NCBI GenBank assembly: GCA_002069125.1
Contig: MVZN01000002.1
Coordinates: forward strand, 62,001 to 126,000
From: Spirochaetes bacterium ADurb.BinA120
GTDB lineage: Bacteria; Spirochaetota; UBA4802; UBA5368
Length of the DNA stretch: 64,000 bases
Direction of reading: 5' to 3'
Within the stretch, counting starts at the first letter, position 1. Every line of letters starts with the position of its first letter. Shown here piece after piece: positions 1 through 64,000 of this stretch. Both the position numbers and the translations under genes were made by a program. Below the pieces are notes generated by a model. The model was not told the DNA's origin. It worked only from the letters and a program-made list of their open reading frames with translations, and did no database searches.

Positions 1-543
1 CACGCTGGCGCGCCCGTCGAAGCCTTCGATTCCGAAGGAGAAGTCCTCCCTTAAAAGCCTTTTGAGGTTTTTTAGCGGAACCGCGTAAATACCGGTTACC
101 TCCCCGTCGGCGAACCGGTAGGCCGAAAGCGGGCGCTCGTCGCGCAGAAGATACACGCGCTGAAATTCACGGTGAAAGAGTCCCTGCGTGCGTTCCTCAT
201 AACGGTAATACCCAAGGTCGGAAAGCGATTCGTCGGGAGGCGAAACGCCTATCTCCTCCGACGATTCCTTTTGGATCTTGCCTTCGACCTGCCCGTAGAG
301 CACGTGTCCCCCCACCGTTATATCCAGGCAGTCGGGATACTGTTCCTTGTGCCGCGCCCGTTGCTGGAACAGCGCCTCTGTCGTTCCGGACCCCGCGCGC
401 ACAATCCACAGGTGCACGCCCTCGTGCGCCACTCCTTCGCGGTGGGCCCTTCCGCGCGCCACCATCCTGCCGGTCGGCCTGGCCGTTTCCCAGTCCCACT
501 CCTCCAGGAGCTCGTCCCTCTCCGCATGTGTCTCCGGAAGCAT
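1..543 (-). CDS. Nudix hydrolase, C-terminus cut by window edge
   Basis: The visible 181 codons run off the left edge, so the C-terminus is missing. The N-terminal half reads like the Nudix branch related to isopentenyl-diphosphate isomerase and YfcD-type hydrolases: a basic H-x-G-V-H-L-W-I-V segment, then PDCLDITVGGHV followed by a helix ending in EEIGV. The Nudix box is degenerate: the first conserved Glu and the Arg of REUXEE are replaced by Gly or Gln and by Lys, while the terminal EExG is kept. The ATG at 543 is preceded by GGAGGG at good spacing. The leader upstream has two strong hairpins. Family assignment is fairly safe; the substrate is unknown. Confidence 0.8.
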   Translation of the reverse strand, partial: MLPETHAERDELLEEWDWETARPTGRMVARGRAHREGVAHEGVHLWIVRAGSGTTEALFQQRARHKEQYPDCLDITVGGHVLYGQVEGKIQKESSEEIGVSPPDESLSDLGYYRYEERTQGLFHREFQRVYLLRDERPLSAYRFADGEVTGIYAVPLKNLKRLLREDFSFGIEGFDGRASV

Positions 544-564
544 ATCCCTCCTGTCGGCCCATTC

Positions 565-594
565 CGCCCCGAGGTCCGCCCGCGCCTCGGGGCG
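565..594 (-). promoter_or_regulatory. 10-bp perfect stem-loop in Nudix leader
   Basis: CGCCCCGAGG (565-574) is the exact reverse complement of CCTCGGGGCG (585-594), with a 10-base loop. It ends about 22 bases before the Nudix ATG, just upstream of its ribosome binding site, so it would form in the 5' leader of that mRNA. There is no T-run next to it. Confidence 0.5.
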
Positions 595-603
595 AATACC
601 GTT

Positions 604-623
604 AAAAGCCTGCCCCGGCAGGC
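604..623 (-). terminator. Terminator-like hairpin with T4 in Nudix leader
   Basis: GCCTGC (618-623 on the minus strand) pairs with GCAGGC (608-613) around a four-base loop and is followed on the minus strand by TTTT (607-604). It lies about 60 bases ahead of the Nudix start. The short T-run makes it a weak intrinsic terminator or an attenuator. Confidence 0.4.
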
Positions 624-732
624 ATTCTGGGGCAACAAACCATCGCTTCGCAACGAAAAAACAGTGCTGAACAAAGCGGCCCATTCTTCCGAGAATAATA
701 ATAGAGTTGTTGCCAAACCCGGAATGATCGCT

Positions 733-770
733 CTTTCCCCCGCTGTAGGCGGGGGAAAGGGGGCTTTCCT
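733..770. repeat. Overlapping alternative hairpins, C/G-rich inverted repeat
   Basis: CTTTCCCCCGC (733-743) and GCGGGGGAAAG (749-759) make a perfect 11-bp stem with a 5-base loop. The right arm overlaps a second hairpin, GGAAAG with CTTTCC (about 754-769), so the two structures exclude each other. This resembles interspersed palindromic repeats, but only one copy was noticed in the window. Confidence 0.5.
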
Positions 771-867
771 TTCCAGTTATGCAACAAGTCTAATATATCA
801 GGGCCCGCGTCCCTAAGGGCGTCAATTCTACAATGCGGGAGAGATCCCGCCACGAAGATATCCGAGA

Positions 868-1695
868 ATGCGAAAGAACGAAATAAAGCGCCCCTTCCCC
901 TGGGGTTTCCTATTCGTCACGCTTCTGTTGCTGGTAACGCTGTCGATCGCCGCGTCCGCTTGCTATTTTTATTTTACCTGCGCCACATCCATCCGGACCG
1001 CCGTCGAATCCACCCGAAGACACTCCGCCGAGCTCATCGAAGCGATTACCGGCGTTGCCGAATTCAGCTACGCCAGAAACAACTACGACAGACTCCGACT
1101 GCTTTTCCGGGAGAAGATAGGGGGCACAAACGGGCTGGTCGCCTTCTTCGTCCTTTCCGACGGCTCCATCAAGGCCCATTCCAGCCCCGAGGGCGAGCGG
1201 GCCGTAGCTGGAAACATCGCTGCGGACGAATTCACCTACAACCGGGACCAGATATTCCTTCCACTGTCCGGAGAAGGGAAGGGCGTTTATTTTCTCGAAT
1301 ACAACATCGTCTCCCGATCGGTCCCGTTTAACCGGCCGCAGCGAGAGTTCATCAAGAGGTTTTTGTATCCCGGCATAGGCGGCACCGGTTGGCTCGCCAC
1401 ACGCGCCGTATATTTCAAGAAAAAGCCGATAGGCACGATCAATTTCATAATTTCCAAGGATGTGCTCTACTCCATCATAACAGGAACCGCCTCCATAACC
1501 CGCACCCTCCTTGCGCTCCTGCTTGCCGCATCGGCCATCATTTCGCTGCTCGTCGCGCTGCTTGCCCGCTATAGCGCCGGGCGCGCGGGGGCGTCCACCG
1601 CAAGCGCGCATTCGGTCGCGGAATCCGGATTGCAATTCTCCGGCGCCGCGCGTCAGGCCGCCGCGATAAGGGACGCCATCCCGATCATCAAGTGA
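868..1695 (+). CDS. Two-pass membrane protein with exported sensor-like domain
   Basis: 275 residues. Hydrophobic helices at about 12-36 and 212-233 bracket a roughly 170-residue domain that should face the periplasm, the layout of a Cache-type sensor. No HAMP, kinase, GGDEF or methyl-accepting domain follows; the last 40 residues are a low-complexity Ala/Ser tail in the cytoplasm. Only 9 bases separate it from the STAS gene, so the two are probably co-transcribed and may act in one pathway, with the membrane protein as a signal input. Domain family and ligand are not recognised. Confidence 0.75.
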   Translation: MRKNEIKRPFPWGFLFVTLLLLVTLSIAASACYFYFTCATSIRTAVESTRRHSAELIEAITGVAEFSYARNNYDRLRLLFREKIGGTNGLVAFFVLSDGSIKAHSSPEGERAVAGNIAADEFTYNRDQIFLPLSGEGKGVYFLEYNIVSRSVPFNRPQREFIKRFLYPGIGGTGWLATRAVYFKKKPIGTINFIISKDVLYSIITGTASITRTLLALLLAASAIISLLVALLARYSAGRAGASTASAHSVAESGLQFSGAARQAAAIRDAIPIIK

Positions 1696-1704
1696 GAGGT
1701 AGCC

Positions 1705-2316
1705 ATGCTATTGATCGAGCACAGGGATCTGGAATCGGGCGGCGCGGTGATGGTCGCGCCGCGCGGACCGCTCGACTCGGCGACCGCCCCCGCGCTGGGT
1801 AGCGCCATCGAGGGGCTGGCAAGGGAAAAGGGCGCGTTTATAATACTCGACGCAGCCGGCATCGAGCACATCAGTTCCGCCGGGATCGGCATGGTGCTCC
1901 ATATACACCGCACCCTCGCTACCGAAGGCGGCGCCCTGACGATATGCAACCTGCCCGGCGAAACGCTCTCCATATTCCGGCTCATCGGGTTCGACCGCAT
2001 ACTCGACATCGCAAGCACGCTCGAGGAGGCGGAAGGCCTTATCGCCGGGCGCAGGGCCGGCATGCCCTCCCCGGCCGCTCCCGCGACTCGCCCGGACCGT
2101 AAGGAGGAGGAAAGTCCGAAACCTCCGGAGTACCGAATCACCGGAGACACGTCGAACGGCCTGGCGGGCCCCACCGAAGCCGGCTTCGATCAGGCGCTGG
2201 TGGTCGAATGCGCCGAATGCGGAGGGCTGGTCCGCGTGCGCAGGAGCGGGACCTATCAATGCCCCCACTGCCGCGCCGAATTCTCCGTCGAGAAGGACCG
2301 GACGATCATATTCTAA
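1705..2316 (+). CDS. STAS-domain anti-anti-sigma-type protein with C-terminal zinc ribbon
   Basis: 203 residues. Residues 1-115 form a STAS domain; the segment DAAGIEHISSAGIG (about 49-62) matches the phosphorylation loop of SpoIIAA/RsbV proteins, with Ser57/Ser58 at the phospho-site. A Pro/Glu-rich linker (120-160) leads to a CxxC-x13-CxxC ribbon (Cys169, 172, 186, 189) that should bind zinc. GAGAGGT precedes the ATG. STAS proteins of this kind switch partners with anti-sigma kinases and are dephosphorylated by PP2C/SpoIIE phosphatases; one such phosphatase lies at 34304-35938. The added ribbon is not part of the usual family. Confidence 0.85.
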   Translation: MLLIEHRDLESGGAVMVAPRGPLDSATAPALGSAIEGLAREKGAFIILDAAGIEHISSAGIGMVLHIHRTLATEGGALTICNLPGETLSIFRLIGFDRILDIASTLEEAEGLIAGRRAGMPSPAAPATRPDRKEEESPKPPEYRITGDTSNGLAGPTEAGFDQALVVECAECGGLVRVRRSGTYQCPHCRAEFSVEKDRTIIF

Positions 2317-2343
2317 TTTTATCCGTGCGCGGAAATAAGATAA

Positions 2344-2371
2344 TTGACTTTAGCGCGCGCATGGATATCCT
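2344..2371 (+). promoter_or_regulatory. Sigma70-type promoter for the 2443 gene
   Basis: TTGACT (2344-2349) and TATCCT (2366-2371) are 16 bases apart, predicting a transcript start near 2378. This argues against translation starting at the TTG at 2344, which is the -35 box, and supports the ATG at 2443. Confidence 0.5.
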
Positions 2372-2442
2372 ACTACAGACGGGGCCGGAGCCCGACGGAC
2401 CGGCCGTCACGGACGGATACATACAACACAGGGAGCGGAATC

Positions 2443-3027
2443 ATGAAAGTTGTCCATGTCCTGAAAAAAATCGAACTCATTGACAGCGATATAAAAGATC
2501 TTCGAAAGATGGAAAAATCGCTACAGCGGAACAAATCGTTCACCACTCCGATATACCTCTCCATCGAGAAGCAGATCAACATCCTCCTCGGAGAGCGGAT
2601 AAAGCTTCTCGAGCTCAGGATCGACAATCCGCCCGATTATATGATCGAGGAGATAGAGGGGAAAAAGGCGGAGGAAACGGAGCCCGACAGGCCCGCCCCT
2701 GCCAGAAAAAAGGGGGCGGCGGTCAAATCCAGGCCCAGGGCGGCGAGAAAGCGTGAGGCCGCCGACGAGATCGACGCCGACGACATTCCGCTCATGACCC
2801 AGGACCTCATCGACAGAAAGATAGAGAGCATCCAGAAGGTATCGGAGGACGTGCCGATACGCGAGCTTTTACGCCCGGACGATGACGAGGACGAAAAGAC
2901 ATCTGACGAATCGATCAAGCTCCTCGATATCGCGCTTGAGAAGGGGACTCTTGCCAGGAGTGACTCCGAAAAGGAAAAGCGCAAGGTCAAATTTTTCAAG
3001 GACAACTTCCCCGGCGGGGAATACTGA
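2443..3027 (+). CDS. Hypothetical charged protein, unknown function
   Basis: 194 residues, not recognised. Residues 1-60 look like a helical hairpin (KIELIDSDIKDLRKMEKSL, then EKQINILLGERIKLLELRI). A long Lys/Glu/Asp-rich, probably disordered stretch follows, ending in KFFKDNFPGGEY. There is no signal peptide or membrane segment, so it is likely cytoplasmic. The ATG at 2443 is preceded by GGGAGCGG, and the promoter at 2344-2371 sets this start. It converges on the adenylate cyclase gene with 13 bases between the stops. Coding is well supported; function is not. Confidence 0.7.
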   Translation: MKVVHVLKKIELIDSDIKDLRKMEKSLQRNKSFTTPIYLSIEKQINILLGERIKLLELRIDNPPDYMIEEIEGKKAEETEPDRPAPARKKGAAVKSRPRAARKREAADEIDADDIPLMTQDLIDRKIESIQKVSEDVPIRELLRPDDDEDEKTSDESIKLLDIALEKGTLARSDSEKEKRKVKFFKDNFPGGEY

Positions 3028-3040
3028 CCTGCCCCGGCTG

Positions 3041-5782
3041 CTATTTCTTGCCCTCTATCAGCAGCTCGACCCGGTACTTTTCAAGAAAGTACGGACCGCT
3101 TCCGGCGGCGGCCTCCTCCGGCCTAAGATCGGCGCATATAACATCCCGAAGGAGCGTGGTGGTCCCGTAGCCCTCCACCCGGAGCGCCCGCGTCTTTTCT
3201 CCGACGCTGTAAAGCTCCCTCATGGTCATGTAACCGGAAGATACATTGTCAGGAAAATGGATATCGTAGAACGGCTCCTCACCCATGTGCCGCGCCACAG
3301 TGGCCGCGAGCGCGTGGGAGTTTTTGTAGGCCGTCAGATACATCTCCTCTACGCTCTTGGTGTCTTCCAGGACGCTGAGCTTCCCCATTCTGTCCACCCT
3401 CAGGTGGAAGAACCGGGTCTGGCCCGGCGCCATGGTCTGGTCCGGTTCGCGCGACAGCCTTTTCTCCAGATTGCGGCAGAAATCGAACATCGCCGCGAGG
3501 GCGGCATCCCTCAGTCCCCTGCTTTTTATATACGTAAATAAATCGCCCCTCTCGTTAATGACGTAGATCACGAGGTGCTCTTCCTTCTCCTCGTAAACGA
3601 CGGTTATTCCGGAGGGCCGAAAAAGCTGGTACACCGTCTCCAGGGCCGCCAGCACGCCCTCTTCGCCATGGAATCGGCACCGCACCGCGACGCCGGTTTT
3701 CAGGGTGAGCGCGGCAAGCAGCTTTACCAGTCCCGGATAGATGAAGGCCGTCACGCCGTTCCGTTCACGGGAGATAAGCACAAACCTGTCCTTCAGCCTT
3801 GCGACGAAGCGCATATCCGTCCCGTCGGCCCCTTCGATTATAAACTGGTAGGCCTCCTTGAAGATTGTGCTTATGCGCTTATAGAGTTTTTTAAACGGCT
3901 CCGGCGAGTGCACCACGCAATATGCGTCGAAGGGCCTCCTCTGGTGGAAGCCATCCCGGATGACCAGACCGAGTACGCGCGCAATATCCTCCTCGGATGC
4001 GTACTCCTTGATATAGGACTCGCCCCAGCTCGTATAGTAGAGATGGTGTACGGTCTGGATGGCCTCGGCGTTCTCTCTGTTAAAATTCAGAATCACCGCG
4101 TTCACCAGCCCGAATGCCGGTTCAAGAAAATACTGGTTCCTTATTCGAATGCCGTCTCCGGCGAAGAGTGAGGTGACCTGGTTAAGCAATTCGGTTACCG
4201 CCGTCGGGTTAACCCTGGTGTATCCGGACTGGATGTTTATACGCGAGAAGACCGGGTCGTAAACCCCGTTTACGGCCATCCACATGAGCAGGCGCAGCAG
4301 GCTCTTCTCCACCCTGAGCGTTGTCGAGATAAACGTGTCCTTTTCGCTCTTGTTGCGCTTGAAAAGCCTCCACTCCACCTCGTGAATGCCCTGGCTCACC
4401 GGCTCAATATACAGGATGGCCTCCGAGGGGGTGTCCTTGAAGGTGATGAAGTTGTCTATCTTGTCCTGTTCGCGGGCAAAATGGGTCTTGATCTTCCTGC
4501 TTAGCAGCATGAAGTCCGTCTCCGAGATCTTTTTCTCGAGCTTTAGGGACGGCAGCTGTGTGGCGATTTTCTGGTAGCTCAGCAGCATAAAGCGCTTCAC
4601 GGCGTCCCAGAAGGCCATCACCTTGTTGAAGTCCCATTCCTCGAAGTTGTCCAGATCGCGGATCTGGTTGAGGTCCCATCCCCAGTTTTTTACGTACCGC
4701 GACATGACCGCCACCTTGTAGGGGATGTTCTTCTTGTCCTTAATTCCGACGTACCTGGAGATCTGCGGATCGACCTTCAGGTAAAGGTTGCGCTTTAGTA
4801 TGTCGACAAGCTCCCTGTCATCCAGCGCCGCGCTGTAGTATTCGAACACCTCGTTGAACATCAGCAGGTAGGAGTCGACAATCGAGTTGTCCAGGTTTTC
4901 CCTTAGCATGCTGACCTTGATCTTCTGGCTCAGGAGCGGAGAGTCTCCCTTGCCGAAGATATACTTCTCGAGTACGCCTATCTTGATTATCGATTTGAAG
5001 GGGTTTCCGAGGGACTTGATGATCTGGAACAGGGCCGCGCCGAGGAAGTCCTCACGTGAGATCTCGTAGAGGTTCCCCAGGTCCACGAATTCCTCCCTCA
5101 AGCCGCCGGGGAGCCTCGCGTACAGCTCGTCATATTCCTCGTCGCGGGTAAACCGTGGGACCACCCACCAGAAGGGTGTTTTGCCCGCGACGATAATTGA
5201 ACTGCGGAAGAACTCGTCCTTTAGGACCGCTCCCACCGTCGTACCGAAGGCCTCCTCGTCGTCCTCCGCGAATATGTTCTGCTTTACGCTTTCGATGTCG
5301 TTGATGAACATGTGCACCGGAAGCTCTATCTCTTTGGAAACCCAGCGTTGGATGCCGTCCACCTTTTTCTTGAAATTGTCGAACTGGCCGGCCGTTACCG
5401 ACCGCCTGTTCACGCAGACCCAGTAATCGAAGTCGGATTTCTTGTTGTACGCCACGGTGCCCACGCTCCCCATTACCGCAAGCATTTCCACGAAGGGGTT
5501 GCTCCTAACGATGTCGGTCTTCGCCGTGGGGAAGCGCCCCTTAATATAGCGCCGGGTTTCGTCGTCAATGACGTACCGCCATACCCCGTCCGGCACCTCG
5601 CCCTCCACAAACCCTGGCAGGCGTTTGTCATTTACGCCGAGCAGGAAGGGAATGGTATTAATGGCCCGCTTTATCGTGTTATTGGGTATCAGTTGCTGGA
5701 AGCGCTGGAATTTGATGTCGTTATAGCGCCTGAACCGGTTTCTGTTGGCATCTATTGTTTCCAGAAAGTCCATCGCACCCAC
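3041..5782 (-). CDS. cyaA: Class I adenylate cyclase (CyaA-like)
   Basis: 913 residues, close to the enterobacterial enzyme in length. It would make cAMP from ATP in the cytoplasm. The N-terminal half matches class I cyclases: PFLLGVNDKRLPGFVEGEVP (about 45-64) resembles the LPTLLHYNHPxLPGY region of E. coli CyaA. The nucleotidyltransferase signature GSVG (105-108) is followed by DFD (Asp117 and Asp119), with a possible third acid, Asp162, in MFINDIES. The C-terminal half is more divergent. The gene starts 10 bases after holA and is probably co-transcribed with lptE-holA. No CRP-type regulator is in the window. Family call is firm; the symbol is by homology. Confidence 0.85.
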   Translation of the reverse strand: MGAMDFLETIDANRNRFRRYNDIKFQRFQQLIPNNTIKRAINTIPFLLGVNDKRLPGFVEGEVPDGVWRYVIDDETRRYIKGRFPTAKTDIVRSNPFVEMLAVMGSVGTVAYNKKSDFDYWVCVNRRSVTAGQFDNFKKKVDGIQRWVSKEIELPVHMFINDIESVKQNIFAEDDEEAFGTTVGAVLKDEFFRSSIIVAGKTPFWWVVPRFTRDEEYDELYARLPGGLREEFVDLGNLYEISREDFLGAALFQIIKSLGNPFKSIIKIGVLEKYIFGKGDSPLLSQKIKVSMLRENLDNSIVDSYLLMFNEVFEYYSAALDDRELVDILKRNLYLKVDPQISRYVGIKDKKNIPYKVAVMSRYVKNWGWDLNQIRDLDNFEEWDFNKVMAFWDAVKRFMLLSYQKIATQLPSLKLEKKISETDFMLLSRKIKTHFAREQDKIDNFITFKDTPSEAILYIEPVSQGIHEVEWRLFKRNKSEKDTFISTTLRVEKSLLRLLMWMAVNGVYDPVFSRINIQSGYTRVNPTAVTELLNQVTSLFAGDGIRIRNQYFLEPAFGLVNAVILNFNRENAEAIQTVHHLYYTSWGESYIKEYASEEDIARVLGLVIRDGFHQRRPFDAYCVVHSPEPFKKLYKRISTIFKEAYQFIIEGADGTDMRFVARLKDRFVLISRERNGVTAFIYPGLVKLLAALTLKTGVAVRCRFHGEEGVLAALETVYQLFRPSGITVVYEEKEEHLVIYVINERGDLFTYIKSRGLRDAALAAMFDFCRNLEKRLSREPDQTMAPGQTRFFHLRVDRMGKLSVLEDTKSVEEMYLTAYKNSHALAATVARHMGEEPFYDIHFPDNVSSGYMTMRELYSVGEKTRALRVEGYGTTTLLRDVICADLRPEEAAAGSGPYFLEKYRVELLIEGKK

Positions 5783-5792
5783 TGTCCGTTTA

Positions 5793-6827
5793 TTACGCCA
5801 TTATAGGGGAATCGATCGCGAACATCCCGTACGACAGATCGAACAGGGGGCTCGCCGCTACGCTCTTCGAAACCCTGTGGCTTTTAAGGGCTCTATCGGC
5901 CGCGCCGATTAGCGGATAAATCCGTTTTATCTTTGTGATGGGGTTGAGGCGCGCCATCTCAACGAACGCTTCGCCCGAGCGCGGGGGAACCGATGCCTTC
6001 CGAAGCGCTTCCTCCTCCGTTTCTCCGCTACGAACCGCCATGTGGAAGCGTTCGATGGAGTCCGCCCGACGTGAAATCTGGTTCAAGATTAAAAGCTCGG
6101 GGCAGTTGTTTTCAATCAAATTTTTAAGCCTGGCGAACGAGGACCTGTCCCCGCAAAACAGCGCGTCCACGAACTCGAAGACCGAGCCCTCCTTCTCCCC
6201 GCCAATGAGCGACAGCGCCGTTTCCTCCGTCAGCCTGTCGAGCCCAGAGTTGCGCAGCTTTTCCAGTGCGCCGTCCACCGCCCGTACGTTCCTTCCGAGC
6301 AGGTCCACAAGGGAGCGCGCCGCCCCCGCGTCGATGCTTATTCCCTCCGCCTTGAGCGTGCGCACGATGTACCCCGAAAGATCCTTTTCAAAGGGCGGCC
6401 AGAACTGGAACACCCCCATCCCGGAAACGGCCTGGAGCCCCGCGGGCGGCCTGTTGGCCCGTGAGGTCATCACCAGGGTTGTGGAATCCGGCAGCGACTC
6501 CAACACCTCGCCCAGAAGCGCCGCGCCGGAGGCGGAAGCCAGCGCGGAATCTATATTCAGCATAACACAAACGCGCGCGTTTGAAAACATGGAACGGGAG
6601 AGGGCGAAATCCGCGGCCTGCATCAACTCGCCCGTCTCGCAGTGGAAGCGGCCCAGCGCATGCTCCGCTCCGTCTCCCTTCAGCACGATGTCCGCGATTC
6701 TCCGGACAGCCTTGTCCTTCTCGCCCTCGTCCTCGCCGAGAAAAAGGTAAACGCGGGCCGGACTCTTTTTCGCAAGCTCGGCGTAGAGGTCCCTGGCTAC
6801 CGGCAGGCGTTTTCTGTCCATTGTCAT
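5793..6827 (-). CDS. holA: DNA polymerase III subunit delta
   Basis: 344 residues, the usual length. HolA opens the beta sliding clamp in the clamp-loader complex. Visible family features are the N-terminal VYLFLGEDEGEKDKAV, the AAA+-like core with degenerate nucleotide site (VCVMLNID, then TLVMTSR), and the C-terminal helical collar (LLILNQISRRADSI, LNPITKIKRIYPLI). The ATG at 6827 overlaps the stop of the upstream lipoprotein gene by four bases (ATGA), so translation is probably coupled. An lptE-holA order is also found in enterobacteria, which supports both calls. Its partner holB is at 21007. Confidence 0.92.
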   Translation of the reverse strand: MTMDRKRLPVARDLYAELAKKSPARVYLFLGEDEGEKDKAVRRIADIVLKGDGAEHALGRFHCETGELMQAADFALSRSMFSNARVCVMLNIDSALASASGAALLGEVLESLPDSTTLVMTSRANRPPAGLQAVSGMGVFQFWPPFEKDLSGYIVRTLKAEGISIDAGAARSLVDLLGRNVRAVDGALEKLRNSGLDRLTEETALSLIGGEKEGSVFEFVDALFCGDRSSFARLKNLIENNCPELLILNQISRRADSIERFHMAVRSGETEEEALRKASVPPRSGEAFVEMARLNPITKIKRIYPLIGAADRALKSHRVSKSVAASPLFDLSYGMFAIDSPIMA

Positions 6828-7450
6828 TTTCTGCCCTTCTCCACCGGCGTAAGGAGTTCTTTATAGCTCCCCCGGATGGCCTGGCTGGCTATGCGTTTTG
6901 CCAGCGCCTCGACCGTCCTGTCAAGCGCCATCGACTCGGACACCACCGGCGGCTCGATGTCGGAGAACTCCTCAAAGGCCTGAATCTCCCGCTCGAAGAA
7001 GATCTCCCTTTCCCTGTTCCGGTCATACAGGCGCAGTGAGGCCGTAATCCTTGTACGCTTCCATACCACGAGGCCCATCTCGTTGTATTTTAACGGCCTT
7101 GTCTCGAGACCCCTAACGGCCCCCTCAAGGATGAGGTCCGCCTCGGAGCCGGGGCCGACTATCGCAAGCCGCCCGTCCGCCGCAATAAGCTCGCGTACAC
7201 GTATTACGAGCTTTGTCCTCGCGTCCAGAGCGCCTGCGGAACCCATAAATTCCCGCACCAGAATCCTGTTGGCCTCGCGGGGGACCACCGGCTCTCCGGT
7301 TATTCCTTTCAGCACCTTGCCCACGGAGACCCCCGGCCCGCCGGGAGACGAGGCACAGGCCCATGCTGCAGCCAGGGCCGGGAGCAGATACCGAATGGAC
7401 AAGCGGCGCGTTTTTATGGGCCGCGCGCCGGTTTTTTTTAAAGTCTTCAT
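6824..7450 (-). CDS. lptE: LptE-like LPS-assembly lipoprotein
   Basis: 208 residues from the ATG at 7450; an in-frame ATG at 7480 is possible but gives an over-long signal n-region. A basic N-terminus and hydrophobic helix end in AAAWAC, a loose lipobox. The mature part has the LptE pattern: alternating beta strands with TRITASLRLYDRNREREIFF, then a helix with SESMALDRTVEALAKRIASQ. LptE plugs the LptD translocon in the outer membrane. Position directly before holA agrees with this. Sequence conservation in this family is poor, so the call leans on context. Confidence 0.7.
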   Translation of the reverse strand: MKTLKKTGARPIKTRRLSIRYLLPALAAAWACASSPGGPGVSVGKVLKGITGEPVVPREANRILVREFMGSAGALDARTKLVIRVRELIAADGRLAIVGPGSEADLILEGAVRGLETRPLKYNEMGLVVWKRTRITASLRLYDRNREREIFFEREIQAFEEFSDIEPPVVSESMALDRTVEALAKRIASQAIRGSYKELLTPVEKGRK

Positions 7451-7540
7451 CGGTTCGTACCGATAAATTGAACAGATCATTTTACACTCAACGGTCTTCC
7501 CGTCCGCCGACAGGCATAATCGAGAAGGCTTTTCATGACA

Positions 7541-7563
7541 AACGGGATATTAAGTATCCCGTT
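7541..7563. terminator. Rho-independent terminator, possibly bidirectional
   Basis: AACGGGATA (7541-7549) pairs with TATCCCGTT (7555-7563) around a 5-base loop. The plus strand continues with seven Ts; the minus strand has TTT after the stem and an A-run before it. It lies directly downstream of the stop of the minus-strand glycogen gene (7567), which it probably terminates, and upstream of the lptE gene. Confidence 0.65.
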
Positions 7564-7566
7564 TTT

Positions 7567-10500
7567 TTATTCTACTGCACATATCATTTCCTTGATCGCG
7601 TAAACCTCACCGATATAGCGCCGCGCCGGACGGTCCCAGTGGTAAATGGAGGATCTGGCGTTTTGTCCCGCCATATGGGCGGCCACGTCGTCGCTTGAGC
7701 GGACGAATTGATGGGCGCGCTCCATGGCGTCATAGAATGCCGTGGCATTGAAGTCGGTAAATAGAAAGCCGTTTCCCTCCAGCATTCCATCCTTCATGCG
7801 CACGGGAAAGACCGTGTCCCGAAGCCCCCCCGTGGCCCTTGCCACCACCAGGCAGCCTGCGGCGAACGCCTCCAGCTGCGAAATGCCGCCAGGCTCGCTC
7901 ATCGAGGGCATGCAGAAGATATCGGAAGAAAAAAGCGGAACGGCGATGTCCTGAAAGCCGAACGAAACGCTGACATTGCCGGGATAATAGCGCGAGAGCA
8001 TATACATCCCGTGGGCTATCTCCTCCCCCCTTCTGTCCCCCGACGACACCGAGCCCCCCATGACCGCCTGGTACCCCAGGGCGGCGAAAAGGCCCCTGGA
8101 AGCGTCCAGGACCAACTGGAAGCCCTTCTGCTCGGTTATGCGGTGTATCATCGAGAAGAGCACCACGTCCGGATCGACATAGAGTCCGCGCTCGAGCTGG
8201 AGCATCATCTTGTTCCTCGCGCGAATCGCCGCAAACCGCCGCGCCTCCCCGGGAATCCCCTCCACCGCCTCCGCGCCCTCCATCATCTCTGGCCAGCGCG
8301 AGGCCACCTTTTCCTTGAGCGCGCCGTTCTCCTCGAAGGCCTCCAGCAGGCGCGGATACTGCCGCTCGACGAAGCCGGAATGCCGGAACGAGTCCGACAG
8401 CCTTTCGGTAAAATCCCTCCCGACGGCGTTACTTATGCCTATTACATTGGACAGGATGCGCTCCAGGCCGTCACAGGCGTACTCGATCTGGCGCGCGTAG
8501 CTGGGGCTTACGGTAATCACCCGGTCCGCGAAACGAATCCCGGTGGCCATGCAGTTAAGCCGCTCGTGGTGCACCGGATCGGCAAAGTCCACGGCCCTCC
8601 ACGAGGGAAGATTGAAAAGCTGGAACAGGTCGAAGCCCCGTTCGTGCCTGTGGTATGAATCGAAATACTGCCAGCCTCCGTTATGAATGACATGAAGAAA
8701 TGTTGTCCGGGCGAAATTCGGGTTGGACGCATATACGTGATCGCTACGCACGATCCCGTTGAAAAGCCCGGTATAGGCGTCGTTGGTAAAGGTGAAAAGC
8801 GGCCGCAGGCCGAATGTCGCTATCACCTCGGCGCAGGCCCGGGCGAAAGCCACGCGGCGGCGGAGTTTCTCCTCGGAGGTCACCCCCCAGTACAGGCCGT
8901 CGAAAAATTCGTGGTGGTCCAGCAGGTAGAATGTCACCCCGTCGACCGTCCCGCTGTGCACCCCCACCTCGTATTCGGCGTTCATTATCTTGAACCGGAC
9001 GTTTTTACCGGTATAGCGAACAGAATGCTTCTCCATGGCCAGCCGCATCTTGGATACGGCCTTTTCGTCCCCATTGCGCCACAGTCCCGTTATTACGTAA
9101 ACCGTTTCACCGAGCGCGGCGAGCTCCCTGGGAAGCTCGTATACCACGTTTGCCAGTCCTCCGCTCTTGGAGAAGGGATCGGCCTCCGCCGACATGAATA
9201 CCATCGAATCCGGCCGGTTATGCGACTCCAGGGCCTCGCCGAGCAGGCGGACGCGCTCGTCGGGCGAGGAGCTCATTCTGCCGAAAAAGGACAGGGCGCG
9301 GCGGGCATCGAGGGCGCCGGTGCGAACGGCATGAAAAACCGCCCTTTTCAGCCCCAGCTCGAGGTGGTATCGGTTGCCCTCCCATAGCATGGAAACCAGA
9401 TGGCCCAAGACATAGGACTGAAAGGCGTCGAAGGACGAACACGCGGCCGTAATCTCCCGAAAGGCGAAGTTGGAAGCAAAATGCTCGACGTTCGAGATGG
9501 AGCACATCCGGAAAAACGAATCCTTAAGGAAATCCCGGTACCGGCCGTCGATATCGGCGACCTCCTCGAGCCTGAGAAGCTTCACCCGGTCCGTGAACGA
9601 AACCACGGTGTCGATACGCGAGGCCTTTAGCTCGCGCCCCGTGAAGTGGGCGAAATGGCCGGTAATCGGCGAATATACCGGGTCCACGACGCGGTAAAGC
9701 GAGTCATCGTCCAGCGGCAGCACCGGATTGTCGAACTGTATGGAGGCGGCCTGATTGGATTCGGCGAAATTGAACACCCCGATCCAGATGGCCGTATCGG
9801 TGAATTTGACCGACGCCACGACGCTGGTATTGTTCGCCCAGACTAAGTATCCCCGGCCCTTTTCCCGCCTGTGGAATTCGTACCATTCTCCATAGAAGCG
9901 CTCCACGCTGCGGTGCGCCGCGTACTCGAAGCTGTTCCAGTTGACGAAGATGTTGTCCAGGAATACCTTCCATCCCTCCCCCTCGGCGCTGCCCTCGTAA
10001 TCCATGACGATGTTGTTCATGAATGTGGTCACGCCCACGGCCGCGCGAAGCCCCCTGTGCCCGAAGGTGTTGAGCGCGCGCCGCTCGTCGTGGTTTCCCA
10101 GGATGCCCAACAGTTCCGTACCCTTCGGCATCACCGACGGAAAATAATTGTCATAGATGTGGTAGATCTCACGCACATCGGTTGTGCCGTGGATGATGTT
10201 CTCGCAGATCTTGAAGAGCGCGGAATTGTAGGGTATGATTCCGACACGCGTAAGAAAGCGCTCGTGTCCCCAGTAGCATTCCGCGATATTGATGAAAAAG
10301 TCACGCCCGAGCCGGCGAAGCGTCCTCTCCACCGCGACCATGAGATAATAATGCAGGGGAATGGCGATAAGGTCGCGGCAGGCCGAGTCGTAATATCCAG
10401 TGGTAATAAAATGCCCGTCCTCGCGGTCGTTCACGACAATGCCGCCCTCCAGGCCCTCCTCCGCGCTTCGCGGCACCCCGTACACCGACGGATAATTGTT

Positions 10501-12441
10501 CTTCTTCATCATTATGGGGACCGCGTGAGCCGAGTCGAAACGTATGCCGTCGATGTCGAAGCGCTCGATGAGCGTCGTTATGGAGCGCTCGAGCCATTCC
10601 CACACCTCGAACTTCCGGTAGTTGAAAAGCTTGCCGTCGTTCCAGCTTCCGTAACGACCGTCGGTGGATGCGCGGACAACGAGGTTGCCGCCCTCGTCGT
10701 AGCACTGCACCACGCAGTCATCGGGCACCTCGAGGCTCCGTCGATTGAGGTGCGGAACCACGTCCACGATCACCTTGACTCCGCGCCGGTGCGCCTCGGA
10801 GACCAGCTCGCGGAATTCCGCCTCGCCGCCCAGCGACGGCTCGATTTCCACAAGGCTCATCGGGGAGAACGGAGAGGGCGACGAAGCCTCCGGCGCCCAG
10901 TCCTCGCGGTTCGAGCCCCGCCTCTGGACGCCCAGGAGGTACAGGGCCGTTATGCGGTAGCGTCCGATCAGATCGTCCAGATGCGCCGTGATGTCCGAGA
11001 AACGGCCGAGCCGTATTACCTCCCCGTGTTCGTTGTATACCAGGCCCGGGTGCCCGCCGCCGTCCATCCAGTAGATACGGGTATGCCCGTGGATATCGGG
11101 GAAGATCTCCAGAATGATCTCGCCTCGCACGTCGGGAATGACGTTGATGCGCCCGCTGGCTCCCGGATGGTGCACCCATTCGCTTTTCTTTTTTTTCCGA
11201 AAGACGACGTAATCGAAGTGTCCGTAGTCCTCGAAGATAAAGGACGCCGTAAACCGACCGGAGGAGGCGTCGTATTCCAGTTCGATGTCCCACGAGTCGA
11301 TGTCGCGCTGCGTGGTGACGCGCCCCGACTCCGCGTGCCGGTACAGGCGGACAAAGTAGGCGGCGCCGCGCGCGGGGAGTTCGAACTCGAAACGGTGCGA
11401 TGAGCCCGCCGTAAGCGTCGCAAAGGCCGTCGCCAGTGGAGCGTCGAATTCCTTGGGGGCGAATATCCTTTCCAGGAGTATGTTCGCCCTGTCGCGCACC
11501 TCGTGGATGTCGTGCCCGGAGGCCGCCACGAGCAGGCGAAGCGTTTCACGCAGGGATTCCTCATCGCCGGACTGTTTATAGGCGCGCGCAAGGCGCTCGA
11601 TCGCGGAGATCGCTTTCAGGTTGGCCTCGGCGTTAAAATTCATCTCATTCCCGGGCAGGCGCTCGTCCAGAAGCCCGACCAGCCTCCGGCGGTCCGAGAC
11701 CCTAAAGGGCCTTGGCGCCCTCTTCGGCGCGGCCTCCTTGAATTCCAGGGCCGCTATGGTCGATACGCGGATAACCTCATCAACGAGCGCGTTAAGCGCG
11801 TGTGAGTATTCAACCGGGAATATCTCCACGTGCGAGTATCCAGTTTCGATGGCGCGCGCCTCTATGAGGAGGAGCTTTACAAAGGCGTCGAAAAAAACGC
11901 GCTCGCCGCGCTTCGATTCGTAGGCGAGAGTATCGAAGATGTTCATCCCCAGGTACAGCGACGGGATTTCCTCCCATATAGGCCCCAGCCCCACATGCGA
12001 TATGACGGTGGTCTCGTTCGAGACATGAAAAATGGTGGGCACCCCGGGCCTCTCGCGGACGATGACGAAACGCCGTCCAGTAAGCGAAGCCAGTCTTATA
12101 TCCTCCGCCAGCGCCATGTGTACGAACATCAACGCGGAGACCAGACGCGAGGAGAGGCGGGTGTCGCTTAGAAAAAGGTTCTTCGCGGTGCCATCGCCGC
12201 CCGCCGCCGCGTCGAAAACGGCGTTTTTCATGGCGAGCAGCTCCTCCCGGTAAAGGGCGATAGGATCCCCCGATCGAATCCTGGCGACAAGGGAGGCGTC
12301 CACTGAAAAGAAAAAGCACCGGTTATCCGCGAACGCGGCGGCAATCTCGTCCTTTACCCTTCCGTCGGAGACAAGGTGCTCGTCCCTCAGCCGGTAACGG
12401 CTCAGGCTGCTCTGCGCCGATGTTCGTGTTATTTCAGCCAT
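7567..12441 (-). CDS. Fused GH13 amylase-family domain and GT5 glycogen synthase
   Basis: 1624 residues. Residues 1-340 are an unrecognised helical region. About 345-450 looks like a beta-sandwich resembling CBM48. About 455-960 is a GH13 barrel: DVVPHLN (region I), GIRFDSAH with nucleophile Asp636, AECYW with acid/base Glu721, and GNHDERR with Asp785, so the catalytic triad is intact. About 1078-1624 is a GT5 glycogen/starch synthase: FSKSGGLANV with ADP-glucose-binding Lys1092, and EPGGISQLEA followed by RATGGLRDTV near the C-terminus. GT5 enzymes extend alpha-1,4-glucan from ADP-glucose. The GH13 part could branch, debranch, trim or prime the chain; its reaction cannot be told from sequence. 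Monocistronic. Domain calls are firm, the combined role is inferred. Confidence 0.9.
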   Translation of the reverse strand: MAEITRTSAQSSLSRYRLRDEHLVSDGRVKDEIAAAFADNRCFFFSVDASLVARIRSGDPIALYREELLAMKNAVFDAAAGGDGTAKNLFLSDTRLSSRLVSALMFVHMALAEDIRLASLTGRRFVIVRERPGVPTIFHVSNETTVISHVGLGPIWEEIPSLYLGMNIFDTLAYESKRGERVFFDAFVKLLLIEARAIETGYSHVEIFPVEYSHALNALVDEVIRVSTIAALEFKEAAPKRAPRPFRVSDRRRLVGLLDERLPGNEMNFNAEANLKAISAIERLARAYKQSGDEESLRETLRLLVAASGHDIHEVRDRANILLERIFAPKEFDAPLATAFATLTAGSSHRFEFELPARGAAYFVRLYRHAESGRVTTQRDIDSWDIELEYDASSGRFTASFIFEDYGHFDYVVFRKKKKSEWVHHPGASGRINVIPDVRGEIILEIFPDIHGHTRIYWMDGGGHPGLVYNEHGEVIRLGRFSDITAHLDDLIGRYRITALYLLGVQRRGSNREDWAPEASSPSPFSPMSLVEIEPSLGGEAEFRELVSEAHRRGVKVIVDVVPHLNRRSLEVPDDCVVQCYDEGGNLVVRASTDGRYGSWNDGKLFNYRKFEVWEWLERSITTLIERFDIDGIRFDSAHAVPIMMKKNNYPSVYGVPRSAEEGLEGGIVVNDREDGHFITTGYYDSACRDLIAIPLHYYLMVAVERTLRRLGRDFFINIAECYWGHERFLTRVGIIPYNSALFKICENIIHGTTDVREIYHIYDNYFPSVMPKGTELLGILGNHDERRALNTFGHRGLRAAVGVTTFMNNIVMDYEGSAEGEGWKVFLDNIFVNWNSFEYAAHRSVERFYGEWYEFHRREKGRGYLVWANNTSVVASVKFTDTAIWIGVFNFAESNQAASIQFDNPVLPLDDDSLYRVVDPVYSPITGHFAHFTGRELKASRIDTVVSFTDRVKLLRLEEVADIDGRYRDFLKDSFFRMCSISNVEHFASNFAFREITAACSSFDAFQSYVLGHLVSMLWEGNRYHLELGLKRAVFHAVRTGALDARRALSFFGRMSSSPDERVRLLGEALESHNRPDSMVFMSAEADPFSKSGGLANVVYELPRELAALGETVYVITGLWRNGDEKAVSKMRLAMEKHSVRYTGKNVRFKIMNAEYEVGVHSGTVDGVTFYLLDHHEFFDGLYWGVTSEEKLRRRVAFARACAEVIATFGLRPLFTFTNDAYTGLFNGIVRSDHVYASNPNFARTTFLHVIHNGGWQYFDSYHRHERGFDLFQLFNLPSWRAVDFADPVHHERLNCMATGIRFADRVITVSPSYARQIEYACDGLERILSNVIGISNAVGRDFTERLSDSFRHSGFVERQYPRLLEAFEENGALKEKVASRWPEMMEGAEAVEGIPGEARRFAAIRARNKMMLQLERGLYVDPDVVLFSMIHRITEQKGFQLVLDASRGLFAALGYQAVMGGSVSSGDRRGEEIAHGMYMLSRYYPGNVSVSFGFQDIAVPLFSSDIFCMPSMSEPGGISQLEAFAAGCLVVARATGGLRDTVFPVRMKDGMLEGNGFLFTDFNATAFYDAMERAHQFVRSSDDVAAHMAGQNARSSIYHWDRPARRYIGEVYAIKEMICAVE

Positions 12442-12631
12442 ATATTTCTAACCCCTTTATGCGTTATCACAATGGAATGGCAAGTCAAATTAAAAAACCT
12501 CAGGGCGCGCCTCCCGGCCGCTTAAGGCCCGAAAAAAAGCGATTTCCCCGATAAAAAATCCTTTAAAAAACAATACGAATATCGGAACATCCGGCCACCG
12601 CGCCTCATACACAGAAAAGGCGCGTCCAGCG

Positions 12632-13792
12632 ATGATAAAAAGAGTGTTGGATAACATTAGGCGTGTCGATTGGGGCCGGATCCCCGCGGAATACGGCGAG
12701 ACGCTCCCCAGGGGCGTCACATTCACCAACATCAATCGTGAAAAGATTTTCGCGATGATGATTATCGTCGTGCACCTCCCGTTTCTCTACATAGACTACT
12801 ACAACTGGGAAAGGGCCTTCTGGAGCGTAATGCCCGGTTATCGCTATCTCTGCTACCTGCACCTCATCACGATCGTGGGGATGCTACTCTTTCTGCTTGT
12901 CACCCGTTTTCTAAGAATTAACAGCCCGGACGATATCTCGTTTGGGCACCGCGCGCTGGCGGCATCCTTCGCGGTATTCATCCTTGCGTATTGCTCCGCG
13001 GTGTCCATAGCCGACCAGTTTATACACAAGGACATCACCGCCTTTATCGTCGGGATGTTCGCTGTCGCCTCCGCCTATCTCATGGGAGCCAGGATGGCCC
13101 TGGCGGTGCTGCTTGCGCCCTGCGCGGCGCTGCTCTACGCCCTGAATTATCTGGGGACCGACCCCCATCGCTTCAAGGGCTACTGCCTGAACATAGGCTC
13201 CATCGCCGCGATAGCCTGGGTGCTCTCCCGCATATTCTACACGCAGTATATACGCGACTTCATCAACAACAGGATCATAGACAGCCAGAAAGAGATACTC
13301 GCCCGGCAGTCCAAGGAGGACTTCCTCACCGGCCTCTTCAACAGGCGCCACCTGGAACTCCTGCTTTCGCAGGAATTCGCCCGAGCGAAGCGATATAAGC
13401 TCAAGCTCAGCGTCGCCATGGCGGACATCGACCACTTCAAGGTAATAAACGACACCTTTTCCCATCAGGTGGGCGACGAGGTGCTGCGGGTCATCGCGAG
13501 CCTTTTCCGCCAGAATATTCGATCATTCGATATTATCGCCCGATACGGAGGCGAGGAGTTCGTGCTCATACTCCCCGAAACCGACCTCGAAGAGGCCGTA
13601 ATGGTGTGCGAACGAATCCGCCGGGCTGTCGAAAACCATGACTGGTCATCGATCGCCCGGGGCCTTGCCGTCACCATCAGCTTAGGCGTCACCGACGACA
13701 TGAGCCGGGAGAACTACGAGAAGCTCCTCTCGTTCGCCGACATCCGTCTCTACGAGGCCAAGAACGGCGGGCGGAACCAGGTAAGGTATTGA
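12632..13792 (+). CDS. Membrane-anchored diguanylate cyclase (GGDEF)
   Basis: 386 residues. About six hydrophobic helices lie between residues 38 and 205, then a short coiled linker and a GGDEF domain at about 225-386. The active motif is GGEEF (306-310); MADIDHFK supplies metal-binding Asp265. RSFD (297-300), five residues before GGEEF, is an intact inhibitory RxxD I-site, so product inhibition by c-di-GMP is expected. The enzyme should convert two GTP to c-di-GMP under control of the membrane part, which has no recognised sensor fold. Three bases separate it from the histidine kinase gene. The ribosome site is weak. Confidence 0.9.
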   Translation: MIKRVLDNIRRVDWGRIPAEYGETLPRGVTFTNINREKIFAMMIIVVHLPFLYIDYYNWERAFWSVMPGYRYLCYLHLITIVGMLLFLLVTRFLRINSPDDISFGHRALAASFAVFILAYCSAVSIADQFIHKDITAFIVGMFAVASAYLMGARMALAVLLAPCAALLYALNYLGTDPHRFKGYCLNIGSIAAIAWVLSRIFYTQYIRDFINNRIIDSQKEILARQSKEDFLTGLFNRRHLELLLSQEFARAKRYKLKLSVAMADIDHFKVINDTFSHQVGDEVLRVIASLFRQNIRSFDIIARYGGEEFVLILPETDLEEAVMVCERIRRAVENHDWSSIARGLAVTISLGVTDDMSRENYEKLLSFADIRLYEAKNGGRNQVRY

Positions 13793-13795
13793 TCG

Positions 13796-15085
13796 ATGAA
13801 AGGAGAAGCAAAAGGCCCGTTGTCATATACAAGCGGCCAACCGGACAAAGAGGGCTTCTCCATCCCGGAGGCCGAGGCCCTCGAACACGTAAACAGACGC
13901 ATTGCCTCCGGGGAAAATCTCACCGCCATCATCGATTTCCTGTTCGACGAAACCCGGAACATCATGCCCTGCGACCGCATAGGCATCGGCTTCATCGAGG
14001 AAGATGGCGGCCGCCTTTCGCTTTATTACGTAAGGGCCTCCTACGAGCCTTTGAGCCTGGACCACGGTTACGCCGCCGATATCCGGGGAAGCTCGCTTTC
14101 GCCCATCTTCGAATCGGGTACGCCCCGCATCATCAACGATTTATTAAAATATTCAGAGAGTCACCCCGAAAGCGAATCCACTGGCCTTCTCGTGAAAGAA
14201 GGCGTCCGTTCCAGCATGACCTGCCCTCTCGAGGTGGACGGGCGCAGGGTGGGCCTCCTCTTCCGCAGCTCCCGCGAGCCGAACGCCTACGGAGACCACG
14301 AGATCGCGCTTCACAAGGCCATAGCCGAGCGTCTTTCCCAGGCGGTCGAAAAGGCATACCGCATAGAGGAGCTTGCAGCGGCCATGGGCGCGTACATGGA
14401 GATGCTCGGTTTCGTCACTCACGAGCTTAAGAGCCCTCTTTCTTCCATCATCCAGCTTGGCCGCTCGCTCGCAGACGGCTATTTCGGGCCCATGGAACCT
14501 AAGCACCGTGACATGCTGGAGCGAATCCTGAAAAAGGCCGACTACCTCGTCGGCCTCGCCAATGAATACCTCAATCTATCGCGCTTCGAAAGCGGCACCG
14601 TGCAAATCGATAAAAAACCGGGCGACCTCATCGCCGACGTAATTGAACCCGCCATAGACATCATCGCGCCACAGATGCAGGCCAACGCGGTGACCCTCGA
14701 AAAGGATTATGAGGCCGAAACCCTTCCCGCAGAGTTCGACCACGAGCTGATAAGAATAGTCGCGGTCAACCTGATTGGCAATGCGGTGAAATATGGCAAT
14801 GTAAAGGGGCGCATCCGCATTCACGCCCGCAGCTCGGAAAACGCCGCTCAAATTTCGGTGTGGAACGAGGGGCCGGGCTTCCCCGAGACCGAAAAGAAAA
14901 ACCTCTTTAAAAAATTCTCGCGCCTCCAGACTCCCGAGCTTATTGGAAGAAAGGGGTCGGGGATAGGCCTCTACCTCTCATGGAAAGCGCTTCAGGCCCA
15001 TGGAGGCAGGATACGGGCAAATTCCGAAGAGGGCAAATGGGCCGAATTCGTATTCGAGTTGCCTGCGGTGCAGCCCGCCGGATAG
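13796..15085 (+). CDS. Soluble GAF-domain sensor histidine kinase
   Basis: 429 residues with no membrane helix. Residues 25-185 form a GAF domain. The dimerisation/phosphoacceptor motif THELKSPLSS has His209. The ATPase part shows the N box NLIGNAVKYG (Asn325, Asn329), GPGF (359-362) and GSGIGL (387-392), so the kinase looks active. It is co-transcribed with the diguanylate cyclase just upstream, suggesting linked two-component and c-di-GMP signalling. No response regulator is adjacent; the nearest receiver domain is in the SpoIIE phosphatase at 34304-35938, and a link is speculation. Confidence 0.9.
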   Translation: MKGEAKGPLSYTSGQPDKEGFSIPEAEALEHVNRRIASGENLTAIIDFLFDETRNIMPCDRIGIGFIEEDGGRLSLYYVRASYEPLSLDHGYAADIRGSSLSPIFESGTPRIINDLLKYSESHPESESTGLLVKEGVRSSMTCPLEVDGRRVGLLFRSSREPNAYGDHEIALHKAIAERLSQAVEKAYRIEELAAAMGAYMEMLGFVTHELKSPLSSIIQLGRSLADGYFGPMEPKHRDMLERILKKADYLVGLANEYLNLSRFESGTVQIDKKPGDLIADVIEPAIDIIAPQMQANAVTLEKDYEAETLPAEFDHELIRIVAVNLIGNAVKYGNVKGRIRIHARSSENAAQISVWNEGPGFPETEKKNLFKKFSRLQTPELIGRKGSGIGLYLSWKALQAHGGRIRANSEEGKWAEFVFELPAVQPAG

Positions 15086-15129
15086 TAGACGCGTCATCGG
15101 CCACAAACCGAAATAGTTTCTGAAAGCAT

Positions 15130-15531
15130 TCAGGCGTAAAAGGCTTCCGGTGTGATAGCAATCCCCGGGAAAGCCCTTAGGATTTTTTTATCCGTAGTCA
15201 CCAGAGGAGCATTCATGCCGAGAGCGAGCGCGACGAATTCGCAGCCATAAGAGGAACACCCGCTTTTCGATGCGAGGCTCAGTACGCTTTCAGTCGATAC
15301 CGAGTATTCGCCTCTCTTCATAAACGACTCCACATGCCCGGCGAGAGTGACGGCGTCCCGGATCGTCAGGATTCGCTTCCTCACATACAGGCCGAGTACG
15401 CTTCGAAACTCGCTTTTCCAGAGGACCGGAGCGATCCAGTGCCGGTCCCTCTCGAACACGGCTTCGACGCTCGCTGTCCGTTCTCCAGTCAGGAAATAAT
15501 ACGATATTATATTTGTGTCGACGACAATCAC
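15130..15531 (-). CDS. PIN-domain toxin, VapC/FitB-like, with a missing catalytic Asp
   Basis: 133 residues, usual for VapC/FitB PIN ribonucleases. Asp5 (VVDTN), Glu41 (WKSEFRS) and Asp114 (VTTDKK) occupy three of the four expected acidic positions. The third, normally the Asp of a YDxxF/Y motif, is Gly96 here (SYGCEF); the codon GGC is one base from GAC. That change may weaken or abolish nuclease activity. The start overlaps the antitoxin stop by four bases (ATGA), the usual coupled arrangement. Family call is firm; activity is doubtful. Confidence 0.85.
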   Translation of the reverse strand: MIVVDTNIISYYFLTGERTASVEAVFERDRHWIAPVLWKSEFRSVLGLYVRKRILTIRDAVTLAGHVESFMKRGEYSVSTESVLSLASKSGCSSYGCEFVALALGMNAPLVTTDKKILRAFPGIAITPEAFYA

Positions 15532-15770
15532 CGACGCCCCTCGTTTTTGCCGCGATCGATAATCGAATCGTTTAATGGAAAACGCCGCGTCTTTGCCCTG
15601 TACTCGGCCGCTACCTCACGGAGGGAACCGGCACTTATGTCCGCTTCGTCCAGAGCGCGTTCGACACAGATCAGGATCTCGCTGTTTATGCTTCGGCGTT
15701 CGTCCTTCGCCCGTTTTTTCAGGCGTTCGTATAGATCGTCAGGAATGCCCTTCAGTGTTATGGCCCGCAT
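15528..15770 (-). CDS. FitA-like ribbon-helix-helix antitoxin
   Basis: 80 residues from the ATG at 15770, which has GAGGAG upstream. A longer reading from 15815 is excluded because that codon lies inside the promoter at 15803-15831. The N-terminus MRAITLKGIPDDLYERLKKR and SINSEILICVERAL form an Arc/FitA ribbon-helix-helix DNA-binding fold; the C-terminal 40 residues, with Arg-Thr-Lys-rich YRAKTRRFPLND, would wrap the PIN toxin. It should neutralise the toxin and repress its own operon through the palindrome in the promoter. Confidence 0.85.
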   Translation of the reverse strand: MRAITLKGIPDDLYERLKKRAKDERRSINSEILICVERALDEADISAGSLREVAAEYRAKTRRFPLNDSIIDRGKNEGRR

Positions 15771-15802
15771 TTTTAGCGCCTCCTCAGGCAAGATATGGTT
15801 CC

Positions 15803-15831
15803 ATAATAGTTTCATTTTGAAACCATGTCAA
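15803..15831 (-). promoter_or_regulatory. Toxin-antitoxin promoter with operator palindrome
   Basis: On the minus strand TTGACA (15831-15826) and TATTAT (15808-15803) are exactly 17 bases apart, a near-consensus sigma70 promoter. The spacer contains GTTTCATTTTGAAAC (15809-15823), two perfect 6-base arms around TTT, a likely operator for the ribbon-helix-helix antitoxin. Bound protein would cover both promoter elements. The predicted transcript start is near 15796, 26 bases ahead of the antitoxin ATG. Confidence 0.75.
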
Positions 15832-15967
15832 GCCAAATGGCTTTAGCATGCGGAAAAAGCAAAGCAGAGCAAAGGGGGTTCCAAATTCTGCTTGAGTTTT
15901 CACGTGAGTCGCCTCATCCTATCGTTCACAAAAACTTCCTTTACCCGCATGCTCGAAGAGGCAAGCC

Positions 15968-18646
15968 ATGATCAAAAAAACCTCCATTCTTACGCTGGCT
16001 GTACTCGTATCGATAATAACGAGCGGCTGCACAGGAACGAACGCTTCATCACAGGGGGCGATACAGTCCGCCTATAACGAGCTGTACGGGAACGTGGAAG
16101 GGGAAAGGCTTAACATCGTCTCCATAATCGATAAGCTGTCTCACCCCCAAGCCGGTCCATCGGATGCCAGGATCAAGAAGGCCGTATATACGATCGATTC
16201 CAAATACAAAAAGGATAAACTCATCTTCAAGTCCCTCGACTACAAAGCCCTGGGCGGGCAAAAGCTCGCCGTAGTTGGGAAAAGGGGCGTCAAACTTTAC
16301 CGCACCATGGAAGCCAGGGAAACAATAGCGGATCTTCCTCTTGGAGCCGTGCTCCCTCTTTTGCGAGAAATCAAAAACAAGGGCTACAGGGACGAGGACG
16401 GATACTGCGACGGGATTTTCGATTTCAAAGACGAAAAAAACTATTGGTACGAGACCTCATTCGAAGGCAAAAAAGGCTTCGTGTTCGGATCCTTTCTCGT
16501 GTTAGGCGAGGATTACGATGTATTCGAATCCTCATATACTCAGGCCGCCGTGGTAAACGACGAGCTCTGCGTAAAACACAAGGACAACGAGACCGAAAAG
16601 TACGTCAAGCTCGGCTATTATTACACCAAACCGCAAAAGGCCCCCTCCTTTGTAAATTTTAACGGCCGCATGAATCTAGCAAAAAACTCCCAGGCCTCCC
16701 TTATAAAGAACAGGATCGCGCTGGAAAAGGTGGCATACTCCGAATATGAGCCGTTTTTAATGTTAGGATACGAAAGCAACCGGCCGGACGACATGCTGGC
16801 CCTGTACAGCATGATGCATAACGACAGGACCGCGACGAGCTTTATTAGCACGGACCTTCTGGTCCACTCCCTTCATCTGCTTTTCGACCGCATGCTCCAG
16901 GATACCGAGACCAGGAGGCTTTTACCCATACTTAAAACGCTTACTAAGGCCTACTACGGCAGAATAGCCGACCTGGAAAATAATGACGCCAAAAAGCACC
17001 GCGCCTACACCGAAGCCATCGAGAAGATGAAGAAGTACTTCCTGGTGGCAGGGGAGCTCCTCAACCTGAAGCTCGCCCCGCGCTCGTCATACCCTGCCGA
17101 TGTATCGGCCGAAATAGCCCTTATAAATGCCGCTGCCGGGTTTAACACCTCACCCATCTTTGGGTACAGGGAAGACTACTCCCAGTTCAAAGCGAGAGGG
17201 CACTATACAAAAAATGACGACTTAAAAAGCTACTTTAAGGGTATGGTGTGGTTCGGAAGGCTGCACTTCTACTGCGTCAGCAAACACCCTGACAGGGCCA
17301 TGCTGGAGAATTCAATAAGGCTTACCCGCTCGGCCTTACTTCTTACAAAAATCGCCAGAGACAACCCCGACATCCTCGCCTCGTGGCGGGCGCTTTCCCT
17401 TCCCATCGGATACATGGTGGGCGAGTCGGACGATTATACTCTCGACCAATACCTCTCCATATTTAGAGGCGTGGATTTCGCCAACTTCGAAAAATGGGTC
17501 GATGATAAAAAGAACATTCAGACCTTTATAATCAGGGCAAACGCCGAGCTAAAGCCGCCGGCGATTTCGGGAAACACGCTTATGCAGAGCGGTGTGCTTT
17601 CGGCCAACAGCCCGGAGGCCCCGGCGGGCTTCCGGTTCCTCGGCCAGAGGTTTACGCTCGATTCGTTTATTCATAACGCGCTTTCCAGCCCCAGACTTGG
17701 CGGTAGAAATATGGTAAAAGGGCTCGACGTTATGGGCGCCTTGGGAAGCAGGCCTGCGGACAGGCTGCTCGGCGAAGAAAAGAAGCGCTATCCCGGATAC
17801 GAGGCCGCTTACAGAGAGCTCGGCAGAACCGTCAATGGATACTCCGAGCTCGACTGGAAAAGGACCTTCTACAACAGCTATCTAAAAATAATCGGAGAGA
17901 TCTCCCGTTTCGATTCGAGCCTGCCGTTTTATTTTACGGACGGCGACGCCTGGAACACCAAATCCCTGCTTACTGCGCACGCCGCATGGGCGGAGCTACG
18001 CCACGATACCATACTCTACGTAAAGCAGAGCTATGGAGAAAAGGCAGGCCCCGGCCCCTGCAAGACATTCAGCGTCGAAAAACCTAAAAGGCCCATAGGG
18101 TACATAGAACCGAACTTAGGCGCACTTTATTGGATTCGATATATATCCAGAAGCGGAGCCGGGTATCTCGCCGACCTGGGCCTTATGACCGAAGAATACG
18201 CAACTAAGTTCAGGGAATTCTCCGAACTCATCGACGACGCCGTCGTTATTGCGGAATTGGAGGCGGCGGACAAAAGGGTAAGCGATAGCCAGAACGAGTT
18301 CATCTATTCAATTCCCTATAGGCTGTCGAATATCGTCGTCCCCATCGACGGCAACGTCGCCGACACCGAGGAGCTCAAGATGGCCCTCATCGCCGATGTG
18401 TACACCGATTCGGAGAACGGGCTGGTGCTCGAGGTGGGAACGGGCATTCCATACAGGATGCACATCGCGCTTAACGACGGACAGGGCGGAAAGAGGATAG
18501 CGACCGGCTATATTTTCAGCTATTATGAATTTACCCGGCCCATGTCCGACCGCCTGAACAACGAAGAGTGGAAGAGGATGGTTTATTCTAAAAAACCGGA
18601 AACCGACAGGCTCGGGCCCGGCTGGGCGAAAAAAATCCTGCCCTGA
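15968..18646 (+). CDS. DUF3160 family lipoprotein
   Basis: 892 residues. The signal peptide ends in a lipobox, IITSGC, with Cys21, so the protein is expected to be lipid-anchored in the envelope. The body matches DUF3160: residues around ATSFISTDLLVHSLHLLFDRML are the family hallmark, followed by a long helical region and a C-terminal beta region (YRLSNIVVPIDGN). The first 180 residues contain an SH3-like stretch (KLYRTMEARETIADLPLG) ahead of the main domain. Biochemical function is unknown. Its stop is three bases before the start of the Memo-family gene, so the two form an operon. GAGG precedes the ATG. Confidence 0.85.
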   Translation: MIKKTSILTLAVLVSIITSGCTGTNASSQGAIQSAYNELYGNVEGERLNIVSIIDKLSHPQAGPSDARIKKAVYTIDSKYKKDKLIFKSLDYKALGGQKLAVVGKRGVKLYRTMEARETIADLPLGAVLPLLREIKNKGYRDEDGYCDGIFDFKDEKNYWYETSFEGKKGFVFGSFLVLGEDYDVFESSYTQAAVVNDELCVKHKDNETEKYVKLGYYYTKPQKAPSFVNFNGRMNLAKNSQASLIKNRIALEKVAYSEYEPFLMLGYESNRPDDMLALYSMMHNDRTATSFISTDLLVHSLHLLFDRMLQDTETRRLLPILKTLTKAYYGRIADLENNDAKKHRAYTEAIEKMKKYFLVAGELLNLKLAPRSSYPADVSAEIALINAAAGFNTSPIFGYREDYSQFKARGHYTKNDDLKSYFKGMVWFGRLHFYCVSKHPDRAMLENSIRLTRSALLLTKIARDNPDILASWRALSLPIGYMVGESDDYTLDQYLSIFRGVDFANFEKWVDDKKNIQTFIIRANAELKPPAISGNTLMQSGVLSANSPEAPAGFRFLGQRFTLDSFIHNALSSPRLGGRNMVKGLDVMGALGSRPADRLLGEEKKRYPGYEAAYRELGRTVNGYSELDWKRTFYNSYLKIIGEISRFDSSLPFYFTDGDAWNTKSLLTAHAAWAELRHDTILYVKQSYGEKAGPGPCKTFSVEKPKRPIGYIEPNLGALYWIRYISRSGAGYLADLGLMTEEYATKFREFSELIDDAVVIAELEAADKRVSDSQNEFIYSIPYRLSNIVVPIDGNVADTEELKMALIADVYTDSENGLVLEVGTGIPYRMHIALNDGQGGKRIATGYIFSYYEFTRPMSDRLNNEEWKRMVYSKKPETDRLGPGWAKKILP

Positions 18647-18649
18647 CAA

Positions 18650-19513
18650 ATGGGCCTGCGGATTTTCAAATGCTCCGTTCTCATGCTCTCCCTCGTCGGC
18701 TCATGCGGGCGCGGGGACGTGGCCGACTGCATATCGAACACGACGGTAGTCTCCGAAAAGCAACTAATGGAGCTCAGCTCATCGGCGCCGCTGCCGGCCG
18801 GCGTGGACTTTAAGCCGGCATCGCGCATCAGGCCTTTCAGTGGGACCACAAGCCACCACCTTCTGTGCCGCCATGTGATCGATAGATGGTTTCAAAACCT
18901 CGCCGAGCTAAGGGAGGTGCGGACCTTCGTCATCATAAGCCCAAATCATGGGAGGCTTGGCGCCCTGCCTGTTTCATTGACCTGCCGTAGCTGGAAGACA
19001 GCCGGCAAAACGACGCGAACCAACGTCGACCTCGTCGGAATAATTTTAAGGGAGCTCGAAATCCAAACGGACGACGTCGCCTTTGGAAACGAGCACGGCA
19101 TCGAAGCCCTCCTGCCCTTTGTAAACAAATATTTTCCCAAAGCCGATATCGTGCCCATCCTGCTGGATGAAAAGCAAAGGCATGTGCCGCTCATCATGAA
19201 GCTGACGGACTCTCTGCATCGCATTTTTAAGGCAGACCAAAAAGCCTTCCTTCTGCTTTCGGTGGACTTTTCCCACAGGGGCGACGCAGCTATGACCGCC
19301 AAAAACGACCGAAGATCGCACAAAGCGCTCGCCTCGATGGGAAAGGGAAAGAGTGCCGTATCCGACAACAACGGCGGCCTCATGGTAATGTTCGAGCTTT
19401 GCGAAAGGATGAATGTCGCAAACACTCATTTCTTCTGCCATACCGATTCGGCAAAATTCGAGCCGGAAGCGGCCCTGGACATAACGAGCTATTTTTTCAC
19501 CTTCCAGTATTGA
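18650..19513 (+). CDS. Memo-family protein (AmmeMemoRadiSam B) with lipoprotein signal
   Basis: 287 residues. Memo features: an N-terminal His pair (TSHHLL), SPNHG, NEHGIEALLPF, SVDFSHRG and FFCHTD. These align in order with the metal/active-site His and Cys residues known from human MEMO1 (H49, H81, H192, C244). Unusually, the N-terminus is hydrophobic and ends in LVGSC (Cys19), a plausible lipobox, so the protein may work outside the cytoplasm. Memo proteins resemble extradiol dioxygenases; a redox role with copper or iron has been proposed for the family. It follows DUF3160 by three bases and converges on the AMMECR1 gene with a 17-base overlap. Confidence 0.85.
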   Translation: MGLRIFKCSVLMLSLVGSCGRGDVADCISNTTVVSEKQLMELSSSAPLPAGVDFKPASRIRPFSGTTSHHLLCRHVIDRWFQNLAELREVRTFVIISPNHGRLGALPVSLTCRSWKTAGKTTRTNVDLVGIILRELEIQTDDVAFGNEHGIEALLPFVNKYFPKADIVPILLDEKQRHVPLIMKLTDSLHRIFKADQKAFLLLSVDFSHRGDAAMTAKNDRRSHKALASMGKGKSAVSDNNGGLMVMFELCERMNVANTHFFCHTDSAKFEPEAALDITSYFFTFQY

Positions 19514-20165
19514 TGTCCGCAAACCTTCGTCTCATAAATACGGTATTGGCCCTGTAAATTTCTGCGTCCTTCTCCCTGTATTGTGTTTCGGGGATGCCCC
19601 CCTTTCTGCAGATCGCGCGCAGAAATTCCTCTTTCGAATATCCTCTCTCTTGAATTATCTGGCCCTGCATCACGGCCTTCATGTTCAGGTGTTTGATGTA
19701 GATCGTGTGAATGCCCGGCGTAAAATCGAGATGGTTTCGTATTCTCAAGAGCCTGTCGATAACGGTTATTTCTATCTCGAGGGATGGAAGCTCCTCCGGG
19801 CCGAGCCTTTTGTGGCGTTTGTCGAAAAACGCGGCGTTTACGGCAGCCGCCTTTACGGCCTCCTCCGGGGACGAGACCCCTCTGATGAATCCGATACAGC
19901 CCCTCTCCCGTCCTCCCTTTAAAAGCCTTACGAAAACGCCTGTGTCGTCCTCTCCGTATTCGATCTCTCTGAAGCCGCCTTCCACACCCGTTTCCATGGC
20001 CTCCACCAGCGAAAGCTTCACCGCGGCAAAAAGGGCATCGAACGACTCCGGCGGATATTTAATCTTTAGAGCTTCGTAACTGGAATCGGAACACGCGAGG
20101 CAAAGTATAAAAATTCCCGCGAAAAGCGGTCTACTTAATCGAGAGCTCCGAGATACAGGTGTCAT
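19497..20165 (-). CDS. AMMECR1-domain protein (AmmeMemoRadiSam A), probable lipoprotein
   Basis: 222 residues. The AMMECR1 core is clear: GVFVRLLKGGRERGCIGFI carries the signature RGCIG, followed by AVNAAFFDKRH and LEIEITVIDRL. The N-terminus MTPVSRSSRLSRPLFAGIF leads to CLACSDSS (Cys25), a loose lipobox, so this copy also seems exported. The start overlaps the end of the upstream NADase-type-domain gene by 35 bases, and the end overlaps memo by 17. AMMECR1 and Memo occur together in the AmmeMemoRadiSam trio; the radical-SAM member is not in this window. Function is unknown. Confidence 0.85.
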   Translation of the reverse strand: MTPVSRSSRLSRPLFAGIFILCLACSDSSYEALKIKYPPESFDALFAAVKLSLVEAMETGVEGGFREIEYGEDDTGVFVRLLKGGRERGCIGFIRGVSSPEEAVKAAAVNAAFFDKRHKRLGPEELPSLEIEITVIDRLLRIRNHLDFTPGIHTIYIKHLNMKAVMQGQIIQERGYSKEEFLRAICRKGGIPETQYREKDAEIYRANTVFMRRRFADINTGR

Positions 20166-20796
20166 TGTATTTCGTCCCCCTGTAGAGTTCGGAAATCTCC
20201 AGGCTTAGTATATAGGCAACTCGTATGGATTCCATCAAACCCTCCAGTGGCTCCTCGGCCCTGGCCCAGCTTTCCGACTCATCGGCCGCTTTCCTCCCGA
20301 GCTTTTCGAGCTCCTTCCAGTTGAACGGAAACCGTAAGCTCTGCTCGTTCATGGTGTCTTTTAAAACGAGTTTAGCTGTCGGCGCAAAGGGCCATACGAC
20401 ATATTCCTCACCGATCTCGGTGATGTGTTTCATCGAGGTAAATCCCGCATAGGCCGTAACCTTGAAGCTCCTTACGCGGTTATTCGCCAGGTGGAGATTT
20501 TTGTTCTTCGCCAGGCCGTTTATGATTTTAATCGACTTCGCTCCGGGTTTCACGAGAACATATATCTTTTCGCCAATGCCCCCCTTGCCCACGGCCCAGC
20601 AGGTGGCCGGATCTCCATCGGCCATTTTTCTCACCGAGTACATGCCGCTGCGCTGAAAACGGGCGTCATCGTCGTCCGAGGGATCGGAGAGCGTCGCCGT
20701 CGCCTCCATATTTCCGACCAGAAAAATGGTCTGTTCCGCTTTTAAAAGACAGGGAAGGACAAAGAGCGAGAGCAAGAGAGGGACTATTTTTTTCAT
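20131..20796 (-). CDS. Exported NADase-type glycan-binding-domain protein
   Basis: 221 residues from the ATG at 20796, which has GAGGTG upstream and a strong promoter at 20828-20856. A signal peptide (MKKIVPLLLSLFVLPCLLKA) is followed by a discoidin-like domain: MADGDPATCWAVGKGGIGE, then VKPGAKSIKIINGLAKN and NNRVRSFKVTAY. This pattern matches the NADase-type glycan-binding domain common in spirochaete exported proteins. The C-terminal third (SLEISELYRGTKYNDTCISEL) continues the beta fold. It heads the operon with AMMECR1, which overlaps its last 35 bases. It probably binds a glycan or other surface ligand. Confidence 0.75.
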   Translation of the reverse strand: MKKIVPLLLSLFVLPCLLKAEQTIFLVGNMEATATLSDPSDDDDARFQRSGMYSVRKMADGDPATCWAVGKGGIGEKIYVLVKPGAKSIKIINGLAKNKNLHLANNRVRSFKVTAYAGFTSMKHITEIGEEYVVWPFAPTAKLVLKDTMNEQSLRFPFNWKELEKLGRKAADESESWARAEEPLEGLMESIRVAYILSLEISELYRGTKYNDTCISELSIK

Positions 20797-20827
20797 TTCG
20801 GCACCTCGCAATAATACGATGATAAGA

Positions 20828-20856
20828 ATTATCGCATCCCTTAATCCATCAGTCAA
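20828..20856 (-). promoter_or_regulatory. Sigma70-type promoter for the NADase-type-domain/AMMECR1 operon
   Basis: On the minus strand TTGACT (20856-20851) and GATAAT (20833-20828) are 17 bases apart. The transcript would start near 20821, about 25 bases before the ATG at 20796, which fixes that start over longer in-frame readings. Confidence 0.65.
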
Positions 20857-21006
20857 GAATAAATGAATTGGGCAGGCCGCCGCTAACATGATGCGCCTGT
20901 AATTCGCCCTGATCCAAAAAATCAAAATGAGCGAACACCGGCGCACCCGGCCCCGCCCTGCCATATTTTGCTTGTCAAAACCGCCCTCCCATACGCGCAT
21001 GAGGAC

Positions 21007-22005
21007 ATGAATACCACAGGGATACTGGGACACGAACGACAGATCGCCCTGCTCGACGGGCTGGTCGAGCGAGGCCGCGTACCGCAGACCATGCTCTTCG
21101 CCGGCATGGAGGGAATTGGCAAGCGGCTTATCGCGCGGCGCTTTCTCGCCTCCCTGCTCTGCTCGGGCCTCGAAAGGCCGTGCTTCGCCTGCCCATCATG
21201 CTCCACCATAGAGGCCGGAACGCACCCCGACTTCATTGAACTGTCTCCCAACGAACGCGGCATCATCCCAATCGGCGACGAAACCAAACGCGAGGAGGGA
21301 ACCGTACGCCGCTTGATCGAGCGCCTATCGCGGCGTTCGGTCAGCGGCCTTACCGCGGTAGTGGTGGACGGAGTGGACCGCATCTTTGAAGAGGGCCAGA
21401 ACGCGCTATTAAAAACCATCGAGGAACCCCCCGCTTCGGCGCGCATTATCCTGCTGGCCTCGAATAGCTCCCGTATTCTGCCCACCATCCTTTCGCGCTG
21501 CCTGGTGCTTAAATTCCACGCACCGGACGACAAAGAGGTCACCGCCTTCCTCGCGGCCAGGGGCGTCAGTCCCGAGACCTCGGCGCTCGCGGCCCCGTTC
21601 TCCGGGGGGTCCTTTTCCATGGCGCTCTCTTTCGCCGACGAACGACGCCGCATGGAGGTGCTCGCGCTTTGCCGCGAGACGGCGCGCTACCTGCGCGACG
21701 GTGACACCTTCAATCCGCCGCTCGAAAAGGCCACCAAATCTGCCGGCTCCGAGGCGCTCCTCGACGCTTTAATAAATTTTTACCGATGGAACCTGCTGCT
21801 TCTAGAAACCGGCGGGGCCGTACCGGCCGAATTCTCTGACATTGCCGTCGTGCGAAAGGATACGCTTTTCGGGCTGGTCAAAATACTACTTGCCTTGAAA
21901 AAAGGACTGTCGCACAATCTGAATCTCAAAATCGGACTGAAGGGGATGCTGTATTCCCTCCACCCCGGAGACCGGCAGGGTGCCGGGTCCGGAGCCTCCA
22001 TATAA
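21007..22005 (+). CDS. holB: DNA polymerase III subunit delta prime
   Basis: 332 residues. AAA+ clamp-loader subunit. The phosphate loop is GMEGIGK; the zinc module has four Cys (CSGLERPCFACPSC); NALLKTIEEPP and the SRC motif (TILSRCLVLKF) are typical. The start is uncertain: the ATG at 21007 fits homologues (MNTTGILGHERQ) but its GAGG is only two bases away, and a TTG at 20968 is in frame. It leads an operon holB-ricT-metG-phosphodiesterase; holB-ricT is a conserved order in other bacteria. Confidence 0.9.
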   Translation: MNTTGILGHERQIALLDGLVERGRVPQTMLFAGMEGIGKRLIARRFLASLLCSGLERPCFACPSCSTIEAGTHPDFIELSPNERGIIPIGDETKREEGTVRRLIERLSRRSVSGLTAVVVDGVDRIFEEGQNALLKTIEEPPASARIILLASNSSRILPTILSRCLVLKFHAPDDKEVTAFLAARGVSPETSALAAPFSGGSFSMALSFADERRRMEVLALCRETARYLRDGDTFNPPLEKATKSAGSEALLDALINFYRWNLLLLETGGAVPAEFSDIAVVRKDTLFGLVKILLALKKGLSHNLNLKIGLKGMLYSLHPGDRQGAGSGASI

Positions 22006-22021
22006 AACAAGGAAACGCACC

Positions 22022-22891
22022 ATGGACTATACAGGCGTAAAACTCCGCAACAGCCATCAGATATACTATGTCAGCACCAACGGTCTTTTCGTCAAACGCA
22101 ATGCCCTGTGTATCGTGGAGACCGAACACGGCGTGGACATGGGCCGCGTCTTCAAGTGCCCGGCCCATCTTAAAAGCAAAAATTCCGAGGCCAGGGGCAG
22201 GCTTCTACGAAAAGTGACCGTTGGAGATCTCGACGCGCTCCCCGAGATCGAGGCCGTGGAGAAGAAGGCCTTTGCCGTCTGCCGCGAAAAGGCGCGGGAG
22301 AAGAAACTCGACATGAAGCTGGTCTCCGTGAAGTGCCTGTTCGACCGCACGAAGATCATCTTCTACTTCGTTGCCGAAAATAGAATCGACTTCAGGGAGC
22401 TGGTGCGCGATCTCGCCACCGTCTTTCGCACCCGAATAGAGATGCGACAAATCGGCGTGCGCGATGAGGCCAGGATAATCGGGGGATTCGGCCCATGCGG
22501 CAAGGAGCTCTGCTGCGTCAACCTCAAGGAGGAATTCGACCCGGTATCCATCAAGATGGCCAAGGAGCAGAACCTCAATCTCAATTCGCTTAAAATCTCC
22601 GGCATGTGCGGAAGACTCCTCTGCTGCCTGGGATACGAATACAATGTCTACAAGGAAATGAACGAGCTCATGCCGAGGCACGGCGCCACCATCAGGATCG
22701 GGCCGAAGGACTACACGGTCGAATTCACCGATCCTCTCAAGGAGACCGTTCGACTTCGTTGCGCCGACCACGTCGTTACCGTAAAACGCGAGGATATACA
22801 GGTTTCCGGCAACCGCTACCACATAAGCCAGGAGGTGATGGAGCGCATCACCGCCGCTTTGGAAGAGGACCTTGAAAAAGAACCGGTTTAA
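22022..22891 (+). CDS. ricT: PSP1-domain protein RicT
   Basis: 289 residues from the ATG at 22022 (AAGGAAA upstream). PSP1/RicT (YaaT) hallmarks: GGFGPCGKELCC, the PVSIKMAKEQNLNLN segment and GMCGRLLCCLGYE. In Bacillus, RicT joins RicA and RicF in an Fe-S complex that stimulates RNase Y cleavage; all the Cys positions I know to matter are present here. It follows holB by 16 bases. The complex partners are not in the window. Confidence 0.9.
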   Translation: MDYTGVKLRNSHQIYYVSTNGLFVKRNALCIVETEHGVDMGRVFKCPAHLKSKNSEARGRLLRKVTVGDLDALPEIEAVEKKAFAVCREKAREKKLDMKLVSVKCLFDRTKIIFYFVAENRIDFRELVRDLATVFRTRIEMRQIGVRDEARIIGGFGPCGKELCCVNLKEEFDPVSIKMAKEQNLNLNSLKISGMCGRLLCCLGYEYNVYKEMNELMPRHGATIRIGPKDYTVEFTDPLKETVRLRCADHVVTVKREDIQVSGNRYHISQEVMERITAALEEDLEKEPV

Positions 22892-22900
22892 GAGGGCGCG

Positions 22901-24826
22901 ATGGACAAGCGATTCTACGTCACAACACCAATCTATTACGTCAACGCGGAGCCGCATATAGGTCACGCATATACCACCATACTCGCCGACTTTCTGAAGC
23001 GCCATTACAGGCTGCTTGGATACGACGCCTACTTTCTCACCGGCACCGACGAACACGGCGACAAGATCGTAAAGGCCGCCTCCGAGGCCGGGGCGAAGCC
23101 CAGGGAGTACGCCGACCGCATCAGCGCCCTCTTTCGCGACACATGGAAGAGGATGGGGCTGGAATTCGACGATTTCATCCGCACTACCGAGGAGAGGCAC
23201 CGCACGGCGGTGCAGTCCGTACTCCAGAGGGTGTACGACGCAGGCGACATCTACTTCGCGAGCTACGGCGGACACTATTGTTTCGGCTGCGAGCGCTTCT
23301 TCACTGAAAAGGACATGGTAGACGGCAAGTGCCCGGACCACAACACCCCCCTCGAGTACATAGAGGAGAGCAATTATTTTTTTAGAATGAGCAAGTACCA
23401 GGCCTGGCTTGCCGAATACATCAAGGCCAACCCCGACTTTATACGCCCGGAACGCTATCGCAACGAGGTGCTCGCCATGCTCGACGGAGAGACCCTCGAG
23501 GACCTGTGCATCTCCCGCCCCAAAACACGGCTTAAATGGGGGATAACGCTCCCCTTCGACGACAAGTTTGTCACCTATGTCTGGTTCGACGCTCTGATAA
23601 ACTACATAAGCGCCATAGGCTATCCCGAAGACGACAGGTTCAAACGCTACTGGCCCGTCGTCAACCATCTCATAGCGAAAGACATAGTGAAGCCCCATGG
23701 AATCTTCTGGCCCACCATGCTGAAGGCCGCCGGCATCGAACCCTTCCTCCACCTCAACGTACACGGCTACTGGAACATGGAGGATGCCAAAATGTCCAAG
23801 AGCCTCGGCAACGTTGTGCGCCCGCTCGATCTCATCGACCGCTTTGGAAACGACCAGATCCGCTACTTCTTCCTGCGCGAGATGAACTTCGGCGCCGACG
23901 CGCGCTTCAGCGAGGAGGCCATCATAAATCGCGTCAATTACGACCTGGCCAACGACCTGGGAAACCTCGTCAAGCGAACCTTCGACATGGTTAAAAAGTT
24001 CTTCGACGGAAAAATACCCGCCCGCGATCCGGGGGAGACCGCGGGGCTCGACGCCATTTCAGCGAAATACTCCGAGGCGCTCTCCGCCTATACCGGGCAG
24101 GTGGACGCCTTCCAGTTCAGCACCGGGATCGAGAGGCTATGGGAATTTGTGCGCCTGCTAAACCGCTATATAGACGAACGCAAGCCCTGGCTCCTCGCCA
24201 GGGAGAAGAGGACGGCCGAACTGTCCTCGGTGATGAGAAACCTGCTGGAATCCATCGCCGGGCTCGCGGTAGTGCTTTCGCCCATCCTTAACCGCACAGC
24301 CCCCGTAATTCTTTCGGCGCTCGGCCTGCCGGCCGAAAGCGGGCTCGACGCCGTTTCCTCGCTCGATGCTCTTACCCCCGACACCGCACTCGGCGAGATG
24401 GGAGTGCTTTATCCGCGCATGGAAAAGGAAAAACAGGTCGTGGAACAAAAGCCTAAGGCCGCCGAAAAGAATGCCGCCGGGCCGAATGCCGGCGAGGGCC
24501 TCATAGATATAAGCGAATTCGCGCGTGTGGATATCCGTGTCGCGAAGATCCTCGAGGCCGCGCCCGTAGAGGGCTCGGAAAAGCTCCTCGAGCTGCGCGT
24601 GGATTCCGGGCTCGACACGCGCACAATAATCGCCGGCCTCGCCCCTCATTACACGCCCGAAAGCCTCGTCGGCAAAAAGATCCTTCTGGTCGCCAATCTC
24701 AAGCCTGCGGTGCTCTTCAAGCGGACATCTCACGGAATGCTCCTGGCCGCCAAAAAGGACAAAAAGGACAGGCCGGTCCTCATCGAGCTAAGCGACAACA
24801 TCCCCGTCGGGGCCAGGCTGTCGTGA
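22901..24826 (+). CDS. metG: Methionyl-tRNA synthetase
   Basis: 641 residues. Class I synthetase charging tRNA-Met. The HIGH motif is in PHIGHAY (19-24 region) and the KMSKS loop at 297-301. A zinc knuckle CFGC with CPDH lies between. Residues from about 530 form the C-terminal EMAPII-type tRNA-binding domain (ISEFARVDIRVAKILE), which dimerises the enzyme. Its stop overlaps the GTG start of the phosphodiesterase gene. Confidence 0.95.
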   Translation: MDKRFYVTTPIYYVNAEPHIGHAYTTILADFLKRHYRLLGYDAYFLTGTDEHGDKIVKAASEAGAKPREYADRISALFRDTWKRMGLEFDDFIRTTEERHRTAVQSVLQRVYDAGDIYFASYGGHYCFGCERFFTEKDMVDGKCPDHNTPLEYIEESNYFFRMSKYQAWLAEYIKANPDFIRPERYRNEVLAMLDGETLEDLCISRPKTRLKWGITLPFDDKFVTYVWFDALINYISAIGYPEDDRFKRYWPVVNHLIAKDIVKPHGIFWPTMLKAAGIEPFLHLNVHGYWNMEDAKMSKSLGNVVRPLDLIDRFGNDQIRYFFLREMNFGADARFSEEAIINRVNYDLANDLGNLVKRTFDMVKKFFDGKIPARDPGETAGLDAISAKYSEALSAYTGQVDAFQFSTGIERLWEFVRLLNRYIDERKPWLLAREKRTAELSSVMRNLLESIAGLAVVLSPILNRTAPVILSALGLPAESGLDAVSSLDALTPDTALGEMGVLYPRMEKEKQVVEQKPKAAEKNAAGPNAGEGLIDISEFARVDIRVAKILEAAPVEGSEKLLELRVDSGLDTRTIIAGLAPHYTPESLVGKKILLVANLKPAVLFKRTSHGMLLAAKKDKKDRPVLIELSDNIPVGARLS

Positions 24827-25314
24827 AAATCGGCATAATATCCGACACCCACAACGACGTCGCGATGGTCGGCAAGGCCATAACCGTCTTCAAGGCGCGC
24901 GGCGTCGATCTGGTGGTTCATGCCGGAGACCTCACGTCTCCCAAGATCATGGAGCTCTTCAAAGGAATGCCGAGCCGCTTCGTGCTGGGCAACTGCGATC
25001 TCGACACGGAGGCCATAAACGAGAAGGCGCACGATCTTGGTTTCGACAGCGTGGAGGAAAGCTGCGACTTCAGTGTCGGGGGAAAGCGCATCCTGCTTTT
25101 TCACGGAAACGACATCCCCTCGTTTCGAAAGGCCGTCTCGTCCGGCCTTTACGATTACATCATCAAGGGCCATACCCACATCTTCGAAAACTACGTGTCC
25201 AACAAAACGCGCATAATAAACCCCGGTTCGGTCTACCGGGAGGACGAGCGGACCGTTTCGGTCCTCGATACCGAGACCGACAGGGTGGAGAAAATTAAAA
25301 TAGAGGTCGACTGA
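24823..25314 (+). CDS. YfcE/MJ0936-type metallophosphoesterase
   Basis: 163 residues, full length for the small YfcE-type phosphodiesterases. Metal-binding motifs in order are SDTH, HAGDL, GNCD, HGND and GHTH, then NPGS. It should hydrolyse phosphodiester bonds with two divalent metals; the natural substrate of the family is not settled. The GTG start overlaps the metG stop, so it is translationally coupled. Convergent with parB across 18 bases. Confidence 0.9.
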   Translation: MKIGIISDTHNDVAMVGKAITVFKARGVDLVVHAGDLTSPKIMELFKGMPSRFVLGNCDLDTEAINEKAHDLGFDSVEESCDFSVGGKRILLFHGNDIPSFRKAVSSGLYDYIIKGHTHIFENYVSNKTRIINPGSVYREDERTVSVLDTETDRVEKIKIEVD

Positions 25315-25332
25315 GCTGGCTAAGGAGCGGTT

Positions 25333-26226
25333 TTAGGAGCGACCCTTTTTCAATATATCGATGATCCTGTCGAAGTCGTCCAGCGAATAATAACTGATCT
25401 CTATACGCCCCTTTCCCCCCGAGTGCCGTATCTCCACCTTGGTGCCGAGCAGCGAAACCAGCATCTCTTCCATTTTGCGGATGTGCGCGGCGTCCCTTGG
25501 GCCCGCCTTTTTGGCGGCGCCCTTTTTAGTTCCGGTAGCCGCAGCGCCGTCCGAGCCGGCCAGCCTCTCCAGCATGCGCACCGAATAACCCTTATCGAGG
25601 ATCTCGTTAAAGAGCTCGCTCTGCCGCTCCGGCGATAGCGCCAGGAGGACCTTGGCGTGTCCCACGCTGATCCGCCCCTCGGACAGGGCGCGCTGCATCT
25701 GCTCGGGAAGCGCGAGCAAGCGCAGCAGGTTGGCCACTGTGGCGCGGTCCTTGCCGACGCGCTGGGCTACGTCGTGCTGCTTCAAACGGAAACGGCTTAT
25801 CAGCATCCGGTAGGCCTTGGCTTCCTCTATGGGGTCGAGGTCCGTGCGTTGAATGTTCTCGATGAGCGCGAGCGTAAGGTTCTCCTCCTCACTCGCGCGG
25901 ATAACGATGCTTTTAATCTTCTGCAGGCCCGCAAGCTTCGAGGCGCGCAGACGCCGCTCTCCGGCCACCACGTAATAGCCCTCGCCCTCGCGCCGCACCA
26001 CAATGGGTTGGATGAGCCCGACATTCCTGATGGATTCGGCAAGGCCTTCAATCTCCTCTTCGTTAAAATGAGACCGCGGCTGGTCCGGGTTGGGCCGGAT
26101 GGACCCCAGGTCGAGCTCCACAATCCTTTCCCTGACCTCGCCTACCGCCATCTCCATGGAATCCACGGGGGTGGGTGAGCTCGAGATGATCGCGCCCAGC
26201 CCCTTGCCAAGCACCTTTTTAGCCAT
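25333..26226 (-). CDS. parB: Chromosome-partitioning protein ParB
   Basis: 297 residues. ParB/Spo0J binds parS, slides as a CTP clamp and loads SMC. The N-terminal CTPase/box region has GLIQPIVVRR and AGERRLRA; the helix-turn-helix is QHDVAQRVGKDRATVANLLRL; the C-terminal dimerisation domain is separated by an Ala/Lys/Gly-rich linker. The start overlaps parA by eight bases. No perfect parS site was found in the window. Confidence 0.95.
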   Translation of the reverse strand: MAKKVLGKGLGAIISSSPTPVDSMEMAVGEVRERIVELDLGSIRPNPDQPRSHFNEEEIEGLAESIRNVGLIQPIVVRREGEGYYVVAGERRLRASKLAGLQKIKSIVIRASEEENLTLALIENIQRTDLDPIEEAKAYRMLISRFRLKQHDVAQRVGKDRATVANLLRLLALPEQMQRALSEGRISVGHAKVLLALSPERQSELFNEILDKGYSVRMLERLAGSDGAAATGTKKGAAKKAGPRDAAHIRKMEEMLVSLLGTKVEIRHSGGKGRIEISYYSLDDFDRIIDILKKGRS

Positions 26227-26980
26227 TGTTCAACACCTCTTCGGCAAGGGACTCGTAACGCTCGCTGCCCACGCAGTGCCTGTCGTAGACGCCTATGGGC
26301 TTGCCGAACGAGGGCGCCTCCGAGAGGCGCACGTTCCGCGGAACGATGCTTTTGAATACCCTGTCCTTGAAAAAGTCGCGCACGTCGGACACCACCTGCT
26401 GCGAGAGATTGGTGCGCGAATCGAACATGGTCAGCACCACTCCCTCTATTTTAAGCGTGCGGTTCAGGCTTTCCTGCACCATGGAGATGATCCTTAAAAG
26501 TTGGCTAAGCCCCTCCAGGGCGTAATACTCGCACTGAAGGGGAATCATCACCGAGTCCGCCGCCACCAGGCTGTTCAGCGTGAGGACGCCGAGCGACGGC
26601 GGGCAATCTATGAAGATGAAGTCGAAGTCGTCCCTTATCGGGGCGATCGCCTTTTTCAAAACGAACTCTCGCCCCTCGATATCGAGAAGGTCCATCTGGG
26701 CTCCGGAGAGGTGGATGTTCGAGGGGATGATGAATAGATTATCAATGCCCGTCTTGTAGATCGCCTGCCGTATGTCCACCTGCCCTATGAGCACCTCGTA
26801 GAGAGTATTGTCCGCGTCCTCCACGTTGATGCCAAGGCCGTATCCGGCGTTCGCCTGCGGATCGATGTCGATGATGAGCACGCGCCGGCCCTTTTCGGCC
26901 AGAAAGGCCGACAGGTTTACGGTGGTGGTTGTCTTGCCCACACCCCCCTTCTGGTTGGAAACCGAGATTACTCTACCCAT
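26219..26980 (-). CDS. parA: ParA-family chromosome-partitioning ATPase (Soj)
   Basis: 253 residues, the size of chromosomal Soj proteins. Deviant Walker A KGGVGKTTT at 11-19, Walker A' DIDPQANAG, and DCPPSLG for switch II; VPRNVRLSEAPSFGKP is the conserved C-terminal block. It works with ParB on origin segregation. Chromosomal parAB usually lies near the replication origin, but no dnaA, gidA or rsmG is visible here. Confidence 0.95.
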   Translation of the reverse strand: MGRVISVSNQKGGVGKTTTTVNLSAFLAEKGRRVLIIDIDPQANAGYGLGINVEDADNTLYEVLIGQVDIRQAIYKTGIDNLFIIPSNIHLSGAQMDLLDIEGREFVLKKAIAPIRDDFDFIFIDCPPSLGVLTLNSLVAADSVMIPLQCEYYALEGLSQLLRIISMVQESLNRTLKIEGVVLTMFDSRTNLSQQVVSDVRDFFKDRVFKSIVPRNVRLSEAPSFGKPIGVYDRHCVGSERYESLAEEVLNNG

Positions 26981-27132
26981 TAGGTCATCACCTGGAATTG
27001 CCTTTTAGCCCGCGGGGACGGTCTTCCGGAGCGGGCGTTCCCCGCCTCGACGACACGGCGCTGCCTGTATTGATTTATTCGAGAACGGCCGAACAGGTAT
27101 AAAAAACCGCGGGGAATATGAATGCAACTCTT

Positions 27133-28317
27133 TTATCGGGCCCTGCCCGAATATTTTCTGGGGTTAATAAATCTGTTTATAAGGATGAGGGCGGCGATCA
27201 CCGATACGAAAAGGAATCCCAGCATGGCCCTTTTAAAATAGGGGAACACCCGCGGCCCGTGTTTAACCGAAACCGCAAAGGCGATGGCCCGGCCGTTCTC
27301 AGCCGGGTAGACACGTAGGCCATAGGTGCCGCCCTCCCCTACGCGCACATCGACCGCCGTCACCCTCTCCCAGGATTGCCGCGACGCCACAATCTCCTCG
27401 CCCCTGTACACGTCCGCCTGAAAGTGGCCTCCCGGCCCCCCGAGGAATACGGTGTTACAGCCGCGCTCCAGGGGAAGCGCATAGCGCCGGGACGTCTCTC
27501 CCGGAAGCAGCATGTCGACGACGGTAACACCGGGAGACTGGTCCCACCTGCCGGCTGTTTCCTCCAACCAGTCGAGGATATTCCTATGGGCCACCCTGAG
27601 CACCACGAAGCGCATCACCTGATTTCCGGCCTCCCCGGCGTAGTAGGATGTAAAATAGGCCTCTCCCCGTTTCTTCCGCAGGCGCGCTATCATGGGTCCT
27701 TCTCTGCCGCCCCTCGGGGTTTCGAAGCGGGCGGTGGCGAGGATGTCGGCGCCGGCGATCGACCTGGCCGCGACCCATCCGGCAAAGGCCATATTCACTG
27801 GAATAACCGACGACGAAACGAAGCACCTGAGGTCCCCGAGGGGACTTAGCTCAACGGGCCCCGCGCTTCCGATATAGGGAAAAGCATTGAAGAAATCGAA
27901 ACCGCCGCAGGCTTCGTGCAGAATGTCCCAGGAAAACCCGGAGAAGTAGGCGCTCCCACCGCCTTCTATGAAGGCGCGAAGATTTCGGGCCAGTTTCTTC
28001 CTGTCGAGACTGTAATGCCCCTGCTTCAGCGTTACGCCCTGTATGCTGGTCCCGCGGGAAAGGATGTTGATGTTCGTCTCCGGCGGCGGCTCCATGCCCG
28101 ATGGAAAGAAAATCGCGTCGAAACGGCCATAGACCGCCGGGTCATCGAGCTCCGCGTACCCGATACTACGGTATGGGACCCGGCAGAGATCGAGCCACTT
28201 CTCCACGTTGTCATAGCTGTTCGCCACCACCGCTACGCGCGGCGCTGCGGCATGAAGCCCCGGGAGAAAGAGCGCGAACGACAGGACAACGGTCGAAAAG
28301 AATCCGTATATCCTCAC
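27133..28317 (-). CDS. Exported, membrane-anchored protein with GATase1-like fold, unknown function
   Basis: 394 residues. A signal peptide (cleavage near 24) and a C-terminal membrane helix (about 362-384) suggest a large periplasmic domain anchored in the inner membrane. The N-terminal 170 residues have a Rossmann-like look of a glutamine-amidotransferase-like domain (RVAVVANSYDNVEKW, DAIFFPSG, FIEGGGSAYFSGFSWD) but no catalytic Cys-His pair is obvious. The rest is beta-rich. Its ATG overlaps the stop of the 28314 gene, so the two are coupled. Function unknown. Confidence 0.6.
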   Translation of the reverse strand: MRIYGFFSTVVLSFALFLPGLHAAAPRVAVVANSYDNVEKWLDLCRVPYRSIGYAELDDPAVYGRFDAIFFPSGMEPPPETNINILSRGTSIQGVTLKQGHYSLDRKKLARNLRAFIEGGGSAYFSGFSWDILHEACGGFDFFNAFPYIGSAGPVELSPLGDLRCFVSSSVIPVNMAFAGWVAARSIAGADILATARFETPRGGREGPMIARLRKKRGEAYFTSYYAGEAGNQVMRFVVLRVAHRNILDWLEETAGRWDQSPGVTVVDMLLPGETSRRYALPLERGCNTVFLGGPGGHFQADVYRGEEIVASRQSWERVTAVDVRVGEGGTYGLRVYPAENGRAIAFAVSVKHGPRVFPYFKRAMLGFLFVSVIAALILINRFINPRKYSGRAR

Positions 28318-30257
28318 TGGCCCTTTCCCGAAAGCTCGCGTATTTCGGCGAGGAGCTCCCTGCGCCGCGCCAGCTCGGCCAGAATGTTATCATTAATGCA
28401 CTCGTGGGCAAGCTGGTAGGAGAACGCCGCGATATGCTCCATCACCCCTCCCGGGGATTCCGATACCAGGTATCTGCCGATAAGGCTCTTCGAAAGGGGC
28501 CTGGCGCTCTCGAAGCCGGCAATGCGGCAATCATGAAAGGGAAGAGGGGCGAGCGCGTCCTCGCCCGAGGCAATGGTTTCTCTGTCCAGCGGAGTGCGCA
28601 GATCGCCTATCTGGGCGGTCAATCCGGAGGCGAGCCAACGGCGATGCATATCAAAAATGGAGTGGGTTCTGCTTCCAATCTCGAAAAAAAGTCTCCCCAC
28701 GGCGCCGACGAAGCGCTCCACGTGCTGCATGGACGGCATCCTGCCCTGAAAAATCCTGCGCACCTCCTCCCTGCCCAGGGCGAGGGTCGGGTTGTTTGTC
28801 TTGAAGGAGTGCATCTCTCCTATCATCTGCGAGAGCATTGACAGCTCCGAGGCGAAAACGCCATGCGCGAAAACCGAGCCTTCAATCATGGTCCTGTTTT
28901 TATCCTCAAAGCGGACTATCGATCCGTCCAGTAGCGGCGTGAAACAGTTGTTGAAGTAATTAACGCAGCCGTCGAGAAAGGTAAAAAAATCCTCCTCGTG
29001 GATGTTCTCAAAATCGCGCTGCCGGCGGTCCACCATGCGCCACTGTTCCTCGAAGGCCCTTGGCAGAAGCTTGCGCCCGTCCATCGTCAGGTTTAGCAGC
29101 TCATGGATTTCGTCATAGGGCGCGAGCGCCCTTTTAAGGGATTCGATCTTCCGCCTTTTACGGGATTCCGGATCCTTTCCGGCCCTCCTTACCGCCTCCA
29201 GACTGTAATCCCATTCCACAGCGCTCACCACCGGCGGACGGACATCGTAATACCCTTCGAGATCGCGGTAATCCAACTCCCTGCGGAACACCAGCGCCTC
29301 CATGAGCGCAAGCAGCAGATGGGGATAGGACTGCAGTCCGTATTTCTGTCTTAGCGTCTGCGAGAGGACGGAATCGGTGCGCGCCGATCCCGGCAGGAAG
29401 GAGCGGAGAAGCGTCATGTATTCGTACACACGCTTTTCCTTTTCCAGGTTCCGCTTCTCCTTCGCGTTGCGCGTGGCTCCGGAGTCCGTTGGCGCGATCT
29501 CCTCCTTGCGAAGGTCCTCCGCCTCGCGCAGCCGGTTCTCCACCTGCAGTATGACCAGCTCCCTCGTTTCGGCCGGAAGCCTGAGAAACGAGAGGAAGGG
29601 CAAGATGAAGCCCTTAAGCTCGTCCTCAAACGCCCCGCGGTCCATCCATTTAATCGATTCGTACGAATACTGCACCAGGGGCGTCGAAATCATCCAGTCC
29701 CTAAAGCGCCTCAGGTAATTGAATACGATCGGTTCCTCAACGGATGGGTCCTCCAGAATGGACTGCATAAGTGCCGAAAGCCTGGAAAGGACTGCCTCCT
29801 GGGCCGCTATGACGGCGCCGAGCACCTCGATCAGCCGTTTTGATGGAATCAGGCGTTTGCGTATGCCTATACCGAGCCTGTTGGGGGCGTGTATTAGATA
29901 ACGTTTTTTAAAGAGTCCAAGCCCCCTGTATTTTTCGTACAGGGTGTTGACAAAGGCGCTTCCGGGCTCGAGCGCCACCGCGCGCCGCTGATCCGAAACC
30001 TCCCCCGGTGGAGACGGGCGGCGGGCAAGGCGCCTCTCTTTTAGCTCCACTCGCTCGACTCGCGGCTTCGGGCGGGGCTTGTCGGGACAAGTCTGTATGA
30101 GGGAAATAATCGCTCCGTAGCGCTCCTTGGGCGCTATCTCCCTGTTGTTGAGGAGCGAGCGCACCACGTCCATCTTCGCCGGAGGGATGTCCTTGTCGAG
30201 AAGCATGGCCTTGGCCCTGCGCTCGAGCTTTTTTATGTCATCGCTCTTCTGTGTCAT
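28314..30257 (-). CDS. Large helical protein of unknown function, spirochaete-type
   Basis: 647 residues from the ATG at 30257 (MTQKSDDIKK); the start is uncertain because no clear ribosome site is visible. No signal peptide or membrane helix. It is helical and rich in Arg/Glu, with IRKRLIPSKRLIEVLGAV near 150 and a C-terminal part with HSFKTNNPTLAL. It recalls DUF5312-like cytoplasmic proteins described only from spirochaetes, but I cannot confirm that. Overlap with the exported-protein gene at 28317 implies a joint role. Confidence 0.55.
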   Translation of the reverse strand: MTQKSDDIKKLERRAKAMLLDKDIPPAKMDVVRSLLNNREIAPKERYGAIISLIQTCPDKPRPKPRVERVELKERRLARRPSPPGEVSDQRRAVALEPGSAFVNTLYEKYRGLGLFKKRYLIHAPNRLGIGIRKRLIPSKRLIEVLGAVIAAQEAVLSRLSALMQSILEDPSVEEPIVFNYLRRFRDWMISTPLVQYSYESIKWMDRGAFEDELKGFILPFLSFLRLPAETRELVILQVENRLREAEDLRKEEIAPTDSGATRNAKEKRNLEKEKRVYEYMTLLRSFLPGSARTDSVLSQTLRQKYGLQSYPHLLLALMEALVFRRELDYRDLEGYYDVRPPVVSAVEWDYSLEAVRRAGKDPESRKRRKIESLKRALAPYDEIHELLNLTMDGRKLLPRAFEEQWRMVDRRQRDFENIHEEDFFTFLDGCVNYFNNCFTPLLDGSIVRFEDKNRTMIEGSVFAHGVFASELSMLSQMIGEMHSFKTNNPTLALGREEVRRIFQGRMPSMQHVERFVGAVGRLFFEIGSRTHSIFDMHRRWLASGLTAQIGDLRTPLDRETIASGEDALAPLPFHDCRIAGFESARPLSKSLIGRYLVSESPGGVMEHIAAFSYQLAHECINDNILAELARRRELLAEIRELSGKGQ

Positions 30258-30366
30258 ACGGGTTGAGGCCGCAAGAACCCCGGCCTGTAGCGGCGGATTC
30301 GGGGCCGCACGACGCCTCGTATGATTTCTAAGCAGGGCGGGACGATATGTCAAGTGCGAATAAAGG

Positions 30367-30391
30367 CCCGGGCGCGGCGTGCGCGCCCGGG
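30367..30391 (-). terminator. Stem-loop terminator after the beta-barrel gene
   Basis: A perfect 10-bp GC stem (30367-30376 with 30382-30391) and 5-base loop lies 10 bases past the stop at 30402; on the minus strand it is followed by CCTTTATTC. The T-run is weak but the stem is very stable. Confidence 0.6.
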
Positions 30392-30401
30392 TAGTGGTTT
30401 C

Positions 30402-31232
30402 CTAATAAAGCTTGAGGACGTAATTGAGCGTGAGCATGATATAGTGGTTCCGCGAGGTCAGGAGGTAGCCCGACTCGGGAAGATATGTCGTATCATACAC
30501 ATATTGAGGCGAAAGCGAAATCTCCGGGGAGAACTTGATGTTAAAGCCCGCGTGGAGCCGGTTCTCGGAGAAGCCCTTGCGCTCGTAGAATGGCTCTCCC
30601 CGAAATTTCCCACCGGCGAGATCCTTCGTGCCGCCGTCCTCCTTTACGCCTACAAATATCTCGTCACCCAGAAGCGCCGAGAACATGGGGGTAAGGGCGT
30701 ACTCCAGCATGAGCATCTGCCTTATCAGGAGCGAATGGCCCTTTTTCTGGTTTGCGGTTGTGTAGGCGCTGTTCTGGGCATATACCTTGTTGTGGAATAT
30801 CGTACGGCTGGTAATTTTAAGAGCGTCAAGGTTGAATTCGAAGATCGGGACAACTTCTATATTGTGCGACCAGAAGCGTTCTTCACCTGGAACTTTCGGC
30901 TTTTTATCATTGCCATCGATCGGGAATCCCATGTAGTAATACCACAGCGGAAGCTTGAAGGTGAAGCTGTCGAATTTCTGAATATAGATCGGGCCGGCGA
31001 AGAGTTCCCACAGAAAGGTCTCCTTCGCGCTTGATTTCGGGTCCGCCCCGCGATAGAACTCGAAGCGGTGGCCCGGCATTACCATGAAGGCCCAGTTGGG
31101 GGAGAGAAGTACGGTGGCGTTTACGTATTCCCAGGTCCTTCCGGTATAGGGAGCCTTGGCATCCGCGCCAACAGGGACGAGCGCGATCAGCATGAGTGCG
31201 GCAAGCAGCACGACACAGGTTCTTCTACACAT
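30402..31232 (-). CDS. Outer-membrane beta-barrel protein
   Basis: 276 residues from the ATG at 31232, which has AAGGAGAT upstream. A signal peptide (to about ADA, residue 31) precedes alternating strands with many aromatics (PNWAFMVMPGHRFEFYRG, LWYYYMGFPI, EISLSPQYVYDTTY), and the chain ends in ...LTLNYVLKLY, the C-terminal aromatic typical of barrel proteins. About ten to twelve strands can be counted. It resembles DUF2490-like outer-membrane proteins. Role (pore or surface protein) is not known. It has its own promoter and terminator. Confidence 0.7.
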   Translation of the reverse strand: MCRRTCVVLLAALMLIALVPVGADAKAPYTGRTWEYVNATVLLSPNWAFMVMPGHRFEFYRGADPKSSAKETFLWELFAGPIYIQKFDSFTFKLPLWYYYMGFPIDGNDKKPKVPGEERFWSHNIEVVPIFEFNLDALKITSRTIFHNKVYAQNSAYTTANQKKGHSLLIRQMLMLEYALTPMFSALLGDEIFVGVKEDGGTKDLAGGKFRGEPFYERKGFSENRLHAGFNIKFSPEISLSPQYVYDTTYLPESGYLLTSRNHYIMLTLNYVLKLY

Positions 31233-31268
31233 AAATATCTCCTTGCTTAAAAATGAAATGGAAGGTCG

Positions 31269-31297
31269 ATCATCACCAATTCCGTGATGTATGTCAA
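31269..31297 (-). promoter_or_regulatory. Promoter and candidate operator for the beta-barrel gene
   Basis: On the minus strand TTGACA (31297-31292) and GATGAT (31274-31269) are 17 bases apart. CATCAC (31271-31276) and GTGATG (31284-31289) form an inverted repeat with a 7-base spacer across the -10/spacer region, a plausible repressor site. The start is set about 30 bases before the ATG at 31232. Confidence 0.6.
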
Positions 31298-31330
31298 CAG
31301 TATTTTGCCTGTTATCGGGGGAGGCCCGCC

Positions 31331-31504
31331 GGGTGTGAATCAAAATCTGGGTGAACATACTGTCACGCGAGGAGCGCAGCGACGCGGCGATCTTAAAAGG
31401 CAAGAAATTAATCCATAGAGCTTAGCATAAAAAGAGATTGCCACGCCCCGATAAGGCCGGGGCTCCCAATGACAGCGTTTAATCCCGAAATTTAATTCAC
31501 ACCC
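31331..31504. repeat. Intergenic nested inverted-repeat element
   Basis: GGGTGTGAAT (31331-31340) and ATTCACACCC (31495-31504) form a perfect 10-bp outer inverted repeat. Inside, CTGTCA...CGAGGAGCG (from 31360) and GGCTCCCAATGACAG (to 31475) form a second, imperfect one. The inner ends resemble the widespread intergenic repeat with ends TGTCATTGCGAGGAGCG / CAATGACA, often next to AGATTGCC as here. A GCCCCG/CGGGGC hairpin (31445-31463) is also present. No coding potential. Confidence 0.6.
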
Positions 31505-31523
31505 GCCCGTCGGGGGCGCGCGT

Positions 31524-32312
31524 TCACGAGGACAGAAAGCGGGCTACCTCTTCAGCCACGTAGTCCTTTTCATAATCCACGGTTATGGTGTGATTGCTGA
31601 TGTCCAGAAATATCTTCTCCTTGCGGGCCGACCCGAGGCGCTCGTATATACGGTGTATCGAATCGGGCGGAATATACTCGTCACCGAGCGACTGTATGAG
31701 GAGCGTTTCCGACGATACCGCCGGGAGCGCCGCGAACGCCTTCCGGATGAGGCCGTGAAGGTGCCAGGCCTGACGGACCGGTATGCCCTCGTTGTAGCAG
31801 ATGTGGTAGGACCGGGCCTCGAGGCTGTTTAGACCCTTCTTCTCGTCGATTTTCGGAAGCACCTTTACGAAGGGCGAAAGAAGCGGCGCAAGGTAAATGG
31901 CGTATCCCGGCAGTGAGGCCGGAGTTGAAAGGAGGACCAGGCGCTTAATCGGGAATTCCCGCGCCAGAAGAAGGGAAAGAATACCTCCCATGGAAAGCCC
32001 GACGCAGGACACGTCCGCGCAACAGGACTGAAGATCGATAAAGGCTTCGCGGGCCGCCAGAAGCCAGTCGCGTCCCGTGGTGCGCGTCATCTCGGCGATC
32101 GTGGTGCCGTGCCCGGGCAGGCGCGGGATCATCACCGAAAAGCCCTCGTCGGACAGGCGCTTCCCGAGGTATTTCATCTCATTGGGAGTACCTGTAAAAC
32201 CGTGCAGCAGGAGTACGCCCCGGCCGGTGGCCCCCATTTGGAACACCGGATCGGCGCCCTTCATGAGCACGGGCCCTGGCGCGTCCGCTGTTATGCCTCT
32301 TGCCCTTCGCAT
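31524..32312 (-). CDS. Alpha/beta-hydrolase esterase, Est30/monoacylglycerol-lipase type
   Basis: 262 residues from the ATG at 32312 (GGAGGG upstream); a GTG at 32330 is an alternative. Visible features are the oxyanion segment LLLHGFTG, the nucleophile elbow GLSMGG, the acid in GDEYIPP and the catalytic His in SNHTITVDYEKD, followed by FLSS. This matches the carboxylesterase Est30 family, which cleaves short acyl esters and monoacylglycerols. It follows purM by about 40 bases on the same strand. Confidence 0.88.
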   Translation of the reverse strand: MRRARGITADAPGPVLMKGADPVFQMGATGRGVLLLHGFTGTPNEMKYLGKRLSDEGFSVMIPRLPGHGTTIAEMTRTTGRDWLLAAREAFIDLQSCCADVSCVGLSMGGILSLLLAREFPIKRLVLLSTPASLPGYAIYLAPLLSPFVKVLPKIDEKKGLNSLEARSYHICYNEGIPVRQAWHLHGLIRKAFAALPAVSSETLLIQSLGDEYIPPDSIHRIYERLGSARKEKIFLDISNHTITVDYEKDYVAEEVARFLSS

Positions 32313-32352
32313 TTCCCTCCGAACGTTCACATCGCGATCGAGCGTTTAGTGT

Positions 32353-33387
32353 TCAGACGAGAACGACCGCGCCTTCTTTACGCTTTTCCACGGTTCCTGC
32401 CAGAACGGGGTTCTCGCCCGCGTCGCGCAGAAGGCCCATCAAAACATCGGCATGGTCCTTCGCGGTGAACATCATAAGCCCTATCCCCATATTGAAGGTG
32501 GTGAACATCTCGCGCTCCTCAACCCTTCCCTCCCTTTGAATGAGGTCGAACACCGGGTGGGGCGTATAGCTATTTTTTTCTATCACCGCCGCCGAGTCCG
32601 CGGGCAGAATGCGCGGTATGTTCTCGTAAAAGCCGCCGCCGGTGATATGCACCATCCCATTTATCAATGCGCCTTTTCTGATGCACTCGAGCACCGGCTT
32701 GCAGTAGATACGCGTTGGCTCGAGCAGGACCTCGCCGAGAGAGCCCTCGAGCCCATGCACCCTGGAATCCGGGGTGTAAGCCTTCAGCTCGAAGAGGAGC
32801 TTTCGCACCATCGAGAATCCGTTCGAGTGAACCCCCGACGAAGGAAGCCCAATGATCGCGTCGCCCGGGCGTATCGCCCCCCCGTCTATGATCTTAGGCC
32901 TGTCGACCACTCCCACCGCGAACCCGGCGATGTCGTAATCGTCCGCTTGCATTACGCCTGGATGCTCGGCCGTCTCCCCGCCCACAAGACTGCAGCCGGC
33001 GATACGACAACCCTCTGCGAGGCCGGAGACGACCCTCACCATCACCTCCTCGTTCAGCCGACCGCAGGCAATGTAATCGAGAAAGAACAGGGGCTCCGCG
33101 CCCGATACGAGGAGGTCGTTCACGCACATTGCGACCGCATCGATGCCGATCGTATCGTGCCTGTTCATCCACTGAGCCAGTTTAAGCTTCGTTCCGACGC
33201 CGTCCGTTCCCGACACAAGCACCGGGTCGCTCATGCCGGGGAAAGAGCCGCTGAAAAGAGCGCCGAACCCCCCGATGCCGGTGATGACCCTGTCGCTAAA
33301 GGTCGACTTTACCAGCGGCGCGATCCGGCTCACGAAACGGTTGCCGCCCTCCACGTCTACGCCCGCGTCCCTGTATGTAAATCCCAT
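32353..33387 (-). CDS. purM: Phosphoribosylaminoimidazole synthetase (AIR synthetase)
   Basis: 344 residues from the ATG at 33387 (CAGGGGA upstream), the usual length. The fifth step of purine synthesis: ATP-dependent ring closure of FGAM to AIR. Characteristic segments: VSGTDGVGTKLKLA, GIDAVAMCVNDL, GCSLVGGETAEHPG, LPSSGVHSNGFSMVRK and HITGGGFYENIPR. The longer open frame to 33504 carries no family sequence and is rejected as start. No other pur gene is in the window. Confidence 0.95.
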   Translation of the reverse strand: MGFTYRDAGVDVEGGNRFVSRIAPLVKSTFSDRVITGIGGFGALFSGSFPGMSDPVLVSGTDGVGTKLKLAQWMNRHDTIGIDAVAMCVNDLLVSGAEPLFFLDYIACGRLNEEVMVRVVSGLAEGCRIAGCSLVGGETAEHPGVMQADDYDIAGFAVGVVDRPKIIDGGAIRPGDAIIGLPSSGVHSNGFSMVRKLLFELKAYTPDSRVHGLEGSLGEVLLEPTRIYCKPVLECIRKGALINGMVHITGGGFYENIPRILPADSAAVIEKNSYTPHPVFDLIQREGRVEEREMFTTFNMGIGLMMFTAKDHADVLMGLLRDAGENPVLAGTVEKRKEGAVVLV

Positions 33388-33504
33388 TGTATCCCCTGTT
33401 CCGCACGCCGGTACGCGGCCGGCGGAACCGTATAATGATTGCAATAATCGCAAAGTAACGTCTTCATGGAACGGCGTAAACACTTTTTTGGCGCTCCGAG
33501 TCAA

Positions 33505-34317
33505 ATGTCACTGACAACACGCGAGATAGAACTTCTCATTAAAAAACTCCGCGACAGATACCGGGAGTACGGCCGGAAATACAGCCGCGCCTGGTTCAAC
33601 ATCGAGGCGTTCGAAGAGCGCTACTCCATGGCCCTGGAAAAGGGCATGAACATGGAGGGGTTTGCGCTTGCCGAAATTACCAATTTCGAAAAGACCAGGG
33701 AGAGGTACGAAAAGAGGAAAAGCAAGAGGCCTTTTTCGAAAATGGTCGAAGACATAATGGAGCGAAACGCCGAGCGCGTAAAAAAATATCCTCCCCTGTA
33801 TTTTCACCCGGACGCCGATCTCGAGATGGTCCACATTTACGGGGCCCTCGAGGATTTCACTCTTCGCCGCCTCCCCATATTGCGGGTGCTCCTGGACGAT
33901 GCCGCGAACATCGACTCGCTCAACCGGCTGGAGGACGCGGCCGCTTGTCTTGCCGCTCCCGTCGGACGCAAACACTCCAGGCGGATACTGGACCACATCA
34001 CGGTGCTCTCCAGGCCCGGGGCCGGAGGCATAGAGGCCGAAAAGGACAAGAACTCCTATCTCCGGGAATCGGCCTTTCTGCTGCACGACATTGTCGACTT
34101 CTGCGACGATCTGCTCTCGATCAGGCGCGCCGAATGGGAAACGCCGGTACGCTTCGACAGGCTGCGCATTGAGGGAAAAAACAAGAAACAAATCGCGGCC
34201 GATTTTTCAAGCCTCACCGGATACGGCGCGATACTCGAGGTGCGCGACAGGGCCGCCGAAATACTGGAGGACTTTCGCCTAACCGCGTTCCGGAGAAAGC
34301 CTCCTAAAGCCTTTTGA
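33505..34317 (+). CDS. Hypothetical cytoplasmic protein
   Basis: 270 residues from the ATG at 33505; an upstream ATG at 33466 gives 13 more residues and cannot be excluded. No signal or membrane segment. It is helical with repeated basic/aromatic stretches (EIELLIKKLRDRYREYGRKYSR, TRERYEKRKSKRPFSKMVE). Not recognised. It is divergent from purM and converges on the response-regulator phosphatase with a 14-base overlap of the ends. Confidence 0.65.
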   Translation: MSLTTREIELLIKKLRDRYREYGRKYSRAWFNIEAFEERYSMALEKGMNMEGFALAEITNFEKTRERYEKRKSKRPFSKMVEDIMERNAERVKKYPPLYFHPDADLEMVHIYGALEDFTLRRLPILRVLLDDAANIDSLNRLEDAAACLAAPVGRKHSRRILDHITVLSRPGAGGIEAEKDKNSYLRESAFLLHDIVDFCDDLLSIRRAEWETPVRFDRLRIEGKNKKQIAADFSSLTGYGAILEVRDRAAEILEDFRLTAFRRKPPKAF

Positions 34318-35938
34318 TACAGATCATCGTAATATCGTCCTCCTGGACGGCATAGCCGCTGAACTCGTTCACCGAGTTTACTATGGCGCGCGTGATCTCC
34401 TGGGAGGAAACCGCAACATTCTCCAGGAAGACCCCGACCAGCCTTTCCTCACCGAAGAGTTCCCTGCCGTCGGACGAAAACGTCTCCGGAATGCCGTCGG
34501 TATAGAGCAAAAGGGCGTCCCCGCTCTTCATGACAAATTCCGTGTCGCTAAAATCGCCCTTTTCGAAAAAGCCCACAAGCGGGCCCGTCTTGTTTAGCAG
34601 AGCGCACGATGACTCCCCGCAGCGGCAAAAAATTGCCGGCGGATGCCCCCCGGACGAGAAAAGCACCTCCCCGGTCTTTATATTGAGCTGACAGACAATG
34701 ACCGTGCCGAAATAGTACAGGTCCGAGATGTCGCGCGACAGGATGCCGTTCACCGCTCCGATTATGAAAGAGGGCGAAAACCTCCGAAGGGAAAATGTCC
34801 GGAAAAGCGAGCGAATCTCGTTTCCGATGTACGACGACGCCACCCCATGGCCGGATACGTCGCAGAGCACGAACTGGTAGACATCGTCGTCGAGGAAGAA
34901 GCCGTCGAAAAAATCCCCCGATATATCCACGGCGGGAAGAAAGATGGAGGAGATATCGAAACCCTCGATAGCGCTGAAGTCCGGGAGAAACGAGACCTGT
35001 ATGGCCCGCACCTTTGCGATCTCGGAACGGTAGATCTCGTACTGCCGGCCAAGCTCTTTCTGCGCCATTAGACGTTCGATCATTATGTCCATAAAATCGG
35101 TGCACAGGGCGATCATGTTGCGCTCTTCCTGGTCGAACGGCGTATCCCTCTGTAGAACGAGGTAGCCCGAAACGGCCCGATTGGATGTGATCGGCGCAAT
35201 ACAGCAGTAAAGATCCTTCCCGCCGGAGCGTATCTTAATTGATGTGATCGAGGTGTTTTTCTCGTCGAAGAGCTTGATTCCGCTGCGTATCCGTGCGTAG
35301 CTTAAAAAGCCCCGGTCCCTGTCGAAAGATTTTTCAATCAGCGTTACCGGCTCTCCTTCCCGTAAAAGCACCATCTCGATCGAAGCGACGTCCACGATCT
35401 CGTTGAAGGAATCGAACTCAAGCGCGAGCTCGCCTATGTCCGATACGTTTACATTAGCCTGGATCAGCCTGTTCAGGCGGTAAAGGCGCTTCGAAAATTC
35501 GAGCTGGTAGTTAAAGGCGGAATATAGTTTGTTCTGGTATGCGATTATTTTTTTGCAGTTGAGAATCTTCGACTTCACCTCAAATGGGACAAAGGGCTTT
35601 CGTATGTAGTCGTTCGCGCCCGCCGCGTATCCCTGTTCTATGTGCTCTTTTCGGTCGGACGCCGTAAGCATGAGGATGAAGAGTTTTTCGAACTGGCTGT
35701 TCCTTCGAAGCTCCCTGCATATTTCCATACCGTCGCCGTCTGGAAGGACCAAATCGAGGAGCAGTACATCCGGGTTAAAACCCACCACCACCGTGTTGAA
35801 TTCGGCCAGACTTCCAACCGCGCGAAACTCGTGCTCGGCGGAGAGCAGGTCCTCCAGCACGCGGCGCACCAGCCCGTCATCGTCGAGCACGAGAACCTTC
35901 AGCCGTCCGGCCGAGGATGCCGGATCAATGAACGCCAT
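34304..35938 (-). CDS. Response regulator with SpoIIE/RsbU-type PP2C phosphatase domain
   Basis: 544 residues. Residues 13-125 form a receiver: Asp20/Asp21, phosphoacceptor Asp62 (LLLDLVLPDG), Thr92, Lys114. A middle region (about 150-295) resembles GAF. About 305-544 is a PP2C-type SpoIIE domain with VDISGDFFDGF, CDVSGHGVASS and LLYTDGIPE. It should dephosphorylate a STAS anti-anti-sigma protein under two-component control; the STAS protein at 1705 is the only such candidate seen. Both domains retain their key acidic residues. Confidence 0.9.
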   Translation of the reverse strand: MAFIDPASSAGRLKVLVLDDDGLVRRVLEDLLSAEHEFRAVGSLAEFNTVVVGFNPDVLLLDLVLPDGDGMEICRELRRNSQFEKLFILMLTASDRKEHIEQGYAAGANDYIRKPFVPFEVKSKILNCKKIIAYQNKLYSAFNYQLEFSKRLYRLNRLIQANVNVSDIGELALEFDSFNEIVDVASIEMVLLREGEPVTLIEKSFDRDRGFLSYARIRSGIKLFDEKNTSITSIKIRSGGKDLYCCIAPITSNRAVSGYLVLQRDTPFDQEERNMIALCTDFMDIMIERLMAQKELGRQYEIYRSEIAKVRAIQVSFLPDFSAIEGFDISSIFLPAVDISGDFFDGFFLDDDVYQFVLCDVSGHGVASSYIGNEIRSLFRTFSLRRFSPSFIIGAVNGILSRDISDLYYFGTVIVCQLNIKTGEVLFSSGGHPPAIFCRCGESSCALLNKTGPLVGFFEKGDFSDTEFVMKSGDALLLYTDGIPETFSSDGRELFGEERLVGVFLENVAVSSQEITRAIVNSVNEFSGYAVQEDDITMICIKRL

Positions 35939-36106
35939 CTGTCATTACCGCCGCAAATACCATTATATACCCACCGCCGTCCCGGCCCCCAGGGGGACGA
36001 TTTGACACCGCTACTTCCCCAAAAAAAGCCTGGACCGGAGCGTCATTTTTTTCAATCAGTATTTTTCCCCGGCGACACAGCACAAAGGCAAGGCGATCAT
36101 TTAGAT

Positions 36107-36135
36107 TTGACAAGAATTCATCGAGGCCATATCTT
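36107..36135 (+). promoter_or_regulatory. Sigma70-type promoter for the TPR/LolB-like operon
   Basis: TTGACA (36107-36112) and TATCTT (36130-36135) are exactly 17 bases apart. The transcript should start near 36142, so the true start codon of the next gene is the ATG at 36168, not the upstream TTG at 36135. Confidence 0.75.
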
Positions 36136-36167
36136 TGATTAAAACCGATCGCAAGGATCTCCCGGCA

Positions 36168-38036
36168 ATGAAAAGACTCTCCCTGGCGCCGCTGGCGGCC
36201 CTCATCCTTTTGAATTGCGCCAGCCTTCAAAGCACTTCCCCTGGCGACAGCAAACCCGCCGCGCCGCATGAGGACTGGGCGTATTTCAGCAGGGGACTTT
36301 ACTTCAAGTCCGAAGGCGATTACACGCGGGCAATCGAGAATTTCATGGACGCCGCGACCTTCGGCACCGAACTCGACCGGGTTTATTACCAGCTCGCCGA
36401 ATGCTATTATCGTATTCACGACTACGAGAGGGCGGTAAACTACGCCGACCGTTCCATCGAAAAAAATCCAAAATTAGCGCGTCCTTACGAGCTGAAATTC
36501 AACCTTTACGCTAACCTTCGCAATTACCAAAAAGCGGCCGAATCCCTCGAGGCTCTCGTAGAGGAACGCCCGGAACTCGTCCAGATACATTACACTCTGG
36601 GCAACCTTTACTATACGCAGCTTAAGGACTGGGACAGGGCCTCGGTATACATGCGAAACATCATCGAGCTCGCCGCCAGTGAGCCGGTTGAGGACTATTA
36701 CCAGGAATACGCCCATTACTACCTCGGGCACATCTACTACTCCAAAAATCAGACTGACCGCGCCATCCAGAGCTTCGAGCGCTGCCTGGAGATCAACCCC
36801 GACAACTATTCGGCCGTCTACGTTCTCGCGCTCATCCACATGGACCGCTACGCCCTCGATGAGGCCGCCAGGTATTCCATGCTCTATCTGGATAAGTTTT
36901 CCGACAACGCGAAGATCAACGCGGTCATGGGGCGCATTCTTTATCTCAGGGGGGACCTTCGCGCGATCTCTTATCTCAACCGGGTAAAGAACAACAGGAT
37001 GATCGACGGCGCCCTGGCCATGGCTCTCTACGATGAGCTGATGAAAAACGACACGCCTGCGGAAAAGGCCCTCAGGGAAATCCTCAAGAAAAACCCGGGA
37101 TACATATCCCCGCACATCGCCCTGGCCCGCATTGCGCTTCGGCTCGGCGACAAGGCGTCGGCGCTCAGTGAGAATTTCACCGCCGGGGTGCTTCTTTTCC
37201 AATCCAGGCTGTACGATCTGGCCAAGGACAGCTTCTTCCGCGCGCTTTCCATAAAAGACGACATCCCGGAGATTTATTTCTATCTTGCCCGGGCCTGCGA
37301 GGAAAGCGGCGACCTCTCCCTCGCCCTGGTCTATTACCGCAAATGCCACGATCTTAAGCCCTCGTCGGATATACTCATCCACATGGGATACCTGTACAGC
37401 CTTAAAAACGATTTCACGCGCTCGGCCGAATACCTTGACCGGGCCATCGGGCTCGAGCCGACTAACTCCAAGCCTCATTTTTTCAAAGGGCTTATAGATT
37501 CCCAGCGCGACAAATTCGCCTCGGCCGAAACGCATTTCAGGAGGGCCATAGAGCTACAGGAGGAAAACGATACCTATTATTTCTATCTCGCCACGGTCCT
37601 CGAAAAACAGAGCAGGCTGGAGGACACCATAGAGGCTTTGAAGAAATCCATAAAATACAATCCAAGAAGCGCCAGGGCCTACAACTTCCTGGGCTACCTC
37701 TACGCCGACAACAATATTAATCTGGACGAATCCGTCGAGCTCATCAAAAAGGCGCTTGAGTACGAGCCGACAAACGGAGCCTACCTCGATTCGCTGGGCT
37801 GGGCCTATTATCGCAAAAAGCGGTTCGACCTGGCCCTTAAAAAACTTCTCGAAGCCGAAAGGGAACTCGCCAGGGAAAACAGCCCGGACCCGGTCGTATA
37901 CGATCATATTGGCGACACCTACAAGGGCGAGGGGAAGATAGACAAGGCGATCGAGTACTGGGACAAGTCGCTTAAAATGAAAAGGGATCCCGCGGTCGAA
38001 AAGAAACTCAACGAAGCGAAATCCGGACATCGATAA
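36168..38036 (+). CDS. TPR-repeat lipoprotein
   Basis: 622 residues from the ATG at 36168 (AAGGAT upstream). The signal peptide ends in LILLNC (Cys17), so it is a lipoprotein. At least eleven tetratricopeptide repeats run from about 40 to 600 (WAYFSRGLYFKSEGDYTRAI, VYYQLAECYYRIHDYERAV, AHYYLGHIYYSKNQTDRAI and so on), giving a superhelical scaffold for protein contacts. It stands six bases before the LolB-like gene, an arrangement also known from other diderm bacteria, which suggests joint work on envelope or lipoprotein assembly. Confidence 0.85.
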   Translation: MKRLSLAPLAALILLNCASLQSTSPGDSKPAAPHEDWAYFSRGLYFKSEGDYTRAIENFMDAATFGTELDRVYYQLAECYYRIHDYERAVNYADRSIEKNPKLARPYELKFNLYANLRNYQKAAESLEALVEERPELVQIHYTLGNLYYTQLKDWDRASVYMRNIIELAASEPVEDYYQEYAHYYLGHIYYSKNQTDRAIQSFERCLEINPDNYSAVYVLALIHMDRYALDEAARYSMLYLDKFSDNAKINAVMGRILYLRGDLRAISYLNRVKNNRMIDGALAMALYDELMKNDTPAEKALREILKKNPGYISPHIALARIALRLGDKASALSENFTAGVLLFQSRLYDLAKDSFFRALSIKDDIPEIYFYLARACEESGDLSLALVYYRKCHDLKPSSDILIHMGYLYSLKNDFTRSAEYLDRAIGLEPTNSKPHFFKGLIDSQRDKFASAETHFRRAIELQEENDTYYFYLATVLEKQSRLEDTIEALKKSIKYNPRSARAYNFLGYLYADNNINLDESVELIKKALEYEPTNGAYLDSLGWAYYRKKRFDLALKKLLEAERELARENSPDPVVYDHIGDTYKGEGKIDKAIEYWDKSLKMKRDPAVEKKLNEAKSGHR

Positions 38037-38041
38037 GAGCG

Positions 38042-38872
38042 ATGAACACAAATATTTTTAAACCAGTATCGCTTTTCTCCCTCCTGCTCGCCACAGTGGT
38101 CTTGTCGGCATGCTCAAGCGGCGCCGGCCGGCTCGAAAAACATGTGATCGCGTCTGACGCGGAACGCTCCCGCCTTCTCCTTGCCCGCATTCAGGAGATA
38201 AACGGCCGGGCTGTAGATTCATACTCCGCGAGATTTACCGTTGAGGGCGCGTTCGGAAAGAACAAGTTCAACTCCGTCGGCGAGGCCCGGTTCAACAGAA
38301 ACCCGAGGATGGCTCGCTTCTCCTTTTTCGATATAATCTTTAAAAGTCCCCTGACAGTCATGGTTCAGGACGGGGCCGCGTTAAAGCTCTATTTTCCGGC
38401 GGAGAAGACCCTTTACGTGGACAATGCCGACAGCATGAAACTGCGCAATTACGCCGCCATCGATATCGACTTCGCGCTGGTCCACCCTTTAACCGCCGGA
38501 CAGATACCACTTCTCGATGGTTTTTCAATCAAGCACGCTCTAGTCGATGAAAGCGACCCGAACAGGTGCTATCTGGTCCTGGAAAACGGAGATTACTTTC
38601 AAACGATAGGCTTCAATAGGGATGTCCCCGACAGGATCCTCTTTATCTCCAAGTCGAGCGGGAAGAAGACCGAATTCTACCTCGAAAAACCTCTCGTTCA
38701 GGGAGGTGGGCTTTTCTATCGGACGGTACGGATGTTCGCCCCGGAAAACGGCGGCAGACTCACCGTGAGCTTTTCGGAGGTACAGTACGGCATCACCATG
38801 GATGCCGCAACTGTTCTTAAGATCAAGCTGGACAGGGGAGCGAAAATCATCGACATGACCCGGACCGATTAG
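38042..38872 (+). CDS. LolB-like outer-membrane lipoprotein
   Basis: 276 residues. Lipobox VVLSAC (Cys24). The mature chain has the LolA/LolB/LppX pattern: LLARIQEINGRAVDSYSARFTVEG, GEARFNRNPRMARFSFFD, then LTVMVQDGAALKLYFP. In LolB-like proteins this fold binds lipid-anchored proteins and inserts them into the outer membrane. It follows the TPR lipoprotein by five bases. Its end overlaps the convergent glycosyltransferase gene by four bases. LolB assignment is by pattern only, since sequence conservation is low. Confidence 0.65.
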   Translation: MNTNIFKPVSLFSLLLATVVLSACSSGAGRLEKHVIASDAERSRLLLARIQEINGRAVDSYSARFTVEGAFGKNKFNSVGEARFNRNPRMARFSFFDIIFKSPLTVMVQDGAALKLYFPAEKTLYVDNADSMKLRNYAAIDIDFALVHPLTAGQIPLLDGFSIKHALVDESDPNRCYLVLENGDYFQTIGFNRDVPDRILFISKSSGKKTEFYLEKPLVQGGGLFYRTVRMFAPENGGRLTVSFSEVQYGITMDAATVLKIKLDRGAKIIDMTRTD

Positions 38873-40089
38873 GCGAGCGACCGAAAGACGGAAACCATCC
38901 TCTCCACCGCCCTGGTCCAGTTGAACTCTTTCAGTACTCTTGCATTTCCCTCGGACCCCAGGCGTCTCATCAGTTTCCTGTCCGAGTAGAGCCCGTCTAT
39001 CGCGCATGCCAGGGCGCGCTCGTCCCGGGCGGGAACGATAACCCCCGCTTCCCCCACCACTTCCGGAAGGGCGCCGCCGTCGCTCGCAATTACCGGAACC
39101 CCGCATGCCATCGCCTCCGCGGCGGGGAAGCCGAAGCCTTCGTACACCGAGGGTACCACCACCATCTCCGACTCGCAGTAATGCCGCACAAGGGAGGAGG
39201 TGTCGGTCTTTCCGGTAAACTCTATTCGGCCGCCGAGCCCGAGGCGCTCAATGAGGGCTCCGGCCAGCCTTCGGTGCGGCGAGCCGCCGTCCACCACAGT
39301 TAGCCTGAGGTCGCTTTTCACCATCGTGAGGGCCTTGAGAAGGTAGACAAAGCCCTTCTTCCCGTCCTCCACATTGCCGACAAACAGCATTTTCCCCTTC
39401 TTCTTCCCTACCCCCGGAATCGGCCTGAAAATGGACTCGTCCAGGCCGTTATACACCACCGTCTGTTTTTCCATCGGAACGCCGAAATCCGAATTGATGC
39501 GGCGCTTGGAATCCTCGGATACGGTGATGACATGGTCCAGGCGCTTCGATACCAGCCGCTGCATGAGGATGGGGTAGAACATCACCCCCTTCATCCTGTT
39601 CGCAAACGAAGAGGCCCGTTCCAGAGCGTTCTCCAGGTCCACGGACAGCGGATGGTGGATGGTCGCTACTACCGGTATGCCGAAACTGCGCATAAGCAGA
39701 AGGCCGTAGCCAATGCACTGATTGTCATGGATTACGTCGAAGCTAATATGCCTTAAAAGCTCCCGTATCTTCAGGAAGGCCCGAAAGCTGAAAGCGCTGA
39801 TCTCCGAAAAGGCGCCGAGCCTGGTGCTGAGGTATTCGTATGCATTGAGCGGTCGGAGAATATCGAACGGCGAGTCCGAATTTATTATTTTAAGCCCCTT
39901 GCGGACATAGTACTCGTTGTTGTGGATGTGGTGAACCTTCACGCCATCCATCTTCGACGGATAAGGGGGGCCCACGATGGCATGCACCTCGTGCCCCTGC
40001 CTCGCAAGCTCCTCGGCCACGTATTTCAGATAGATACCCTGCCCACCGCTGTAGGGGTTCCCCCGGTAGCACAGCATGCATATCTTCAA
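38869..40089 (-). CDS. GT4-family glycosyltransferase
   Basis: 406 residues, GT-B fold. N-terminal GNPYSGGQGIYLKYVAEELA, central VVYNGLDESIF, LFVGNVEDGKKG, and the C-terminal nucleotide-sugar motif PSVYEGFGFPAAEAMACG with the retaining-enzyme Glu pair. It should transfer a sugar from a nucleotide donor to a surface glycan or lipid. Its start overlaps the acetyltransferase stop by four bases (40086-40089), so the two form a small operon of envelope polysaccharide genes. Donor and acceptor unknown. Confidence 0.88.
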   Translation of the reverse strand: MKICMLCYRGNPYSGGQGIYLKYVAEELARQGHEVHAIVGPPYPSKMDGVKVHHIHNNEYYVRKGLKIINSDSPFDILRPLNAYEYLSTRLGAFSEISAFSFRAFLKIRELLRHISFDVIHDNQCIGYGLLLMRSFGIPVVATIHHPLSVDLENALERASSFANRMKGVMFYPILMQRLVSKRLDHVITVSEDSKRRINSDFGVPMEKQTVVYNGLDESIFRPIPGVGKKKGKMLFVGNVEDGKKGFVYLLKALTMVKSDLRLTVVDGGSPHRRLAGALIERLGLGGRIEFTGKTDTSSLVRHYCESEMVVVPSVYEGFGFPAAEAMACGVPVIASDGGALPEVVGEAGVIVPARDERALACAIDGLYSDRKLMRRLGSEGNARVLKEFNWTRAVERMVSVFRSLA

Positions 40090-40721
40090 ATCGGAGGCCC
40101 TCCCAGCTTTTCATAAAGCGCACCCATGGTGACCACCCTTTTGGGGTCGAGCCGTCGGACAATTCTCGCGGGATTGCCGGCAACCACCACGTTCGCCGGA
40201 ACGTTCTTCCGCACGACCGAGCCTGCCCCCACGATGGAGTTTTGGCCGATGCGCACCCCCTTGCACACTATCGCCGAATCCCCTATCCAGACGCCCTTTT
40301 CCAAAACGATCGGCGCAGTCTTTCCGACGATCTGCGTGCGATCATGAATTCCGTGCCAGTCCGCGTCGGTCAGATAGCTGTAATTGGCGAGCATGCAATC
40401 GTCGCCGATCTCTATTCGTGAGGCGCTGGACACCCGCACCCCGGCCATTACGAGCACGTTGTCTCCGATCTCTATAGCCCCCTCGTGTCCGCCCAGCTTG
40501 ATCGTGGTGAGCCTGGTGCGCGCCGATTCCGCCCCTATCATCACCACGTTTTTTCCAATGCTGATGTTGGGACCGAAAACCTCGACATTCCATATCCCCC
40601 ATACATAGGGACTGGTCCCCATTCGGGCGAACCTCTTCTTGAAAGAGAGGTGAAAGCGCACAAAAGTCCGGATCCTGAAAACGATCCGTACAAGCCATGA
40701 TGATTTTAGATAATCGTCCAT
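40086..40721 (-). CDS. Left-handed-beta-helix acyltransferase (hexapeptide repeat)
   Basis: 211 residues. Repeated hexapeptides [LIV]-G-x-x-x-x from about 55 to 190 (ISIGKNVVMIGA, IEIGDNVLVMAGVRVSSASRIEIGDDCML, GVWIGDSAIVCKGVRIGQNSIVGAGSVV) form a left-handed beta helix, with His in DWHGIHDRTQIV as a candidate catalytic residue. Similar to serine/sugar O-acetyltransferases that decorate capsules or O-antigens. Coupled to the downstream GT4 gene. Confidence 0.85.
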   Translation of the reverse strand: MDDYLKSSWLVRIVFRIRTFVRFHLSFKKRFARMGTSPYVWGIWNVEVFGPNISIGKNVVMIGAESARTRLTTIKLGGHEGAIEIGDNVLVMAGVRVSSASRIEIGDDCMLANYSYLTDADWHGIHDRTQIVGKTAPIVLEKGVWIGDSAIVCKGVRIGQNSIVGAGSVVRKNVPANVVVAGNPARIVRRLDPKRVVTMGALYEKLGGPPI

Positions 40722-40845
40722 TTTCCGGTGATGCCGTTCCTATAAATACCGAGATGGGAATTCGCCCCGACATAGGCGTCAACCCTAATTTGGCCGCCTG
40801 GAGGCATGCAAGTCTGGAATATTTTCGGTTCCGCGCCAAATTTGG

Positions 40846-40874
40846 TTGAAAAGTCAGCGCCTGTCCACTAACAT
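40846..40874 (+). promoter_or_regulatory. Sigma70-type promoter for the secernin gene
   Basis: TTGAAA (40846-40851) and TAACAT (40869-40874) are 17 bases apart; the transcript would start near 40881, thirty bases ahead of the ATG at 40911, whose ribosome site is GGAGG. Confidence 0.6.
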
Positions 40875-40910
40875 TCGAAGAGAGGGAGATCGCTCTATAG
40901 GAGGACCGCC

Positions 40911-42254
40911 ATGTGTGATACAGTAGTCGCCACAGGAGAAGCAACGCTCGACGGGAGCGTCATATTAGCCAAGAACAGCGACCGCGAGCCCGGAGAGGCC
41001 CAACTGCTGCAGCACATTCCCCCCGGGTCTTACCCCGGACACCGGGAATTGCAGTGCACATATCTAAAGATCCCTCAAGCCTCCCGCACGGCCGAGACCC
41101 TCATTTCCCGACCCGCCTGGATGTGGGGCTGCGAGATGGGCGCGAACGCCTCGGGCCTGTGCATAGGAAACGAGGCCGTCTTTACGCGCGAGCCATACGC
41201 CAGGACCGGGCTTACCGGCATGGACCTTTTACGCCTGGCCCTCGAGCGCACGGCCAAGGCCCCCGACGCCCTCGCTCTCATTACCGAACTTTTGGGCCGC
41301 TACGGACAGGGCGGGAATTGCGGATATAAAAGCAGGCTCTTTTACCATAACTCCTTCATCATCGCCGATAAAAAAGAGGCCTGGGTCCTCGAGACCGCCG
41401 GCAGCTACTGGGCCGCTCAGCGTGTCCGGGGGGTAAGGAGCATCTCCAACGGCCTGACCATCGACGAGGAATACGACATGCTTTCGCCCGGCGCCGAGGA
41501 CTATGCCCTGAAAAAGGGATACATTAAAAAAGGCGCCGCCTTCGGATTCCGGCGCGCCTTCTCGGACACCCTCATAACCCATTTCAGCAAATGCCGCGTC
41601 CGGCAATCGCGCACGATGGAGCTTCTGGGGAGGCACAGGGGCGCCATAACGCCCGCAAGCATGATGGCGCTGCTCCGCGACCACGGCGGCGATTCGGGGG
41701 TCATCCCGCCTCACGCCACCGACATGGGAAGCGTCTGCATGCACGCGTCCCTGGGGCCGCTACGCCCCAGCCAGTCCACCTCCGCGCTGGTGGCGCACCT
41801 GCGAAGCGACCTGCCGGTCTACTGGGCCACTGCCTCGTCCGGAACCTGCACCGGCATATTCAAGCCTTTCTATCTGGGCGCGGGCTCCATGGATTTTCTG
41901 GACCGGGAGGCCAATGGACATTTTTCCAAGGACGTCTTCTGGTGGCGCCATGAAATGCTGCACCGGAGGGCCCTCATGCGCTATCCGTTCTGGAGCGCGC
42001 ATCTGGCCCCAAAAAGGGACGAGATCGAACGCGACTTTATGGAAAGCGAGGAAAAGCTGTATCGCTCCTATAAAAAAAACCCGGGGCCCGCAAAGGGAAA
42101 ACTCGCGGCATTCTCCAGGGACTGCTTCGATCGGGGGATGAAAAGCGAAGCGGAGTGGCTGCCGGCGCTCGACGCGGTGCGAAAATCCTCCGGTATCCCG
42201 CTGCGCTTCCGCTTCTTCTGGAGCCGTCAGAACAGCCAGGCCCGACTCCCATAG
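40911..42254 (+). CDS. Secernin-like C69-family peptidase
   Basis: 447 residues. The N-terminus MCDTVVATGEATLDGSVI with ILAKNSDREPGEAQ is the secernin/C69 hallmark: Cys2 becomes the N-terminal nucleophile after Met removal, as in Ntn hydrolases. GCEMGANASGLCIGNEAV and GGNCGYKSRLF follow. Members cleave dipeptides or amide bonds; the substrate here is unknown. The strong GGAGG sets the ATG at 40911. No signal peptide, so cytoplasmic. Confidence 0.85.
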   Translation: MCDTVVATGEATLDGSVILAKNSDREPGEAQLLQHIPPGSYPGHRELQCTYLKIPQASRTAETLISRPAWMWGCEMGANASGLCIGNEAVFTREPYARTGLTGMDLLRLALERTAKAPDALALITELLGRYGQGGNCGYKSRLFYHNSFIIADKKEAWVLETAGSYWAAQRVRGVRSISNGLTIDEEYDMLSPGAEDYALKKGYIKKGAAFGFRRAFSDTLITHFSKCRVRQSRTMELLGRHRGAITPASMMALLRDHGGDSGVIPPHATDMGSVCMHASLGPLRPSQSTSALVAHLRSDLPVYWATASSGTCTGIFKPFYLGAGSMDFLDREANGHFSKDVFWWRHEMLHRRALMRYPFWSAHLAPKRDEIERDFMESEEKLYRSYKKNPGPAKGKLAAFSRDCFDRGMKSEAEWLPALDAVRKSSGIPLRFRFFWSRQNSQARLP

Positions 42255-42269
42255 AGGCGGTGTCGATCC

Positions 42270-42935
42270 TCACAGCATGGGGAAGATATAGCGGCGTATG
42301 ACATCGAAGTTCTTCTTGACCTGAACCGCGCCGCTTACATAATCCATGTGCCCGGGGAGCAGGTATTCGATATCGAGCTCGGCCATGCGTTCTATACTGG
42401 CCTTCAGCTTCGCCGAATCCCCGCCGGGGAAATCGGTCCGTCCGACACTCTCCCTGAAGATCAGGTCACCGCAAACGAGGACTTTCTTTTCCTTCCAGTA
42501 AACGCAGACCGAACCGGGGGAGTGCCCCGGCGTAAGGAAAACCTCCAGTTCCACGCCATTGAGCGAGAGGGGCCCCTCCTCGAGCTCCATGTCGAACGAG
42601 AAGGACGGAAACTCCATCCCCATCATCCGGAAAAAGCCAGGCCCCACCTCCTTTAGGAAAGCGATCTCGTCCCTGTGCATTCCGACCCTGGCGCGGCCGC
42701 CCATAAAATGCGCGCACCCCTCGAAGTGATCGGGATGTGAATGCGTCGAGATTACGCTTGTAATATCATCGGGATTCAGGCCGTCCGAACGCATGTCGTT
42801 GAACCTGAGGTCGAGGTGGCGGGCAAGCCCCGGATCGAACAGCAGATTGAGCGGCTCCCCGAAATAGTACATATTGCAGTTGTTCTCGAATACGCCGCGC
42901 CAAATATAGGCGTACACGCCATCGCAGAGTTTCAT
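42270..42935 (-). CDS. MBL-fold metallo-hydrolase
   Basis: 221 residues. Metallo-beta-lactamase fold with THSHPDHFEG (the HxHxDH metal site), LTPGHSPGSVCVYW, CGDLIF and PGHMDY. It resembles glyoxalase II or ribonuclease-type hydrolases but has no domain that tells the substrate. It sits eight bases after the glyS stop on the same strand. Confidence 0.85.
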   Translation of the reverse strand: MKLCDGVYAYIWRGVFENNCNMYYFGEPLNLLFDPGLARHLDLRFNDMRSDGLNPDDITSVISTHSHPDHFEGCAHFMGGRARVGMHRDEIAFLKEVGPGFFRMMGMEFPSFSFDMELEEGPLSLNGVELEVFLTPGHSPGSVCVYWKEKKVLVCGDLIFRESVGRTDFPGGDSAKLKASIERMAELDIEYLLPGHMDYVSGAVQVKKNFDVIRRYIFPML

Positions 42936-42943
42936 TCGCCCTC

Positions 42944-45019
42944 CTACTCGGAGATCTTGGTAAAGTCAAGAAGCCCCCTGAAGGGGGCGAGAATCGACTC
43001 GAGCAGCGCGAGACGATTGTCACGCACCCGCACATCGTCGCACATCACCATTACATCATCAAAAAAATTGTCGACCGCTTTCTTGCCTTCGATCAGAAGG
43101 CCGAACAGGGCGCGATAGCTGTCGGCGCGAATGAGGTCCTGGATTTTCCCGCGGCGGGACTCGAAGAATTCGTACAGCCCGCGTTCCGCGTCCTCGCGAA
43201 GCAGGGCCGGATCGAAATGAAGCGCGTAATCGGGCTCCTTCTGGCGGAAGGCCGCCACAATATTGTTCATCCTCTTGAACGACAGTAGCATTTCGGAAAA
43301 CCCCTCGCGGCCCCTGAATTCGTGCAGGCTATGCGCGCGGCGGTACTGTTCGAGGTAATTGTGATAGTCGATCGAGAGACAGGCGTCTATTTCATCATAG
43401 CGGAAGCCTCGTTCCGAAAACAGCGTTTTTGCCCGGCCTCCGATAAAGGCCAGTATGGGCCTAACAAGCTCCTTCCCCCTGGCGTATTTGGGCGCGCAAT
43501 GCTCCAACACCGTTCGAAAATCGATCGACATCGCGCCGTCAACCACCATCTCGACTATCGCGCCTGCCTGTCTTCTCAGGGCGTACGGGTCCTGCGATCC
43601 TTTTGGGATGTTGCCCACTGAATACGAGCCCAGCAGATTGTCCAGCTTCTCGGCGAGCGAAAGCGCCCTGCTGACGGTTCCCCGCGGCATCGTGTCTTCC
43701 TGCGAGCGCGGCCGGTAGTGGTCGTCGATGGCGTCGGCCACCTCGGCGTCCTCGCCGTCGAGGAGCGCGTATATCCTCCCCATTTTGCCCTGCAGCGAGG
43801 TGAATTCGAAGACCATGGAGCTGTTAAGATCGGCCTTGCAGAGAATGGCCGCCCTGTCCAGCTTTGCCGCGGTGCTCGAGTCCATGCCGAGTATCCCGGC
43901 CAGGTAGGCGGAGATGAAGCGCAGGCGTTCGACCTTGTCGAAAATGCTGCCCAGCTCCTTGTGGAAAAGGACATTTTTAAGCGAATCCACCTTGTCGGCG
44001 AGCCTGGATTTTCTGTCCTCGTCGAAAAAGAAGCGCGCATCATTGAATCGCGCCGTAATTACCCGCTCATTGCCGGCCTTTACGTAGGATGAGGGCGGGT
44101 TGTTCGAAATCACCAGAAAATTGGGCAGGAGGCCCCCGCCGCTTCCGCGGACGGCGAAATATTTCTGATGCTCCTTCATTTCGGTTATGAGAACGATGTC
44201 CGGGATGGAAAGAAATTCCGGTTTAAAATCGCACGCAAGGACAAACGGGCTCTCTGTAAGGAATGTAACGGTCTCGAGCAGTTCATCATCGCTTACGAGT
44301 TCGCCTCCTAGCGACTTGGCCATGCGCTCGAGCTCCAGCCTTATGGTTTCGCGCCTTTCGTTGTGGTCAACGACAACCCCGTTTTCCCTCAAGAGGTCCC
44401 CGTAGGAGGGGATGCTCTTAACCTCCACCATTCGGTTGGATCGGATATAATGCCCGCGGACAGAAGCCGACGAGCTTATGCCCGACATTCCGAACGGCAC
44501 CACCTCGTCGTTCAACAGAACGCAGAAGTAGGCGATGGGCCGCGGAAAGGCCAGCTTAAGGTCGCTCCAGCGCATTTTTTTGGGAAAGGGGATGCCCCCG
44601 ATCATCTCTCCGAGTATCGCCGGTAAAATGACGGAGGTCTTCTCCGAGGAGAGGGTCTTTCCGGCAAAGAGGTATTCCCCCTTGTCCGTGGCCCTTCTGA
44701 GCAGATGAGCCTCCTCCAGCCCGTTCCCCTTGAGAAAACCCAGGAGCGCTTTTGTAGGTTTTCCGTCGGGATCATAGGCGGCCTTTACCGAAGGGCCCTT
44801 AAGCTCCACCTCTTCCGTGCTCTGGTCGGAGGCCACGCCCGAGGCCATAATGGCTATCCTTCTCGGGGTCGCATAAACCTCCACCGCGTCAAACGCTATG
44901 CGTTCCTCCCTCAGCCGGTCACCGAAGGCCTTTTTAATGTAGTCTATCGCGGGCGGCAGGTAGCCGGCGGGTATTTCCTCGGTGCCTATCTCGCAGAGAA
45001 AATTGGCGTTCTGAAGCAT
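42944..45019 (-). CDS. glyS: Glycyl-tRNA synthetase beta subunit
   Basis: 691 residues from the ATG at 45019 (GGGAG upstream; family sequence starts FLCEIGTEEIPAGYL). Beta subunit of the bacterial alpha2-beta2 GlyRS; SGSGGGLLPNF-type substrate region, KADLNSSMVFEFTSLQGKMGRIYA and the anticodon-binding C-terminus are recognisable. The alpha subunit gene glyQ is not in the window, so it must lie elsewhere. An in-frame ATG at 45058 has no ribosome site. Confidence 0.93.
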   Translation of the reverse strand: MLQNANFLCEIGTEEIPAGYLPPAIDYIKKAFGDRLREERIAFDAVEVYATPRRIAIMASGVASDQSTEEVELKGPSVKAAYDPDGKPTKALLGFLKGNGLEEAHLLRRATDKGEYLFAGKTLSSEKTSVILPAILGEMIGGIPFPKKMRWSDLKLAFPRPIAYFCVLLNDEVVPFGMSGISSSASVRGHYIRSNRMVEVKSIPSYGDLLRENGVVVDHNERRETIRLELERMAKSLGGELVSDDELLETVTFLTESPFVLACDFKPEFLSIPDIVLITEMKEHQKYFAVRGSGGGLLPNFLVISNNPPSSYVKAGNERVITARFNDARFFFDEDRKSRLADKVDSLKNVLFHKELGSIFDKVERLRFISAYLAGILGMDSSTAAKLDRAAILCKADLNSSMVFEFTSLQGKMGRIYALLDGEDAEVADAIDDHYRPRSQEDTMPRGTVSRALSLAEKLDNLLGSYSVGNIPKGSQDPYALRRQAGAIVEMVVDGAMSIDFRTVLEHCAPKYARGKELVRPILAFIGGRAKTLFSERGFRYDEIDACLSIDYHNYLEQYRRAHSLHEFRGREGFSEMLLSFKRMNNIVAAFRQKEPDYALHFDPALLREDAERGLYEFFESRRGKIQDLIRADSYRALFGLLIEGKKAVDNFFDDVMVMCDDVRVRDNRLALLESILAPFRGLLDFTKISE

Positions 45020-45108
45020 GGCGCTCTCCCGGTGGATCGACGTTGATGGCTTCGTCATAGATACGGGCGGCGCGGCAGGCGAGGCAAGAACTTTTTACCG
45101 AAAGGGCT

Positions 45109-46125
45109 TTACTTTAAATATCCGCGCGGGTTGAGGTGGGCGCCCGACCTTATAAGCTCGAAGTGCAGATGGGGCCCGGTGGAGCGCCCTGTGTTTCCGC
45201 TCCTGGCTATTACCTGGCCCTGCTTTACGTACTGCCCTTCGCGGACCGTTATACGCGACAGGTGCCCATATAAGGACTTGTATCCGCCCGGATGTGCGAT
45301 CAGCACGGCCAGTCCGTATCCTCCGAGCCAGCCGGCATAGGTGACCTTGCCATATTTGGTGGCCTTTACCCACTCGTAATTGGCCCTTATATCCAGTCCC
45401 TTATGAAAATCACGCTCGCTGGTGAGCGGATCGTTTCTCCAGCCGTACCCGCATGTAAGCATTCTTCCGGCGGTCGGCCAGATGAATCCTGGAACGAGGT
45501 CCATGGGCTTGGCGTCGGGGATGAATACAGAAACGCCATCCGGAATAAAATCGTAATTGCGGATCCGGTTTTCGGCCATTATTTTGGACAGGGGTATGCG
45601 GTAATACGCGGCGACGGCATGGATGTCCTGGCCTTTCTTCATGGTGTGGAGAATGCCGTCTCTGCTGGGTATTTTCAACAGCGTACCGGTGGGAATGATG
45701 TCATACGAGGTCAGCCTGTTGCTCCCGCAGATGGTATCCATCGAGACGCCGTATTCGCGCGCGATTTTTCCCAGCGTTTCGCCGTTTTTTACCAGGTGTG
45801 TCCGTATCTGAAGGGTTTTTTCCTCCGCCGGAGCCGAAAAATCGGTCCTGGAGGACAAAAGAAGCAGGTTCTTTTTTTCCTCGTCGTTTACATCCTCTCC
45901 ACCCATGGGACGCACGGAGAAAAGCGCAAACACAAGCGCGCCGACGACCATAGGCGACACAAATATTGCCGCAAGAGTGCGGCGCCTCATTCCGACAAAC
46001 GGGTTCTTCCGAAAAATATACGAGCGCACCCCGCCGCCGCCCACGTTCAATACGATGATTCTGTCGATCGTGGTTGTTATGGTGTACGGGCCGAGCCTGA
46101 ATGTTCTCGAACGGAAAGCCTTCAT
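45109..46125 (-). CDS. LysM-containing M23 peptidase, membrane-anchored
   Basis: 338 residues. A cytoplasmic N-terminus of about 50 residues, one membrane helix (51-70), two LysM domains (about 108-152 and 159-203) and an M23 lysostaphin-type peptidase domain (about 215-338). Zinc ligands His241 and Asp245 (HKGLDI) and His321 (GPHLHFE), plus YGHLS, are present. It should cut or bind peptidoglycan. It lies 38 bases after the bactofilin gene, a conserved bactofilin-M23 pairing that shapes cell form in other bacteria. Confidence 0.92.
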   Translation of the reverse strand: MKAFRSRTFRLGPYTITTTIDRIIVLNVGGGGVRSYIFRKNPFVGMRRRTLAAIFVSPMVVGALVFALFSVRPMGGEDVNDEEKKNLLLLSSRTDFSAPAEEKTLQIRTHLVKNGETLGKIAREYGVSMDTICGSNRLTSYDIIPTGTLLKIPSRDGILHTMKKGQDIHAVAAYYRIPLSKIMAENRIRNYDFIPDGVSVFIPDAKPMDLVPGFIWPTAGRMLTCGYGWRNDPLTSERDFHKGLDIRANYEWVKATKYGKVTYAGWLGGYGLAVLIAHPGGYKSLYGHLSRITVREGQYVKQGQVIARSGNTGRSTGPHLHFELIRSGAHLNPRGYLK

Positions 46126-46163
46126 CGCGATATACCGGCCTCAGGCGCCTCGAATGTCTCCCG

Positions 46164-46577
46164 CTACCTTGACGATTTTTCGGACTGCCTGTCCGAGCCG
46201 CTGCCGAACGACTCCTCTATGAGCTTCTTTACATCCTTGCGCTGCCCCGCCGTAATGGTTACATGCCCCTGCGCCATCACGCCCCGCTGAATGCTGATGG
46301 CCGGCGCCACGATATCCCCCAGCACCCTGCCCGTTTCGAGGAGGCGGACCTCCTCGTCCGCTTTGATATTCCCTATAACGGTGCCGGCGACCACGACAGA
46401 TTTGGCGTCTATGTTCGTCTTGACCTTTCCGGTTTCTCCGACCACCAGCTCCTCGTCGGTCTTGATCTCGCCTTCGAACTTGCCGTCGATCCGGAGCGAG
46501 CCGCTGATGTAGAATTTCCCCTCAAATATCGACCCTTCACCGATCGTGCTGTTTACAGCGTCGCCCTTTCCTGCCAT
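46164..46577 (-). CDS. Bactofilin
   Basis: 137 residues. The beta-helix core is obvious: GEGSIFEGKFYISGSLRIDGKFEGEI, then GKVKTNIDAKSVVVAGTVIG and repeated [VI]-x-G steps, followed by a charged tail. Bactofilins polymerise without nucleotide and recruit wall enzymes. The neighbour M23 peptidase is the likely partner. GAGGAGA precedes the ATG. Confidence 0.93.
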   Translation of the reverse strand: MAGKGDAVNSTIGEGSIFEGKFYISGSLRIDGKFEGEIKTDEELVVGETGKVKTNIDAKSVVVAGTVIGNIKADEEVRLLETGRVLGDIVAPAISIQRGVMAQGHVTITAGQRKDVKKLIEESFGSGSDRQSEKSSR

Positions 46578-46698
46578 ACCACGTCTCCTCTATGATAATT
46601 ATCGCCCGGCCGGAGGCGGATCTTTACAGGCGGCATAAGCCCGCCCCGGCGAAATCCGTTAATGATGCCGGCACGCTCAATTTAATATCAAGTAGTTT

Positions 46699-47997
46699 TT
46701 ACCGGGGACCTTCGCCGTGCCGAGCGCCGCCGTTGAGCACGATGGGGGTCGATGGGGCCATATCCGGGTTCCCTGGGATTTTTCCTATCGACACCAGCGT
46801 AAGCTGTTTTTCCCTGAAGATGGAATCGATGACCTTTTTAAAATCGTTCATCGAGATGGCGTCTATTTTCGAGACCATTTCGTCGAAGTTGTAATGCCTG
46901 CCATAGATCATCTCGTTCTTGGCCAGGTGTCCCATCCGTACTTCCGTGCTCTCCATGCTGAGCGCGAGATTCCCCTTCATGAAGGTCTTGGCGTCACCGA
47001 GTTCCTCCTCGGTCACCCCATCTTCGAGCAGGGCCTCACACTCCCCGACAATGAGGCCCAGGGCGCGGGAGTAATTATCGGGGGACGTCCCGCAGTAAAC
47101 GCCAAATACACCGTTGTCCATGTAGGCCGAATGGAAGGAGTAGATGGCGTAACAGAGCCCCTCGCGCTCCCTGATGTTCTGAAAGAGCCTGGAGGACATG
47201 CTGCCCCCCAGGATCGTGCTGAGCGAGAAGAGCGCCCACCGGTTCTCGTCGTTCCTGTTGAGCCCTTCGGTCCCCAGGCAGAAATGTATCTGCTCCAGGT
47301 CTCTCGTGATGTGCCGTCTGAATATTCGCCTGGCTGGGGTATACTCGGCGCGGGCCGCGTTGTTCGACGAACTAAGCGGAGAGGCGAACGCGCGCTCTAT
47401 TATCCGCCTGGTTCGATCCACATCGAAATTCCCGGCAACGGCAAAAATGCAGTTGTCCGTCGAGTAATTGTCATTGAAAAAGGCAAGGAGCCTCTCGCGG
47501 TCTATGCCATCTATGCTCTCGACTGTCCCCAGGATCGGATGCCCCAGCGGATGCTCGGAAAGCATGCACTCCATAAAGACATCGTGAATCAGCTCGTCCG
47601 GAGTGTCCTCGTACATCCTGATCTCCTCCAGGATTACGTTCTTCTCCTTGGAGATCTCGTCCGGATCGAAAAGCGAGCGGTAGTACATGTCCGATAGGAG
47701 GTTTATCGACAGCTCAAGATAATCCGAGATCACGTTTATATAGTAACAGGTGTACTCCCGGTTCGTCGCCGCGTTATGCTGCCCCCCCACCCTGTCGATC
47801 ATGCGTGCGATATCGCGCGCCGAATAGTCGGATGTTCCCTTGAACAGCATATGCTCGATAAAATGGGCATAGCCCATCTGGCCGCTTAGCTCGTTTCGCG
47901 AGCCCGCCCTGATCCACAATCCGGCCGAAACCGAGGCCACCCCCTCGATAGGATCGAGAAGGACGACCATTCCGTTATCGAGCGTGTATTTGACCAC
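46699..47997 (-). CDS. M16-family zinc metallopeptidase
   Basis: 432 residues. The inverted zinc motif HFIEH (HxxEH) is followed about 70 residues later by EEIRMYEDTPDE carrying the third ligand Glu. C-terminal domain GMGHLAKNEMIYG. The gene starts with GTG, 15 bases after pnp on the same strand; M16 after pnp is a frequent order in bacteria. Cytoplasmic, role in peptide or protein turnover inferred. Confidence 0.9.
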   Translation of the reverse strand: MVKYTLDNGMVVLLDPIEGVASVSAGLWIRAGSRNELSGQMGYAHFIEHMLFKGTSDYSARDIARMIDRVGGQHNAATNREYTCYYINVISDYLELSINLLSDMYYRSLFDPDEISKEKNVILEEIRMYEDTPDELIHDVFMECMLSEHPLGHPILGTVESIDGIDRERLLAFFNDNYSTDNCIFAVAGNFDVDRTRRIIERAFASPLSSSNNAARAEYTPARRIFRRHITRDLEQIHFCLGTEGLNRNDENRWALFSLSTILGGSMSSRLFQNIREREGLCYAIYSFHSAYMDNGVFGVYCGTSPDNYSRALGLIVGECEALLEDGVTEEELGDAKTFMKGNLALSMESTEVRMGHLAKNEMIYGRHYNFDEMVSKIDAISMNDFKKVIDSIFREKQLTLVSIGKIPGNPDMAPSTPIVLNGGARHGEGPR

Positions 47998-48012
47998 AAG
48001 CCTACCGCGATT

Positions 48013-50091
48013 TTAGCGCTTCAGGGCGTCCTTCCTGCTCAGGTCGACCCTTCCCTGCCGGTCAATGCCTATGACCTTGACCGCCACCTCGTCGCCTTCC
48101 TTGAGGATATCGCTTACCTTGTTTACCTTGTTGAAATCCAGCTTGGAGATGTGCACCAGCCCTTCCCGGCCCGGAGCGATCTCCACGAACGCGCCGTACT
48201 CCATTACCTTCTTTACGCGTCCATTGTAGATTCTGCCTATCTCCACGTCCTCGGTAATCGCGCTTATCTTTGCGAGGGCCTTGTCGATGGAATCCTTATC
48301 CACCGCCGCGACAGTGACCGTACCGTCGTCCTCGATGTTGATCTCGGCGCCGGTCTCCTCGACTATCGCCTTGACCACCTTGCCGCCAGGACCGATCAGA
48401 CCGCCTATCTTGTCAACGTCTATCTTTATCATTATAATGCGCGGAGCGTGCGGAGCGAGCTCCTTCTCCGGCGTGGAAATCGCCTCATTCATCTTGCCGA
48501 GGATATGAAGTCGTCCCTCCCTGGCCTGTTCGAGCGCCTTTCGCATGATCTCCGGGGTTATCCCCTCTATCTTTATATCGAGCTGGAACGCTGTTATGCC
48601 CTCCGATGTGCCGGCCACCTTGAAGTCCATGTCGCCCAGATGGTCTTCGAGCCCCATTATATCGCTCAGGATGGCATAACGGTCCCCCTCGAGGATCAGT
48701 CCCATGGCGATGCCCGCGACCGCCGCCTTCACCGGGACGCCGGCATTGAATAGGGCCAGCGATCCGGAACAGACCGAGGCCATGGATGACGAGCCGTTCG
48801 ATTCCAATATCTCGGAGACGACCCTGATCGTGTAGGGAAATTTTTCCGCCTCGGGAATTATGTATTGAAGCGCGCGTTCGGCGAGCATTCCGTGTCCGAT
48901 CTCGCGCCGGCCGACCCCCCCCGTCCTTCCGGTTTCTCCGACCGAGAATGGAGGGAAATTATAATGAAGCATGAAACGCCGGAAGCTCTCGCCCTCCAGG
49001 GCGTCAAGCCTCTGCGAGTCGCGCCCTGTTCCAAGCGTCACCACGCCAAGGCTCTGCGTCTGCCCCCTCGTAAACACGGAGGAGCCGTGCGCCCTGGGGA
49101 GCACCCCGATCATGATGTCTATCGGGCGGATTTCCGTAGGGCCCCTGCCGTCGGCGCGTTTTTTCTCGTCCAGTATACGGGCGCGCATAAGCTCGTAATC
49201 GAAATCATCGATTATCGACGCAACCTGCCCGATCGAATCCGGAAACGCGCCCTCAAGCTCAGTAGATGCACGATCGATCAAGGACCTCAGTGCATTCTCA
49301 CGGTCTTTCTTTTCCGTGTTTTTAATGAGACCGGCCACATCCTGAAAATATCGCTTCCTCGCCTCATCACGGAGGGCGAGGTCCCTTTTCCTTGGGGTGT
49401 AGGCCATCTCGGGCTTGCCGACCTTCTTCTTTAGGTCTTCCTGCGCCTCGCAGAGCCTAACGATTTGCTCGTGAGCGAAGACGACGGCGTTTATCATGTC
49501 GTCCTCGCTTACATTTTTTGCGGAACCCTCTATCATGGTGACGGCCTTTTTCGTACCGGCGACCACGAGATCGATATCGCTTGCCTCCGATTCGTCAAAG
49601 GTCGGGTTGACAATAAACTCCCCCTTGATCCTGCCGACGCGTACCGCGCCCACAGGGCCCTTGAACGGAATACCCGAGACTGAAAGAGCGGCGGATGCCG
49701 CGTTGATCGCCAGCACGTCCGATTGCGTCTTCTGATCGGTGGAGAGAACCGAGATCAGTATCTGCACCTCGCTTACGAAATCCTCGGGGAAAAGGGGCCT
49801 AAGCGGCCTGTCGGTGAGGCGGCTCGTCAGGGTCTCCCTGTCGCTCGGCCTTCCCTCCCGTTTTATATATCCCCCCGGAATCTTCCCGGCGGAATAGAAC
49901 TTCTCCCGATAATCGACGGTAAGGGGGAAGAAATCCTGCCCCTCCACCACTTTTCGGGAAACGACCGCTGTGGCGAAGACAATCGATTCTCCGCTCGAAA
50001 CGGCCACGGCACCGTCCGCCTGTTTGGCGAGATAGCCAGTGTTGAAGCGTATCTCCTCCCGGCCAACTTTTATACCTGATTCAAAACTCAT
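48013..50091 (-). CDS. pnp: Polyribonucleotide nucleotidyltransferase
   Basis: 692 residues. 3'-5' phosphorolytic exoribonuclease of RNA turnover. Two RNase PH domains (active-site segment GRDSQRLDALEGESFRRFMLHYNFPPFSVGE, shown in part), KH domain (IGPGGKVVKAIVEETGA) and S1 domain (GAFVEIAPGREGLVHISKL). Follows rpsO by 83 bases, the classical order. Confidence 0.96.
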   Translation of the reverse strand: MSFESGIKVGREEIRFNTGYLAKQADGAVAVSSGESIVFATAVVSRKVVEGQDFFPLTVDYREKFYSAGKIPGGYIKREGRPSDRETLTSRLTDRPLRPLFPEDFVSEVQILISVLSTDQKTQSDVLAINAASAALSVSGIPFKGPVGAVRVGRIKGEFIVNPTFDESEASDIDLVVAGTKKAVTMIEGSAKNVSEDDMINAVVFAHEQIVRLCEAQEDLKKKVGKPEMAYTPRKRDLALRDEARKRYFQDVAGLIKNTEKKDRENALRSLIDRASTELEGAFPDSIGQVASIIDDFDYELMRARILDEKKRADGRGPTEIRPIDIMIGVLPRAHGSSVFTRGQTQSLGVVTLGTGRDSQRLDALEGESFRRFMLHYNFPPFSVGETGRTGGVGRREIGHGMLAERALQYIIPEAEKFPYTIRVVSEILESNGSSSMASVCSGSLALFNAGVPVKAAVAGIAMGLILEGDRYAILSDIMGLEDHLGDMDFKVAGTSEGITAFQLDIKIEGITPEIMRKALEQAREGRLHILGKMNEAISTPEKELAPHAPRIIMIKIDVDKIGGLIGPGGKVVKAIVEETGAEINIEDDGTVTVAAVDKDSIDKALAKISAITEDVEIGRIYNGRVKKVMEYGAFVEIAPGREGLVHISKLDFNKVNKVSDILKEGDEVAVKVIGIDRQGRVDLSRKDALKR

Positions 50092-50174
50092 TATCCTACC
50101 TCTTGAATACGTGATGCCCGTAATTAAATCTCATGTCAGGCGCGGGCCGGTCGCCGACAGCACTGGATGGCCTC

Positions 50175-50432
50175 TTACCTTCGCAGGCCGAGCGACTCTA
50201 TGAGGCTCCGGTATTTCTCGAGATCGTTCTTCTTGAGATAATCCAGGAGTCTACGCCGCTGGCCTACGAGCTTCAAGAGCCCCCTGCGGGAATGGAAGTC
50301 CTTCTTGTGGACCTTGAAATGCTCCGTCAGGTGGTTGATCCTTTCCGTCAGCAGGGCAACCTGAACGTCCGGCGAACCGGTATCGCTTTCATGCCTTTTA
50401 TACTGATTGATGACCTCGCTCTTCTGGCGCAT
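50175..50432 (-). CDS. rpsO: 30S ribosomal protein S15
   Basis: 85 residues. [19 protein letters not shown] and [29 protein letters not shown] are unmistakable. S15 binds 16S rRNA early in 30S assembly. The ATG at 50432 follows AAGGAG. Between truB and pnp, as in many bacteria. Confidence 0.97.
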
Positions 50433-50520
50433 ATGACGCTGTTCTCCTTATTCCTTATGTGATTGATCGATTTTGCCGTTTCGATGCGGCCCTCGCCCGT
50501 CCGGGGAGGCGGGGCACAAA

Positions 50521-51438
50521 CTACCTGTTAAAAACATTGCTGTATTCGACTGACCAATTATCAGTATCGACGTTGGCGATGGCAATACAATTTTTTCGCC
50601 CGTCCATTATAATGAAGGGCGAGCGTCCCTCCAGGCTTAATATATCGCCCCTTCCGAAAAAGGCCCCATTCGAAACCTTTTTCACGACGCCGTCCGCCAC
50701 CACAATGCGGCCGAAATCGGCAAGGGCCTGCTCCGGAGCGAGCAGAAAAGGCTTTTCCGCAGGCAAACCGGATACAAAGTTCCTCATCTCCCCGATCGTA
50801 GCGGCGTCCTCGACCGAAAACCCTCCGGAGGCCGTACGCCTGAGCCCGGCCAGGTGCGCCCCCGTCCCGAGGAATTCCCCGATATCGCGCGCGAGCGACC
50901 TGATATATGTGCCCTTGGAGCAGAGCACATCGACAGTGATGGTGCCGCTTCCCAGATCCGCGTCGAGGATGGAAAGCTCATGTACGATGATGTCCCGCTC
51001 GGCGAGGTCGACATCCCTGCCCTCCCTGGCCAGGTCGGCGGCCCTCCTGCCCTTGATTTTAAGCGCAGAGTAAATCGGGGGCGCCTGCCGAAGCCGCCCG
51101 GTGAAGCGCGACTCTATTGCGCGAATACGGCCCTCGTCCATCCCCGCAAGGCTCGCTGTGGCCGTTATCTCCCCCTCCGCATCGCAGGTGTCGGTCGTCA
51201 CGCCGAGCCTTATCACGCCGGTATACCGTTTGTCCCCTTCCAGAAAGTATCGTGTCAACCTGGTCATCGAACCGGTACAGACGACCAGAAGCCCGGTCGC
51301 CGCCTTGTCGAGGGTTCCGGAATGACCCGCCTTTCTCGCGCCGAAGAGCCTGCGCACCTCCTCTATGGCCGAAAAGGAGGTTTTACCCTTTTCCTTGTCC
51401 AGAAGAAGGACCGCGTCCCTGGCCTTTGACGAATCCAC
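50521..51438 (-). CDS. truB: tRNA pseudouridine-55 synthase
   Basis: 305 residues. Makes pseudouridine-55 in tRNA. Motif AGHSGTLDKAATGLLVV holds the catalytic Asp; the C-terminal PUA-like domain follows. GTG start two bases past rbfA. The order rbfA-truB-rpsO-pnp is standard, though ribF, often placed after truB, is absent here. Confidence 0.95.
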   Translation of the reverse strand: MDSSKARDAVLLLDKEKGKTSFSAIEEVRRLFGARKAGHSGTLDKAATGLLVVCTGSMTRLTRYFLEGDKRYTGVIRLGVTTDTCDAEGEITATASLAGMDEGRIRAIESRFTGRLRQAPPIYSALKIKGRRAADLAREGRDVDLAERDIIVHELSILDADLGSGTITVDVLCSKGTYIRSLARDIGEFLGTGAHLAGLRRTASGGFSVEDAATIGEMRNFVSGLPAEKPFLLAPEQALADFGRIVVADGVVKKVSNGAFFGRGDILSLEGRSPFIIMDGRKNCIAIANVDTDNWSVEYSNVFNR

Positions 51439-51440
51439 CG

Positions 51441-51839
51441 TCAGCCGCCGTTCCCGCCGGGCTCCCCTTCGCCTCCACCGGCATCGCCGCCCCCACTCCC
51501 CGCTTCGAGCTTTTCTATCACCTGGACCATCCTGACCCCCTCCTCCACCGAGGTGTCGAGATGGAAAACAAGCCTGGGCGTGGTACGAAGCTGGATGCCC
51601 TTGCCGACGAGAAACTGCACGTAGCTTCGCGCCGATTCGAGGCCCGCCATCGATTTCCTCTTGGCCGTATCGTCACCCAGCACCGAAACAAATACGTCGG
51701 CCACGCTGTAATCCCTGGCGAGCTTCACCCGCACCACGGAGACGAATCCGATTCTGGGGTCCTTAATCTCGGAGAGAAGAGCGTCCGCAACGACCCGCTT
51801 GATTAGCTCTTCGAGCCGCTCCCTTCGATGTGTAGTCAT
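51441..51839 (-). CDS. rbfA: Ribosome-binding factor A with glycine-rich tail
   Basis: 132 residues. Late 30S maturation factor. KH-like core: RLEELIKRVVADAL, DPRIGFVSVVRVKLARDYSVADVFVSV and TPRLVFHLDTSVEEGVRM. The last 20 residues form a Gly/Glu tail (GSGGGDAGGGEGEPGGNGG) not usual in the family. Start is one base after infB's stop. Confidence 0.94.
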   Translation of the reverse strand: MTTHRRERLEELIKRVVADALLSEIKDPRIGFVSVVRVKLARDYSVADVFVSVLGDDTAKRKSMAGLESARSYVQFLVGKGIQLRTTPRLVFHLDTSVEEGVRMVQVIEKLEAGSGGGDAGGGEGEPGGNGG

Positions 51840-51840
51840 T

Positions 51841-54369
51841 CTATCCGTCCAGGGTCTTTGCGATCTCTATCGTCCGATACGCCTCGAAGGTGTCGCCTTC
51901 CTTGATATCGTTGAAATTCACCAGGCCGAAGCCAAACTCCTGCCCGGTATCGACATCGGAAACGTCGTCCTTGAAGCGCTTGAGGGACTTAAGCTCGCCG
52001 TCGGAGATGACGACGCCGTCGCGGATGAGGCGAATCCTGTTTTTCCGATTCACCTTGCCCGCAAGCACGATGGCCCCGGCGATGGTTCCGAGGCGCGAGA
52101 TCTTGAATATCTGGCGCACCTCGCCGCTACCTACAACCTCTTCCCTGTATTCGGGGGAGAGCATCCCCTCCATGGCCGCGCGGATGGAGTCGGTCACCTC
52201 GAAGATTATATTGAAGAATTTGATCGAAACGCTCTCCTTCTCCGCCAGCTCCGATACCCTGGCCGCGGGGCGCACATGATAACCGATGATGACGGCATTC
52301 GAGGCCGATGCGAGCATTACATCCGACTCGTTGATGCCGCCGGTGCCGGCATGGATCACCTTGACCCTGACCTCGTCGGTGGAAAGCTTTTCGAGGGCCT
52401 CCTTAAGAGCCTGTACGGAGCCGTCAACATCGGCCTTTATCACCACACGAAGCTCCTGAACCTCCCCATCTCGAATCATCTCGTTGAGGTCTTCGAGCGT
52501 CACCTTGCGCACCTTCTTCGCCGTCTCCAGACGCCGGAGGTCGATTCGTTTCTGAGATATCTGCTTGGAATACTTTTCCGTTTCGACGACCTGAAACGGG
52601 TCGCCGGCGGAGGGAATGCCGGAAAGCCCCACGATCTCCACGGGGGTAGAGGGCCCAGCTTCCTGGACCGAAAGGCCCTGGTCGTTGAACATGGCCCGGA
52701 TCTTACCGGAATAGATGCCCACCACGAAGGGATCGCCCAGATGGAGCGTGCCGTTCTGCACCAGCGCCGTGGCTACCGGGCCCCTGCCGGGGTCCAGGCG
52801 CGATTCTATCACCACGCCCCGGCCTAAAAGCACGGGATTTGCGCCGAGTTCGAGCATCTCGGCCTGTATGAGAATCAGGTCGAGCAGATCCTCGATGTTC
52901 ATCATCTTCTTGGCGCTGACCTCGGCATAGAGGGTGGTTCCGCCCCACTCCTCGGGCGCCAGATCGTAATTGGACAGGTCCTGCTTGATGCGCATCACGT
53001 TGGTCTCGGGCAGATCGATCTTGTTGATCGCCACGATTATGGGAACGTGGGCGGCTTTTGCGTGATTTATGGCCTCCACGGTCTGGGGCATGACGCCGTC
53101 GTTTGCCGCCACGACCAGGATTACGATATCCGTAACGCTCGCCCCCCGGGCACGCATGGTCGTGAACGCCTCATGGCCCGGCGTGTCAAGAAACGTAACG
53201 AACTGGTCGCGGACCTTCACCGTATAGGCGCCTATGTGCTGCGTTATACCGCCGAATTCCCCGTCGACGACATTGGTTTTTCGGATTGCGTCGAGGAGCT
53301 TGGTCTTCCCATGGTCGACATGGCCCATTACGGTAACGATCGGCGGGCGCTTCCGGCGGTCTTCTGCGCGGTCCTCTTCCTCGCGCCTTATTACGGTCTC
53401 CTCGAACAGGGACACCACCCGCACGCTCGTACCGTATTCGGACGCCAGGATCTCCGCGGTCTCCGAGTCGATCACCTGGTTGATCGTGGCCATCATGCCG
53501 AGCTTCATCAACCGGGAGATAACCTCGCCCGCCTTTACATTGAGCTTTTTGGCGAGGTCGCCGACCGAGATGCTTTCGGTTATATCTATGTTCTTGGGCG
53601 ATACGGCAACGCGTTCATGCTCCTGTACGCCGCCGTGCGGACCGCCCTTCTTTTTTCTGGAAAAGATGTTTTTTTCGAAAGACTCCCTGCCCTTGTCTTT
53701 ATAGGCCCGTTTTTTGCTGTCCTTTTCCTTTTCCTTCTCCTTGGCCTTCTTCCTCTTTTCCTTCTCTTTGGCGGAGATCGCCTCGTCCTTCTTGTCGGGC
53801 GCCGCGCCTTCTCTGGATGGCGGCGCTCCCGGGCCGGGCCTTCGCTCGCCGAAGGGCCGTCCCTCCCTGGCGCCGGGAGCGGCCCCGGGGCCTCCCCGTC
53901 GGGCCCCATCCGTCCGCGGAGCGGGCCGGGAATCCGTCCGCCTTGCGCCCCCTGCGGCCGGGCGCTGATCGGAACGTCCCGCGGACGTTCTGGCGGCAGC
54001 GGGCTTTTCCTCGCGTGGCGGCCGGGCGGCGGGCTGTTCCTTGCGCTCCCGCTCCGTAGACGCGGAGGCCTCTTCCTCCTTCTCCTGTTTTTCCTTTATA
54101 AGCTCCCTGGAAACGGTCACCTTGCGTTTGAGTTTGATTTTGGAGCCGGGCCTTCCGGTGCGTTCGCTCTTTCGCTCCAGAAGCTCTCTGGCCGCCTTTG
54201 CGCGTTGCTCCTTTATCACCTCTATTTTTTTCTGTATCAGGAAGACATCCTTTTCGGAGAGTTCCGTGTCCATTCCGGCACAGCCGATCCCAAGGTCCTT
54301 GCATATCGTAAGGATGTCTTCTTCCGTTACATGATTGGCGGTTGCAATATCAATTGCTTTCATTTGCAC
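51841..54369 (-). CDS. infB: Translation initiation factor IF-2
   Basis: 842 residues. GTPase that places fMet-tRNA in the initiation complex. Residues 1-60 hold an IF2N-type segment; 60-260 are a highly charged Lys/Arg/Glu, Gly/Pro-rich disordered linker; the G domain has [20 protein letters not shown] and NKIDLPE; beta-barrel and C2 domains follow. The gap of 95 bases to nusA contains a GGCCGCGC/GCGCGGCC stem-loop at 54427-54448. Confidence 0.96.
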
Positions 54370-54426
54370 CTTGCTTCTACCTATATTATTTTCGGAAGAA
54401 CGCGGCCTCGTTCAATTCTCCGGCCT

Positions 54427-54448
54427 GGCCGCGCTTTGCCGCGCGGCC
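54427..54448 (-). promoter_or_regulatory. Stem-loop between nusA and infB
   Basis: A perfect 8-bp stem (GGCCGCGC 54427-54434 with GCGCGGCC 54441-54448) around a six-base loop sits in the nusA-infB gap. No T-run follows, so it is more likely an RNA processing or stability element than a terminator. Confidence 0.4.
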
Positions 54449-54464
54449 GCTTCTCCGCATCCGT

Positions 54465-55838
54465 TTAGTCGCCTTCCTCCGCAGCCTCCGCCCCGCCGGC
54501 TTCTTCCCCCGGCCCTTCCGCGGACTCTTCGGCGCCTTCCTCTTCCATCTCGTCCTCGAAATCGATCGATTCCGCGAGGATATCCATTATCTTCTTGGCG
54601 GTTTTCTCGCCGATTCCATCTATCTTCATGAGATCGTCGAACGAGGTCTCCACCAGGTCCTCGACCGAGAAGAGCCCTCCGGCCTCCAGGAGCTTGATGG
54701 TACGCGCGTCGAGTCCGGGCAATTCCTCGAGCGGCGTCTCCTCGACGTCCTTGCTTGCGAAGAGCTGCTCCACCATTGCCCTGGATTCGCTGGAGCTCAG
54801 GAACTCCCGATACTGCTCCTCGGTCTTAATATCTATGTCGAAGCCGCACAGCCTGGCCGACAGCCTGGCATTATGGCCCGCCTTTCCTATCGCGAGTTTG
54901 TACTGCTCCTTCTCGACCACGGCGATGACCCCGCCGCTCCTGGTATCGATCACCTCTTTCGCCCGCGCGGGCGTCAGCGCGTTGGCGGCCATGATCTTGC
55001 GGTCGTCCACCCATTCCACCACGTCTATCTTCTCGCCCTCCAGTTCGCGCACAATGGACTGAATTCTAATCCCCTTCATGCCCACGCACGCCCCGACAGC
55101 GTCCACATCATCACGCTCGCTTGCCACCGCCACCTTGGTGCGAAGTCCCGGCTCGCGGACGATGTTTACGATCTGCACCACTCCGTCGTACACCTCGGGG
55201 ATCTCCATCTCGAAAAGCTTCTGTATGAACTTGGTGTTGGCCCTGGAAAGCACGACCGACGGCCCCTTGGTGTTCTTTTGCACCGAGAGGACGAGGGCCT
55301 TTATACGCTCTCCGGTCTTGAAATGCTCGAGCGGCGACTGCTCCCGGGCCGGAAGGATGCCCTCGGTCTTGCCGAGATCGACGAAAATCGCGTCCTTCGT
55401 CTTGCGCTGGAGGTAGCCGTTGATGAGGTCCCCCTCCTTGTCCTTAAAATCGTTGTAAACAATGTTCTTTTCGGCTTCCTTTATCTTCTGTACTATGACC
55501 TGCTTCGCCGTCTGGGCGGCTATCCTGCCGAACGACTCGAGCGGGTTCTCCTCCACGTCCATCTCGTCGCCCAACCGGGCGTCCGGGTTGAACCTCCGGG
55601 CCTCGTCCACATGGACCTCCTCGGCACGGTTGCGCGGGGAGTTGACCACCATCTTTCTCGAAACGATTTTAACCGTGTTCCTGTCGCGGTCGAACACCAC
55701 CCGGACGTTGGTGTTCGAGCCATACTGCTTTTTATACGCTGAGATCATCGCCGACTCGACGATTTCCTCGATGGTTTCCCGCGTTATGCCCTTTTCATTG
55801 GCGATCTGGTGTAAGGCCTCGAAAAAATTATTGCTCAT
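54465..55838 (-). CDS. nusA: Transcription elongation/antitermination factor NusA
   Basis: 457 residues. N-terminal RNA-polymerase-binding domain, S1 (DGFINGYLQRKTKDAIF-type segment), two KH domains (CVGMKGIRIQSIVRELEGEKIDVV, IGKAGHNARLSARLCG) and a C-terminal helix-hairpin-helix segment (IDGIGEKTAKKIMDIL) with an acidic end. NusA pauses RNA polymerase, promotes intrinsic termination and takes part in antitermination; NusA is known to autoregulate the rimP-nusA-infB operon in E. coli. Confidence 0.96.
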   Translation of the reverse strand: MSNNFFEALHQIANEKGITRETIEEIVESAMISAYKKQYGSNTNVRVVFDRDRNTVKIVSRKMVVNSPRNRAEEVHVDEARRFNPDARLGDEMDVEENPLESFGRIAAQTAKQVIVQKIKEAEKNIVYNDFKDKEGDLINGYLQRKTKDAIFVDLGKTEGILPAREQSPLEHFKTGERIKALVLSVQKNTKGPSVVLSRANTKFIQKLFEMEIPEVYDGVVQIVNIVREPGLRTKVAVASERDDVDAVGACVGMKGIRIQSIVRELEGEKIDVVEWVDDRKIMAANALTPARAKEVIDTRSGGVIAVVEKEQYKLAIGKAGHNARLSARLCGFDIDIKTEEQYREFLSSSESRAMVEQLFASKDVEETPLEELPGLDARTIKLLEAGGLFSVEDLVETSFDDLMKIDGIGEKTAKKIMDILAESIDFEDEMEEEGAEESAEGPGEEAGGAEAAEEGD

Positions 55839-55889
55839 GTCATTGAACCTTCATCACGTTAATGATCCACCGTGCCGGCCGAGCGAAAT

Positions 55890-56339
55890 CTATAATTCCA
55901 GGTTCGCGCTCTTGATCGACTCAAAATCGACGGCAAGAACGTCGTCTCCGTCTCGAAGCGATATCGAGGCGCCATCCACGCCCTCAATTTTGCCCTTCAC
56001 GACACGCTGCGCATCGCCATCGCGAAAAATGACCTTTGCGCTCGATCCTCTGAAGCGCCTGAACTCCTCCACGCTTCGAAGCCGCCTGCGCAGGCCCGGG
56101 GATGAGACCTCCAGGGAATACTCGGGGAGAATTCCAGCTTCGTCGAGGCGCCGGGAAAGCTCCCTGCTGAAGGCCTCACAGTCCGAGTGGGATATGGGCG
56201 TATGCCCGTCGATTCTGACGACCACGCTGGAGTTCCTGCCTTTAAACAGCAGGTTGGCCTCGTAAATCAAATATCCCAGATCGCCGGCGACGGCCATTAC
56301 CGTCTCCATTACCCGTTCCCTGACCGCTGGATTGCTCAT
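55890..56339 (-). CDS. rimP: Ribosome maturation factor RimP
   Basis: 149 residues from the ATG at 56339, matching the family's usual 150. A longer reading to 56411 would pass through the terminator at 56362-56389 and is rejected; a GTG at 56376 inside the terminator stem, behind AAGGAG, is an alternative. Core features: GDLGYLIYEANLLF, VVVRIDG, SLEVSSPGLRRRLRSVEEFRRF and a C-terminal Sm-like domain. It helps 30S assembly. GGAG immediately ahead of the ATG is unusually close. Confidence 0.9.
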   Translation of the reverse strand: MSNPAVRERVMETVMAVAGDLGYLIYEANLLFKGRNSSVVVRIDGHTPISHSDCEAFSRELSRRLDEAGILPEYSLEVSSPGLRRRLRSVEEFRRFRGSSAKVIFRDGDAQRVVKGKIEGVDGASISLRDGDDVLAVDFESIKSANLEL

Positions 56340-56361
56340 CTCCGGACCGCTGTGTACATTG

Positions 56362-56389
56362 AAAAAAGAGAGTGGTTTGACCACTCTCT
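56362..56389 (-). terminator. Intrinsic terminator in rimP-nusA-infB leader
   Basis: On the minus strand AGAGAGTGGT (56389-56380) pairs with ACCACTCTCT (56376-56367) around a three-base loop and is followed by six Ts (56367-56362). It lies 22 bases before the rimP ATG and 120 bases after the stop of the desulfhydrase gene. It is either that gene's terminator, or an attenuator of the rimP operon, or both. Confidence 0.75.
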
Positions 56390-56507
56390 CCTTATCCGCA
56401 GGCAGACGCAAAGAAAAAGGGAAAAGACAACTTCGATAACATAGTCCAAAATGTTACTATTAATTTCAAGTTTTTTTTAATCCCGACAGCCATGTGACGG
56501 ACGCCCG

Positions 56508-57623
56508 TCAATCATGGCATACGGGCACCGGCACCTCCGGCATCTCGAAGAAACGGTGGAACTCCGCCGGCAGATCGTGATAATCCACGGACGCGGCCTC
56601 CCGCGACAGGTCCGCCGAGTTGTATGTGTGCCAGTAAAGCACGACCTCGTCGCGGGTCCTGCTCTGCCGCACCATGTCGACCACCGCCGCGAATGTCTTT
56701 CCGGTATACGTGGGCTCCAGATCGAGTCCCTCTTTTATCTTCATGATATCGATGGCCTCGCAGCAGGCGGCCGTCGGACAGCCGTATCCGTCTCCGAAAT
56801 AATCGTCCAGCACCTCGGGCGCCTCGACGCTTACCGCGGGGACCCCGGAGTCGGCCCTCCTGAGAAAGCGAAGCGTCTGCGCCATGAGATTCGATACGGC
56901 GCCGGGGGTAGACGCGGGAATGGGGCCCAGGTATGGCGCCGTAACCCGCACGCCAGTCACCCTGGCGCGAAGCCCGGCCAGGCGCACACCGAGCGCAAGC
57001 CCCGCCAGGGTCCCGTTGGAACCGAGCGGGCAGACGATGAGCGTGGGTTCGGGCATAAGCCCCTCTTCCACCTGTCGCCGGAGCTCGAACGCCGCGTTGA
57101 CGAACCCGACGGTGCCGTAAACGTCGGAGCCCCCGGCAAATACGTAATGGGCCGCGGGATGGAACAGGCGGTGTGTCAGGAAATAGGCGAGCACGGTTTT
57201 CGGAAGCGAACCGGTAAAGATGGTCCGGGCGCCAAAATAACGGTACAGGAGAAGATTGCGTTTAACATAGCTCGTAACGGGCTGCTCGAAAAGCAGCAGC
57301 GTGCATTTTATCCCGAGCTTTTTGCAGTAGATTGCCGTTGCCAGCCCGTGATTGGTGCCGATGCCCCCGATGGTCACGACATCCCGCTTCCCCAGCCTTT
57401 TGGCCTCGCCCAGGATGAATTCGAGCTTGCGGACCTTGTTGCCGCCGTATGCCGCCGCGCTCAGATCGTCGCGCTTTACCCACAGGTTGTCGCAGTCGAG
57501 GCATTCAAGCTTTCGTACGGGCGTGGGGAATGCCCCCAGCGGAATACGGGGAAGCCGCTCACCAAGGCCCGGATATTCCCGAAAGATCGGCAGTGTTTGA
57601 TCGGTATTATTCACTCCAGTCAC
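56508..57623 (-). CDS. PLP-dependent D-cysteine desulfhydrase / ACC deaminase family enzyme
   Basis: 371 residues, type-II fold. The PLP lysine is in AYGGNKVRKLE; GGIGTNHGLA and PLGSNGTLAG follow, then ATYTGKTF-type end (EPTYTGKTFAAVVDM). The family includes D-cysteine desulfhydrase and ACC deaminase; the two cannot be told apart here. The GTG start lies inside the end of the permease gene (17-base overlap), implying uptake and breakdown of one amino acid. Confidence 0.88.
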   Translation of the reverse strand: MTGVNNTDQTLPIFREYPGLGERLPRIPLGAFPTPVRKLECLDCDNLWVKRDDLSAAAYGGNKVRKLEFILGEAKRLGKRDVVTIGGIGTNHGLATAIYCKKLGIKCTLLLFEQPVTSYVKRNLLLYRYFGARTIFTGSLPKTVLAYFLTHRLFHPAAHYVFAGGSDVYGTVGFVNAAFELRRQVEEGLMPEPTLIVCPLGSNGTLAGLALGVRLAGLRARVTGVRVTAPYLGPIPASTPGAVSNLMAQTLRFLRRADSGVPAVSVEAPEVLDDYFGDGYGCPTAACCEAIDIMKIKEGLDLEPTYTGKTFAAVVDMVRQSRTRDEVVLYWHTYNSADLSREAASVDYHDLPAEFHRFFEMPEVPVPVCHD

Positions 57624-58965
57624 TCCTCCCTTTTATAAGCGACAGGTCAACACCCTCTTTAAGAAGAAGGTGTTTCCTGATGCAATAATACGCAATCCCC
57701 GAAAGGATAAAAACGCCGAAAAGCCCCATCCTTACCGGGCTTTTAAGATCGGCCAGTATAACGGCGCTGAAAAACGCTATCATGAGAAAGCCCACTATGG
57801 GACAAAACCACAGAAAAAATCCCTTCAGCTTGAAATGGGACCGCTCGTAGCGCTCGGGATAAAGGCGGGGCAGCCTTAGAGACGCAACGAGCACGGGGAC
57901 AAAGATAATCATCCCCCCCAGGGCGGAGTACGAAGCGAGCGTCTCGAGGGGGAGCCCCGACAGCACCCCCAGCACCGAAAAGACATAAATTATGGTGAGG
58001 AGGACATGAGGGGTGCCGAAACGCGAGTTGAGCGCCCCGAGCCATCCGGGAAGAATGCGATCGCCTACGACCACAAGCAGGGATTTGGTTCCCACGATAA
58101 AAAGCGCGTTCAGAGTGGTCAAAAGCGCGAGTACCGCTCCTCCGACGATAAAGAAAAGGCGCCCTCCCTTGCCGGCGCAGGCCCCGCACACCTCCGACAT
58201 CGGGTCCTTGCAGGCGAGAAGCGCATCCACCGGGGCCGCGCCGACCGTGGCAAGCGCCACGGATATATACAGGAGCGCCACAACCGGGAAGCATATCAAA
58301 AAGGCCCGGGGAATGACCTTGCCCGGTTCGTTTATCTCGTCCCCGAGCTCGATGATCCCATTGGAGCCCAGGTAGGTGAAGGTGAGAAGCGCGACCCCGA
58401 GCAGAATGGCCCCGGCCCCCCGGTCGAACATCCCCTTCAAATATTCCGGATTGAAGGCCGTGGCCCCCGTCGCCGAATAAAAGACAAGCGCGCCTATAAG
58501 AACGATCACCATCAGCCCCTGGGCCCACGCCGCCGGCTTGACGCCCAGGATATTGATCACATAAAAAACCGTTAGGATCAGTATGGCGACCAGCTCCGGG
58601 GAAAGGGTGACACCCATAGAGCCGAGGTAATGGGCACAGCTCAGGGCATACAGCGGAATCTGACCGAAAAAGGAGGCGAGGATATAGACCCAGATGCCTA
58701 CAAAGGCGAGGGCCGGTGACACCATGCGACTCGGGTACTTGTAATTCGCCCCGGTCGCCGGTATCGCGGAGCCCAGCATGGCCAGCGGCAGCATGCTGAT
58801 GAAAACCGGAATCACGGCCAGCGCAAAGGCGAGCGGCAGCGCGGCCCCGGCTATTTTTAAAACCATCCCGGTAAAAACGAAGATACCGCCTCCGATCGTG
58901 CACCCTATGGCTATAAAGGCCACCTCGGGAAGCCCGAGCACGCGTTTTAGTCCGCTGACAGCCAT
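57607..58965 (-). CDS. APC-family amino-acid permease
   Basis: 452 residues, about twelve membrane helices. The N-terminal GCTIGGGIFVFTG is the APC-superfamily substrate-binding motif. GGAGGAGG precedes the ATG. It probably imports an amino acid for the following desulfhydrase/deaminase. Confidence 0.9.
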   Translation of the reverse strand: MAVSGLKRVLGLPEVAFIAIGCTIGGGIFVFTGMVLKIAGAALPLAFALAVIPVFISMLPLAMLGSAIPATGANYKYPSRMVSPALAFVGIWVYILASFFGQIPLYALSCAHYLGSMGVTLSPELVAILILTVFYVINILGVKPAAWAQGLMVIVLIGALVFYSATGATAFNPEYLKGMFDRGAGAILLGVALLTFTYLGSNGIIELGDEINEPGKVIPRAFLICFPVVALLYISVALATVGAAPVDALLACKDPMSEVCGACAGKGGRLFFIVGGAVLALLTTLNALFIVGTKSLLVVVGDRILPGWLGALNSRFGTPHVLLTIIYVFSVLGVLSGLPLETLASYSALGGMIIFVPVLVASLRLPRLYPERYERSHFKLKGFFLWFCPIVGFLMIAFFSAVILADLKSPVRMGLFGVFILSGIAYYCIRKHLLLKEGVDLSLIKGRSDWSE

Positions 58966-59005
58966 CGCCTCCTCCTCATGTGCTTAAAGTGATTACGCCA
59001 GGGCC

Positions 59006-60988
59006 TCATTCTCCGAAAAGCTCGTAACGGGCAAGGCGCCTCGCATGGCTCGTAGGCGCATCCGATTCCAGGCTGTTCCTGAAATAATCGACCGCCTTGC
59101 CCTTCCCGCCCGCAATCGTTTTTCGCCTCAAGCCCAAATAATAATAGGCCTCCGCGCGCCGCGCGCCGGCCAGTCCCGGCTCCCTGGCCTCGGCCGCCCT
59201 GCGAAATAACTCCCTCTCGGAGACAAGCCCGAGGAAGGAACGGATAAGGGTCTCCGGCCAGCCGGCGGACCTGCCGGCGTAGCGGGCGCGCTCCTCCCTT
59301 ATATACGCGGCCGCTCTCTCCCCGGAAACCGCCAGGCGCCAGATGCGGGAATAGGCATTGCGAGGATCAATCGCTATTGAGCTGTTGAAATCCGCAAGCG
59401 AACCCTTTCTGTCCCCTGCGAGATATCGTACGATTCCCCTGTTATGAAAGGCCATTCCATCCGACGGGTCTAGCCGAAGCGCGCCGCTGAAATCCGCGTT
59501 CGCCGCGGTAAAATCCCCTTTGTAAAAAAACGCCACACCCCGGTTTGCCAGAGCCCTTGCGTATCCATCCCGTATCTCGATGGCGCGGTTGTAGTCGCGT
59601 ATCGCCTCGTCCAGCTCCCCGGACGCAAGGCGGGCGCTTCCGCGGTTGTTAAACGATTCGGGATCGGTGTTATCGAGCTCGATCGCGTGTGAGAAGTCCT
59701 CAATGGCAAGCGCATAAAGGCCCCTTCCATATCGCACCACGCCCCTGTTGTAAAAATGTACAGGGCTTTCGGGCTCAAGCTCCATCCCGCGCGAAAAATC
59801 CTCTTCGGCCTTTGCAAAATCCCCCTTCCGCGCATGGAGGCGACCGCGCTCCATATAGGCGTAGCCTGCCGACTGGTCCCGGCGCAGGGCCTTCGATAGC
59901 TCCTCGATGGCCGATTCCGTCTTCCCCTTTCGCCCCAGCTCGACGCCTCGATCATAATGGAGCGAGGCCTTGCGGCGGTCACGCGCCGCCACGGAACCTC
60001 CCGATTTCACGATTGCGTCCCCTTCGGCGTTCACTTCCCTTCGGGCGGCCTCGCGGCGCCCTTTTCCCTCAGGCGCACGCTTCCCAACGCCCGACTCGCC
60101 CCCGAGAACGATCGGTTTGCCCGCAAGCGCCAGCGCGCGGTTTCTGCCGATCCCCCTGTCCCCGGGCTCGAGCCTTAACGCCTCGCCGTAATCCCTCGCG
60201 GCGTTCTCGTAATGCCCTGCAAGATGATTCGCGATACCCCTGTTTCTCAGCGCCGCCGCGTATTTCGGATCAAGCTCGATGGCACGGGAGAAATCGGCAA
60301 GGGCGCTTTCCGGTCGGTTCATCCGCACAAACGCGCTCCCCCGATTGTTGTAAAACACCGGGTCTGCGGGATCGATCTCCATGGCCCTGCGGTAGTCGTT
60401 TAGGGCCGCGTCGAACTCGCCGACGGCGGCGTGCGCAATTCCTCGGTTGTTGTAGGCCTTAGCGTAGCGCGCCGACAGTGAGATCGCCCTGGTGTAATCG
60501 GCAATGGAGGCGCGATATTCGCCCCCGGCCGCCCGTGCGTTTCCGAGGTTGTAATGGGCCTCGTAGAAGGCCGGCGCGGCGGCGATTGCCCGGTTATAAT
60601 CCGAGAGCGCCCCCTGTCTGTCGCCCGAATTCCACCGGAGGATGGCCCTGTTGTTGTACGCCTTGGCGAAATGGTCGTCAAGCTCTATGGCCATGTTATA
60701 ATCCGCCAGAGCCTTCGCGGATGCCCCCATCCTGGCATGTGCCGTTCCCCTGTTGAAATACGCCCTGGAGAGGGCGAATTCTCCATCCCCTTTACTCCAC
60801 GCGTCAATGGCCGAGGTCCACAGACGAATCCTCTCCTCCGCCACCTGCGCGCCGGAGGCCAGGCTGCTGAGCGCGAAAAACTCACTCTGCGCCGGAAGCG
60901 GCCGGATCACCACCCCCGCCAAAAGCGCTGCTATCGAAATCAGCCGGGCGATACGCCCGATCAGTGCGGTCGTGCCCTCAGAACACAT
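59006..60988 (-). CDS. TPR-repeat exported protein
   Basis: 660 residues. A hydrophobic N-terminal segment (about 13-35, LIGRIARLISIAALLAG) is a likely signal or anchor. From about 60 to 300 and again from 350 to 560 there are many TPR units with the consensus NRGxAxxxxGxxxxAxxDYxRAIELDP; the two blocks are split by an Arg/Glu-rich disordered linker (about 305-345). The C-terminal 80 residues are not TPR. The start codon has no clear ribosome site. Function unknown; a scaffold is likely. Confidence 0.75.
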   Translation of the reverse strand: MCSEGTTALIGRIARLISIAALLAGVVIRPLPAQSEFFALSSLASGAQVAEERIRLWTSAIDAWSKGDGEFALSRAYFNRGTAHARMGASAKALADYNMAIELDDHFAKAYNNRAILRWNSGDRQGALSDYNRAIAAAPAFYEAHYNLGNARAAGGEYRASIADYTRAISLSARYAKAYNNRGIAHAAVGEFDAALNDYRRAMEIDPADPVFYNNRGSAFVRMNRPESALADFSRAIELDPKYAAALRNRGIANHLAGHYENAARDYGEALRLEPGDRGIGRNRALALAGKPIVLGGESGVGKRAPEGKGRREAARREVNAEGDAIVKSGGSVAARDRRKASLHYDRGVELGRKGKTESAIEELSKALRRDQSAGYAYMERGRLHARKGDFAKAEEDFSRGMELEPESPVHFYNRGVVRYGRGLYALAIEDFSHAIELDNTDPESFNNRGSARLASGELDEAIRDYNRAIEIRDGYARALANRGVAFFYKGDFTAANADFSGALRLDPSDGMAFHNRGIVRYLAGDRKGSLADFNSSIAIDPRNAYSRIWRLAVSGERAAAYIREERARYAGRSAGWPETLIRSFLGLVSERELFRRAAEAREPGLAGARRAEAYYYLGLRRKTIAGGKGKAVDYFRNSLESDAPTSHARRLARYELFGE

Positions 60989-61640
60989 GGCGGAACCGGC
61001 ACGGTAGCGCGAGATGTGCCTCGACCCGCACGCAAAGCATACTCAGCCAACAAGGGTCGGCCTGGGCCGGGCAGCGGCTGGAGGCATGGCCCGTCTTGAT
61101 GTCCGGAGCTCGCGTCTCCCGACATGAAATTGCCCCCGCCACGGGGCGGTGTTGTCTAAAGATTTCAATACGCCGCTCGATCATGCCGCGGAATATCGCC
61201 TTGCGTGCGGAAAGGGAAGGCGCAGGGCCGCGACGGATCCGGCAACCGCAGGCGCGGAGAGAAAATGAGCAAGTCCACACATGCGCCCCCTGCCGTAGAG
61301 TAATTTCCCGATGCGTGTATGGAATTATGCGCCAATCGCCGCGAACAGCGCAAGTACTAAACATACCTAGCCCCCGAAAACCGGAACAAAAGGGCTTTCT
61401 TCGCTCTCCCGGGGCCCGGCGCGCGATAATCGAGAATAATCGTTTTCTTCAATGTGTACAATATTTCGCTTGCAATAATCATCAAATAATAATATACGTA
61501 TTATAATATACATACGATATGTGGCGATGGGTTATATTGTGACCTCCCAGGCTCGGCATGCGCCCTGACCTCCCTGGTCCCGATCGTCGTCACCCATCCC
61601 GCTTATCGGTTAAGCATGTACGGCAAAAGGAGGCAGCATC
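60989..61640. other. 652-base intergenic region with AT-rich pocket
   Basis: Divergent TPR and acyl-CoA-synthetase genes flank it. No credible gene is seen on either strand. The last third (about 61430-61530) is strongly AT-rich against the GC-rich surround and holds the promoter at 61470-61498. An ATACGTAT core palindrome lies near 61494-61501. Confidence 0.6.
61470..61498 (+). promoter_or_regulatory. Candidate promoter for the acyl-CoA synthetase gene
   Basis: TTGCAA (61470-61475) and TATACG (61493-61498) are 17 bases apart in the AT-rich pocket. The transcript would have a leader of about 140 bases before the ATG at 61641. Confidence 0.4.
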
Positions 61641-63545
61641 ATGAAAGACAGGTGGTATATAACCCAACAGACCTTTCCGGAGCTCCTGAACCGGAACGCC
61701 GTAAAATTCGGCATGCGCCGGGCCCAGTGGTGGAAAACGGGGCCGGACAGCACCACATCAATAACCTACGCCGATCTCTGGATACTCGTCCGCGAACTGG
61801 CCTCCGGCCTCATGGAGCTCGGCATACAAAAGGGCGACAGGGCCGCGGTAATGGCGCACACGTCCCCGGAATGGGTGTGGGCCGACTATTCCATCCTCTG
61901 CGCGGCCGGAATAACCGTATGCGTGTATCCGACCCTGTCGGCGAAGGAGCTCGCCTTCATCGTGAACGATTCCGGCTCGCGCATACTGTACGTCCAGGAC
62001 GAGGAGATGCTCGAACGCGCCCTTGAGGCCATTGTCGACATGCCCGGACTCGAGAAGATAATAATAATGAAGGACGCATTTCAGCACGCCGACGGCCGCG
62101 TCCTTAGCCTGTCGGATCTGCGCAAACTCGGCGTTGGGCTTCTTGCCCGCGACAGGCTTGCCTACGAACGGCGCTGGAGGTCCGTAGAACTTTTAGACCC
62201 CATGACCATCGTATACACCTCCGGCACCACGGGAAGGCAAAAGGGGGCGGTACACACGCATTTCAGCATAAACGCCGCCTGCTGCCGCGATATGCGGCTT
62301 GTGCCCGATTACAGGGCCGACGACGTCATGCTGGCATTCCTTCCCCTGGCCCACACCTACGAACGGGAGTGCGGACACGGCACGGCCATGCACGCCGCGG
62401 TGACCATAGCCTACTCCTCGCCAACAACGCTTGTCGCCGATCTTCAGGTCTTCCGGCCGACGGTCTTCATGTCGGTACCTCGCATCTACGAGCGCATCTA
62501 CATGGCTATGCGCGATATGGCGTCGCAGTCGCCGATCAAAAAGAAGATATTCGATTTCGCCATCCGCACCGGCCTCGCCCTCACTGAAGCGCGCGCCGAC
62601 AAGGACGGGTTCATCGACATGTCCGAGGACATCGACTTCACCGCCGGACTCAAGCGCGGGCTCGTCTTCAAGTACCGCCTGGTTGACAAGCTCGTTTTCA
62701 GCAAGGTCCGCGAAAGGCTCGGCGGGCGCTTCCGCTTCGCCTTCTCCGCGGCCGGTAGCCTTCCCGCGGACCTCTGCAAGGTATTCATGGCGATGGGTGT
62801 GCGCATCTACGAGGGATACGGCGCCACCGAAACCTGCAATACGGTGAACCTCAACCGGCCCAACCAGGTGCTGCCGGGCTATGTAGGGCCGGTGTGCAAC
62901 GGCGTAGAGGGGCGTGTCGCGCCCGACGGCGAATGGCAGGTACGGGGCGACAACATCATTACCCATTACTGGAACAACCCCGAAGCGACAAAGGAGTCCT
63001 TCACCGCGGACGGCTTTTACAAGACCGGCGACATAGTGGTGATGGGACCCGACGGCTATATCAAGATCGTCGACCGCATAAAGGGAATAATGGTGCTCGA
63101 CACGGGCAAGAACATCCCCTCGGCGAAGATCGAGGGCCTCTTCTCGGTTAGCCGCTGGGTCGATATCGCAGTTCCCATCGCCGACGAAAAGCCCTTCGTC
63201 TCCGCGCTTGTGGTGCCCAAGTTCGACGCCTTCATTCAGCTCTTCGACGCGGAGGGCGTGGCTTACGACAAGGCCGCGCTACGGTTCTTCGGCGAGGGGG
63301 CGGCGCGGATGTGCGTCGCCGTCGGCGAGGACTTCATCGCCAACGAAAGGCTTAGAAAGCTCGTCGACGAGGACATCCAGGCGGCCAACCTGGAGCTCGA
63401 GGAGTTCGAACGCGTCAAAAAATACGCAATCGTTCCCCGGCGCTTCACCGAGCTTAACGGTGAGATGACCCCGACGCTCAAGGTAAAGCGAAATGTCGTG
63501 CTTAAAAACTTCGAGCGGGAGATACAGGGCATTTACCGGAAATAG
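61641..63545 (+). CDS. Long-chain acyl-CoA synthetase (AMP-binding)
   Basis: 634 residues. Activates fatty acids to acyl-CoA through acyl-AMP. The AMP-binding core is YTSGTTGRQKGAVHTH, followed by YGATETC and the hinge KTGDIVVMGPDGYIKIVDRIKG; the C-terminal lysine motif region KTLKVKRN is present as TPTLKVKRNVV. The large eukaryote-like form of the family, common in spirochaetes and delta-proteobacteria. AAAAGGAGG precedes the ATG. Confidence 0.9.
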   Translation: MKDRWYITQQTFPELLNRNAVKFGMRRAQWWKTGPDSTTSITYADLWILVRELASGLMELGIQKGDRAAVMAHTSPEWVWADYSILCAAGITVCVYPTLSAKELAFIVNDSGSRILYVQDEEMLERALEAIVDMPGLEKIIIMKDAFQHADGRVLSLSDLRKLGVGLLARDRLAYERRWRSVELLDPMTIVYTSGTTGRQKGAVHTHFSINAACCRDMRLVPDYRADDVMLAFLPLAHTYERECGHGTAMHAAVTIAYSSPTTLVADLQVFRPTVFMSVPRIYERIYMAMRDMASQSPIKKKIFDFAIRTGLALTEARADKDGFIDMSEDIDFTAGLKRGLVFKYRLVDKLVFSKVRERLGGRFRFAFSAAGSLPADLCKVFMAMGVRIYEGYGATETCNTVNLNRPNQVLPGYVGPVCNGVEGRVAPDGEWQVRGDNIITHYWNNPEATKESFTADGFYKTGDIVVMGPDGYIKIVDRIKGIMVLDTGKNIPSAKIEGLFSVSRWVDIAVPIADEKPFVSALVVPKFDAFIQLFDAEGVAYDKAALRFFGEGAARMCVAVGEDFIANERLRKLVDEDIQAANLELEEFERVKKYAIVPRRFTELNGEMTPTLKVKRNVVLKNFEREIQGIYRK

Positions 63546-63793
63546 ATACACAACCCTTGCCGCCGTCCAAATGGAATCCGGTCCGGGGCTTCCCCTCATT
63601 CTCGCCGAGGGGAGGTTCCGGGCGGACGGATCCATCGAGATTCCATGGCATCGGATCAGGCGCTTCGTTTTGCCCCCGCACGCATAATGTTCATATATGC
63701 AACGCGCATTCATTCAGGACCTACGGGAGACCTCCACGCCCTCTAATGCGCGGTTATAAGCGTTAAAGCACAAAACAAGAATATCGGAGAACA

Positions 63794-64000
63794 ATGGAAA
63801 AGCTTAAAAACATAGCGCTCGTCGCGCACGACAACATGAAGAAGGACCTTGTGGAATGGGTCGAATGGAATTACCAGACGCTCCTCGCCCATAACCTGAT
63901 ATGCACAGCCACCACAGGCAGGCTTATTCAGGAGACGCTTGCGGGAAAAATATCGATTCACGGTGCCGAAGAGAATCCAGGCATACGGAAGATAACAAGG
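63794..64000 (+). CDS. mgsA: Methylglyoxal synthase, 3' end outside window
   Basis: 69 codons, cut by the right edge. IALVAHDNMKKDLVEWVEW and LICTATTGRLIQETL match MgsA, which converts dihydroxyacetone phosphate to methylglyoxal and phosphate. The ATG at 63794 follows CGGAGA. The 248-base gap before it has only an imperfect GC-rich inverted repeat (about 63561-63640), probably the end of the acyl-CoA synthetase transcript. Confidence 0.88.
   Translation, partial: MEKLKNIALVAHDNMKKDLVEWVEWNYQTLLAHNLICTATTGRLIQETLAGKISIHGAEENPGIRKITR

Follow-up and report, generated by a model that had tools for sequence, protein, structure and literature searches.

A protein of 1624 residues, encoded on the minus strand (7567..12441) of the window, i.e., the whole stretch of 64,000 nucleotides that was analysed, joins a GH13 (alpha-amylase family) domain and a GT5 (glycogen/starch synthase) domain in one chain. 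It is probably (rough probability 0.6) an alpha-glucan synthase of the cytosol that carries a GH13 remodelling domain in cis and serves as the glycogen synthase of its lineage. We infer its activities, its product and the cooperation of its domains as follows: (i) the GT5 domain, as its fold and motifs suggest, would add glucose from nucleotide-glucose to alpha-1,4 chains; (ii) the GH13 domain, tethered via a helical linker, would cut and rejoin these chains, most likely by glucan transfer, with branching favoured among the possible activities; (iii) the N-terminal helical domain may have a part in glucan binding, regulation or oligomerisation. About half of the members of the Spirochaetota order to which the window belongs would have no recognisable glycogen synthase other than the fusion, and for the branching enzyme that they lack its GH13 domain would be the best candidate; in the other members, including the window's own genome, it would work alongside the classical GlgA route.

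The ORF starts with ATG and is a single frame without interruption, in agreement with its translation and its orthologues, and the opposite (plus) strand contains stops over the same stretch. ORF, Pfam and translation bear out the one-frame fusion of 1624 residues described by an earlier, sequence-only reading, the strand being corrected to minus. The residues quoted by that reading (Asp636, Glu721, Asp785, Lys1092 and EPGGISQLEA) are all correct in the translation.

Domain borders were drawn from Pfam and from two AlphaFold2 models, one for residues 1-1078 (mean pLDDT 86.4, pTM 0.73) and one for residues 425-1624 (mean pLDDT 80.8, pTM 0.69); the models are weakest in the first residues and, next to these, in stretches of the GH13 domain. 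All the features are on the minus strand. The N-terminal helical domain (residues about 18-330, 11452..12390, pLDDT mostly 80-95) has no family by sequence: the window protein gives no Pfam match at E≤1 in this part, no match is consistent among 25 members, and the best PDB sequence match is no better than E 0.27. It is followed by a beta-sandwich seen as strands in the model (residues about 336-440, 11122..11436), placed before the GH13 barrel as in GlgE and neopullulanases. The structural alignments with GlgE and neopullulanases begin near model residue 336, and the beta-sandwich is predicted to belong with the GH13 part. The 340 N-terminal residues had been regarded as unknown; this holds for residues about 18-330, and the beta-sandwich has to be assigned to GH13. 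The GH13 catalytic domain itself covers residues 441-961 (9559..11121). The linker (residues 962-1078, 9208..9558) is modelled as helices, with pLDDT mostly about 91-96, and the GT5 domain covers residues 1079-1620 (7582..9207).

The fusion is detected in 44 of the 46 genomes of the order. It is one clean ORF in 37, lies in two pieces in four (contig breaks or gap), is present as contig-end parts in two and has an in-frame stop in one; it is absent from two genomes, one of which is 73% complete. Full-length or partial fusions are also found in two further families of the phylum in the sample (f10 and f28). When named genomes were scanned for two short motifs, a pattern that distant relatives in other phyla could escape, 49 fusion loci with 48-89% identity were obtained. 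Nearly all are labelled as spirochaete metagenome bins, to which Candidatus Marispirochaeta associata must be added; the non-spirochaete labels are one Stahlbacteria and one «uncultured bacterium». Among phage and plasmid records none covers 80% of the fusion, and only GT5 parts match among the rows listed.

Residues were counted over 49 rows: the window protein and 48 relatives taken from the named collection. One further row (L073), whose frame is broken, was left out. The locus with the in-frame stop (L062) was left out of alignment A2 and its pre-stop part retained in A3; L082 was left out of both, so that 39 of 40 and 42 of 43 stretches were used. Alignments A4 and A5 contain 24 and 25 chosen loci of the 49, plus the window. 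The GH13 triad, i.e., D636 at the nucleophile position (GIRFDSAH, 10534..10536), E721 at the acid/base position (NIAECYW, 10279..10281) and the third catalytic residue D785 (GNHDE, 10087..10089), is unchanged in the 46 rows that cover it. In the GT5 domain, K1092 of the KSGGL motif (9166..9168) is kept in 46/46 covering rows and E1516, the first residue of EPGGISQLEA (7894..7896), in 44/44. All the other rows have gaps at these positions, and substituted catalytic residues, which would have told against the sequence-only reading, are found in none of the covering rows.

GH13 is the most conserved domain of the fusion: the mean identity of the relatives to the window protein is 72% for GH13, 65% for GT5, 50% for the N-terminal part and 39.8% for the linker (956-1078). 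For the closest pair, dN/dS is 0.034 (GH13), 0.066 (GT5) and 0.129 (N-terminal part). As judged from these sequence ratios, all the domains of the fusion are under strong purifying selection. A misassembly or a frame artefact could be suspected, since the gene is in pieces or at contig ends in six genomes and has an in-frame stop in one. This explanation is rejected, its probability being practically nil: the fusion is not an assembly artefact because it is a clean ORF in 37 of the 46 genomes of the order, in independent assemblies, and dN/dS is low in every domain. The gene is not generally split in relatives; the splits correspond to contig ends, gaps and one in-frame stop.

The GT5 domain is clearly identified. 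PF08323 matches with 131.7 bits (cut-off 22.7, the Pfam gathering score) and PF00534 is also found in this part. The top Foldseek matches are starch/glycogen synthases (3vue, E 5.3e-27, TM to target 0.81; 2qzs, TM 0.80), and the KxGGL lysine and EPxG glutamate motifs are intact, K1092 and E1516 having presumably the role of these motif residues in other synthases. The fusion shares fold and motifs with bacterial GlgA, from which it differs in that its GT5 domain is fused, forms a separate long-branch clade and scores under the cut-off of the curated GlgA model of ADP-glucose type, TIGR02095 (213.1 bits vs. 328.45). In a tree that also includes 23 stand-alone GlgAs (10 from the order; rooted at the midpoint for drawing only), 17 GT5 domains from fusions group in a single clade (support 100/100), whose branch has a length of 2.61 changes per column. 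The mean identity between fusion GT5 and the 23 GlgAs is 26.7%, vs. 39.2% among those GlgAs. Fusion GT5 is thus a line of its own, and a recent capture of a resident GlgA is rejected, the clade standing apart from all 23 GlgAs, those of the order included. The statement that GT5 needs a primer does not agree with the part consulted of the review PMC11046441, which sets bacterial GT5 against the GT3 of eukaryotes, for which a primer is required.

The GH13 domain is recognised by the PF00128 score, the Asp/Glu/Asp triad and the barrel fold. PF00128 reaches 38 bits (cut-off 22) over the whole protein, no single stretch passing alone. With GH13 plus the beta-sandwich, GlgE chains account for 12 of the 13 best Foldseek E-values; branching enzymes occupy ranks 41-47 of the list for the GH13 part. 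In a second structural comparison TnAmyB (4gkl; Z 22.2, rmsd 3.2, 403 residues aligned), the L. plantarum amylase 3dhu (Z 21.9), cyclic maltosyl-maltose hydrolase, neopullulanase-like enzymes and GlgE are all at Z about 20-22 over residues 436-961. GlgB is not among the best 50 rows of this comparison, which excludes nothing. The fold class is thus clear and the subfamily is not, because GlgE, neopullulanases and TnAmyB tie in the second comparison; by sequence, no curated subfamily is matched.

A beta-sandwich ahead of the GH13 barrel is modelled in the fusion as it is known from GlgE, whose chains give the best Foldseek E-values, while neopullulanases and TnAmyB tie with GlgE in the second comparison. 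The fusion differs from GlgE in being joined to GT5 and in that PF11896 (GlgE N/S domain) is none of the five Pfam families that match the fusion protein at E≤0.001. The maltosyltransferase GlgE is, we take it, GH13_3. A review, in the part consulted, presents GlgE as a glycogen-building transferase. The similarity of the GH13 domain to GlgB is distant, around residues 530-640, and far under all GlgB cut-offs: the two curated NCBIfam cut-offs of 741 and 463.95 bits are approached only to 34.7 and 27 bits, respectively. Profile comparison favours generic amylases over GlgB.

Glycogen genes were counted with curated cut-offs in the 46 genomes of the order, which are draft genomes, a fact to be kept in mind for every absence. 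Stand-alone GlgA is over the cut-off in 24 genomes, GlgC in 17, GlgP in 29, GlgX in 38 (plus 3 fragmentary) and GlgB in none; the GH57 branching enzyme is found in 14 and a GT3 synthase in a single one (G015). GlgE (PF11896) is matched in 8 of 392 genomes of the phylum, none of the eight belonging to the order. The fusion occurs without GlgA in 20 genomes, 14 of which are at least 90% complete. These 14 have neither GlgC nor the GH57 branching enzyme, nor GlgB, GlgE or GT3 synthase, and yet GlgP is present in 12 and GlgX in 13 of them. As far as sequence models can recognise such enzymes, the fusion is the only glycogen synthase of these 14 genomes and no recognised branching enzyme is left.

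GlgX follows the intact fusion: 41 of 43 genomes with it have GlgX vs. 0 of 3 without (Fisher p 6.6e-4, all genomes of the order, phylogeny ignored). Among genomes at least 90% complete the figures are 28/28 vs. 0/2 (p 0.0023). The genomes are treated as independent in this test, which depends on three exceptions, one of them 73% complete. The association of GlgP with the fusion is weak (p 0.045 for all genomes, 0.10 for those of high quality). Branching is favoured for the GH13 domain because the debranching GlgX accompanies the fusion where a branching enzyme of known kind is absent. The same company, together with the absence of GlgB over the cut-off from all 46 genomes, weighs against a GH13 domain that is a hydrolase or a disproportionating 4-alpha-glucanotransferase, shortening chains or priming GT5, with branching left to an unrecognised enzyme; besides, a free hydrolase within a synthase would be wasteful unless regulated. 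Such a hydrolase or disproportionating enzyme is a close rival because sequence puts the domain nearer generic amylases (the best profile match) than GlgB, and hydrolases and maltogenic amylases (4gkl, 3dhu, neopullulanases) are among the closest folds; we hold it quite possible, if short of probable. The sequence-only reading had the GH13 domain acting on the nascent chain, which it may do; no subfamily can be assigned to it.

GlgP and GlgX can also serve imported maltodextrins. It could be argued that they do so in the fusion-only genomes, the fusion being unrelated to storage glycogen, and further GH13 genes of alpha-glucosidase and sucrose-phosphorylase-like kinds are indeed present in genomes of the order. 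This is improbable: in two families, genomes whose fusion is lost or interrupted lack GlgX too. Only three genomes of the order, G015 (96% complete), G037 (94%) and G044 (73%), have no intact fusion, GlgX is found in none of them, and the first two belong to different families. G037 has an in-frame stop inside GT5, at position 1112 (L062, G037:C27), and none of GlgX, GlgP and GlgA over the cut-off; the stop may be a sequencing error, or the whole glycogen pathway may be decaying. G015 has neither fusion nor GlgX and is the sole genome of the order with a GT3 synthase. There, a 1425-residue ORF (L149:2625-6902, G015:C63) combines a GT3 glycogen synthase with an alpha-glucan phosphorylase (GT35), and GH57 and GT4 genes adjoin it. 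This ORF looks like a Bacteroidetes-type replacement, GT3 synthases being reported in Bacteroidetes in the part consulted of PMC11046441.

The genome of the window has, besides the fusion, separate GlgA, GlgC, GlgP, GlgX and GH57 branching enzyme genes. A search for separate glgA and glgB genes had been recommended: GlgA is there, and GlgB is over the cut-off nowhere in the order. The sequence-only reading had proposed a self-sufficient or self-regulating glycogen machine. The conserved one-chain fusion with selection on both active sites is borne out, and so is its link to glycogen metabolism, to which the company of GlgP and GlgX points; self-sufficiency has to be given up for the window's organism, and is plausible in no more than about half of the order. 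The stand-alone GlgA gene of this genome and a cofactor-independent phosphoglycerate mutase gene overlap by four bases (L123:4782-6275 and 6272-7963, G000:C3).

Since GlgA, GlgC and a GH57 branching enzyme are already present in the window's genome, another product is possible there. More generally, the fusion might make a special alpha-glucan (e.g., a primer, a modified glucan or one of the cell surface), storage glycogen being left to the classical enzymes; its GH13 domain would then trim or transfer chains as proposed for the fungal alpha-1,3-glucan synthase Ags1. Some genomes of the order, including that of the window, have GlgA and GlgC besides the fusion, and its GT5 domain is a separate deep clade; both facts go in this direction. 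So does the S. pombe protein Ags1, which, in the part consulted of PMC5753165, likewise carries a GH13 amylase-like domain and then a glycogen-synthase-like domain in one polypeptide. In the same source Ags1 is a membrane protein, with GH13 outside, the synthase domain inside and a multitransmembrane part. The fusion has the same order of domains, GH13 then GT5; unlike Ags1 and related Ags proteins, it has a helical N-terminal domain without sequence family and, by hydropathy alone, no transmembrane or signal stretch (highest 19-residue mean 1.39). A membrane-bound enzyme of Ags1 type is rejected on this ground, and the special glucan is made unlikely by the same observation, by the retention of GlgP and GlgX in genomes without any classical synthase, and by the fusion-less, high-quality genome G015, which has a GT3 glycogen synthase instead.

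The glycogen synthase with a GH13 remodelling domain that we prefer can be extended: a single polypeptide with elongating and branching activities would have replaced GlgC-GlgA-GlgB, the donor being probably other than GlgC-made ADP-glucose. This extended form is possible and, on the whole, rather doubtful. In family f7, GlgC is over the cut-off in none of 20 genomes, and the GlgC-like match of one member (G035) is a nucleotidyltransferase-phosphomutase fusion, nearer to mannose-1-phosphate guanylyltransferases; the donor may therefore not be GlgC-made ADP-glucose. The ORF in question (L134:1175-3670, 831 residues) joins a nucleotidyltransferase to a phosphomannomutase/phosphoglucosamine-mutase-like domain, and ORFs of about 830-880 residues with similar GlgC-model matches are widespread in the order. 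Such an ORF might possibly be the donor-making enzyme where GlgC is absent.

In descriptions of bacterial glycogen synthesis, elongating and branching are divided between separate enzymes. A conserved synthase plus GH13 remodeller, alone in many genomes, would let the effect of tethering on branch spacing and particle form be tested directly. The fungal GH13-GT5 architecture would also gain a soluble counterpart in bacteria, and there would be an explanation for the retention of GlgP and GlgX in spirochaetes without GlgA and GlgB. GT5 and GH13 enzymes are known as such; here they stand in a bacterial arrangement whose lineage-wide role is likely. A bacterial GH13-GT5 fusion was not found described in the literature searched, which includes the parts consulted of PMC11046441, PMC3534657, PMC5753165 and PMC5608401. 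The first of these, a prokaryotic review, mentions in the part consulted other glycogen-enzyme fusions, i.e., TreS-Mak and the GlgB-MalQ of Neisseria suica, and none of GH13-GT5 type. Both, as well as the GT3-GT35 ORF of G015, bring enzymes of the glycogen path together in one chain, and none of them pairs GH13 with GT5.

The neighbours of the fusion are housekeeping genes, those behind it resembling lptE and holA in many relatives, and give no functional support. In the window, a class I adenylate cyclase gene (PF01295, PF12633; 3041-5782, minus strand) has about 340 residues beyond the matched part, and a neighbour similar to it is present in 7 of 26 loci that were compared. The window also contains, on the plus strand, a gene for a DUF3160 protein (15968-18646, 537 bits), directly followed by a gene similar to Memo / AmmeMemoRadiSam system protein B (18650-19513).

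Follow-up and report, generated by a model that had tools for sequence, protein, structure and literature searches.

A conserved DUF3160-linked exported Memo paralogue with a predicted carboxylate metal site in Spirochaetota

Introduction

Memo and AMMECR1 are conserved from bacteria to humans, and we know of no established biochemical function for either. The most relevant prior work is reportedly that of Burroughs et al. 2019, where an earlier mention of an exported Memo with DUF3160 is possible; our literature search found no paper on this combination. Among the closest described systems is AmmeMemoRadiSam (TIGR04335, TIGR04336, TIGR04337), which includes a radical SAM protein.

The iron site of human MEMO1 is formed by H49, H81 and C244. 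The protein binds iron and copper; enzymatic activity has been tested for, and none is known (PMC11081632). In extradiol dioxygenases Glu stands at the position of the MEMO1 Cys, in a 2-His-1-carboxylate layout (PMC11081632). DUF3160 of other phyla is listed as the "secreted enzyme" arCOG03316 (PMC4158269), the only paper in which the literature search met this domain.

Gene content of the locus

Four genes are considered here within the window (the whole stretch of 64,000 nucleotides analysed). Pfam bears out the identities and positions given to them in the initial annotation:

15968..18646, plus strand: putative DUF3160 lipoprotein, 892 aa (PF11369, 537 bits, cut-off 25, Pfam); predicted lipobox Cys21, SH3-like beta domain at about residues 95-180 (weak fold match only), DUF3160 domain at residues 243-878
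18650..19513, plus strand: exported Memo paralogue, 287 aa; predicted lipobox Cys19 (PF01875, 55.8 bits; TIGR04336, 77.8 bits)
19497..20165, minus strand: putative exported AMMECR1 lipoprotein, 222 aa; predicted lipobox Cys25, conserved Arg-Gly-Cys90 (PF01871, 96.4 bits)
20131..20796, minus strand: secreted NADase-type (F5/8-like) domain protein, 221 aa (PF25302 / NF047619)
19497..19513: tail-to-tail overlap of the Memo and AMMECR1 genes, 17 bp

The Memo protein scores above the TIGR04336 cut-off of 26 bits. AMMECR1 passes PF01871 but, with 88 bits, falls below the cut-off of 99 for TIGR04335 (protein A). Its PDB relatives are 1zq7, 1vaj and 1wsc; Memo, DUF3160 and the NADase-type protein had no match in PDB sequence searches. 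The last protein scores 51.2 bits with NADase_transloc (PF25302, cut-off 27) and 76.9 bits with NADase_discoid (NF047619, cut-off 38).

The genes are tightly packed. The Memo start codon lies 3 bp past the DUF3160 stop, and the overlapping gene ends described earlier are confirmed, AMMECR1 and the NADase-type gene sharing 35 bp on the same strand. A 17 bp tail-to-tail overlap of Memo and AMMECR1 recurs in loci L022, L060 and L061, and one of 23 bp in L059. An Rfam search gave no matches. Promoter-like sites are as frequent as expected by chance and terminator-like sites a little more so, with no informative placement in either set.

Export signals were called by a rule-based scan for a basic N-terminus, a hydrophobic stretch and a lipobox Cys. 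DUF3160 ("..IITSGC21"), Memo ("..LVGSC19") and AMMECR1 ("..LCLAC25") satisfy its lipoprotein criteria and, judged by their N-termini, look like lipoproteins. The NADase-type protein has a plain signal peptide ("..LLKA|EQ"), judged by eye. Three lipobox-like cysteines and one signal peptide, as annotated, were thus recovered, and the scan supports export of Memo and AMMECR1, not cytoplasmic placement. Among the exported Memo proteins compared below, 44 of 46 rows carry a signal, 38 of these with a lipobox; the same scan found no export signal in the controls L009, L082 and L083.

Conservation of the DUF3160-Memo pair

The locus exemplifies a conserved module of envelope lipoproteins, built around DUF3160 and an exported paralogue of Memo, that is found almost always in Spirochaetota. 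The pair is conserved in 35 distinct loci, 34 from Spirochaetota (Treponema putidum and T. socranskii among the carriers) and one from Synergistaceae, and the linkage holds down to about 30% identity. It was recovered from both sides: DUF3160 adjoins each of the 24 short exported Memo genes that a search for Memo alone brought up, and a DUF3160-only scan found Memo at all 17 spirochaetal loci and at one Synergistaceae locus. At DUF3160 loci of other phyla Memo was a neighbour in 0 of 61. The linkage across genomes is therefore conserved and not random, and the exported Memo proteins form a clade apart from canonical Memo.

Passive adjacency, in which the genes merely drifted together and each lipoprotein keeps its own role, would fit the occurrence of DUF3160 without Memo in many phyla but is highly improbable given this linkage, the varied arrangement of AMMECR1 and one fusion.

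The NADase-type protein, which the initial annotation joined to the Memo/AMMECR1 system, was rejected as a module member. It is not beside the module in any other genome read and its domain is common in the order; it is a local operon neighbour of AMMECR1. The recurrent neighbours are CapA-type PGA_cap proteins, C39-like and transglutaminase-like cysteine-protease folds and a UPF0489-like domain, and they differ between lineages. CapA adjoins DUF3160 in L025, L060 and L123, and also the Memo-less DUF3160 of other phyla (L131, L134, L154, L160, L161).

The AlphaFold model of DUF3160 has a pLDDT of 83.2. A fold search with it against the PDB gave no match at E<=0.001, and the matches obtained were weak ones of SH3 type (dipeptidyl-peptidase VI, SH3 domain).

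Predicted metal site of the exported Memo

The AlphaFold model of the exported Memo (pLDDT 87.6) has human MEMO1 as its best Foldseek match (3bcz, E 4e-10), followed by the extradiol dioxygenases 3vsg, 8iq8 and 9j2l (E 2e-6 to 3e-5). Residues were compared over 46 exported rows, representing 39 distinct sequences, and 18 canonical Memo proteins:

18854..18856, plus strand: codon of His69, predicted metal ligand, equivalent to human MEMO1 His49; His in 46/46 exported
18947..18949, plus strand: codon of His100, predicted metal ligand, equivalent to human His81; His in 46/46 exported and 18/18 canonical
19265..19276, plus strand: codons of Asp206-Phe-Ser-His209, human Asp189/His192; Asp206 and His209 each in 46/46 exported
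19364..19366, plus strand: codon of Asp239, at the position of the MEMO1 metal ligand Cys244; Asp in 46/46 exported

The site residues are invariant across the 39 distinct sequences, with Asp replacing Cys throughout, and so are the second-shell residues E148, H149, D206 and H209. At the Asp239-equivalent position 15 of the 18 canonical proteins carry a Cys-Gly/Cys-Ser motif. Both hhalign and an ungapped offset test, best at offset 0, support the Asp239/Cys244 register. The metal-site His and Cys residues had been annotated as kept, and enzymatic activity as plausible on that ground; both His ligands are indeed kept, but the Cys part of the argument fails. An Asp as third ligand in every distinct sequence implies, at the level of aligned residues, a 2-His-1-carboxylate site of the layout known from working metal enzymes such as extradiol dioxygenases. 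That the module is conserved, exported and equipped with a carboxylate metal site is held to be very probable.

AMMECR1 and radical SAM

AMMECR1 is a less regular partner. It lies near DUF3160-Memo in 14 of the 35 distinct loci, in convergent or divergent orientation or fused to Memo (L090), and over half of the loci lack it within about 6 kb. The Gly-Cys of the Arg-Gly-Cys motif is conserved in all exported AMMECR1 proteins.

As annotated, the window contains no TIGR04337 radical SAM gene. Its loss was considered and rejected, for a genome search found TIGR04337 on contig C20. On C10 the genome has in addition a distinct canonical Memo+AMMECR1 pair, so the exported pair has not "moved" to the envelope out of the canonical trio, as had been proposed. 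TIGR04337 is present in 21 of 24 carrier genomes, and most carriers likewise keep a separate canonical Memo/AMMECR1. In L219, L220 and L221 an exported Memo-AMMECR1 fusion lipoprotein stands beside a radical SAM protein with a Tat-type signal and a membrane spermine-synthase-like protein; its Memo keeps the Cys ligand.

Possible function of the module

In the proposed site His69, His100 and Asp239 of Memo would hold a divalent metal, which may be Fe(II), Zn or Mn; this 2-His-1-carboxylate set would stand where MEMO1 has 2-His-1-Cys, and His209 would be a nearby acid/base. Memo could be an enzyme that uses this metal on an exported substrate. DUF3160 would sit in the same membrane, probably with an SH3-like domain, and may hold or co-process this substrate; AMMECR1, with its conserved Cys, may work on the product or be a specificity subunit.

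The recurrent neighbours listed above suggest that the substrate is an envelope polymer with peptide or amide linkages; since they differ between lineages, this assignment is weak. Of the 24 carrier genomes, 18 have neither COX1 nor cytochrome bd; every f24 (Treponema-type) genome belongs to this set, G275 alone excepted. O2 chemistry is consequently unlikely as the shared function of exported Memo; the scarcity of terminal oxidases among the hosts suggests an O2-independent reaction, hydrolytic or of lyase type. The best explanation as a whole, with about an even chance of being right, is an envelope enzyme that depends on a metal and has a substrate of peptide or polymer type. A fuller version stands a little short of even: here the 2-His-1-carboxylate catalytic centre of Memo was regained (or kept), and Memo would serve together with the lipoproteins DUF3160 and AMMECR1 in an envelope enzyme system for an exported polymer. 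The hydrolytic, amide-polymer reading is tentative and rather doubtful.

Alternatively, exported Memo could be a non-catalytic metal-binding or redox-protection protein capturing iron or copper in the envelope, with DUF3160 and AMMECR1 loading or anchoring it. Iron and copper binding by MEMO1, which has no known activity (PMC11081632), is consistent with this, but the invariant second shell suggests catalysis and no genes for metal transport were noticed among the module's neighbours; the proposal is unlikely.

A true extradiol-type dioxygenase, using Fe(II), the 2-His-1-carboxylate site and His209 as base to cleave an aromatic or catechol-like envelope compound, is quite improbable. The fold neighbourhood of MEMO1 and these enzymes, the predicted carboxylate ligand and catalytic His, and the COX1 and cytochrome bd of the window genome, where O2 can be met, argue for it; the lack of both oxidases in most carriers argues against it, as does the fact that no aromatic-catabolism genes were seen among the module neighbours.

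A split AmmeMemoRadiSam pathway, whose exported proteins would handle the radical SAM product outside the membrane, fits the frequency of TIGR04337 among carriers, the Cys kept in AMMECR1 and the fusion of the three relatives. It is very improbable, given the separate canonical Memo/AMMECR1 of most such carriers, the absence of Asp-type Memo beside this radical SAM family in the loci read, and two 97% complete genomes (G285, G289) with exported Memo and no radical SAM.

For the preferred reading, a metal-dependent envelope enzyme, an extracytoplasmic Asp-ligand clade with fixed partners would narrow the substrate to envelope material and provide a testable enzyme candidate. The module sets Memo and AMMECR1 beside DUF3160, itself a large uncharacterised family, in treponemes of the mouth and gut, and offers a testable clue to MEMO1 family function. 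If the catalytic centre was indeed regained or kept, ancestral MEMO1-family chemistry could be read from the module.

Comparison with known systems

The module shares with AmmeMemoRadiSam the linkage, and sometimes fusion, of Memo and AMMECR1 domains. It differs in being exported, in Asp for the Cys ligand and in its DUF3160 partner, the radical SAM gene lying elsewhere in the genome. The L219/L220/L221 system also exports Memo and AMMECR1, but with the Cys ligand and other neighbours. DUF3160 proteins of other phyla share the PF11369 domain; their 61 loci lack a Memo neighbour, and at least five have a CapA-type one.

LigB-type extradiol dioxygenases (aminophenol dioxygenase 3vsg, DOPA dioxygenase 9j2l) resemble exported Memo in fold and predicted 2-His-1-carboxylate layout, whereas exported Memo has Asp instead of Glu, is extracytoplasmic and occurs mostly in carriers without the oxidases searched for. 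Human MEMO1 (3bcz, 7kq8) is the best fold match, and both His ligands, Asp189 and His192 are kept. At about 14% identity, MEMO1 is cytosolic with Cys244, whereas its spirochaetal counterpart is a predicted lipoprotein with Asp239.

Gene organization and export signals

The four genes proposed in the initial annotation are each matched by Pfam and NCBIfam:

15968-18646, + strand, DUF3160 protein
18650-19513, + strand, Memo
19497-20165, - strand, AMMECR1
20131-20796, - strand, protein with an NADase-type (F5/8-like) domain

The first two genes are separated by 3 bp, and the last two overlap by 35 bp. Memo and AMMECR1 overlap tail to tail by 17 bp in the window and in loci L022, L060 and L061; in L059 the overlap reaches 23 bp. 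The surrounding genes are ordinary. On the upstream side are genes for a diguanylate cyclase and a histidine kinase; downstream come a DNA polymerase III delta'-type gene and one for methionyl-tRNA synthetase. Just upstream of DUF3160, a toxin-antitoxin-like pair (15130-15815, - strand; PIN-domain-like protein of 133 aa and Arc/antitoxin-like ORF of 95 aa) was recognized by eye.

A rule-based scan supported the suspected export of DUF3160, Memo and AMMECR1, each of which has a hydrophobic N-terminus and a lipobox cysteine in the window. Across the family, the same scan assigned signals to 44 of 46 exported Memo sequences (38 with lipobox) and to 43 of 47 DUF3160 sequences (38 with lipobox; two of the four without a signal are gene fragments), but to none of the cytoplasmic Memo/AMMECR1 controls L009, L082 and L083.

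Linkage of DUF3160 and Memo

Listing of neighbours across genomes demonstrated that the linkage recurs. With the window Memo as the only query against 296 genomes of the phylum, a short exported Memo was found in 24 genomes, directly adjacent to DUF3160 in every one. A DUF3160 alignment alone, run against 84,980 species represented by one genome each, gave 79 loci. Memo is present in all 17 spirochaetal loci and one of Synergistaceae (L123), immediately downstream of DUF3160 except in L090, and neighbours DUF3160 in none of the other 61. Pooled, the searches comprise 35 distinct DUF3160-Memo loci, seven being identical between the sets. Spirochaetal DUF3160 without Memo also exists (L026-L028, about 21% identity).

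The locus is absent from the four genus mates searched, and its nearest relative belongs to a different family (genome G031; 65% and 63% identity), which together suggest horizontal transfer or repeated loss. In this relative (L022:6019-8674), a frameshift or an assembly error near the 3' end breaks the DUF3160 gene into two overlapping frames.

Memo fold and predicted metal site

The AlphaFold model of the window Memo (pLDDT 87.6) best matches human MEMO1 (3bcz, E 4e-10), followed by aminophenol, DOPA and dihydroxyphenylacetate dioxygenases. MEMO1 binds iron by H49, H81 and C244; the C244S substitution abolishes binding, and LigB-type dioxygenases have Glu at the position matching C244 (PMC11081632). 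The expectation that the His/Cys site is kept proved half right: both histidines (His69 and His100) are invariant in 46 exported sequences (39 distinct), as are Glu-His 148-149, Asp206 and His209, but the cysteine position is occupied by Asp239, in place of the Cys-Gly/Cys-Ser motif seen in 15 of the 18 canonical sequences. Since automatic aligners place a gap just beside this column, the register was tested ungapped with the column left out. Offset 0 was best (-0.44 versus -0.68 for the next), and hhalign fixed the helix following Asp239 in the same register.

The exported Memo sequences form a clade apart from canonical ones (SH-aLRT 99). A long exported form (about 540 aa), which also has the Asp, branches next to this clade; DUF3160 was not seen near its four loci. 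It carries a C-terminal extension of unknown family and adjoins an exported protein of about 340-390 aa without a Pfam match.

Exported Memo and AMMECR1 forms, and a related UPF0489-like gene, outside the window
L078:5502-8293, long exported Memo next to exported protein
L079:2962-5582, long exported Memo next to exported protein
L080:5326-7901, long exported Memo next to exported protein
L081:5589-8308, long exported Memo next to exported protein
L067:8287-9696, AMMECR1 behind an exported domain of about 300 aa, 'HDRH...LDYHHD' motifs
L087:5767-7209, the same
L097:5-1492, the same
L090:2838-3737, UPF0489-like gene
L219:3692-6387, Memo-AMMECR1 fusion beside radical SAM
L220:3475-6229, Memo-AMMECR1 fusion beside radical SAM
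L221:3281-5930, Memo-AMMECR1 fusion beside radical SAM

Companion genes

Of the 35 loci, 14 have AMMECR1 no more than about 6 kb away (nine convergent, four divergent, one fused). The fusion, in L090, joins AMMECR1 (80 bits) to the C-terminus of Memo (40 bits) in one lipoprotein. In L067, L068, L076, L087 and L097, AMMECR1 is fused behind a domain of about 300 aa; L090 has a relative of this domain as a separate UPF0489-like gene (E 2.6e-12). The Gly-Cys motif is retained in all exported AMMECR1 proteins, with RGC in nearly all.

The DUF3160 model (pLDDT 83.2) matched no solved fold at E<=0.001; weaker matches indicate an SH3-like N-terminal domain. A CapA-type PGA_cap protein stands beside the DUF3160-Memo module in L025, L060 and L123 and sometimes accompanies DUF3160 in other phyla (L131, L134, L154, L160, L161). 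Other proteins adjoining the module are transglutaminase-like (L059-L061) or C39-like (L060, L061, L090).

Possible function

The sequences show export signals, linkage, a fusion, a predicted fold and invariant residues. The fold most readily suggests oxygen-dependent ring cleavage, but such chemistry is a poor fit for a function common to the carriers, few of which have the oxidases: cytochrome bd oxidase was found in six of the 24 carrier genomes, COX1 in two of those six, and neither in the remaining 18. The window genome has both. Two His and one Asp are predicted to hold a metal, and this centre would act on an exported polymer, probably of amide or peptide type. The hydrolase reading draws partly on the classification of the LigB fold among phosphorylase/hydrolase-like folds, a group that includes zinc exopeptidases.

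Relation to known Memo-AMMECR1 systems

No description of exported Memo with DUF3160 was found in the literature searched, which did not include Burroughs et al. 2019; PMC7159879 cites that work for Memo-Ammecr1 systems. A second, separate exported form occurs in relatives (L219-L221), namely a lipoprotein-like Memo-AMMECR1 fusion with the Cys ligand kept. It adjoins a TIGR04337 radical SAM gene with a Tat-like N-terminus (RRKFLK, RREFLG, SRKELL). Next comes a gene for a membrane protein that contains a spermine-synthase domain. An export signal on a radical SAM enzyme, here Tat-like by appearance, is unusual.

The window genome encodes a cytoplasmic-looking Memo and AMMECR1 pair on contig C10, another Memo match on C14 and another AMMECR1 on C29. 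This last gene, the third AMMECR1 (61 bits), is flanked by a VanW-like gene and a gene for a lipoprotein-like protein of 1790 aa (L011:884-7720). The genome-wide search for the radical SAM member located TIGR04337 on C20 (314 bits). It is present in 21 of the 24 genomes with exported-type Memo and absent from G285 and G289 (97% complete); G027 also lacks it, but this genome is only 69% complete. The earlier proposal that the pair had moved to the envelope is therefore not supported: the canonical trio is retained in the window genome, and its radical SAM member in most carriers, which makes the exported module a supplement to the trio and not its relocation.
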